33,796 nucleotides of DNA, taken from contig CADDYR010000008.1 of the NCBI GenBank assembly GCA_902810765.1, positions 1 to 33,796 on the forward strand, read 5' to 3'. Shown here one piece after another: positions 1-33,796 of the stretch. A model generated the notes under the pieces. That model searched no databases. It saw only the letters and a program-made list of their open reading frames with translations, and was not told the DNA's origin. Positions within the stretch are counted from its first letter, which is position 1. Each line of letters begins with the position of its first letter. The translations under genes and the position numbers were made by a program. The DNA is from Chloroflexota bacterium (GTDB lineage Bacteria; Chloroflexota; Chloroflexia; Thermobaculales; Thermobaculaceae).

Positions 1-112
1 CTCCCTGCCCGACCACGACACCACCCCCGAGCGGCTCGCCCGCTCCACGAAGAGCGTCACCGCCTCGGACCGGGCGAGCCGCTCGGGGGTGGTGTCGTGG
101 TCGGGCAGGGAG
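1..112. repeat. 42-bp perfect inverted repeat at window edge (fold-back)
   Basis: Positions 1-42 are the exact reverse complement of 71-112, with a 28-base unique spacer at 43-70. The right arm lies in frame inside a normal-looking NB-ARC coding region (residues LPDHDTTPERLAR of the minus-strand gene). The left arm reads the same bases backwards, so the protein after residue 265 turns into an antisense echo. A perfect 42-bp palindrome inside a conserved coding domain is not expected. It most likely marks a fold-back chimera or assembly end, though a true terminal inverted repeat cannot be excluded. Confidence 0.95.
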
Positions 113-837
113 AGCGGGTGCAGGGGGAAGTTGTGCTCTCCCGGCACCCTGAGGAGTACGCGGCTCGTGACGAGCGCCTTCAGCCCCGGGCAGCCGCGCA
201 GCAGCTCGGTCAGGTACCCGGAAGCGTCAGTCAGGTGCTCGAGGTTGTCGAGCACGAGCAGCGTGCGCCTGTCCCGGAGGTACGCCGGAAGATCGGCCGG
301 CGGCCGCGGGAGCTTGTCACGCTCCCCGATGGCGCGCGCGATGGCGGCCCCGACGAGCCCCGCGGACGTCACCGACGCGAGCCCGACGAAGCAGACGCCG
401 TGCTCGAACTCCGGCGCCAGCCTGCTCGCCAGCTCGAGAGCGAGCCGGGTCTTGCCCGCACCCGGCGTCCCCGTGAGCGTGACCAGACGCACTCGTGGGT
501 CGAGGAGCAGGGCGCTCAGCTCGGCCATCTCGCGCTCACGGCCGACGAAGGTGGTGAGCCTCGCCGGGATGTTGTGGCCCGTCGCGAGCGCGGGCGTTCG
601 CAGCCGGGGCCCGACCGACTCCCTCAGGCGCTCTCGCTCTCCCTCGGAGAGCCCGAGGGCCTCCGTGAGCAGGCGCAGGGTCTCGCGGTGCGGAGTCTGC
701 TTGACTCCTCGCTCGAGGTCGCTCACCGCCCGCGTGCTGATCCCGGCCCGCTCTGCCAGCTCCTCCTGGGTCAGCCTCGCCGCGAGCCGGTGCCGCCTGA
801 GCAGGTCGCCGAACCTCTCCCGTCCTGCCTCGGCCAT
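1..837 (-). CDS. XRE-family HTH / NB-ARC (STAND) ATPase regulator, partial
   Basis: Start of a large signal-transduction ATPase; 279 codons are present before the window edge. Residues about 5-60 form an XRE-type helix-turn-helix (TQEELAERAGISTRAVSDLE). The NB-ARC domain follows: Walker A GTPGAGKT at 123-130, Walker B LLVLDNLEH at 193-201 and a TSR sensor motif at 224-226. This architecture is common in Actinobacteria and Chloroflexota, where TPR or LuxR-type regions usually follow; that part is missing here. The ATG at 835-837 was chosen because it places the HTH at the N-terminus; the ribosome site (GGGAAGTGGG) is weak. Sequence beyond residue 265 comes from the inverted repeat and should not be trusted as protein. 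The regulated target is unknown. Confidence 0.85.
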   Translation of the reverse strand, partial: MAEAGRERFGDLLRRHRLAARLTQEELAERAGISTRAVSDLERGVKQTPHRETLRLLTEALGLSEGERERLRESVGPRLRTPALATGHNIPARLTTFVGREREMAELSALLLDPRVRLVTLTGTPGAGKTRLALELASRLAPEFEHGVCFVGLASVTSAGLVGAAIARAIGERDKLPRPPADLPAYLRDRRTLLVLDNLEHLTDASGYLTELLRGCPGLKALVTSRVLLRVPGEHNFPLHPLSLPDHDTTPERLARSEAVTLFVERASRSGVVSWSGRE

Positions 838-895
838 AGCGCACCCACTTCCCTACGCATCCCACAGCGGCGCGGCCGCTTCCGATCGCGCAGCC

Positions 896-1414
896 CTATG
901 TTACAACAGCTCCTCCTTGCCTTCCAGCCAGGTTGCCGGGTGGCTCGGAGACGAGGGCTACGTTGTGCGGTCCCCTGAACGGCAGCACGACGCGCTCATA
1001 CTCGACCGAGCGATCCCGATAGAACTCCTCGATCGCGGCGAGCAGCTCCTCCTTGCCCAGCTTCTCGTCGGACCAGAAGTTGCAGCAGGGCACCAGGATC
1101 GCGGGACGCACTAGCGCGGCCTCCGCCGCAGCCCTCGTGGCCTGATCGGGATGGAGCCCCACGATCAGGTCGTAGTAGGACGCAAGCGAGGGGTCCATCT
1201 CCTGCTGGAGGTTGCCGACCCCGCGCAGCACCCAGCCTCGCGTGTCCACGACCTCGCAGACGTAGTTGTACCTCTTCGTGAGGATGCGGGCGAGCATCCC
1301 CTGTCCGCCCGCCACGTCCGCGATGTACCTCACGCGGTTGCCGTACCTCTCGGCTATGAACCCGGCGAGCGCCTCGAAGCGTGAGGGGTCGCCATGAAAC
1401 CTGTGCCGACTCAT
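896..1414 (-). CDS. Class I SAM-dependent methyltransferase-like protein
   Basis: A 172-residue protein with a Rossmann-type SAM-binding start: IADVAGGQGMLA (about residues 31-42) resembles motif I, followed by an acidic residue at the end of the next strand (VVDTRGW). YDLIVGLHPDQAT sits where motif IV is expected, and ILVPCCNFW resembles the double-cysteine strand of the TRM13/METTL25-like group. That resemblance is a weak inference and the substrate is unknown. The protein is short for a full methyltransferase with a substrate domain. It lies between the NB-ARC regulator downstream and the rhamnosidase upstream, all on the same strand, with a 66-base gap from the latter. The ATG at 1412-1414 has only a GAAGAG ribosome site directly next to it, so the start is uncertain. 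Confidence 0.65.
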   Translation of the reverse strand: MSRHRFHGDPSRFEALAGFIAERYGNRVRYIADVAGGQGMLARILTKRYNYVCEVVDTRGWVLRGVGNLQQEMDPSLASYYDLIVGLHPDQATRAAAEAALVRPAILVPCCNFWSDEKLGKEELLAAIEEFYRDRSVEYERVVLPFRGPHNVALVSEPPGNLAGRQGGAVVT

Positions 1415-1450
1415 CTCTTCACGGCCACAACCTACGAGAGGATGATATCA

Positions 1451-1472
1451 GGCGCACGACGGCTTGTGCGCC
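1451..1472. terminator. Hairpin between rhamnosidase and methyltransferase genes
   Basis: GGCGCAC at 1451-1457 pairs perfectly with GTGCGCC at 1466-1472 around an 8-base loop. It lies 9 bases beyond the rhamnosidase stop codon. There is no T-tract, so it may be a weak or factor-assisted terminator. Confidence 0.4.
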
Positions 1473-1480
1473 GGCGCATC

Positions 1481-4093
1481 TCACTCGACCCGACAGGAAA
1501 AGCCGTACTCGCCCGAGCCCACCCTCAGGGCGACGAAGCCTTCCTCTGCGGTCACCGCCTCGACTCCCTCGGCCTCCGAGACAGGCACGTCGCTCTCGGT
1601 GACCTGGGACGGGTCCGGGCACGGCAGGCGCACGCTCGCAGTCGTGTTCGCGGGGATGGAGACCCTCAGCGAGAAGCGCCCGTCCTCGAGCCTCCACCCG
1701 GTCGCGATCCGACCGCGCACCGAGTCGTACTCTCCCCTGGCCCACGTGAGCCCGCCGCCCGGCCTGGGATGTATCAGCACGCTCCGAAATCCCGGCTCGG
1801 CGGGCGCGATGCCCGCGATGTTCCGGTACATCCACTCCCCTACCGACCCGAATCCGTAGTGGTTGAACGAGTTCATCCGGGGGTCCTGGAAGCCCCGCTC
1901 CTCGGTCCAGCCGTCCCACCTCTCCCAGATCGTGGTCGCGCCGTGCAGGATCGGATAGCCCCAGGACGGGAAGGTATCCTGGTTCAGCAGCCTGTAGGCC
2001 ACGTCCAGGTGGCCGGTATCGGCGAGCACCTGAAGCAGATAGGGGGTGCCTAGAAACCCGGTCGAGAGGTGCCAGTTTCGCCGCTCGATGTCCTCGACCA
2101 GATGACCTGCTGCCGCGTCGCGCAGCTCCTCCGGCAGCAGATCGAAGTGCAGCGCCAGCACGTAGCCCGTCTGGGTGTCGCCCCTGATCCGTCCATCCGG
2201 TGAGACGAACTCGCGATCGAACGCCTCGCGTATCTGACCGAACAGCCTCTCGTACTCCCCAGCGTCTCCGTCCCTGCCGAGCTCGCGGGCGACCTCAGCC
2301 ACGAGGCTCGTGCTGTGCGCGAAGAAGGCGGTGCCGATCAGGTCCTTCGGGGCGTCGGAGTTGACGCTCAGCCAGTCGCCGTACCCCTCAGCGGGGCGGA
2401 TGAGGTCGCGGGAGTGCTCTCTGAGGTACTCGATCCACCTCTGCATCGAGCCGTAGTGCTCCTCGAGCATCCGCCGATCGCCGAACTGCAGGTAGATCAC
2501 CCAGGGCACGATCACGCCCACGTCACCCCAGCCCGCCCTGCCGGAGCCCAGCAGGCCCTCTCCGACCATTGGCGCCACGTCGGCGAAGGCGCCGTCGGGC
2601 CGCTGCGCGTCCTCCACATCCCGCAGCCACTTCTCGAAGAACGCAGCGGTGTCCATGTTGAAGCTCGCGGTGGCGGCGAACATCTGCGCGTCGCCCGCCC
2701 AGCCCAGACGCTCGTCCCGCTGTGGACAGTCCGTGGGCACGCTGAAGAAGTTGCCTCTCTGGCTCCACACGATGTTGTGCTGTAGCCGGTTCAGGAGCTC
2801 GCTCGAGGTCTCGAAGACGCCGGTTGGCGGCATCGCGGAGTGCGCGACGAGGCCGGTGACGACGTCGGGCGAAGGCTCGCCAGGGTACCCGGTGACCTCG
2901 ACGTAGCGGAAGCCGTGATATGTGAAGTGAGGCTCGTACACCTCCTCGCCGTCGCCCCGGAGCACGTACTCGTCGGTCTGCTTCGCCGTTCGCAGGTTCT
3001 CCGTGTAGAGGGTGCCGTCGGGGCCGAGCACCTCGGCGTGGCGCAGGGTCACCTTCGTGCCGGCCCCGCCGCTCGCCCTAAGTCGGGTCCACCCCACCAT
3101 GTTCTGTCCCATATCGAACACGTACACGCCCCGGGAGGGCCGCGTCACCGCCACTGGCCGCAGCTCCTCGGTCACGCGTATCGGGGGGTCTACCTGCGCC
3201 ACGATCGCGGCGGGAAGCCTCTCGGCAACTTCCGCCTCCGCCCAGCTCGAGTCGTCGAGCTCGGGCGCGTCCCAGCCCTGCCGCTCCTCCCGCGCGTCGC
3301 AGCTCTCCCCCATCAGGATGTCCGCCGAGCGTATCGCCCCGTCGGATGCCCTCCACGTTCGGTCGGAGAGGACGCTGTCCGCGGTGCCGTCCTCGTACTC
3401 AATGTTCAGCTGAAGGACGAAGTACGGCCTCTCGCCGTACTGGCGAGGTCCGAACATGCCGACGTGCCCCGAGTACCAGCCGGGCGCAAGGACCGCCCCG
3501 ACCGCGTTCTGACCCTGCCGGATCGCCTCGGTGACGTCGTACGTCTGGTACTGCACGCGCAGCCTGTAGTCTGTCCAGCCCGGCGCGAAGCGGTCGTGAC
3601 CCACCACGCCTCCGTTCAGGTGCAGCTCGTACAGACCGAGCGCGGTCGCGTAGGCCCGGGCGCGTCGCACGGGCTTGGAGACCTCGAACTCGCCGCGCAG
3701 GTACGGCACCTCCGCGCCGCTCCATCCGATCCAGTCGCCCTTCCACTCCGACCGGTCGAGGAGGCCCATCTCCCACCAGGCGGGCTCAGACCACCCGGAG
3801 GGGTGTCCGTCGCGGTCCCAGGCGCGCACCTTCCACCAGCACCGCTGGCTCGAGCGGAGGTCCGGCCCGGCGTACTCCACGTTCAGCGACTCGCCGCCCT
3901 CCACCCGGCCCGAGTCCCACAGGTCCCCTCGGTCCGAGTCGAGGGCGTGGAGTTCCGAGGCCACCAGGATCTGGTAGGCGGTCTGGCGGTCGCCGCGCCG
4001 GTCCGACTCGAGGGCCCAGCTCAGCCTCGGCCTCAGCACGTCTATGCCCAGAGGGTTCTCACGGTACTCGGTTCGAAGTCTGATCGCTCTCAT
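1481..4093 (-). CDS. Alpha-L-rhamnosidase (glycoside hydrolase family 78)
   Basis: An 870-residue enzyme that releases terminal alpha-L-rhamnose from rhamnosides or pectic side chains. It has the usual GH78 order: N-terminal beta domains (about 1-310), a concanavalin-like domain, the (alpha/alpha)6 catalytic barrel and a C-terminal beta domain. The signature DCPQRDERLGWAGDAQ starts near residue 453 and contains the expected general acid Glu. TTIWERWDGW near residue 724 contains the expected base Glu, and the conserved NHYGFGSVGEWMY follows. The reading frame is open 53 codons upstream, but the ATG at 4091-4093 follows GGAGGGGGAG and gives the typical N-terminus, so it is preferred. No signal peptide is evident, suggesting an intracellular enzyme acting on imported oligosaccharides. 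It is divergent from an SGNH hydrolase and a dehydrogenase. Confidence 0.93.
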   Translation of the reverse strand: MRAIRLRTEYRENPLGIDVLRPRLSWALESDRRGDRQTAYQILVASELHALDSDRGDLWDSGRVEGGESLNVEYAGPDLRSSQRCWWKVRAWDRDGHPSGWSEPAWWEMGLLDRSEWKGDWIGWSGAEVPYLRGEFEVSKPVRRARAYATALGLYELHLNGGVVGHDRFAPGWTDYRLRVQYQTYDVTEAIRQGQNAVGAVLAPGWYSGHVGMFGPRQYGERPYFVLQLNIEYEDGTADSVLSDRTWRASDGAIRSADILMGESCDAREERQGWDAPELDDSSWAEAEVAERLPAAIVAQVDPPIRVTEELRPVAVTRPSRGVYVFDMGQNMVGWTRLRASGGAGTKVTLRHAEVLGPDGTLYTENLRTAKQTDEYVLRGDGEEVYEPHFTYHGFRYVEVTGYPGEPSPDVVTGLVAHSAMPPTGVFETSSELLNRLQHNIVWSQRGNFFSVPTDCPQRDERLGWAGDAQMFAATASFNMDTAAFFEKWLRDVEDAQRPDGAFADVAPMVGEGLLGSGRAGWGDVGVIVPWVIYLQFGDRRMLEEHYGSMQRWIEYLREHSRDLIRPAEGYGDWLSVNSDAPKDLIGTAFFAHSTSLVAEVARELGRDGDAGEYERLFGQIREAFDREFVSPDGRIRGDTQTGYVLALHFDLLPEELRDAAAGHLVEDIERRNWHLSTGFLGTPYLLQVLADTGHLDVAYRLLNQDTFPSWGYPILHGATTIWERWDGWTEERGFQDPRMNSFNHYGFGSVGEWMYRNIAGIAPAEPGFRSVLIHPRPGGGLTWARGEYDSVRGRIATGWRLEDGRFSLRVSIPANTTASVRLPCPDPSQVTESDVPVSEAEGVEAVTAEEGFVALRVGSGEYGFSCRVE

Positions 4094-4125
4094 CTCCCCC
4101 TCCCGCTCGAAGGCGCGTGTCCGTG

Positions 4126-4161
4126 CCGATGATGTATCGCACACGCCGATGCTATCATCGG
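4126..4161. promoter_or_regulatory. Operator-like palindromes between rhamnosidase and SGNH genes
   Basis: CCGATG-CTAT-CATCGG at 4146-4161 is a perfect 6+6 palindrome. A related copy beginning CCGATGATG lies 20 bases away at 4126, and CCGATGAT there also pairs with ATCATCGG at 4154-4161. The position in the divergent intergenic region, 33-68 bases before the rhamnosidase start, suits a sugar-responsive repressor site. The regulator is not in this window as far as I can tell. Confidence 0.4.
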
Positions 4162-4217
4162 GCAACACGATAACAGAGGCTTCGGGCAGAGTCCACAGCA
4201 GCGAGGCTCCGCGGACG

Positions 4218-4226
4218 TGGTAAGAT
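4218..4226 (+). promoter_or_regulatory. Extended -10 promoter candidate for SGNH-Gfo/Idh genes
   Basis: TGG-TAAGAT gives an extended -10 (TGn plus hexamer) about 50 bases before the SGNH start. No good -35 is seen at 16-18 bases. The same nine bases occur upstream of the thiE-like gene. Confidence 0.4.
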
Positions 4227-4277
4227 TGCGTTCGACCTCGGCGACGTGACAACGACTACACGACGAAGGAGGTGTGG

Positions 4278-4925
4278 ATGCTCTTTGGACGGGGACAGAA
4301 GATCGTGTTCATCGGCGACAGCATCACCGACTGCGGCAGGCGGGACGTCGCGGCACCCTACGGCAATGGGTACGTAAGCATGGTCCGCAGCCTGCTCATC
4401 GCGCGATACCCCGACCTGGGGCTGACCTTCGTGAACAAGGGGATCGGCGGAGACACGACCCGCGACCTCGCCGCCCGATGGGACGAGGACGTGATCGCCG
4501 AGCAGCCCGACTGGCTCTCCGTGAAGATCGGCATCAACGACGTGTGGCGGGCGTTCGGCCCGAACGCGCACGAGGCGGTGCCGCTGCCGGAGTATGAGCG
4601 GACCCTGAGGGACCTGCTCGAGCGCACCAGCAGGGAGACGAACGCGCGCCTCATCCTGATGGAGCCGTACGTGATCGAGCCCGACCGCACTCAGCCCATG
4701 CGCAGCCGGATGGACCTGTACGGCGCGGCGGTGCGCCAGCTCGCGGCGGAGTTCTGCGCGACGCTCGTGCCGACCCAGGCCGCGTTCGACGCTGTGCTCC
4801 GGCACACCCGGCCCGAGGACTGGGCGCCCGACCAGGTCCACCCGAACGAGCCCGGCCATGCCGTGATCGCCCTGGCGTTCCTACGGGCGATCGGCTTCGA
4901 GATGCCCGACGGCTCCCGACACTGA
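4278..4925 (+). CDS. SGNH/GDSL-family hydrolase (esterase)
   Basis: A 215-residue cytoplasmic-looking esterase of the SGNH fold. All blocks are visible: block [13 protein letters not shown] with the catalytic Ser, block [12 protein letters not shown] with the oxyanion Gly, block [11 protein letters not shown] with the Asn, and block [11 protein letters not shown] with the Asp-x-x-His pair. Homologues act as acetylesterases on carbohydrates, including rhamnogalacturonan; the location beside a rhamnosidase suggests deacetylation of rhamnose-containing oligosaccharides (inference). The ATG at 4278 is 5 bases after a strong AAGGAGGT. A GTG two codons earlier overlaps that ribosome site and is unlikely. 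The next gene begins 29 bases downstream and is probably co-transcribed. Confidence 0.88.
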
Positions 4926-4954
4926 GCAACACAGCACACCGAAAGGAACCTCGT

Positions 4955-6061
4955 ATGACGAGCCAGCGCACGGCAGTCGGAGTGATCGGCTGCGGGAAGA
5001 TCAGCAGCGCGTACCTCGAGCGGCTCGGGTCGTTCGATCAGGTGGAGGTCGTGGCGTGCGCCGACCTCGACCCCGTCCGCGCGCAGACGCAGGCGGAGAC
5101 GTTCGGCATCCCGAAGCCGTGCAGCGTGGACGACCTGATCGCTGACCCGGAGGTGGATATCGTCCTCAACCTGACGGTGCCCCAGGCGCACGCGTCGGTG
5201 GATATCGCCGCGATCGAGGCGGGCAGGCACGTGTACAGCGAGAAGCCGCTCGCGGTCGGCCTGGAGGAGGGACGCAAGGTCATCGCGCTGGCGCACGAGC
5301 GGGGGGTGCGGGTCGGCTGTGCGCCGGACACGTTTCTGGGCGGCGGGCTGCAGACCTGCCGCAGGCTGATGGACGAGGGCGTGATCGGCGAGCCCGTGGC
5401 GGCCACGGCGTTCATGATGAGCCACGGCCCGGAGGACTGGCACCCCGACCCCGAGTTCCTGTACCAGCCTGGCGCGGGGCCGCTCTTCGACATGGGGCCG
5501 TACTACATCACCGCGCTGATAAACATGCTCGGCCCGGTGAGGCGCGTGACCGGCTCCGCGCGCATCTCGATGCCAGAGCGGACGATACTGAGCCAGCCGA
5601 AGCACGGGCAGAAGATCAGGGTGAACACGCCGACCCACCTCGCGGGCGTGCTCGACTTCGAGGGCGGGCCAATAGCCACGCTCGTCACAAGCTTCGACGT
5701 GTGGGCCGCCGAGGTGCCGAGGATGGAGCTCTACGGCACGAAGGGCACCCTGAGCCTGCCCGACCCCAACACCTTCCACGGTCCCGTGAGGCTGAATCTC
5801 CAGGGGGAGGGGGAGTGGTGCGAGGTGCCGCTCGAGTACGGGTTCACCGGGAGCGAGCGAGGCATCGGGCTGCTGGACATGGCGAACGCGATCAGGACCG
5901 GCAGGCCGAACAGGGCGAACGGCGAGATGGCTCTGCACGTGCTTGAGATCATGCACGCGGTCCACGACGCCTCCCGCGAGGGTCGGCACGTCGACCTCAC
6001 CACCACCTGTGCCCGCCCCGCCCCCCTGCCACGGGGCGAGGGAGAGGGCGTCTTCGCCTGA
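4955..6061 (+). CDS. Gfo/Idh/MocA family oxidoreductase
   Basis: A 368-residue NAD(P)-dependent sugar or cyclitol dehydrogenase. The Rossmann start is [28 protein letters not shown] carries the conserved EKP lysine near residue 97, and a C-terminal GFO_IDH_MocA_C-like domain follows. The ATG at 4955 follows AAAGGAA at normal spacing. It is the third member of the rhamnosidase-SGNH-dehydrogenase neighbourhood, so oxidation of a sugar freed by the other two is plausible, but the substrate cannot be read from sequence. The last 20 or so residues ([14 protein letters not shown]) are low complexity and are encoded by a GC-rich palindrome, unlike a normal family C-terminus; they may come from a repeat that extended the frame. 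Confidence 0.9.
6014..6038. repeat. GC-rich palindrome at the 3' end of the Gfo/Idh gene
   Basis: CGCCCCG at 6014-6020 pairs with CGGGGCG at 6032-6038, flanked by GAGGGAGAGGG. It sits inside the last codons of the dehydrogenase, just before a convergent gene. It may be a REP-like dispersed element or a GC-only terminator. Confidence 0.5.
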
Positions 6062-6071
6062 GCGCCGTGCG

Positions 6072-6692
6072 CTAGTCCGACTCGAGGCCGAGGAGGTACG
6101 CGGTGAAGCCGCCGATCTCGTGCAGGATCGAGCGGAGCTGCGCACCGCGGTTGCGCTCGATCGGGCTCGTGGTCGTCGGCGAGCCGTGCGCCACGAGCCC
6201 GAGGTCTGACGCCATCCGCTCGGATCGAAAGATGTGGAAGCGGTCGCTCACCAGGATCGCGGAGCGCAGCTGCCGCGAGCGCATCCGGCGGGCCACCGCG
6301 CGGAGGCTGCCGAGCGTGTTGTTCCCCTCGCCCACGCTCACAAGGTGCGACCAAGGTATCCCGCGCAGATGCAGGTAGCTCGTGCCCGCCTGACCTTCGG
6401 TGTACTGGTCGCCGGGCTGCTTGCCTCCCGTCACGATCACCACCGGTGCCCTCCCCCGCTCGTAGAGCTGGTAGGCGTGGTCGAGCCTCGCCCTGAACAC
6501 CGGCGACGGTCGTCCGTCGTACTGCGCGGCCCCGAGCACCACTATCGCGTCGGAGCGCGGGGAGTCATCCTGCTGGCCGACCGCGTATATGACCACCCCC
6601 AGGCCCACGACCCACAGCAGGGGCAGCAGCAGCACGGCGACAAGGGCCATCCGGATCGCGCGGACGCCACCGCGCTTCTTGCGCACGCTCAC
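6072..6692 (-). CDS. DUF218 (YdcF/SanA-like) membrane protein
   Basis: About 206 residues. An N-terminal positively charged stretch is followed by one membrane segment (about residues 14-35, VALVAVLLLPLLWVVGLGVV) and then a DUF218 domain beginning SDAIVVLGAAQYDGRPSPVF. Further family positions are VIVTGGKQPGD, EGNNTLGSLRAVARRM and LVSDRFHIFRSERMA. Family members (SanA, ElyC, YdcF) affect envelope integrity or vancomycin sensitivity; the biochemical activity is not settled. GTG at 6690-6692 is preferred because GAGGAG at 6701-6706 is correctly spaced for it. A GTG at 6699-6701 overlaps that site. The gene converges on the Gfo/Idh gene and diverges from the GNAT-ankyrin gene. Confidence 0.85.
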   Translation of the reverse strand: MSVRKKRGGVRAIRMALVAVLLLPLLWVVGLGVVIYAVGQQDDSPRSDAIVVLGAAQYDGRPSPVFRARLDHAYQLYERGRAPVVIVTGGKQPGDQYTEGQAGTSYLHLRGIPWSHLVSVGEGNNTLGSLRAVARRMRSRQLRSAILVSDRFHIFRSERMASDLGLVAHGSPTTTSPIERNRGAQLRSILHEIGGFTAYLLGLESD

Positions 6693-6732
6693 AGCAACCA
6701 CTCCTCATCACTATATCAGCGCCGCGATGAGG

Positions 6733-6761
6733 TTGTTACGCAACCACCCCCTCTGTAGCAT
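6733..6761 (+). promoter_or_regulatory. Promoter candidate for GNAT-ankyrin gene
   Basis: TTGTTA at 6733-6738 and TAGCAT at 6756-6761 are separated by 17 bases and lie 28 bases before the chosen start. Each hexamer matches four of six consensus bases. The -35 overlaps a small GGTTG/CAACC hairpin. Confidence 0.35.
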
Positions 6762-6788
6762 GGGCGGGCACCAGCGGAGATGCACTCC

Positions 6789-8078
6789 ATGCCCCATTTC
6801 CTGACTAGCGCCTCGGAGCCCGATCTCGTCCGCGCCATCGGCGAGAACATGGCCGCCTTCCTTCGGGCGCTCGCCCTCGCCTCGGGCGGCACGTGCCGCC
6901 GCGGGGACGGTGTCGTGTGGACCGAGGGCTCGGGCAGCGGCCCCGACCTGCTGCTCCTGCCGGACCGTGCTCCCTTGAGCCGCGTGTTCGCTCGCGTGGA
7001 CGAGGCCCTCGACTCCTACCGGTCGCAGGGAGAGCGGCGCCCTATCCACGCCTGGCACATCGGGATCGGCGAAGTGCCGGAAGCGGGCGTTAGGCTCGCC
7101 GCGCGCGGCTTCGACTGGAGCTTCCGGCCGCACTGGATGGTCTGCGACCTGGCCAGGCTCCGCACCGACCACCCGACGCCGCCCGATCTCATGGTCCGTC
7201 AGACGGGGGGAAGTGGCCTCTGGGATGACTACGTGCATCCCGCGCACGGAGACAACGAGGAGTGGCGCTCGCTCGTTGCGGCGCGCGAGACTGCGGCCGG
7301 GCGGCGGCCGAAGAGCTACCGCCTCTACCTGGCGTTCCTTGGCAGCAAGCCCGTGGGCGCGAGCTCCGTCTTCATCACGAGCGGCAAGCACGGGGTGGCC
7401 GGTATCTTCGACGTGGGTGTGGTGCCGGAAGAGCGCAACCGGGGCATCGGCACGGCGGTGACGCTCGCCGCCTGCGAGGCCGCCCGCGACGCTGGCTGCA
7501 GGTTCGCCGTGCTGAACGCCACGCCGCTCGGTGAGCCGGTGTACCGCAGGCTCGGCTTTGGGTCGCTCGGCCACGGCCAGACCTGGCAGATGACCCCGGA
7601 GGCCCTGCATAACCCCCCGACCGGTCCGAGGCTCGCGCTCGCGGAGGCGGTGGGTCTGGGCGATCTGGAGAGGCTCGAGTCGCTGGGCAGACGGGAGGAC
7701 CTCGACGCCCCGCTGCCCTCCGGGCTGACGCTGATCGAGCTCGCCGCCCGGGTCGGTCGGGCCGCCTCCGCGGAGTGGCTCGTGCGGCACGGAGCAGAGC
7801 TGGACGTGCTCTCCGCGTGGGACCTCGGCTGGAGAGAGCGGGTGCCGGAGCTCCTGAGCCGCGACCCCGCGCTCGCGAACCGAAGGCACGGCCGGGAGCG
7901 GACGACCCCGCTGCACGAGGCGGTGCACCGGGGAGACGCCGAGCTCGCGCGGGTGCTGCTCGAGGCCGGAGCCGACCTAGAGGCGCGGGACGCCACGTTC
8001 GACTCCACCCCGCTCGGCTGGGCACAGCATCTCGGCCGGTCGGAGATAGCCGCGATGATCGAGGCGCGCTCGGGCTAG
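6789..8078 (+). CDS. GNAT N-acetyltransferase fused to C-terminal ankyrin repeats
   Basis: A 429-residue protein. The first 120 residues look like a degenerate GNAT or GNAT-accessory half. A clear GNAT domain spans about 175-260, with acetyl-CoA motif A VVPEERNRGIGTA near 211-223 and the closing YRRLGF. After a short linker, residues about 280-426 form ankyrin-type repeats; the clearest is TTPLHEAVHRGDAELARVLL plus EAGADLEARD. The acetyl acceptor is unknown; ankyrin repeats would normally supply a protein-binding surface. ATG at 6789 is 9 bases after GCGGAG. An ATG three codons upstream overlaps that site. The stop shares bases with the convergent SDR gene. Confidence 0.85.
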   Translation: MPHFLTSASEPDLVRAIGENMAAFLRALALASGGTCRRGDGVVWTEGSGSGPDLLLLPDRAPLSRVFARVDEALDSYRSQGERRPIHAWHIGIGEVPEAGVRLAARGFDWSFRPHWMVCDLARLRTDHPTPPDLMVRQTGGSGLWDDYVHPAHGDNEEWRSLVAARETAAGRRPKSYRLYLAFLGSKPVGASSVFITSGKHGVAGIFDVGVVPEERNRGIGTAVTLAACEAARDAGCRFAVLNATPLGEPVYRRLGFGSLGHGQTWQMTPEALHNPPTGPRLALAEAVGLGDLERLESLGRREDLDAPLPSGLTLIELAARVGRAASAEWLVRHGAELDVLSAWDLGWRERVPELLSRDPALANRRHGRERTTPLHEAVHRGDAELARVLLEAGADLEARDATFDSTPLGWAQHLGRSEIAAMIEARSG

Positions 8079-8866
8079 CCGTAGATCCTCGCGAGCGCCG
8101 ACAGGACGAGCCGGAACGCCGGGGAGAGCACGGCCCGGAACGCGGGCACTAGCTGCGTGCCGGGCTGCGGGTATACCTCCGGCTTGCCCGTCCTCAGCGC
8201 CTCCACTATCGCCTCGGCGACCGTCTCCGGCTTCTGCATGAACATCCGCGCCACAGACTGGCGGCACCGTGCGGAGCCGGCCTTACGAAAGAACTGCGTG
8301 CGGGTCGCGCTCGGGTACACCGCGGTTACCCGGACTCCGTACGGCGAAAGCTCGGCGCGCAGCGCCTGCGAGAAGGCGTCGAGGGCGGCCTTCGAAGCCG
8401 AGTAAGCGCTGTAGTTCGGGAGCGGGAACCTGGAGGCGAGCGACGCCACGTTCACGACGTGGCCGCTCCGGCGAGGCACCATGTCCTCGAGCACCGTTCT
8501 GGTGGCGAACGCCGCGCCCAGGAAGTTCGTGCGCATCTGCTCCTCGAGCTCGGTGACGCTCGTGTCCAGGAACGGCTTCATCACCCCGAACCCCGCGTTG
8601 TTCACGAGGATGTCCACCCGGCCCCACCGGTCGAGCGTCGCCCGCACGAGCTCGCGCACCTGCGCCTCGTCGCCGACGTCCGCCACTACCGCGATCGCCT
8701 CTCCACCGTGGGACTCGACCGCGCGGCAAGCCTCCTCGAGCTGTTCGGCGTGACGCGCGGCCATCGCGACCAGGCAGCCCTCGCCAGCCAGCGCCTTCGC
8801 CACCGCGAGGCCGATGCCGCTGCTGGCTCCGGTGACGATCGCCACACTGCCGCTAAGGCTCGACAT
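8075..8866 (-). CDS. Short-chain dehydrogenase/reductase (classical SDR)
   Basis: A 263-residue classical SDR. It has the cofactor motif TGASSGIG (residues 12-19), NNAG in the central strand, the active-site Ser in VNVASLASR and the catalytic YSASK. An Arg near the end of strand 2 (MAARHAEQ) suggests NADP preference. The substrate is unknown. The ATG at 8864-8866 lies 3 bases after the stop of the kinase gene and its ribosome site is inside that gene, so the two are probably translated together. Its stop codon overlaps the stop of the convergent GNAT-ankyrin gene through a shared CTAG (8075-8078). Confidence 0.88.
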   Translation of the reverse strand: MSSLSGSVAIVTGASSGIGLAVAKALAGEGCLVAMAARHAEQLEEACRAVESHGGEAIAVVADVGDEAQVRELVRATLDRWGRVDILVNNAGFGVMKPFLDTSVTELEEQMRTNFLGAAFATRTVLEDMVPRRSGHVVNVASLASRFPLPNYSAYSASKAALDAFSQALRAELSPYGVRVTAVYPSATRTQFFRKAGSARCRQSVARMFMQKPETVAEAIVEALRTGKPEVYPQPGTQLVPAFRAVLSPAFRLVLSALARIYG

Positions 8867-8869
8867 GGC

Positions 8870-9691
8870 TCACCCCGCCCGGGACTCCTCGTGGAACTCC
8901 GCGCGCGCCATCCGCTCCTCGACCTGCCCACGATCGGGCAGCCCTGAGGGCCCCTCGGCCTCTATCACGAAGGACGCGGCGCAGTTCGCGAAGTGAGCGG
9001 CGCGCTCGACGCAGCCGGTGGAGCTTAGCTCCACGAGGAACGCCGCCGCGAAGGTGTCGCCTGCGCCGGTCGGATCGCTCACCCTGCTGCGGTACGCGGG
9101 GAAGGCGTGTCCCCTCCCGCGCTCGTACACCACCGCGCCGCGGGACGACTCCGTCACCGCCACGACGTCCACGAGCTGCGTGAACCGCGCAAGCTCGGTG
9201 GGCTCGGGCAGATCCTCCGGGCTGAGCACGAGCACGTCCACCCGATCCAGCAGCTCCTCGGCCCTCTCCCAGCGCACGGCGCGCACGTAGCCGCGCTCGT
9301 CCCAGGCGCGCATCATCCCCTGAGGGGTGAGGCCGAGCAGGGAGCGATCGAAGGCGTGGAACACGTCGTCGGCGAGCTCCGCCGCGACCGGCCCGAGGAG
9401 CACGATCCCGGCGTCGCGCCACCCGTCCGGCACGTCGCGCGCCGAGAGCACCTCGGCGTGCCCCAGCAGGCGCTGGTGCCGTATCGAGCCCTCGTACACG
9501 TTCTTGAAACTGGTGGTCTCGGCGGACGGCCGCACCGCGAGCTCGATCCCCGGCAGTCGCGACTCCAGGTCCATCTCCGGGGCGCAGCTCGTCACGACCG
9601 AGGTGTGCAGGCCGAGCCGTGAAGCGAGCAGCCCGGCGTAGGTCACGGTCCCGCCGGTGGTGAAGCCGCCGTCCTGGACATCCTTGGTCAC
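8870..9691 (-). CDS. PfkB/ribokinase-family carbohydrate kinase
   Basis: The GTG-initiated form has 273 residues. The PfkB C-terminal signature DPTGAGDTFAAAF is at 206-218, with the catalytic Asp at 212 and the anion hole formed by GAGD. The substrate is not predictable; the protein lacks an obvious lid region, as in minor PfkB kinases. The N-terminus is odd: the in-frame codons before the GTG at 9691 encode SEVAPEFLTVGH, which supplies the first beta strand typical of this family. The frame is open back to 9738, after a TGA. No ATG, GTG or TTG occurs there, only a CTG at 9731-9733 overlapping the jag stop. The real start may therefore be that CTG. Same strand as jag and SDR. Confidence 0.82.
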   Translation of the reverse strand: MTKDVQDGGFTTGGTVTYAGLLASRLGLHTSVVTSCAPEMDLESRLPGIELAVRPSAETTSFKNVYEGSIRHQRLLGHAEVLSARDVPDGWRDAGIVLLGPVAAELADDVFHAFDRSLLGLTPQGMMRAWDERGYVRAVRWERAEELLDRVDVLVLSPEDLPEPTELARFTQLVDVVAVTESSRGAVVYERGRGHAFPAYRSRVSDPTGAGDTFAAAFLVELSSTGCVERAAHFANCAASFVIEAEGPSGLPDRGQVEERMARAEFHEESRAG

Positions 9692-9725
9692 GTGCCCGAC
9701 GGTCAGGAACTCGGGCGCGACCTCG

Positions 9726-10433
9726 CTACGCAGGGTACATCACCACCCGCCGCTCATCCCCCTCGCCCGTGCTCTCGGTGTACACCCTCGAGTCCTGCTG
9801 CACGGCCAGGTGGATGATGCGGCGCTCGCGCGCCGGCATCGGCTCGAAGGTGTAGGGCTGCTGGGTGTCGGCGACCCGCCTGGCCGTCCTTCGGGCCAGG
9901 CTCTCGAGGCTCTGCTCGCGCTTGTGGCGGTACCCCGCGACGTCGACCTGGATGTTCGGCCAGAGCCCGAGCCTCTTCTGCACGATCAGGTTGACGATCT
10001 GCTGCAGCGAGTTCAGGTTCTCGCCCCGCCTGCCGATCAGCACCCCGAGGTCCTCGCCCTCCACCTCGAGCACGACCGGCATCTCTCCCTGAGAGTTCCC
10101 GGAGGAAGGCCCCACGTGGCAGCTGGCGATCAGGCTCATGTGGTGCAGCAGGTCGCTCAGCACCTCCTGGCCGACCTGGCTCGCGCGCATCCGCTCGCTG
10201 GGGCTCAGCTCGTGACGCGGCCTCTGGAGCTGGGGGGCCTCGGCCGCGTCGCTCCTCGTCTCGACGAGCACGAGCGCCTCGTCGGTGGCGTAACCGTGCT
10301 CGTCCGGCTCGTTCGGCCTTCGGAGCACGGTCACCTCCACCTCTTCCCTGCTGCGCCCGAGCTGTTCGAGCGCGAGCTCGACCGCGCTCTCCACCGTCGT
10401 GGCGGAGATCTCAATGCTTTCCCGCTTTCTCAC
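9726..10433 (-). CDS. jag: RNA-binding protein Jag/KhpB
   Basis: A 235-residue protein with the full Jag order: an N-terminal Jag_N domain (about 1-50), a charged linker, a KH domain with the GRRG loop at 134-137 (GVLIGRRGENLNSLQ), and an R3H domain at about 198-233 with R204-x3-H208 (ARERRIIHLAVQ). Jag pairs with KhpA in many Gram-positive bacteria and binds RNA, influencing cell division and envelope synthesis. It follows yidC, its common position. The GTG at 10433 lies after GGAGGT with a rather long gap of about 13 bases. The stop is followed or overlapped by the kinase gene. Confidence 0.93.
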   Translation of the reverse strand: MRKRESIEISATTVESAVELALEQLGRSREEVEVTVLRRPNEPDEHGYATDEALVLVETRSDAAEAPQLQRPRHELSPSERMRASQVGQEVLSDLLHHMSLIASCHVGPSSGNSQGEMPVVLEVEGEDLGVLIGRRGENLNSLQQIVNLIVQKRLGLWPNIQVDVAGYRHKREQSLESLARRTARRVADTQQPYTFEPMPARERRIIHLAVQQDSRVYTESTGEGDERRVVMYPA

Positions 10434-10459
10434 CAGGCTCGTTCACACCTCCGATCGAG

Positions 10460-11542
10460 TTAGCGACGCTTGCGCTTGCGGCTGCCCTGGCGCTTCGAGC
10501 TCTGGGGGCGGTTCTGCGCGGCGGGCGCGCTCCCGTTCGAGGCGCCCGCGGTGGTCTGGGCGAGGGTGCCGATGGTCGCGTTCGTGCCCGGCGCCCCCGG
10601 CAGCCTCCAGGCGTCGTCGGTGAAGCGCACGCCCTGCTGCTCCGCCTCCTCCAGGCTGACCTCGGGCCTTTCCGGGGCCTCGTCGCGGGTGGCCTTGCCG
10701 GCCCCTCCCTCGGCCACGGCCGGGCTCCCGCCTCTCGACTGCGCCGAGCGCTGCTGCTCCTGCGCCTCGAGCATCTTCTGCTGCATCCGCGCCATGAACC
10801 CCTGCTTGCGCGGCTTGTTGGGGTCGGGCGGCTTGAGGTAGCTCCTCGGCTGGCGACGCGGGAGCGCCGGACCGATCACCGGCAGCTCAACGAGCGAGCC
10901 CCAGCCCGTGATGAAGAACTGCAGCACGGCGCGGTAGATCGAGGACACCACCCAGTACAGCACCGCGCCCGCGGACATGTTCCAGCCGATGACCACGACC
11001 ATGAGAGGCATGAACTGCATCATGAAGTTCATGCTGGCCTGCTGCGGGTCCTGGTCCGCCTTGCGAGGCATCATCATCCGCGTCTGGACGAACTGCGCGA
11101 CGAACGCCAGGATCGGCAGGATATGCCAGGTATCGTGGTTCGAGATGTTGCTGATCCACAGGAAGTGGCTGTGCTGCGCGACGTCCGTCTTCGACAGGTT
11201 CATCAGTGCCCGCCAGAAGCCCAGGAAGAACGGCCACTGCACGAGCATCGGCAGGCATCCGGACAGGGGATTGAAGCCGTACTGCGAGTACAGCTCCATG
11301 ACCTCCTTCTGAGCCGCAGCCTTGTCCTTGCCGTGCTTCTTCTGTATCTGCCTGATCTGCGGCGCGAGCTCCTGCTGCTTGCGCGAGTTGCGCAGCGAGG
11401 GCAGCATGAGCGGCGTGAACAGCGCCATCAGGAACAGGGTGAAGAGTATGATCGCCAGCGCGAGGTTGCCGGTCCAGCTGTTCACCAACAGCAGTCCGGT
11501 CTCGAGCAGGTGGACGAATTGATCCCAGATGGGTATTTGCAA
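10460..11542 (-). CDS. yidC: Membrane protein insertase YidC/OxaA
   Basis: A 360-residue insertase that places membrane proteins into the cytoplasmic membrane with or without SecYEG. It is the short Gram-positive type without the large periplasmic domain. The core starts at about residue 25, followed by the amphipathic coiled loop (SLRNSRKQQELAPQIRQIQ), then FNPLSGCLPMLVQWPFFLGF and three more membrane segments ending near residue 225. The C-terminal 130 residues are a polar tail ending SKRQGSRKRKRR, consistent with ribosome binding. In the first core helix, the position that usually holds the groove Arg reads Met39 (LFLMALFTPL). Start is TTG at 11540-11542, 7 bases after GAGGAG. Confidence 0.93.
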   Translation of the reverse strand: MQIPIWDQFVHLLETGLLLVNSWTGNLALAIILFTLFLMALFTPLMLPSLRNSRKQQELAPQIRQIQKKHGKDKAAAQKEVMELYSQYGFNPLSGCLPMLVQWPFFLGFWRALMNLSKTDVAQHSHFLWISNISNHDTWHILPILAFVAQFVQTRMMMPRKADQDPQQASMNFMMQFMPLMVVVIGWNMSAGAVLYWVVSSIYRAVLQFFITGWGSLVELPVIGPALPRRQPRSYLKPPDPNKPRKQGFMARMQQKMLEAQEQQRSAQSRGGSPAVAEGGAGKATRDEAPERPEVSLEEAEQQGVRFTDDAWRLPGAPGTNATIGTLAQTTAGASNGSAPAAQNRPQSSKRQGSRKRKRR

Positions 11543-11571
11543 TCTGTACTCCTCGGCAGAGCCGCGTTAGG

Positions 11572-11781
11572 TTAAGGGACCGGGTCGTATCCGCCAGGGT
11601 GCCAGGGATTGCAGCGGAGGAGCCTGCGCACTGTCAGCCATCCGCCCTTGAAGATGCCGTAGCGGGAGATGGCCTCGTAGCCGTACTGCGAGCAGCTCGG
11701 GTAGAACCTGCAGGCTGGCGGCAGCACGCGCGACAGCGTGAGCTGGTAGGCCCTGATAAGGAACATCGCCACGTACTTCAT
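11572..11781 (-). CDS. yidD: Membrane protein insertion efficiency factor YidD
   Basis: A 69-residue protein with the family core [15 protein letters not shown], three conserved cysteines, and [13 protein letters not shown] at the end. YidD sits at the inner face of the membrane and assists YidC-dependent insertion. The ATG at 11779-11781 overlaps the rnpA stop by four bases (ATGA), which indicates coupled translation. The length is normal for the family. Confidence 0.95.
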
Positions 11782-12128
11782 CTTCGGTCCACGTCCTCGA
11801 CGGGCACGCCCAAGCTCATCAGGAGCGACCGCACCGACGCCTTCAGCTCCTCGAAGCCCGCGTCGAGCGACTCCCTTCTCGCCGTCGCCGTCATCGCCCT
11901 CGGACGGCCGTCGGAGCGGTACACCTGACGGAACGCCTCTCTGAGCCTACGCCGGGCGCGGTTGCGCTCCACGGCGGTCCGGAACCCTCTGCCCGTCCCG
12001 AAACCGAAGCGCTCACCGTCGCCGCCGGGCAGCACGCACAGGACCGCCCACCGGTCCGCCGCACAGCGCCCTCGCCTCCTGACCTCTCTCCAATCCCGGT
12101 TAGCCCTAAGCCTCCGAGCCCGATCCAA
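11778..12128 (-). CDS. rnpA: Ribonuclease P protein component
   Basis: A 116-residue basic protein that binds RNase P RNA and helps mature the 5' ends of tRNAs. [18 protein letters not shown] and [10 protein letters not shown] match the conserved RNR region. The likely start is TTG at 12126-12128, 16 bases after the rpmH stop; no clear ribosome site precedes it, so translation may depend on rpmH. It is the second gene of the rpmH-rnpA-yidD-yidC-jag cluster. Confidence 0.93.
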
Positions 12129-12144
12129 CCGAAGACCGCGACCG

Positions 12145-12294
12145 CTACTTCTCGTCGCTGACCGTGAGCTTGTGGCGGCCCTTGCGGCGCCGCGCCGCGA
12201 TGATGGCGCGGCCTCCCCGGGTCTTCATCCGGGCGAGGAAGCCGTGCTCCCGCAGGCGCGGCCGCTTCTTCGGCTGATAGGTCCTCTTCGGCAT
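12145..12294 (-). CDS. rpmH: 50S ribosomal protein L34
   Basis: A 49-residue protein starting [19 protein letters not shown], with the core [21 protein letters not shown] split across the usual helix-turn-helix. It is an unmistakable L34, slightly longer than the 44-47 typical because of the tail HKLTVSDEK. The ATG at 12292-12294 follows AGGGGAG at about 11 bases. It leads the rnpA-yidD-yidC-jag cluster and has its own near-consensus promoter upstream. Confidence 0.97.
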
Positions 12295-12356
12295 CGGATA
12301 AGGTCTCCCCTTGAGATCTTATGTCGGTCGAGACGGATTCCGGGTCGTATCGGCCG

Positions 12357-12386
12357 ATTATACTTGGCGGATTCGGAGGGTGTCAA
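12357..12386 (-). promoter_or_regulatory. Sigma70-type promoter of the rpmH cluster
   Basis: On the minus strand TTGACA (complement of 12381-12386) and TATAAT (complement of 12357-12362) are both perfect consensus hexamers, with an 18-base spacer. The expected start point is near 12350, giving a leader of about 55 bases to rpmH. Confidence 0.9.
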
Positions 12387-12398
12387 ACGGCGTCGGTG

Positions 12399-12413
12399 TG
12401 ATATACTGATAAT
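12399..12413 (+). promoter_or_regulatory. Promoter candidate for rpsB
   Basis: TG-A-TATACT at 12399-12407 is an extended -10, followed at once by a second possible -10, GATAAT (12408-12413). The -35 region is poor and overlaps the rpmH -35. The leader to rpsB would be about 115 bases and contains a small inverted repeat but no recognised riboswitch or S2 site. Confidence 0.55.
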
Positions 12414-12533
12414 GCTCTGCGCCGGACGCAGGGAGAAAGAACGCACGCCTCCGGAGCCGCGGGTCCTGCCGGGTATGCCGGTCCCTGCGGTGGATGAAGG
12501 GGGCGGAGGAGAACATCAAGGAGGCTTGATCGC

Positions 12534-13313
12534 TTGGCAAACGTCGTGAACATGAAGGGGCTCCTCGAAGCGGGCGTGCATTTCGGCCACCAGTCGCGCC
12601 GCTGGAACCCCAAGATGAAGTCGTACATCTTCACCGAGCGCAACGGCATTCACATCATAGACCTCGCACAGACCGTCACCGCGCTCAACCAGGCGTACGA
12701 GTTCGTCGCAGACACCGTCGAGCAGGGCGGCAGGGTCCTGTTCGTCGGCACGAAGAAGCAGGCACAGGACACCATCCGGGAGGAAGCCACCCGGGCAGGC
12801 CAGTACTACGTCAACCAGCGCTGGATGGGCGGGCTGCTCACCAACTTCGTCACCATGCGCTCGAGGCTCCGCTACCTGGCCGATCTGGAGGCCAGGCAGG
12901 CTCGGGGCGATTTCGAGCGCCTGCCGAAGAAGGAGGCGCTGAAGGCCGAGGCCGAGATCGAGAAGCTCAACCGCCTCTTCGGCGGCATCAAGGACATGTA
13001 TGAGCTCCCCTCGATCCTGTACGTCGTGGACCCCCGTAAGGAGAGCATCGCCGTCGCCGAGGCGAACAGGCTGGGCATCCCCGTGGTCGCGATGGTGGAC
13101 ACCAACTGCGACCCGGACGTGATAGATTGGGTGATCCCGTCGAACGACGACGCGATCCGCGCGGTCAGGCTGATCACGAGCAAGATCGCCGACGCCTGCA
13201 TCGAGGGCGCGAGCCGCGCCGCCGCCATCGAGGCCGAGCGGGCCGAGGAAGAGGCCGCGGCGGAGGTCGAGCAGATGAACGCGGAGGCGGACCTCGCCCT
13301 CGTGAACGAGTAG
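12534..13313 (+). CDS. rpsB: 30S ribosomal protein S2
   Basis: A 259-residue S2. Clear family sequence includes [37 protein letters not shown] and the C-terminal [19 protein letters not shown]2 joins late in small-subunit assembly together with S1. The chosen TTG at 12534 lies 9 bases after AAGGAGG. An internal ATG (residue 7) has no ribosome site. The acidic tail after about residue 230 ([15 protein letters not shown]) is typical. It is the first gene of a rpsB-tsf-pyrH-frr-uppS-cdsA series. Confidence 0.97.
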
Positions 13314-13341
13314 ACGCGCGCACCCGAGGCGGTCGGGAGTG

Positions 13342-13378
13342 GGAGGGGCTGGCACGGGAGTGTCCCCCTCCGATTTTT
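13342..13378 (+). terminator. Intrinsic terminator/attenuator between rpsB and tsf
   Basis: GGAGGGG (13342-13348) pairs with CCCCTCC (13365-13371); an inner GGCAC/GTGTC stem is closed by a GGGA loop, and the hairpin is followed by GATTTTTG. This is a good Rho-independent shape in a 100-base gap, so tsf is probably transcribed at a reduced level relative to rpsB. Confidence 0.75.
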
Positions 13379-13413
13379 GTGCCACACAGCGAAACACACC
13401 GGAGGTGTAGGAG

Positions 13414-13872
13414 TTGAGCATCAGCAGGGAAGCCATCAAGGAGCTGCGCGAGCAGACCGGGGCGGGAATAATGGACGTGCGCAGGGCGCTCGAGGAGGCG
13501 AACGGCAACCGGGAGCGGGCCGTCGAGATCATCCGCGAGCGCGGCCTCGCCGTCGCCGCGAAGAAGGCCGGCCGCGTCGCCAACCAAGGGCTCGTGGAAG
13601 CCTACGTGCACGGGGGCAGGCTCGGAGCGCTCGTCGAGCTCAACTGCGAGACCGACTTCGTCGCCCGCACGGAGGACTTCCGCAGGCTCGCGCGGGAGAT
13701 CGCGATGCAGGCCGCTGCGAACGGCGCGGAGGACGTCGAGGCGCTGAGGCGGCAGCCGTACAACCGCGACACGAGCAAGACCCTCGACGACCTGATCACC
13801 GAGACGGTCGCGAAGGTCGGAGAGAACATAGTGCTCCGAAGGTTCGCGAGGTTCGAGCTCGGGGCCGAGTAA
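13414..13872 (+). CDS. tsf: Elongation factor Ts (short form)
   Basis: A 152-residue guanine-nucleotide exchange factor for EF-Tu. The N-terminal UBA-like domain (IKELREQTGAGIMDVRRALE) and the TDFVART exchange motif near residue 90 are intact. The length is well below the 280 or so of the E. coli protein: only one half of the duplicated core is present and the coiled-coil insertion is missing, as in other short bacterial EF-Ts proteins. Start is TTG at 13414 after GGAGGTGTAGGAG. It is separated from rpsB by a terminator-like hairpin and from pyrH by another. Confidence 0.95.
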   Translation: MSISREAIKELREQTGAGIMDVRRALEEANGNRERAVEIIRERGLAVAAKKAGRVANQGLVEAYVHGGRLGALVELNCETDFVARTEDFRRLAREIAMQAAANGAEDVEALRRQPYNRDTSKTLDDLITETVAKVGENIVLRRFARFELGAE

Positions 13873-13888
13873 CAGGGGTTGCGCTCCC

Positions 13889-13912
13889 GGGGGATGCTGT
13901 GAAGCATCCCCC
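13889..13912 (+). terminator. Strong hairpin between tsf and pyrH
   Basis: GGGGGATGC (13889-13897) and GCATCCCCC (13904-13912) form a perfect 9-bp stem with loop TGTGAA, followed by TTCGTCGT. The stem is strong but the T-run is weak, so it is either a leaky terminator or an RNA-processing or stability element. A weak -10 (TATACC, 13920-13925) follows it. Confidence 0.55.
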
Positions 13913-13953
13913 TTCGTCGTATACCATGTACCGGACGCACAGGAGGTGACCCT

Positions 13954-14667
13954 TTGAGCGCGAAGTACAGGCGGGTGCTGCTCAAGCTCAGCGGCGAGGC
14001 GCTCATGGGCGAGATGCCCTACGGCATAGACCCGGGCGTCGTGCGCGGGGTCGCGGGCCAGATCAAGGCGGTCGTGGACCTGGGCGTGCAGGTGAGCATC
14101 GTCGTCGGGGGAGGCAACATCTGGCGCGGGCTGCGCGCGAGCTCCCAGGGCATGGACAGGGCCGTGGCCGACTACATGGGCATGGTCGCCACTGTGCTCA
14201 ACTCCCTCGCGATGCTCGACGCGCTCGAGAAGATGGACTGTCCGACCCGCGTCATGACCGCGATCGAGATGCCGCAGGTGGCCGAGCCGTACATCCGCCG
14301 GAGGGCGATACGGCACATGGAGAAGGGCAGGGTGGTCATCCTCGCCGCGGGCACCGGCAACCCCTACTTCAGCACCGACACCGCCGCGGCGCTGCGCGCG
14401 CTCGAGCTGCACTCCGAGATCATACTCTTCGCGAAGAACAAGGTGGACGGCGTATACTCCTCCGACCCGAACGTGCACCCGGACGCCGTCAAGTTCGACG
14501 AGCTGTCGTTCCAGGACGCCCTACGCCTCGGCCTCAGGGTGATTGATGGCCCCGCGCTCGCGCTGTGCCAGGAGAACTCGCTGCCCGTGCTCGTGTTCAA
14601 CATGCAGGACGGAGACAACATCCTGCGGGCGATCGAGGGTGAGCGGATCGGCACGCTCGTGAGCTAG
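13954..14667 (+). CDS. pyrH: Uridylate kinase
   Basis: A 237-residue bacterial UMP kinase of the amino-acid-kinase fold, converting UMP to UDP. Key segments are [11 protein letters not shown] (phosphate binding), VGGGNIWRG, and [19 protein letters not shown] in the UMP/ATP region, with [11 protein letters not shown] at the nucleotide-binding end. Start is TTG at 13954 after AGGAGGTGA. The length is normal. Its position between tsf and frr is the conserved bacterial order. Confidence 0.97.
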
Positions 14668-14681
14668 CGGCCGCCGCGCGG

Positions 14682-14687
14682 TATAAT
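14682..14687 (+). promoter_or_regulatory. Perfect -10 upstream of frr
   Basis: TATAAT at 14682-14687, within CGGTATAATTC, lies 75 bases before frr in the pyrH-frr gap. No good -35 is visible, so this could be an internal promoter of moderate strength. Confidence 0.45.
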
Positions 14688-14761
14688 TCTACGCCGAGCG
14701 CCGGGGACGACCTCCGGAGCCGGGAGTTGGGGATCAGCACGAAGCACAGGAGGCCGTGGCA

Positions 14762-15319
14762 ATGACCGACGACGTACTCGCCGATGCCGAGAAGCGCATG
14801 AAGACGAGCATCGAGGTCCTCAAGCGCGACCTCGCGGGCATCCGCACGGGCAGGGCCTCGGCCGGGCTCATCGAGCACGTCGAGGTCGACTACTACGGCA
14901 CGCCCACGCCGCTCAAGCAGCTCGGCGGCATCAGCGCGGCCGACGCGCGGATGCTCGTCGTGACGCCGTGGGACAAGAACGCGATCCCGGCGATCGAGAA
15001 GGCGATCCGCACGGCCGACCTCAACCTCAACCCCTCGAACGACGGCAGCGTGATCCGCATACCCGTGCCGCCCCTGACGGAGGAGCGGCGCAAGGACCTC
15101 GTGAGGCTGGTCCGCCAGCGGGTCGAGGAGGATCGGGTGGCGATCCGGAACATCCGTCGCGACGGCATGAGCGACCTCAAGGAGCTCGAGCACGAGAAGC
15201 TCGTGGGAGAGGACGAGCACAAGCGGGCGCAGGAGAAGCTGCAGGCCATCACCGACCGCTATATCAAGGAGGCCGACGCTCTCGGCGCTCAGAAGGAGCA
15301 GGAGATACTCACCGTTTGA
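14762..15319 (+). CDS. frr: Ribosome recycling factor
   Basis: A 185-residue RRF, the usual length, which splits post-termination ribosomes together with EF-G. It contains IRTGRASAGLIEHVEVDYYG, TPLKQLGGISA, the NLNPSNDGSVIRIPVPPLTEERR segment in two parts, and the long helical tail. The ATG at 14762 is 8 bases after AGGAGG. An in-frame GTG at 14756 is too close to that site. The TGA stop overlaps the uppS start. Confidence 0.96.
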   Translation: MTDDVLADAEKRMKTSIEVLKRDLAGIRTGRASAGLIEHVEVDYYGTPTPLKQLGGISAADARMLVVTPWDKNAIPAIEKAIRTADLNLNPSNDGSVIRIPVPPLTEERRKDLVRLVRQRVEEDRVAIRNIRRDGMSDLKELEHEKLVGEDEHKRAQEKLQAITDRYIKEADALGAQKEQEILTV

Positions 15320-16023
15320 CGGTCGGAGCCATCCCACAACACGTAGCCATAATCATGGACGGCAACGGCCGCTGGGCGAGGGCCCGTGGCCTGCCTCGTA
15401 GCCAGGGCCACCGCGCGGGCGTGGAGAACATCCGCCCGATCGTCGAGGCCTGCGTCGAGATCGGGATCAGGTACCTCACCGTGTTCGCGTTCTCCACCGA
15501 GAACTGGTCGCGCCCGGAGGACGAGGTCGAGGGGCTCATCGGCCTCCTGGGCGAGGCGTTAGTTCGCGAGACGCCCGAGCTGCACCGGGAGGGCGTGCGG
15601 ATCTGCCACCTCGGCAGCCTCGAGAGGCTGCCCGAGGAGCAGCAGCAGGCGGTGCGCGCCGCGCTGGACCTGACGCGCGACAACCAGCGCCTGGTGCTCT
15701 CCGCGGCCTACAACTACGGCGGACGCGCCGAGCTGGTACACGCGGTGCAGAGGATCATCGCCGAGCGGGTCCCGCCCGAGAAGGTCTCCGAGGAGCTCAT
15801 CTCCTGCCACCTCTACACCGCGGGGCTGCCCGACCCCGACCTCATCATACGCACCGCGGGGGAGATGAGGCTCTCCAACTTCCTCATCTGGCAGGCGGCT
15901 TACGCCGAGTTCTGGTCGACTCCCGTCTACTGGCCGGACTTCAGCAAGGCGGACCTGTATCAGGCGGTGAGGGACTACGGCAGGCGCAAGCGCAAGTTCG
16001 GCGGCCTGCTGGAACAGGTGTAG
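15316..16023 (+). CDS. uppS: Undecaprenyl diphosphate synthase (cis-prenyltransferase)
   Basis: A 235-residue enzyme that makes the C55 lipid carrier for peptidoglycan and other wall polymers from FPP and IPP. HVAIIMDGNGRWA contains the catalytic Asp and the P-loop-like start, FAFSTENW follows, and the C-terminal IPP site reads RTAGEMRLSNFLIWQAAYAE, with Ala where Ser is more common. The start is TTG at 15316-15318, overlapping the frr stop as TTGA. This coupled start gives the normal N-terminus; the frame is open upstream only as an artefact within frr. Confidence 0.95.
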   Translation: MTVGAIPQHVAIIMDGNGRWARARGLPRSQGHRAGVENIRPIVEACVEIGIRYLTVFAFSTENWSRPEDEVEGLIGLLGEALVRETPELHREGVRICHLGSLERLPEEQQQAVRAALDLTRDNQRLVLSAAYNYGGRAELVHAVQRIIAERVPPEKVSEELISCHLYTAGLPDPDLIIRTAGEMRLSNFLIWQAAYAEFWSTPVYWPDFSKADLYQAVRDYGRRKRKFGGLLEQV

Positions 16024-16028
16024 ACCAG

Positions 16029-16847
16029 GTGCCGTCGGGGTTCGGCACACGAGCGGTGAGCAGCATCGCGGTCGTGGCCGTGGCCGCCGCGGTCGTGCTC
16101 GGCCCCCACGTGCTCGTCGGGCTGATCCTGCTCGGCCTCGGCATCGTCGGCGTGCTCGAGATGTACGGCCTGCTCTCGCGCTCGGGGCGCGATCTCCCGG
16201 CCCCGCTCGGGGTGGGGCTGGTGGTCCTGCTCATCCTCGCCTCGATCGCCACGGTCGAGATCCGACCCCGGACGGACCTGTTCCTCGACCTGGCGATATT
16301 CGCCGCCCTGCTCGCGCCCCTGCTGTACCTCCTCTCGAAGGGGCCGGAGCCCGGCGGGCTCCAGAGGTGGGCGTTCGCGTCAGGAGGCGCGCTGTACGTC
16401 GGGTGGCCGCTGCTCCACTTCGAGCTGCTGCGCGGGCTGCCCCACGGCCGGGGATGGGCAGCGCTCGTCGTCCTCTGCACCTGGGCCTCCGACACGGGAG
16501 CGTACATGGTGGGCTCGTACCTGGGACGGCACCAGCTCGCGCCCGCGATCAGTCCCGGCAAGACCGTGGAGGGGTCGGTGGGGGCCGCCGCGCTCACGGT
16601 GATCACGGGCGTGATCGTCGCGGCGGTGGCGGGCCTGCCCGTGCCCCTCGGCTGGATCGCCGCGGCGTCGCTGCTGCTCTCGGCGCTCGCCCAGGCAGGA
16701 GACCTCGCCGAGTCGTACGTCAAGCGCCTCGCGGGCGCGAAGGACTCGGGCACGCTCATCCCCGGGCACGGCGGGCTGCTGGACCGCATAGACAGCCTGC
16801 TGTGGGTCGTCGTCGCGGTGTACTACATCGCGGTCGCGGCGCTGTAG
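16029..16847 (+). CDS. cdsA: Phosphatidate cytidylyltransferase
   Basis: A 272-residue integral membrane enzyme that converts phosphatidic acid and CTP to CDP-diacylglycerol. About eight membrane segments are visible. The family signature is complete near the C-terminus: SYVKRLAGAKDSG followed by PGHGGLLDRID. DTGAYMVGSYLGRH and SPGKTVEGSVG are also conserved. Start is GTG at 16029, 5 bases after the uppS stop; the ribosome site is weak, so coupling to uppS is likely. It is the last gene of the rpsB series. Confidence 0.95.
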   Translation: MPSGFGTRAVSSIAVVAVAAAVVLGPHVLVGLILLGLGIVGVLEMYGLLSRSGRDLPAPLGVGLVVLLILASIATVEIRPRTDLFLDLAIFAALLAPLLYLLSKGPEPGGLQRWAFASGGALYVGWPLLHFELLRGLPHGRGWAALVVLCTWASDTGAYMVGSYLGRHQLAPAISPGKTVEGSVGAAALTVITGVIVAAVAGLPVPLGWIAAASLLLSALAQAGDLAESYVKRLAGAKDSGTLIPGHGGLLDRIDSLLWVVVAVYYIAVAAL

Positions 16848-16953
16848 GGACCTGCCTCACGTCGAGCCGGAGCTGCTCCATCCTCCAGCGCGCCTGCCCC
16901 ATCTCGCGGAGCGTCTCGCAGTGTACACCCGTGCCGAGTGACGCGCGAGACGG

Positions 16954-16974
16954 TATAATAGAACATACGTTCTA
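16954..16974 (+). promoter_or_regulatory. Promoter -10 overlapped by SOS (LexA/DinR-type) box
   Basis: TATAAT at 16954-16959 is directly joined to the palindrome TAGAAC-ATAC-GTTCTA at 16959-16974. Its core GAAC-N4-GTTC is the Gram-positive-type LexA box, also reported (from memory) for a Chloroflexota LexA. The palindrome would cover the transcription start point, the classic position for repression. The -35 (TGCCGA, 16-base spacer) is poor. Confidence 0.75.
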
Positions 16975-16991
16975 GTTCCAAGGAGTGCCCG

Positions 16992-17219
16992 ATGTTCCTG
17001 CTGTGGTACGACGACACGAAGAAGAAGCCGACCGAGGAGAAGATCCTGGAGGGGATCGAGCGCTACGTCCAGAGGTTCGGGGCCCGTCCGAACCTGTGCC
17101 TGGTCCACCCAGAGGAGGTGGTGCAGGCCCGCGGCATCGCGATTCGCGGTGCGGAGTACGTGCGCCGCAACAACTACTGGATCGGGGTGGAGAGCTCGGA
17201 GGCCGGCCGGGCGGCGTGA
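16992..17219 (+). CDS. 75-residue protein of unknown function under an SOS-type box
   Basis: A compact soluble protein beginning MFLLWYDDTKKKPTEEKI, then a helical region (EGIERYVQRFGARPN), a strand-like LCLVHPEEVV, and AIRGAEYVRRNNYWIGVE. No signal peptide, membrane segment or cysteine-pair metal site is seen. I do not recognise a named family. It looks real: AAGGAG is 6 bases before the ATG at 16992, a perfect -10 lies upstream and codon use matches the neighbours. The LexA-like palindrome across its promoter suggests damage-inducible expression (inference). It is monocistronic between cdsA and the end of the convergent respiratory operon, and its stop lies at the base of a 19-bp hairpin. 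Confidence 0.8.
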   Translation: MFLLWYDDTKKKPTEEKILEGIERYVQRFGARPNLCLVHPEEVVQARGIAIRGAEYVRRNNYWIGVESSEAGRAA

Positions 17220-17262
17220 GTCGTGCGGGGGAAGGGCGGGGCGGCCCTTCCCCCGCACGACT
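17219..17262. terminator. 19-bp perfect hairpin, probable bidirectional terminator
   Basis: 17219-17237 is the exact reverse complement of 17244-17262, with a 6-base loop (GGGGCG). It starts at the last base of the small gene's TGA and ends 7 bases before the cytochrome b/c stop codon, so it can end both convergent transcripts. There is no T-tract on either side. Confidence 0.8.
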
Positions 17263-17269
17263 CGAGAGC

Positions 17270-18763
17270 TTACCTGCCCGCCTCGGAGCCCCGAGTGCGG
17301 TGTCGCGAGGTGCCCTTCTGCTCGCGGCCGGCCTGCTCGACCGGCGGCCGCTTGCGCGTCAGCAGGAAGGCCGTGAGCGCGTCCTGCTCCTGTGGGGTCA
17401 GCGTGCCCGCGTAGCTCGGCATGTTCGTGCCGCCGTTCTGGATCCTCCATATGATCTGGCCCGCCGTCAGGTCCTCGCCGATGTAGCTCAGGTCGGGCCC
17501 GCGGGTGCCTCCGTAGCCGTCTATCGTGTGGCACGCCTCGCAGCCCTTCGTCTTGAACAGGTTGGCTCCCTGCACGACGAGCGGGTTGTTGGAGGCCACC
17601 ACGCTCCTGGGCAGGGGCTGCGCGTCGTAGGAGGGGACCCAGGGCGCCCGCGTGCCCTCGAACGTCAGCACGAACACGAGCAGGAAGGAGGCGACCACCG
17701 TGCCCACCGCCCACGGCCGACGCGCGAAGTGGCGCTCTCCCCTGTTCGAGAGGAACGGGACCAGGATGATTATCAGCCCCGTCACGAGCGGCCCGCCGAT
17801 GATCAGCCAGTCCTCGAACAGGTGCGGGCTGAGCGCCAGCAGCGCGAAGATCCACTGGAAGTACCAGTCCGGCTTCGGCTGCGCGACCAGATCCGTCGGA
17901 TCGGGGGGCTTGTCCAGGTGCGGCGGCCCGTAGAACATCGCGACCGCGAGCACGATCAACACCAGCACGAAGGACGCGACCACGTCGCGCCACACCCCGT
18001 CCGGCCAGAAGGGCACGCCCTCGCGCTCGAGCAGCGAGTGGTACCAGTGCTTGTACGTCTTCGGATCCACCACCCTGCCCAGCTTCGGCGACTCGGAGAT
18101 GCCGTGGTAGATCACCAGGTACAGGTGGACGCCTATCAGCGCGAAGATGGCCGCGGGAATGAAGAACACGTGGAAGGCGTAGAACCGGCTGAGCGTGGTA
18201 CCGCCGATCGTATGGCCCGCGAGCAGGAAGTCCACCAGCCACGGCCCGAGCACGGGGAAGCGGGCGGCCTGCTGCGCCAGGATGAATATAGACCAGTACG
18301 CGATGTTGTCCCAGCGCAGGAGCTGTCCGGTGAAGGCCATGCCCATCGTCAGCGCCAGCAGCGCCGCGCCCGTCAGCCAGTTGACCTCGCGCGGGTACTT
18401 GTACGCCCCGATCAGGAACACCTGGATCATGTGGAGCCCGATGCAGATCACCATCGCCGAGGCGCTCCACACGTGCAGCCCCCGAAGGATGCTGCCCATC
18501 GGGGCGACGTTCGTGATGTACTGCAGGCTGTCGTATGCCTGGCCCGTCGAGGGTATATACACCGTGGCGAGCGCGATGCCCGTGACGACGAGCACGATGA
18601 ACGAGGTGAGCGTCATGCTCCCGAGGACGTACGTCCACGCCATGAAGCCCTTCTCGCGCGGGATGGGGTGGCGCGCCGTCGCGTTCCAGACGGTCGAGAT
18701 GCCGAGACGCTCGTCCGCGGCGTCCCATATGACCTGCAGGTAGCGCACGAATGGAAAGCGCAT
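17270..18763 (-). CDS. Cytochrome b with C-terminal cytochrome c domain (bc complex)
   Basis: A 497-residue fusion: membrane quinol-oxidising cytochrome b (about 1-370) followed by a class I cytochrome c. Heme b ligands are H97/H111 (13 residues between) and H198/H213 (14 between); the latter spacing is the b6f/Gram-positive type rather than the mitochondrial one. The Qo-site motif reads PDWY (298-301), a variant of PEWY. The c domain has CEACH at 408-412 and a likely axial Met at 448 (TNMPSYAG). It replaces both a separate c1 and, possibly, a soluble carrier. ATG at 18761-18763 follows GAGGAG. It is the last gene of the operon, after the Rieske gene. Confidence 0.93.
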   Translation of the reverse strand: MRFPFVRYLQVIWDAADERLGISTVWNATARHPIPREKGFMAWTYVLGSMTLTSFIVLVVTGIALATVYIPSTGQAYDSLQYITNVAPMGSILRGLHVWSASAMVICIGLHMIQVFLIGAYKYPREVNWLTGAALLALTMGMAFTGQLLRWDNIAYWSIFILAQQAARFPVLGPWLVDFLLAGHTIGGTTLSRFYAFHVFFIPAAIFALIGVHLYLVIYHGISESPKLGRVVDPKTYKHWYHSLLEREGVPFWPDGVWRDVVASFVLVLIVLAVAMFYGPPHLDKPPDPTDLVAQPKPDWYFQWIFALLALSPHLFEDWLIIGGPLVTGLIIILVPFLSNRGERHFARRPWAVGTVVASFLLVFVLTFEGTRAPWVPSYDAQPLPRSVVASNNPLVVQGANLFKTKGCEACHTIDGYGGTRGPDLSYIGEDLTAGQIIWRIQNGGTNMPSYAGTLTPQEQDALTAFLLTRKRPPVEQAGREQKGTSRHRTRGSEAGR

Positions 18764-18787
18764 GCGTTTATGCTCCTCGGGCTGCGT

Positions 18788-19351
18788 CTACTCGACTCCG
18801 AGCACGCTCGGCAGCGCCATGACCTCCACCCCGCCGTTGCGTACTCGCACTGGATACCGGACCATCGGCCTGGGCGGCGGGCCGCCCGCGACCTGGCCGT
18901 TCCTGTAGAACACGCCTCCGTGGCACGGGCACAGGAACAGCTCGGCTCCCGCCTCCCACCGGAGCGGGCAGCCCAGGTGCGTGCAGTTCACCGAGAAGGC
19001 GATGAGCTCCTTCTGCGACTCGCGTCGGACGAAGACCGCGGTCCTGTTCGCCATGCCTCCCCAGGGGAGAGAGGAGGGGTCCGTCACGTCCCGCTGCACG
19101 GTGGACCCTATCTGAAACTCGTCGAGCTTGCCGATGCTCTCCCACCTCGTGGGCGCCTTCATCAGGATCGGCTGCAGCAGGAACCCCAGGAACGGGACGG
19201 CGATGGGCAGGGCCAGGAGCCCTCCCAGCCCTACGCTGATGAGGTTCAGGAACGCGCGGCGGTCCATCGTCAGCGGGCCGAGCCTTATAGGCTCCTCCGC
19301 CTCGTGCTCCCGCGCGAGCTCCTGCGTCAGCGCCTCCTCACTCCTCTCCAT
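18788..19351 (-). CDS. qcrA: Rieske iron-sulfur protein of the bc complex
   Basis: A 187-residue subunit with a 30-residue cytoplasmic start, a twin-Arg-like MDRRAFLNLISVG and one membrane segment (about 36-62), then the Rieske domain. Cluster ligands are C123/H125 in CTHLGC and C141/H144 in CPCHGG, with C128-C143 as the disulfide pair. It passes electrons from quinol to the cytochrome c domain. The ATG at 19349-19351 lies inside the end of ctaF, a 14-base overlap, with GGGAG 7 bases ahead. The cytochrome b/c gene follows after 24 bases. Confidence 0.95.
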   Translation of the reverse strand: MERSEEALTQELAREHEAEEPIRLGPLTMDRRAFLNLISVGLGGLLALPIAVPFLGFLLQPILMKAPTRWESIGKLDEFQIGSTVQRDVTDPSSLPWGGMANRTAVFVRRESQKELIAFSVNCTHLGCPLRWEAGAELFLCPCHGGVFYRNGQVAGGPPPRPMVRYPVRVRNGGVEVMALPSVLGVE

Positions 19352-19592
19352 ACTTGAACTCCCATATCCAGCCGACTATGCCGGCGATCACCAATACGAC
19401 CCCCATGCCGGACACGATGAGGGACATCACGAGCCCCCAGCCTATGAGCGCTATGCCGAACGCGGTGACGGCGGGCCAGTATGTGGGCCGCGGCACGTGC
19501 TCGGGCCGCGGTCGGCTCCAGCCCGGGCGCAGCTCCTCTATCGGCCCGTGGTGCGCCGTGGCGTGTCCCTCCTCCGGCTTGTGCGCCGTCAT
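19338..19592 (-). CDS. ctaF: Cytochrome c oxidase subunit IV-like small protein (CtaF)
   Basis: An 84-residue protein: a polar His-rich start (HKPEEGHATAHHG), then two membrane segments (about 40-58 and 61-78), ending WIWEFKYGEE. Size, topology and position after the oxidase genes match the two-helix subunit IV of caa3 oxidases in Actinobacteria and related groups; the assignment relies mainly on context. ATG at 19590-19592 follows GGAGGAGGGGAG. Its 3' end overlaps the Rieske gene by 14 bases. Confidence 0.75.
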   Translation of the reverse strand: MTAHKPEEGHATAHHGPIEELRPGWSRPRPEHVPRPTYWPAVTAFGIALIGWGLVMSLIVSGMGVVLVIAGIVGWIWEFKYGEE

Positions 19593-19606
19593 ACGCTCCC
19601 CTCCTC

Positions 19607-21517
19607 CTAGCTCAGCGCTCTCATGGCGAGCAGGCGGTCCACGACCATCGCCAGGTACAGCACCGCCAGATAAGTGTTCGAGTACTTGAACAGCCCCCAG
19701 GCGAGCTTCAGGCTCCCGTCCCGCCCGAGCCGAACCGCCCGGAACACGAACACGGACCCGAGCACGAGCGCCACCGCCAGGTACACCACCCCCAGCGAGT
19801 GGGTCAGCACGGGCACGAGCGTGCTCGCGAGCGTCAGCGCGGCGTATATCACGATCCCCCGGTGGGTAGCCCGCGCGCCCTTCACCGCGGGAAGCATCGG
19901 CACCCCCGCCCCGCGGTACTCCTCGCTCCTGACCAGGGCCAGCGCCCAGAAGTGGGCCGGTGTCCAGAAGAATATTATCGCGAAGAAGAGCAGGGCGGGC
20001 AGCCCGACGCCACCCGTGACCGCGGCCCAGCCGACGAGCGGGGGCACAGCGCCTGCCGCCCCGCCGATGACCACGTTCTGCACAGTCGTCCGCTTCAGCC
20101 ACATCGTGTACACGAACACGTAGAACAGGTTGCCCGCGAGCGCCAGCAGCGAGGAGAGCGGGTTCACCGCGACCCACAGCTCGGCGCAGCCTGCGATCGT
20201 GAGCGCGATCCCGAACCACAGCGCGTGCTCGGGCAGGACGCGCCCGGTCACCAGCGCCCTGCGGCGGGTGCGCTTCATCCGCGCGTCTATGTCGCGGTCC
20301 AGGTACTGATTGATCGAGTGCGCCCCGGCCGTCGCGAGCGTGCCGCCGATCACCGTCCACAGGATCAGCTCGAGCAGGGGCCTCGAGGGCGGCTGCTGCA
20401 CCGCCGCGATCAGCATCGAGGCGACCGTGGGCACCAGCAGGAGCGGGATCACCCCCGGCCGCGTCAGCCCGATGTACGTCCTCACGAGCGCGGGCAGGCC
20501 CTCCTCCTGCCTCCTTGAGCCGGCCGCCGCCCGAGGCTCCTCGACTCCGTCTCCACGGCCCGGCGGCCCGGGCCGCGGCCTCTCGGCCCACACGAACACG
20601 GTCATCACGACGAGCGCGCCCCAGCTCGCGGCCGCAAGCGCGAGGTGCGCCCCCTTCAGGGCCTCGGGCGCTCTGAGCCAGATCGTGAACGCGCCCAGGA
20701 ACACCTGCGCCACGTACACCAGCGCGAGCGCGTGCGCCGAGAGCATCAGCCGGCGGTCGCCGCGCCGCGTCTTCCAGATCGCGACCGTGAGCACGAGCAT
20801 CAGCACGTCCGCGAGCCCCACCGCCAGCCGGTGCCCGAAGTTCACCCACTGGTCCCACGTGACGGGCAGGAGGCTGGAGGGGCCGCACTGGGGCCACGCG
20901 GGGCAGGCCACGTCCGCCTTCGCGCCCACCACGGCCGAGCCGGTGAACATCGAGGCGTAGGTCCACGCGAGCGTCGCCAGGGTGAGCCACAGCAGCTTCC
21001 TGTCTCCGGACGCGCCCCTCACCTGGCCGATCCTGGCGAACTGCGCGAGCAGTATGACCGAGGCGAGCAGCAGCATCGAGTTGCCCATGTGCGCCGCGAC
21101 CCACGTCTGGTCCAGGTGGAGCAGCACGGTGACCCCACCGAGGATCGCCTGGCCGATGTACGTTACGGTGGCGAGGATCGCCAGCCAGAACAGCCTGCGC
21201 CGCGAGCGGAACCACAGCAGCGTCGAGCCCACCGTGGCGACCATGAGGAACCCGACCATCGTGGCGAACAGGCGATGATTCCACTCGATCATCTCGTGGT
21301 AGTCGGTCGGCGAGGGCAGCCAGTGGCCGTGGCACATCGGCCAGGAGCCCCCGCAGCCCATCCCCGAGCCCGTGACGCGCACGAGCCCGCCGAGCACGAT
21401 CAGCATCCACACCGCGACCGCGTTCGCGAGCGTCAGGCGCCTGTACCACGACAGGGGCATCCTCCAGGCAAGGACCCTCGACGCTCCCTTGACTTGTGAC
21501 CAGCTGCCTACCGCCAT
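19607..21517 (-). CDS. ctaAB: Fused heme A synthase (CtaA) - heme O synthase (CtaB)
   Basis: A 636-residue two-domain membrane enzyme making the heme A of the oxidase. Residues about 25-310 are CtaA (COX15): GSGMGCGGSWPMC carries the cysteine pair, and conserved His appear in EWNHRLFA, WVAAHMGNS, FGHRLAVG and KGAHLALA. After a polar linker (about 320-350), residues about 355-636 are CtaB, protoheme farnesyltransferase, with the prenyl-diphosphate motif NQYLDRDIDARMKRTRRR. The order is reversed relative to the pathway, since CtaB acts first. A similar fusion is known in Thermus. The ATG at 21515-21517 is preferred; the frame stays open far upstream without family similarity. 12 bases separate it from ctaE. 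Confidence 0.93.
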   Translation of the reverse strand: MAVGSWSQVKGASRVLAWRMPLSWYRRLTLANAVAVWMLIVLGGLVRVTGSGMGCGGSWPMCHGHWLPSPTDYHEMIEWNHRLFATMVGFLMVATVGSTLLWFRSRRRLFWLAILATVTYIGQAILGGVTVLLHLDQTWVAAHMGNSMLLLASVILLAQFARIGQVRGASGDRKLLWLTLATLAWTYASMFTGSAVVGAKADVACPAWPQCGPSSLLPVTWDQWVNFGHRLAVGLADVLMLVLTVAIWKTRRGDRRLMLSAHALALVYVAQVFLGAFTIWLRAPEALKGAHLALAAASWGALVVMTVFVWAERPRPGPPGRGDGVEEPRAAAGSRRQEEGLPALVRTYIGLTRPGVIPLLLVPTVASMLIAAVQQPPSRPLLELILWTVIGGTLATAGAHSINQYLDRDIDARMKRTRRRALVTGRVLPEHALWFGIALTIAGCAELWVAVNPLSSLLALAGNLFYVFVYTMWLKRTTVQNVVIGGAAGAVPPLVGWAAVTGGVGLPALLFFAIIFFWTPAHFWALALVRSEEYRGAGVPMLPAVKGARATHRGIVIYAALTLASTLVPVLTHSLGVVYLAVALVLGSVFVFRAVRLGRDGSLKLAWGLFKYSNTYLAVLYLAMVVDRLLAMRALS

Positions 21518-21528
21518 CTCCGCCTCTT

Positions 21529-22107
21529 CTACTGTGGAACCAGACCCCAGACGTAGATTATCGAGAACACGAACACCCAGACGAGGTCTACGAAGTGCCA
21601 GTAGTAGCCGAGCGCCTCGTAGTTCTCGGCGTGCTCGGGCTTCACCCAGCCCGTCAGGGAGATGACGAACATCGTGAGCAGGGCCACCAGGCCGACCGAG
21701 ACGTGCAGCCCGTGGAAGCCGGTCACGGTGAAGAAAGTCGAGCCGAACATGCCCGCCGCGATGTTCACGTTCTCGCTGTACAGCTTCAGGTACTCCGTGG
21801 CCTCGCCCCACAGGAAGAAGCCGCCCAGCAGGATCGTGAGCAGGAGCCACAGCCGCATCCCCCAGATGCTGCCGCGGCGGAGGCTGCGCTCGGACATCCA
21901 GATCGTGAAGCTCGACGACCACAGGGCCAGCGTGAAGGGCAGCATCTCCTTGATGTCGAGCACGGAGTCGGTCGGGCCCGTGCCCCAGTGGTGTCGGTAG
22001 TAGGCGTACGACAGGATGAGCATCGCGAAGAACACGACGTCGGAAGCCAGGAAGATGAGCATCCCCAGCTTGTTCTTGTTCATCAACTCCAGTTCGGTCG
22101 TCGCCAT
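21529..22107 (-). CDS. ctaE: Cytochrome c oxidase subunit III
   Basis: A 192-residue subunit with five membrane segments, the short form that lacks the first two helices of the mitochondrial protein. Characteristic regions are KLGMLIFLASDVVFFAML, FFTVTGFHGLHVSVGL and YWHFVDLVWVFVF at the end. It stabilises subunit I and proton uptake. ATG at 22105-22107 follows GGAAGA closely. It lies between ctaD (15-base gap) and ctaAB. Confidence 0.95.
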   Translation of the reverse strand: MATTELELMNKNKLGMLIFLASDVVFFAMLILSYAYYRHHWGTGPTDSVLDIKEMLPFTLALWSSSFTIWMSERSLRRGSIWGMRLWLLLTILLGGFFLWGEATEYLKLYSENVNIAAGMFGSTFFTVTGFHGLHVSVGLVALLTMFVISLTGWVKPEHAENYEALGYYWHFVDLVWVFVFSIIYVWGLVPQ

Positions 22108-22122
22108 TCTTCCGAGCTCTCC

Positions 22123-23772
22123 CTAGTCCTTGTCGGCCATGTCGGGGTGGTTGAGGTCCCACAGCGGCCGGCGAGATCTGACCGGAGGCACCTGGTCGAA
22201 GTTGTAGTGCGGCGGCGGGCTCGTCGTCGCCCACTCGAGCGTCCAGGCGTCCCACGGGTTCTCACCGGCCAACTCCCCGTGCCTCGCGCTGTGCCACACG
22301 TTGTACGCGAACAGGAGCACCCCAGCGGCCAGGATGAACGAGCCCACCGTGGAGATCATGTTGTACAGTCCCCAGTTCGGGTAGTCGGGGTAAGTCCAGA
22401 TCCTGCGGGTCATGCCCATCCAGCCCAGCGCGTGCTGGACGAAGAAGGCGGTGTTGAAGCCCACGAACATCAGCCAGAAGTTCCACTTGCCGAGCCTTTC
22501 GGAGAGCATCCTCCCAAACGCCTTCGGGAACCAGTAGTAGAACCCGGCGAACAGGCCGAACAGCGTGCCCCCGAACAGCACGTAGTGGAAGTGCGCGACC
22601 ACGTAGTAGGTATCGGTGGTCAGCCGGTCGAACGGCACGATGCCGAACTGCACGCCCGTCACTCCCCCGACCGTGAACTGGACGATGAAGGCGAGCGCGA
22701 ACAGCATCGAGGTCGTGAAGTGAATCTTGCCCTTCCAGGCGGTCGCGATCCAGTTGAAGATCTTGATGCCCGTCGGCACCGCGATCATCAGGCTCGCGCC
22801 CGAGAACAGCAGATCGCTGAGCGTGCCCATGCCCGAGGTGAACATGTGGTGGCCCCACACAGCGAAGCTCAGGAAGGCTATCGCTATCGTCGAGCCGGCG
22901 ACGGCCCCGTAGCCGAATATCGGCTTGCGGGAGTACACGGGGACGACCTCGGAGATGATGCCCCACGCCGGCAGCACCATGATGTACACCTCGGGGTGTC
23001 CGAACGCCCAGAAGTAGTGCTGCCACAGCAGAGGAGAGGCGCCGGCGAGCACGTCGAAGAAGTGGGCTCCGAGCATGCGGTCGAGCAGCAGGAGCACGAG
23101 CGAGGCGTTGAGCGCGGGCATCGCGAACAGGATGATGAAGCTGTTGAACAGCACCATCCAGGTGAACAGCGGCAGGCGTCGCATCGTCATGCCCGGGGCA
23201 CGGTACAGGAATATCGTCGCCACCAGGTTCAGCGCCGTCGCCACCGTGCCGATCCCTGACACCAGCAGACCGATCCCGTAGTAATCCATCCCCACGTTCG
23301 TCGTGTAGGGCGGCGTGCTCAGGGGCACGTACGCGAACCAGCCCGCGTCGGGGGCGCCCCCGGCCAGGAAGCTCGCGTACAGGATCATCCCGCCGAAGTA
23401 GAACATCCACACGGAGAGCGCGTTGAGGCGCGGGTAGGCCATGTCCCGGGCGCCGATCTGCAGGGGCACGACGTAGTTCGCCAGCCCCAGGAGCATCGGC
23501 ATCACCACGAGGAAGATCATCGTGATGCCGTGCATCGTGAACAGCTGGTTATAGTCCTGCGGCGACAGGAAGTGCTCGTTCGGCTGCGCGAGCTGGATGC
23601 GCATCAACAGGGCCTCGACGCCGCCCACCAGCAGGAAGAAGAACGTGCCGAACAGGTACATCATCCCGATCTGCTTGTGGTCGACCGTCGCCACCCACTC
23701 GAGCAGCGCGTTCATCCGCTTCACCTGCGGAAACTGCGTGGCATGCTCGGGGATCAGCGGCACGTCGCTCAT
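22123..23772 (-). CDS. ctaD: Cytochrome c oxidase subunit I (caa3 type)
   Basis: A 549-residue catalytic subunit reducing O2 to water and pumping protons. Heme a ligands are H81 (TMHGITMIFL) and H396; CuB ligands are H259, H308 and H309; H394 binds heme a3 (AHFHYVLFGG). GHPEVYI contains E261 at the end of the D channel and Y263 cross-linked to His; K337 in PTGIKIFNW marks the K channel. Together these are A1-type features. Twelve core helices plus an extra C-terminal segment are present. The ATG at 23770-23772 overlaps the ctaC stop as ATGA; the frame extends upstream through ctaC only by chance. Confidence 0.97.
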   Translation of the reverse strand: MSDVPLIPEHATQFPQVKRMNALLEWVATVDHKQIGMMYLFGTFFFLLVGGVEALLMRIQLAQPNEHFLSPQDYNQLFTMHGITMIFLVVMPMLLGLANYVVPLQIGARDMAYPRLNALSVWMFYFGGMILYASFLAGGAPDAGWFAYVPLSTPPYTTNVGMDYYGIGLLVSGIGTVATALNLVATIFLYRAPGMTMRRLPLFTWMVLFNSFIILFAMPALNASLVLLLLDRMLGAHFFDVLAGASPLLWQHYFWAFGHPEVYIMVLPAWGIISEVVPVYSRKPIFGYGAVAGSTIAIAFLSFAVWGHHMFTSGMGTLSDLLFSGASLMIAVPTGIKIFNWIATAWKGKIHFTTSMLFALAFIVQFTVGGVTGVQFGIVPFDRLTTDTYYVVAHFHYVLFGGTLFGLFAGFYYWFPKAFGRMLSERLGKWNFWLMFVGFNTAFFVQHALGWMGMTRRIWTYPDYPNWGLYNMISTVGSFILAAGVLLFAYNVWHSARHGELAGENPWDAWTLEWATTSPPPHYNFDQVPPVRSRRPLWDLNHPDMADKD

Positions 23773-24755
23773 TTCAGGCCCTCCAGGTACGCGGTAAGCT
23801 CGTTCACCTGCTGGTCCGACAGGTGGAAGTCGGGCATCAGGATGCCCGGCTTCACCGCCTGCGGATCCTTCAGAAACGCCTTCAGGTTCTGCGTCCGGTT
23901 CGTCATCACGCCCGCGCCGATGAACTTCCGGCTGCCGAAGTGGGTCAGGTCCGGCGCAACGCGGCCGTTCGCCTTCGTGCCTGCGATGGTGTGGCAATCA
24001 ATGCAGGTGTTGCTCATGAAGTACTTCTCGCCCGCCTTCGCGAGCTGGCTCGTGGGCTTCGCGGGCAGGGTCTTCTCGTGCCGCACCCACCTCCGGAACT
24101 CGGCCGGGGTCTGAGCCACCGCGTACGGGCGCATCCAGGCGTGCTCGGCGCCGCAGTACTCCGCGCACGCGCCGTTGTAGCTGCCCGGCTTGGGGGCGTA
24201 CAGCACCTCGTAGTTCGTCTGGCCGGGCACCGCGTCCATCTTCTCGCCGAGCGCCGGCATCCACAGGTCGTGGATCACGTCGTCGGACTCCACCTGGACC
24301 ACGATGTCCTGCTTGACGGGGATGTGGAACTCGTTCGCGGTGACTATGCCGAGCTTGGGGTAACGAAACTCCCACCAGAATTGGTGGGCTATGACGATTA
24401 TGTCGGGAGGTCTGCCCTTCGGCAGGCCGGCTCCCGCACTCCGGGAGCTGGTCAGCTGGAAGTAGGTGGCCAGGCCGAACAACACGGCGAGCAGGACGGC
24501 GGGCGCGACGGTCCAGCCAATCTCGAGCGGGGTGTTGCCGTGGATCTGCGGGGCGTACTCCTGGTCGCCGGCACGCGCGCGGTAGCGCCAGATAGCCCAG
24601 ATCACCAGAACGCCGACCAGCGCTGCCACAGCGACCGACGCCCACAGCAGGAACTCGGTGTACCCCTCGATCGGAATGATGTTCGAGTCCGCCGCTGGAA
24701 CCGACACCCCCGACCCGAGCAGCGAGAGGAGCGTGCCGATGCTTAGGTAGGCCAT
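23769..24755 (-). CDS. ctaC: Cytochrome c oxidase subunit II with cytochrome c domain (caa3)
   Basis: A 328-residue subunit: signal peptide (about 1-22), two membrane helices (33-56 and 80-100), the CuA cupredoxin domain with H162, C197, C201, H205 and M208 (CAEYCGAEHAWM), and a fused cytochrome c with CIDCH at 251-255 and a likely axial Met in ILMPDFHLS. The fusion defines a caa3 oxidase. The ATG at 24753-24755 gives a proper signal peptide and follows GGAGGGA; the frame is open upstream but the promoter lies there. It is the first gene of the seven-gene respiratory operon. Confidence 0.95.
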   Translation of the reverse strand: MAYLSIGTLLSLLGSGVSVPAADSNIIPIEGYTEFLLWASVAVAALVGVLVIWAIWRYRARAGDQEYAPQIHGNTPLEIGWTVAPAVLLAVLFGLATYFQLTSSRSAGAGLPKGRPPDIIVIAHQFWWEFRYPKLGIVTANEFHIPVKQDIVVQVESDDVIHDLWMPALGEKMDAVPGQTNYEVLYAPKPGSYNGACAEYCGAEHAWMRPYAVAQTPAEFRRWVRHEKTLPAKPTSQLAKAGEKYFMSNTCIDCHTIAGTKANGRVAPDLTHFGSRKFIGAGVMTNRTQNLKAFLKDPQAVKPGILMPDFHLSDQQVNELTAYLEGLK

Positions 24756-24791
24756 CCTGTTGCTGTCCCTCCAGTCAAGCGATCCACCGAC

Positions 24792-24820
24792 ATTCTGACT
24801 AATCTCCCCGGGCAAGTCAA
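24792..24820 (-). promoter_or_regulatory. Promoter of the ctaC-to-cytochrome b/c operon
   Basis: Minus-strand TTGACT (complement of 24815-24820) and CAGAAT (complement of 24792-24797) have a 17-base spacer. The expected start near 24785 gives a 30-base leader to ctaC. The -35 is within CGTTTGAC, shared with the rpmH and riboswitch promoters. Confidence 0.75.
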
Positions 24821-25009
24821 ACGACCCGCCAGCCGCCTTGTCGGGACGCACCAGGACGAGCGTGGCGCCTAAGCGCGCTCGGGCGTCCGGGGGGCAGGAC
24901 ACCCTATGATAACAGGGGCTCCCCCACTTTGGTACCTCTTCAGTATCCGATCTGTTCAGTTACCGAGCGAGCTACCCGGCCCACTTCGATCCGGGGCCGC
25001 GGGGCGCGG
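24821..25009. other. Gap between the respiratory operon and the thiE-like gene
   Basis: No coding region is supported here. A small stem, GCCGCG-GGG-CGCGGC (24996-25010), lies at the thiE stop and may end that transcript. Nothing else is recognised. Confidence 0.4.
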
Positions 25010-25666
25010 CTAGACCTGCTCGGCGCTCTTGCGGTACGAGTCGAGGGCCTGGCGATACTCCTGGGCCGCCGCACGGGGGTCCTGGGCCCCGATGATCTCG
25101 GCCACGACCCCCACTCCCGCCGCGCCGGCCTCGAGCACGGAGCCCAGGTTGCTCATGTTGACTCCGCCCACCGCGATCACGGGCACCCCGACTGCGCGCA
25201 CAATCCGCGTCAGCCCCTCCGAGCCCATGATCGGGCGGCCGTCGGACTTCCAGCGGGTGGGGAACACGGGCCGGGCGACCAGGAAGTCCGCCCCCTCCTC
25301 GACCGCCTCACGGGCCTCGTCCTCGCTGGACACGCTCACGCCCACGAGCACGTTCCTGCCGACCACCTTGCGCACCGCCTCCGCGGGCAGGTCCTCGGGG
25401 CCGATGTTCACCGCGTCTGCGCCGAGGGACACCGCCAGGTCGGGCCGGTCGTTCACGACGAGCGCCGCGCCGTGCCGGCGCGTGATCTCGCGCAGCTGCC
25501 GTCCGACCTCCCACTGCCGCCTGAGCGTCGCCGTCTTGTCCCGGTAGAGGATCGCGCGGGCGCCGCCCTCGACCGCGAGACGCACGACCTCCTGATGCAT
25601 CCGCCCGCCGGAGGCGTCCGCGTCCGTGATGACGTACAGGCTGAAGTCCACGTCCTGAATCTTCAT
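25010..25666 (-). CDS. ThiE/TenI-family thiamine phosphate synthase-like protein
   Basis: A 218-residue TIM-barrel protein. ThiE joins the pyrimidine (HMP-PP) and thiazole phosphates into thiamine phosphate. Family features include VNDRPDLAVSLGADAV (N72, D73), EDLP (D92) and VIAVGGVN near the phosphate site. Several ThiE catalytic positions differ: the usual Q-x-R-x-K reads L40-Y-R-D-K44, the usual HLGQED reads NIGPED, and the T-x-T-K loop reads FPTRWK. It could be a divergent ThiE or a TenI-type relative. The ATG at 25664-25666 follows GGAGGGAAGG. It lies after the riboswitch-controlled transporter genes, separated by 168 bases with its own possible -10. Confidence 0.8.
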   Translation of the reverse strand: MKIQDVDFSLYVITDADASGGRMHQEVVRLAVEGGARAILYRDKTATLRRQWEVGRQLREITRRHGAALVVNDRPDLAVSLGADAVNIGPEDLPAEAVRKVVGRNVLVGVSVSSEDEAREAVEEGADFLVARPVFPTRWKSDGRPIMGSEGLTRIVRAVGVPVIAVGGVNMSNLGSVLEAGAAGVGVVAEIIGAQDPRAAAQEYRQALDSYRKSAEQV

Positions 25667-25752
25667 GGGACCTTCCCTCCCAAGCTCCACCTCCGCTCGC
25701 ACCCCTCGCAGCGGGGACCCGGCCGATGCCCGAGGGCCGCGTTGTTCGGCAT

Positions 25753-25761
25753 ATCTTACCA
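25753..25761 (-). promoter_or_regulatory. Extended -10 candidate for the thiE-like gene
   Basis: Minus-strand TGG-TAAGAT (complement of 25753-25761) lies 87 bases before the ATG, with a poor TTTTCG -35 at 17 bases. If active, thiE is not wholly dependent on the upstream TPP riboswitch. Confidence 0.4.
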
Positions 25762-25834
25762 GCAAGCACCCCGCTCGAAAAGGCCCAGGAGGCGAGGACG
25801 CGCCCCTATGGAGCCCCGAGGCGCCGGAACGCTG

Positions 25835-26887
25835 CTACGGCAGGAACCTGTTCGTGTAGTACTGGTGCACGTCGGGCATCTTGCGCACGGTCTTGTTCTC
25901 GGCGTTCTGTATCTTGCCCGTCCTGTACATCAGCTTCGGGTAGCCCGTCCACATGCGCGCCGTCTGCTCCCCCCACTCCTTCTGGACCCTGCGGTCCATG
26001 TAGCGCGGGCTCAGCCACTTCTGGCTCTCGTACACGAGCCCCTTGTCCGGGAAGGTGTCCGGAGGCGAGTTCTTGATCAGCAGGTCCGCGGCCTCCCTGG
26101 GGTGCTCGATCGCGTAGGTGTAGCCCTTCGCCGTCGCCGCCATGAAGCGCCTGACCACGTCCGGGTGCTCCCGGATCATCCTGCCGCTCGTGATGATCAC
26201 CGGGCTCGGGTAGTCCGGCACGCAGTACTTATTTATGTAGAACACGTTCAGCTTCACGCCCTCGCGCTTCGCCTGGATGCCCTCCCAGCCCATGTAGATC
26301 CACACGAAGTCGGCCTTGCCGGTCTTCACGGCCTGGTATCCGGCGAGGTTCGTCGTGATGTTCTGGAACCTGCCCTTCCCCCCGTCGCACCTGATCACGT
26401 CCGACACGACGGCGTTCTCGAAGGGCGAGCCGAAGCCGGCGTACCTCTTGCCGTCGAGGTCGCGCGGGCGGTCGAGCCCGGACTTCTTCAGCGTCACGAG
26501 CGCGGAGGTGTTGTGGGGGATGATCGCCGCGATCGAGACAAGGTCCTGTCCCTTCGCGCGCGCGATCACCAAGTTCTCGACGAAGCTGATCCCGAAGTCG
26601 GCCTTGCCGTTCGCAACCAGCAGCTCGGGCGGCGTACCCTCCGAGTAGGGCAGTATCTTCAGCTTCAGCCCCTGCTGCTCGTACCAGCCCTTCGCCTCGG
26701 CGACGTAGATACCCGTGTGGTTCGTGTTCGGCGTCCAGTCGAGCGCGAAGCTCACGCTCGTGAGCTTCCCCGGCCGGGTGGCTGTGGCGCCGGGCCTGCC
26801 GGCGCTCCCGGACGTCTGATTGCCACACCCGACGACGAGCAGCGCGAGCACCATTATGAGCGCGACGGCTCTGCGCGATTGCCTCAC
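25835..26887 (-). CDS. ABC transporter substrate-binding lipoprotein, NMT1/THI5-like (ThiY-type)
   Basis: A 350-residue lipoprotein: signal peptide with lipobox LVVGC (Cys21), then a periplasmic-binding fold of the NMT1/THI5 family. SFALDWTPNTNHTGIYVAE near residue 46 matches the pyrimidine-binding start seen in ThiY and THI5, and GYQAVKTGKADFVWIYMGWE is also family-like. ThiY binds formylaminopyrimidine, a thiamine degradation product salvaged to HMP. The riboswitch upstream supports a thiamine-precursor role. The GTG at 26885-26887 lies 7 bases after GGAGG-type sequence and 1 base from the permease stop. It is the third gene of the transporter operon. Confidence 0.9.
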   Translation of the reverse strand: MRQSRRAVALIMVLALLVVGCGNQTSGSAGRPGATATRPGKLTSVSFALDWTPNTNHTGIYVAEAKGWYEQQGLKLKILPYSEGTPPELLVANGKADFGISFVENLVIARAKGQDLVSIAAIIPHNTSALVTLKKSGLDRPRDLDGKRYAGFGSPFENAVVSDVIRCDGGKGRFQNITTNLAGYQAVKTGKADFVWIYMGWEGIQAKREGVKLNVFYINKYCVPDYPSPVIITSGRMIREHPDVVRRFMAATAKGYTYAIEHPREAADLLIKNSPPDTFPDKGLVYESQKWLSPRYMDRRVQKEWGEQTARMWTGYPKLMYRTGKIQNAENKTVRKMPDVHQYYTNRFLP

Positions 26888-26888
26888 C

Positions 26889-27674
26889 TCAGCCCTCCTC
26901 CCTCTGCGTGGACCTGGCGTGCCACGGGATCAGGAGCTTCTCGAGCCCCACGACCGCGAGGAACATCCCCACGCTCAGCACGGCGGTCACGAGGATCGCC
27001 GAGAACATCAGGTCCGCGCGGTAGGAGTTCTTCGCGTTCTGCATCAGGATGCCCAGCCCCTGGAACGCACCGACGTACTCCGCGAAGATGGCGCCGATCA
27101 CGGCGTACGTGATGGATATCTTGACCCCGGAGAACAGGTAGGGCAGCGAGCCGGGGGCACGGACCTTCCAGAAGATCTGCCACCGGCTGGCGCCCATGCT
27201 CTGCAGCAGGCGGATCATCTCCGGCTCGGTGCTCGCGAGCCCGTCCGCCACCGATACGACGATGGGGAAGAACGTCACGAGCGCGACGACGAGCAGCTTC
27301 GGCAGGATGCCGAACCCGAACCAGATCACGAGCAGGGGTGCGAGGGCGATCATCGGGATCGTCTGCGACACCACGAGCGGGGGATAGAGCATCCGCCGCA
27401 GCATGGGCGAGGCGGCGATCAGGGCCCCGAGCGCGCAGCCCGCGACGAGCGCGATCCCCATGCCGACCCCGGCCTCGATGAGCGTCTGACGCGTGTTCAC
27501 CAGGAGCACGCCGAGCGAGTCGAACGTCGTCAGGAGTATCCGCGAGGGAGAGGGCAGCACCGTCGGGTCCGTCCCCGCGATCCGCACGTACGCCTCCCAC
27601 ACGATCAGGAAGGCCAGCACGGGAAGCACGGCCAAGACGAACGCGCGCAGGCGCGGCACAGAGAACACACTCAT
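26889..27674 (-). CDS. ABC transporter permease (ThiX-type)
   Basis: A 261-residue permease of the SsuC/TauC/ThiX group with six membrane segments. The EAA loop, which docks to the ATPase, is GASRWQIFWKVRAPGSLPYL near residue 165. FGILPKLLVVALVTFFPI is also typical. The ATG at 27672-27674 overlaps the ATPase stop (ATGA). The frame is open far upstream inside the ATPase gene but without family similarity. By context it imports a thiamine precursor. Confidence 0.93.
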   Translation of the reverse strand: MSVFSVPRLRAFVLAVLPVLAFLIVWEAYVRIAGTDPTVLPSPSRILLTTFDSLGVLLVNTRQTLIEAGVGMGIALVAGCALGALIAASPMLRRMLYPPLVVSQTIPMIALAPLLVIWFGFGILPKLLVVALVTFFPIVVSVADGLASTEPEMIRLLQSMGASRWQIFWKVRAPGSLPYLFSGVKISITYAVIGAIFAEYVGAFQGLGILMQNAKNSYRADLMFSAILVTAVLSVGMFLAVVGLEKLLIPWHARSTQREEG

Positions 27675-28462
27675 ACCTCCCCTCTCACCGCCCGCAGCAG
27701 GGCGGACTTCGAGCGCACGAACTCCTCGGAGTCGAGGACCTCGAGGCTGCGGGGGCGCGGCAGCCCCACCTCGTGGACGAGCTTGATCCGGCCCGGACGC
27801 CGCGTCATCACGTACACTCGGTCCGAGAGGAGCAGCGCCTCCTCCACGTCGTGCGTGACCAGCACGACCGTCGTACTCAGCCGCTCCCACATCCGCATCA
27901 GCCACTCCTGCAGCTCGGAGCGCGTGAGGCTGTCGAGTGCGCCGAATGGCTCGTCGAGCAGCATCACCGAGCCGGGGGTGAGGACCGTTCGGAGGAAGGC
28001 GACGCGCTGCCGCATTCCTCCGGAGAGCGCGGCGGGCAGGCTGCGCTCAAACCCCGCGAGCCCCGCAATCTCGAACATCTCCCTCGCCCGGTGGCGGGCA
28101 TCCTCCCGGGGCACGCCGTGCACCTCCATGCCGAGCACGGCGTTGTCGAGCGCCGACCTCCAAGGGAGCAGCAGGTCCTTCTGGGGCATGTACGCCGCGT
28201 GCCCGAGCCGGTCCGTCGAGCCCGAGATGGTGATCCGGCCGCGGTCGGGCTCCTCGAGGCCGGCCAGCAGGTTCAGGAGCGTGCTCTTGCCCGAGCCGCT
28301 CGGCCCGACGAACGAGACGAACTCGCCCGAGCCGATCTCGAAGCTCACATCCTCGAGCACGGGCAGGGGCTCGCCGTCCAGTCGGTACGACTTGTACACC
28401 CCGGCGGCCGTGACGGTCGCGTGGGCGCTCACTCGCTGATTGGCCAGTGCGACTCGAGCCAA
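27671..28462 (-). CDS. ABC transporter ATP-binding protein (ThiZ-type)
   Basis: A 263-residue nitrate/sulfonate/thiamine-precursor type ATPase. It has Walker A GPSGSGKST (about 52-60), a Q-loop in YMPQKDLLLPW, signature LSGGMRQRV, Walker B VMLLDEPFGALD and the switch His in VLVTHD. The start is TTG at 28460-28462, 7 bases after GAGGAGG. It is the first gene behind the TPP riboswitch and is followed by overlapping permease and closely spaced lipoprotein genes. Confidence 0.94.
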   Translation of the reverse strand: MARVALANQRVSAHATVTAAGVYKSYRLDGEPLPVLEDVSFEIGSGEFVSFVGPSGSGKSTLLNLLAGLEEPDRGRITISGSTDRLGHAAYMPQKDLLLPWRSALDNAVLGMEVHGVPREDARHRAREMFEIAGLAGFERSLPAALSGGMRQRVAFLRTVLTPGSVMLLDEPFGALDSLTRSELQEWLMRMWERLSTTVVLVTHDVEEALLLSDRVYVMTRRPGRIKLVHEVGLPRPRSLEVLDSEEFVRSKSALLRAVRGEV

Positions 28463-28483
28463 GCGAAGCCCTCCTCTTCGGAC

Positions 28484-28516
28484 AAAAAACGAAGCCGCCG
28501 GGGTATCCCGGCGGCT
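28484..28516 (-). terminator. Intrinsic terminator of the TPP riboswitch
   Basis: A perfect 10-bp stem (28493-28502 with 28507-28516) has a 4-base loop. On the minus strand it is followed by CGTTTTTTG. It lies between the aptamer and the ATPase gene, so ligand binding should control read-through. Confidence 0.92.
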
Positions 28517-28526
28517 CGCGCGCTCA

Positions 28527-28624
28527 CGCTCGTCCCTGCGCCGGTATTACCCGGGTCAGGTTCCAACGGTCGGCGGAGGATGCGTCCGCCCTCTCAGCCC
28601 GGCTCGCCCGAGCTCCCGCGAAAC
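28527..28624 (-). promoter_or_regulatory. TPP (thi-box) riboswitch aptamer
   Basis: The minus-strand RNA contains the thi-box parts in order: CGGGAGC, GGGCTGAGAGGGCGG, then GTTGGAACCTGACCCGG, GTAATACCGGC and GCAGGGA. These match the TPP aptamer core, in particular CUGAGA, ACCUGA and UAAUxCC-GC-AGGGA. It is followed by an intrinsic terminator and then the ThiZ/X/Y-like genes, so excess thiamine pyrophosphate should shut the transporter off. The remaining plus-strand sequence from 28677 to 28791 shows nothing I recognise. Confidence 0.96.
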
Positions 28625-28646
28625 TCCTATTCAGCTTTCCAGCAGC

Positions 28647-28676
28647 AATATATCACCGACATCTAGGGGGTGTCAA
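28647..28676 (-). promoter_or_regulatory. Promoter of the TPP-riboswitch operon
   Basis: Minus-strand TTGACA (complement of 28671-28676) and TATATT (complement of 28647-28652) have an 18-base spacer. The start point falls about 15-20 bases ahead of the aptamer. CGTTTGACACCC is identical to the rpmH promoter over 12 bases. Confidence 0.85.
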
Positions 28677-28791
28677 ACGCGGCAGTTGCCCGAAGCGGCC
28701 CGTCGTGGCCGCCATGTTGCGCTTTCACACTCCCGGAGTGAGGCTCATCACCTTTCCAACCGCACCGGGTCAGGCGTACCTCCACGGTCGG

Positions 28792-31155
28792 ATGATGTCC
28801 GTAGTCCGGAGATGGCAGGTCCGCTACGCGCGTCTCGCGGCGCCGCTGCTCCTGCTCGCCCTCACCCTGGTGGTGGCGGGCCCGTTGCTGGCCGGGGACA
28901 CAATCGTCGGCCAGGACGACGTCAACTTCTTCTATCCGCTGTTCTCGTACCTCGGCGCCAGCCTCGGGGCCGGCCACGTACCCGTCTGGAACCCCTACCA
29001 GTTCTCCGGCACGCCGTTCGCGGGCGATCCGCAGTCCGGATGGATGTACTTGCCCGCGATGGTCCTCTATACCCTGTTGCCGCTGGAGCTCGCGGCCAAG
29101 GGCTACCTCTTCTTCCACCTGCTCCTGGGCGGGCTCTCGGTGTACTTCCTGGCCACGGTGCTCCAGATGGACACCCCCGGCGCGCTCCTTGCCGGAGTCG
29201 GGTACGAGTTCACGGGATACTTCGTGGAGCGGAACGTCGGCTGCCCGCCCTGCGGGAACGTCGCGTCCTGGGTCGCGCTGCCGATCGCCTTCGCGGAGCT
29301 GGCGATAGCGAGCCGGTCGTGGCGGCTGAGGGCCCTGTGGTGGGCTCTGTCCGGCTTCGCGCTGAGCCAGATACTCGGCATCTGGCTCGGCCAGGGCTCC
29401 TACTACGCGCTGATCGCCCTGGGCGGCTACGTCGCCTACCGTACGCTCATCGCTCCTCCCGACCTGGGGGCCGGCGCTCGGGAGAGGGCGGGGGCTCTCG
29501 TGCTGAACGGAGCGGGGGTGCTCGCGTTCGGGCTCGGGCTCGCGGCAGCGGGGCTGCTGCCGAGATTCGAGTACAACTCGCTCTCTATCCTCGCCGGGGG
29601 GTACCACGGCGCACACGAGCAGGCGTTCGTGGGCACCTGGACGCCGCACGAGCTCTCCAGGCTGCTGAGCCGTACCGACACCTTCTACGTCGGAGGGGCG
29701 GTGCTCGCGCTCGCACTCATCTCGCCCTTCGCGGCCCGCGCCCGCCACGCCGTGCCGTACTGGATCGCTCTCGGGATCACGTCCGTCGTGCTGACCTTTC
29801 GCGGCCCCACGCCCATCCGCTGGGCGTTCTTCCACCTGCTGCCCGAGTTCAAGGCGCTGCACACGCACGACGCAGGGCGGATACTGACGCTCCTCTACCT
29901 GTGCGTGGCGCTCCTGGCCGGGGCAACCCTCAGCGCCCTGCCCCGGCGGGGCAGATGGATGGCGGCGGCCGCGGCGCTGCCCGTGCTGAGCGTGCTCTGG
30001 CTGCTGCACGCCGGCATCGGCTGGCCAACGAGGGCGGCCACCGCGCTCGCAGCAGTCCTGGTGGCGGGTTGCGCCCTGCTGCGATCCCGGAGCGCCCGGC
30101 AGATCGTTCCGATCCTGCTCGTGGGCCTCGTTTTCCTCGACCTCTACGCGGGAGACCGGGCGCTGCTCGCCGCGAAGGAGGCGTTGCCGACCGACCAGAA
30201 GTTCATGAAGGTTGATCTATCGTCCTACTACCGGCCGACGGGAGCCGCGCAGTTCCTGCTCGAGCAGAGCCGCCGCTCCTACTTCCGGTACTTCGGCTAC
30301 GACCCGAGCCTGCAGCACTGGCGCCTGCCGTACCGCATACGCTTCAACGACCCGCTGCTGCACGCCGAGCTCGTGAACAACCGGGGCACGAAGCTGGGGC
30401 TGCAGGATATTACCGGCTACAACCCGGTGAGGCTCGCCCGATACGACGAGTACATGAACGCCCTGAACAGGGGGCACCTGCAGGAGTACAGGGAGTCGTA
30501 CGTGCTGACCGAGGGGCTGAGCTCCCCGCTGCTGGACCTGCTCGACGCGCGCTACGTCGTCGTGCCCAACCTCCCGGCCGAGGACTGGCCCTCGCTGCGT
30601 CGGCTCGAGAGGGAGTACCCAACCGTCTACCAGGACGGCGAGGTGAGGGTGCTGGAGAGGACGACGGCGCTGCCCAGGGCGTGGATCGTCCACTCGGCAC
30701 TGCGCGTGGGGCGCGACGCCGACCTGAAGCTGCTCTCGTCGGGCCAGGTGGATCCGAGGAGGACGGCGCTGCTCGAGCGGCGACCTCCTACCCTCGGCAG
30801 GCCATCGGGCCCCGGCCGCGACTCCGTGAGGATAACCTTCTACACACCGTCGAGCGTCCGGCTGACCACCACGACCGGAGCACCGGGGCTGCTCGTGCTG
30901 AGCGAGGTGTACTATCCGGAGTGGCAGGCGTACGTGGATGGACGGCGGTCGCCGCTGTACGTGGCAGATCACGTGCTCCGCGCGCTGTGGGTGCCCGCGG
31001 GCACCCACAGCGTCGTGCTGCGCTTCGAGTCGCGCGCCCTCTCGCTCGGGCTGGCGATCTCGGCGATGTCCTACCTGGCGCTGATCGCGCTGGCCCTGCT
31101 CGTCGGCGCCGAGCGCTGGAGGAGCCGCGGGCGGGGCGCGGACGGCGCCGGCTGA
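28792..31155 (+). CDS. YfhO-family multi-spanning membrane protein
   Basis: A 787-residue protein with an N-terminal polytopic half: about eleven or twelve membrane segments to about residue 455, the first at about 14-34. An extracytoplasmic domain follows and a last membrane segment lies near 755-775. GQDDVNFFYPLFSY after helix 1 contains the acidic pair common to GT-C-type transferases. VPVWNPYQFSGTPFAGDPQ and, at the end, SEVYYPEWQAYVDG are typical of the YfhO family, linked in Firmicutes to sugar modification of lipoteichoic acid. The function here is not established. ATG 28792 is chosen to precede helix 1; no ribosome site is clear, and an in-frame ATG at 28714 is an alternative. Confidence 0.85.
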   Translation: MMSVVRRWQVRYARLAAPLLLLALTLVVAGPLLAGDTIVGQDDVNFFYPLFSYLGASLGAGHVPVWNPYQFSGTPFAGDPQSGWMYLPAMVLYTLLPLELAAKGYLFFHLLLGGLSVYFLATVLQMDTPGALLAGVGYEFTGYFVERNVGCPPCGNVASWVALPIAFAELAIASRSWRLRALWWALSGFALSQILGIWLGQGSYYALIALGGYVAYRTLIAPPDLGAGARERAGALVLNGAGVLAFGLGLAAAGLLPRFEYNSLSILAGGYHGAHEQAFVGTWTPHELSRLLSRTDTFYVGGAVLALALISPFAARARHAVPYWIALGITSVVLTFRGPTPIRWAFFHLLPEFKALHTHDAGRILTLLYLCVALLAGATLSALPRRGRWMAAAAALPVLSVLWLLHAGIGWPTRAATALAAVLVAGCALLRSRSARQIVPILLVGLVFLDLYAGDRALLAAKEALPTDQKFMKVDLSSYYRPTGAAQFLLEQSRRSYFRYFGYDPSLQHWRLPYRIRFNDPLLHAELVNNRGTKLGLQDITGYNPVRLARYDEYMNALNRGHLQEYRESYVLTEGLSSPLLDLLDARYVVVPNLPAEDWPSLRRLEREYPTVYQDGEVRVLERTTALPRAWIVHSALRVGRDADLKLLSSGQVDPRRTALLERRPPTLGRPSGPGRDSVRITFYTPSSVRLTTTTGAPGLLVLSEVYYPEWQAYVDGRRSPLYVADHVLRALWVPAGTHSVVLRFESRALSLGLAISAMSYLALIALALLVGAERWRSRGRGADGAG

Positions 31156-31165
31156 AGTCAGTGGC

Positions 31166-31393
31166 TCACTTCTGGCGGCTGCAGTCACACATCTGGCGCT
31201 CGTACTGCTGGCGCTGCTGTGGGTCGCTCCAGGATGGAGCCCTGACCACCCGCGTCGGCGCCACGGCACGCGGGGAGATGCTCGTGCCCGCGATCGAGTA
31301 GGACCTCAGCCCGATGAAGATGCCGAGGGCGGCCACTAAGGCCACGATCGCGACCGCAACGACGAGACGTCTGATCATCCGCACGTTTGCCAT
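31166..31393 (-). CDS. Small single-span membrane protein, unknown
   Basis: A 75-residue protein: basic N-terminus (MANVRMIRR), one hydrophobic segment (about 10-30, LVVAVAIVALVAALGIFIGL), then a short polar region ending QQYERQMCDCSRQK with a C-x-C pair. No family is recognised. It looks translated: the ATG at 31391-31393 overlaps the upstream Gfo/Idh stop as TGATG, and GGAGGG precedes it. It converges on the YfhO-like gene, with a 10-base gap. Confidence 0.65.
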   Translation of the reverse strand: MANVRMIRRLVVAVAIVALVAALGIFIGLRSYSIAGTSISPRAVAPTRVVRAPSWSDPQQRQQYERQMCDCSRQK

Positions 31394-32490
31394 CAACCCT
31401 TGCCCTCCGGCTGTCGCGCCGCGGCCGGGATACGCGCGAGCGGCAGCCGCACCGGAGCGCCCGACTCGGCGGAGCGATAGATCGCGAGCACCAGCTCGAG
31501 CGCGTCCCGGCCGTCAGCGCCCGTTACGGCCAGGGGCGCGTCGTCGAGCACGCAGTCCACGAAGTGGGCTATCTTGCGATAGTGTACCTCGGAAAGGGGC
31601 GGCTCGACGACGGGCAGCACCCGCCAGCCGCCGAGATGCTCCGGATCGCCGAGCCGGGTCGAGTAGAGGCTGATGCCCCGGCGGTCTCCCTGGCTCACGA
31701 CCATCGAGCCGTCCAGACCATCTACCGAGGTGTAACCGTGGCTGGCGCGCCCCGCCCAGCAGGAGTACCACGTGCCCATCGCGCCCGAGCGGAACCTCAG
31801 GACCGCCGCGACCGTGTCCTCCACGTCCAATCCCTCGAGTAGGGTGTCGCGCACCCGCACATTCGGGCGGAAGGTCGCGCTCTCGGCGCACACGGACTCC
31901 ACCGGCCCGAACAGCCAGTTGATCGTGTACGCCGTGTAGATACCCCAGTCCATCAGCACCCCACCGCCCGAGTACCTCTTCTGTAGGAACCACGGCGCGC
32001 TGTGAGAGGACGGAGCACACGACACGATGCTCAGCGCCATCACCCGGCCTATCGTCTCCTCCTCCAGGAGGCGCTCGACACGGGGCCAGACACTTCCGAA
32101 GCGGTGCTGGTAGCCGATCATGAGCTTCACGCCCGCCCGGTCGGCCTCCTCCACCATCGCGTCGGCATCCTCGAGCTCGGTGGCGATCGGCTTCTCGCAC
32201 AGCACGTGCTTGCCGGCCCTCGCGGCCGCGACGACCTCCGACGCGTGCGCCGCCGGCCACGTGGTCACGCTCACCGCCTCGACGTCCGGCCGCGCGAGCA
32301 GCTCGCGGTAGTCCTGGTACCAGGACCCGATCCCCCATCGCTCGGCGGTGTCTCGGGCCTTCGCCGGGTCTATGTCTGCAACGGCGACCACGCGGGAGCG
32401 AGCATGTCGGAGGTACGAGGGGATGTGCGCGAAGTTGGCGATTCCGCCGCACCCGATCACCCCCACGCCGAGCTCCCGATCAGATGTCAC
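31393..32490 (-). CDS. Gfo/Idh/MocA family oxidoreductase (second copy)
   Basis: A 365-residue dehydrogenase with the Rossmann start VGVIGCGGIANFAHIPSYL, the acidic adenosine-ribose residue in VADIDPAKA, CEKPIATELEDAD with the conserved Lys, and GGVLMDWGIYTAY in the catalytic C-terminal half (the usual DxGxH-like helix reads DWGIYT, without His). It is clearly a different paralogue from the one at 4955-6061. The substrate is unknown. GTG at 32488-32490 lies 5-6 bases after GGAGGTGA. Downstream, a small membrane protein is translationally coupled; upstream is the metallopeptidase gene, 36 bases away. Confidence 0.9.
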   Translation of the reverse strand: MTSDRELGVGVIGCGGIANFAHIPSYLRHARSRVVAVADIDPAKARDTAERWGIGSWYQDYRELLARPDVEAVSVTTWPAAHASEVVAAARAGKHVLCEKPIATELEDADAMVEEADRAGVKLMIGYQHRFGSVWPRVERLLEEETIGRVMALSIVSCAPSSHSAPWFLQKRYSGGGVLMDWGIYTAYTINWLFGPVESVCAESATFRPNVRVRDTLLEGLDVEDTVAAVLRFRSGAMGTWYSCWAGRASHGYTSVDGLDGSMVVSQGDRRGISLYSTRLGDPEHLGGWRVLPVVEPPLSEVHYRKIAHFVDCVLDDAPLAVTGADGRDALELVLAIYRSAESGAPVRLPLARIPAAARQPEGKG

Positions 32491-32526
32491 GAGTCACCTC
32501 CGCCGTCCGGGGCGACTCCGGTGTCG

Positions 32527-33717
32527 TCACGCCGCGGCCTGTTCGGAGGGAACCGGCGGTGCGAGGTATCCCGACGTGTCCGGGAGCCGATATTTGGCCC
32601 TGAGCCATCTCTGCCACCTTTCCTGGAACTCGTACATCCCCATTCCGAGCGAGCGCCTGAGGGCGGAGTCGAGGTCGTGCGTGCGCTTGTAGTCCCGCAG
32701 GAGCGTCCAGTAGCCGCCGGTCCCCTTGAGGTGGATCACGTAGTCCACGAGCTCGTACGACCCCCCGTAGTCCAGATCGAGCTCGCTCGCGCCCCCCGAG
32801 AACTGGTCCAGCAGCCTCACGTCCAGGAACCGGTGCTGCTCGAGCGCCTGCCGCACCTCGTACGGCCGCTCGCTGCCCGCCACCCACTCGGCGAACCCCT
32901 CGGTCATCCAGTCGGGCAGGCCCTCTATGCCCACCTTCCGATCGCTCACGAGGTGAGTCAGCTCGTGCGTGATGCTCTGCCCCAGCTCATCGTAGGGGGA
33001 GATCGAGGGGTCGTAGCCTCCGAACCCGAGCGATCCCGGGCTGCGGACGAAGACGGTGTTCGGCATGCGGCTGAGGTAGTAGCCGACGCTGCCGTCCTCG
33101 ACGTGGCCCGGAGAGACGGCGTAGGCGGGCAGCAGCCGCACCCGCACGTTCTTCCTCAGGCGCACGCCCGTCAGCCGGGTCACGCGAGCGTAGCTCCGTT
33201 CGGCTATCTTCAGCACCCGCCCTGCCTGCCGCGAGTCCCACTCGTAGTACTCGAGCGTCACGCCCCGTCCCGCCCTGCTGCGCAGCGGCCCGAGGTCGCC
33301 CGGCGACGGCTCGGACAGCTTCCACTCCCCGTGCACGCGCCGGAACAGCATGCTCTGAAGCTCCTCTCCGAAGTCGCCGTTGTGGAGCACGACGGAGACG
33401 TGCACCGTCGCCCGGTAGAAGCCGTGGGGCATCCTGCCGATCCTCTCGACCCGGCTCCGCACCCTGCTCCCGCTGAACTCCTCGAACCAGTCGAAGGCTT
33501 CCTGCCGCTGCAGGCGTTCCAGCCCCCGGTTCGTCGGATCGACCGTCGTCGCGAGGAGCTTCAGGTCGAACCGGCTCATCGCGGTGTAGTACCTCGCCAC
33601 CACGTGCCGGATTCCCTGAGCCGGACTTTGCGCTGCGAGCCGGTGCGTGGCGACCCTTCCCGCGACCAGGGCCGCCACGAGCAGCGCGGCCAGGCACCGG
33701 ACGACGGCTTCCCTCAC
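32527..33717 (-). CDS. Secreted gluzincin metallopeptidase (peptidase MA-like)
   Basis: A 396-residue protein with an N-terminal signal peptide (about 1-30, CLAALLVAALVAG core, LAAQ end). Residues 35-150 resemble an NTF2-like domain. A zinc-peptidase domain follows: SITHELTHLVSD supplies H251, E252 and H255, and WMTEGFAEWVA supplies the third ligand, probably E273. This is the gluzincin layout of the MA-like group. It probably acts outside the membrane; the substrate is unknown. Start is GTG at 33715-33717; TGAGGGG lies only 3 bases ahead, so the start is moderately sure. Confidence 0.87.
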   Translation of the reverse strand: MREAVVRCLAALLVAALVAGRVATHRLAAQSPAQGIRHVVARYYTAMSRFDLKLLATTVDPTNRGLERLQRQEAFDWFEEFSGSRVRSRVERIGRMPHGFYRATVHVSVVLHNGDFGEELQSMLFRRVHGEWKLSEPSPGDLGPLRSRAGRGVTLEYYEWDSRQAGRVLKIAERSYARVTRLTGVRLRKNVRVRLLPAYAVSPGHVEDGSVGYYLSRMPNTVFVRSPGSLGFGGYDPSISPYDELGQSITHELTHLVSDRKVGIEGLPDWMTEGFAEWVAGSERPYEVRQALEQHRFLDVRLLDQFSGGASELDLDYGGSYELVDYVIHLKGTGGYWTLLRDYKRTHDLDSALRRSLGMGMYEFQERWQRWLRAKYRLPDTSGYLAPPVPSEQAAA

Positions 33718-33730
33718 CGACCCCTCACCC

Positions 33731-33796
33731 TTACGCCCCGGATCGCGGGGACAGCATCGCGACCTCCCCCGGCTTTCCGAGGAGCTCCCTCAGCCG
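33731..33796 (-). CDS. C-terminal fragment of an upstream gene, unknown
   Basis: The minus strand is open from the window edge to a TAA at 33731-33733, reading RLRELLGKPGEVAMLSPRSGA. It ends 13 bases before the peptidase start and fits the tight same-strand spacing, but 21 residues are too few to identify or to prove coding. Confidence 0.35.
   Translation of the reverse strand, partial: RLRELLGKPGEVAMLSPRSGA

Follow-up and report, generated by a model that had tools for sequence, protein, structure and literature searches.

A small Chloroflexota protein of unnamed family, probably LexA-controlled and a likely accessory in the replication or repair of damaged DNA

Introduction

The stretch of Chloroflexota DNA analysed here (the window, 33,796 nt) contains a short gene whose promoter carries a perfect palindrome with the core GAAC-N4-GTTC. 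This core defines the LexA regulon of Bacillus subtilis and of Mycobacterium (PMC3323433), and the locus therefore raises two questions: is the palindrome an SOS box read by LexA, and what might the 75-residue protein behind it do? The SOS response of Chloroflexota has been little studied, and our literature search found no paper devoted to it. A sequence-only reading had proposed a damage-inducible, monocistronic gene for a soluble protein that could not be placed in any family. Here, we follow these proposals through the window, the draft genome it belongs to, related genomes and phages.

Results

The box is fused to the promoter of a conserved single gene

The TATAAT -10 element occupies positions 16954-16959 on the plus strand and runs into the palindrome TAGAACATACGTTCTA (16959-16974, without strand), the first T of which is the last T of TATAAT, one base thus being common to both. 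The -35 region is weak, and the transcription start is expected beneath the box. An AAGGAG ribosome-binding site (16980-16985, plus strand) lies 6 bases 5' of the ATG at 16992, and the 75-codon gene (16992-17219, plus strand; stop codon 17217-17219) starts 17 bp downstream of TAGAACATACGTTCTA. The palindrome joined to TATAAT, the ribosome site and the reading frame with its translation, all claimed beforehand, could hence be read directly from the letters. Allowing up to one mismatch, the window has a single match to the 16-mer pattern, and none of 100 shuffles that preserve dinucleotide composition contains one.

The gene is genuine and constrained by purifying selection, as judged from dN values of 0.17-0.20 against dS values of 0.69-0.89 in comparison with three relatives (~70% identical). 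At its end lies a perfect inverted repeat with 20-nt arms and a 6-nt loop (17218-17263, without strand), which has no T run and is probably a bidirectional terminator between convergent genes, since the next ORF (17270-18763) is encoded on the minus strand. The terminal repeat and the convergent neighbour support the description of the gene as monocistronic in the window genome; it does not extend to other lineages, where the gene is found in operons.

The same core precedes lexA and other damage-response genes

The window genome is a draft of 3.98 Mb in 384 contigs (96% complete, 4.6% contamination). Throughout this draft, the 12-base GAAC-N4-GTTC core occurs at 21 sites compared with 17 for a reversed control pattern, which puts the bare core, counted over the whole genome, close to chance expectation, and most of its matches are fortuitous. 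What gives a LexA box its weight is therefore position and conservation, not the genome-wide count. The only strong lexA match in the genome has the exact core GAACATCCGTTC between TTGACA and TACAAT, TAGAACTTTAGTTCTA lies directly 5' of imuA in an imuA-imuB-dnaE2 cassette and has a divergent SRAP gene on its other side, and recA has the box TAGAAAATATGTTCTA with one mismatch to the core. Had this lexA carried a different box, the SOS reading would have suffered; the core found there is the same and, together with the imuA/SRAP and recA sites, it makes it very probable that the LexA of this genome reads GAAC-N4-GTTC. The palindromic box between the divergent imuA and SRAP genes (L095, G000:C107, position 10874) may control both.

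Several further core sites in the draft are recorded here in their own right. A TTGACT-box-TATACT promoter (L096, G000:C241, 5659-5670) precedes an ORF ending at 5970, whose 84-aa Cys-rich product has a treble-clef-like C-terminus and a weak DUF2116 match below the cut-off; it is a candidate for a second unnamed SOS gene. TATACT and an exact box (L013, G000:C130, 2021-2032) stand before ORF 2063-2660, encoding a 198-aa protein for which Pfam gave nothing significant and whose matches were unnamed phage families only. The exact box GAACATACGTTC (L099, G000:C326, 2920-2931) is located at the start of a WYL-domain HTH regulator with PF13280 and WCX domains and a weak PafC HTH match, perhaps a LexA-linked second damage regulator. 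Immediately 5' of a ribosome site and an ORF of ~100 aa without a match in Pfam, we found another exact box (L020, G000:C328, 1893). Lastly, a core match around position 2012 of G000:C22 (L001) is probably in a spacer, because it is flanked by copies of GTAAGGGATTGAAAC that resemble CRISPR repeats.

The protein family is widespread and its box is conserved

Relatives of the 75-aa protein turned up in 92 of the 158 genomes of the class in a single-sequence search and, by a profile search, in 85 of a phylum-wide sample of 400 genomes, other Chloroflexota classes included. An exact GAAC-N4-GTTC was present within 700 bp upstream at 31 of the first 44 family loci but in only 9 of 674 random segments; the palindrome does accompany the orthologues. 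Within the 450 bp upstream of family genes the density of exact boxes was 1.46 per kb compared with 0.030 elsewhere in the same loci, an enrichment of ~49-fold with a Poisson P of 6.5e-36 that is too optimistic, the genomes being related. The flanks of these boxes tend toward TAGAAC-N4-GTTCTA, and the junction of TATAAT and box, TATAATAGAAC, is conserved in genomes of the same taxonomic family (L022, L024, L027, L028 and L029; TTATAATAGAAC in L030). Boxes at family loci also occur in some other classes. Directly upstream of the gene in f19 and f51 there is no box, and for the phage copies (L206-L221) the 700 bp upstream contain no exact box. Among 30 lexA loci, 17 could be placed and oriented; in 9 of these an exact box lies close to the start. 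Taken with the box at the genome's own lexA, the orthologue upstream regions support the SOS reading, and LexA control of the 75-aa gene is, from these sequences, almost certain.

Gene partners differ between lineages

The window gene stands alone; elsewhere, its neighbours vary by lineage. A standalone DUF6504 ORF precedes the gene of many members in several families, f2-f5 among them; there the box stands in front of DUF6504, and at loci of the f2-f5 type it is some 290-430 bp away from the family gene. Elsewhere in the class DUF6504 is placed between imuB and dnaE2, and it matches the C-terminus of proteins annotated as 'DNA polymerase Y family protein'; because of these two observations we equate it with ImuB-C, described as a standalone SOS-linked domain (PMC3765255). 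Matches of the DUF6504 sequence in plasmids were to proteins annotated as DUF6504 or to the ends of Y-family polymerases. For the family gene we obtained no plasmid match, and an origin as a mobile-plasmid gene was rejected.

In f64, the gene order is lexA, an FtsK-like ATPase (FtsK_SpoIIIE) and the family gene, lexA and the ATPase each having an exact box of their own in front. An FtsK-like ORF is also close upstream of the family gene in f6 and f9, whereas the upstream ATPase is less specific in f19 and f51 and matches only generic AAA models in f19. In the window genome we found neither DUF6504 nor a short FtsK-type translocase, which is likewise not found beside most family members, and the imuA-imuB-dnaE2 cassette is on another contig, without the family gene.

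The protein has a confidently predicted fold without a match

Searches of Pfam, NCBIfam and PDB sequences gave no significant match for the family but weak and inconsistent ones only, no PHROG was matched by the members tried, and PF20114 (DUF6504) was matched neither by the window protein nor by 41 relatives. Assignment to a known protein family was rejected on these grounds. The earlier statement that the protein cannot be placed thus holds for these collections, but it missed the widespread homologues, which on present sequences make up an unnamed and undescribed family. AlphaFold2 predicted a single soluble domain of beta-alpha-beta-beta-beta topology for the window protein (pLDDT 92.1, pTM 0.79) and reached a pLDDT of 94 for a protein of a second subfamily, with the signature MxxGMLWFDNDP...PxHFWIG. 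At E <= 0.001, Foldseek found no PDB neighbour for either model and no BFVD neighbour for the first; the second model's top PDB matches were segments of HK97-type capsids at E 0.2 and above, which are not significant, and a known fold was rejected. W5, D7 and G65 are invariant in alignment A1 of the family. We recognised no signature of catalysis or of DNA binding.

Basic tails and phage relatives

Members in f49 carry long, basic, low-complexity tails with about 14-22% K+R. The tails of 5 of 10 f49 members (L177, L178, L183, L184 and L188) contain Q-x(1,2)-[ST]-L-W (shuffle p 0.0002-0.00065 each), a motif that holds the sole tryptophan of the tail or, in L178, one of two. It resembles QLPLWG, the clamp-binding peptide of mycobacterial ImuB (PMC10421592). 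The motif is lineage-specific, being absent from the window protein and most members.

Family relatives are encoded on 16 IMG/VR contigs (L206-L221), some of which may be host DNA. Several are located beside genes for Erf-type annealing, O-like initiation, DnaB-like, RuvC-like, helicase, integrase or FtsK-like proteins; in the phage pair L216/L217, the FtsK-like gene is two genes upstream of the family gene.

Discussion

We put a probability of roughly 0.6 on the reading that the 75-aa protein is a LexA-repressed, DNA-damage-inducible, small soluble accessory in the replication or repair of damaged DNA. Box, promoter geometry, conservation and gene partners are observed in the comparison; LexA repression and damage induction are what we infer from the sequences. 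With LexA sitting on TAGAACATACGTTCTA, the TATAAT promoter and the start point would be blocked, and RecA-driven cleavage of LexA would free the gene together with recA, lexA, imuA-imuB-dnaE2 and SRAP. The product would then probably act at damaged forks or on repair intermediates as a small adaptor that would contact DNA, a DNA motor or a partner polymerase; the sliding clamp may be a further contact in one lineage. We infer these binding partners, and the molecular role as a whole, from the company the gene keeps: DUF6504, FtsK-type ATPases, basic tails and phage replication and recombination modules together suggest work on DNA, which makes an accessory role in replication or repair reasonably probable. 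An adaptor specific for the clamp or for translesion synthesis is a tentative refinement.

How far the role can be narrowed depends on the alternatives. The family could be a translesion accessory that pairs with standalone ImuB-C and steers DnaE2 or a Y-family polymerase to the clamp, as the operon and single box shared with DUF6504/ImuB-C in several families, the position of DUF6504 between imuB and dnaE2 elsewhere and the Q-x-[ST]-L-W tail motif in f49 would suggest. However, by hand count the family occurs in about 25 of 53 genomes with DnaE2 and in about 67 of 105 without it, f13 keeps DnaE2 without the family gene, and in the window genome the gene lies outside the cassette and DUF6504 was not found; this role is doubtful. 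Since the family does not track DnaE2, showing no preferential co-occurrence with it, an obligate mutasome subunit was rejected. Alternatively, the protein could assist or regulate a soluble FtsK/SpoIIIE-type translocase that clears or segregates DNA after damage. This would suit the ORF directly upstream in f64 with lexA in front, those close upstream in f6 and f9 and the phage pair, yet the short translocase was not found in the window genome or beside most members and the f19 matches are to generic AAA models only, so that it is unlikely.

The small, tightly boxed single-gene SOS unit of the window lineage would also be expected of a division inhibitor of the YneA or SulA kind, but the sequence has no membrane helix, LysM or Pfam match, and both the gene partners and the phage neighbourhoods are DNA-metabolic, which leaves this role a slim chance. 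That the palindrome is a chance match or the site of another regulator agrees with the genome-wide core count being close to that of the control; it is contradicted by the box and promoter layout conserved upstream of orthologues and by the same core at this genome's lexA and imuA/SRAP, and we rejected it as extremely improbable. Because there is no DnaE2 enrichment, the tail motif is lineage-specific and partners vary, we commit ourselves only to the SOS-controlled accessory. A more far-reaching proposal would see the family as SOS effectors present phylum-wide and in phages, with a fold of their own, that act as small clamp- or motor-directed adaptors at damaged forks and replace ImuB/UmuD-like translesion accessories in many Chloroflexota; it is speculative.

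To judge from its sequences, the family probably helps in replicating or repairing damaged DNA and has so far been overlooked in this. With its predicted LexA control, its conservation over much of the phylum, its confident but unmatched fold and its recurrent ties to ImuB-C, FtsK-type motors, lexA and phage replication genes, it is a well-defined candidate for one of the components still missing from the picture of bacterial damage tolerance, and its promoters provide a clean set for defining the Chloroflexota LexA motif.

The arrangement can be compared with several known systems. It shares the core of the GAAC-N4-GTTC LexA regulon (PMC3323433), and lexA, imuA-imuB-dnaE2 and, with one mismatch, recA are boxed in the window genome too; it differs in that the controlled 75-aa protein is in no named family and the lineage is Chloroflexota. 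Like standalone ImuB-C (DUF6504; PMC3765255), with which it forms operon partnerships in several Chloroflexota families, the protein is small, soluble, found in SOS operons and linked to polymerase and repair genes, but ImuB-C is predicted to be all-beta, whereas the 75-aa protein is beta-alpha-beta-beta-beta without a PF20114 match. The mycobacterial ImuA'-ImuB-DnaE2 mutasome (PMC10421592) is SOS-controlled, as the family is predicted to be, and the tail motif of f49 members resembles the QLPLWG peptide of its ImuB; unlike the mutasome, the family gene is not in the cassette, has no polymerase-related domain, occurs in many DnaE2-free genomes and mostly lacks the motif. Finally, YneA-type SOS division inhibitors are small and encoded by single, damage-regulated genes; the window protein, also small, encoded by a single gene and probably damage-regulated, is set apart from them by having neither an N-terminal membrane helix nor LysM.
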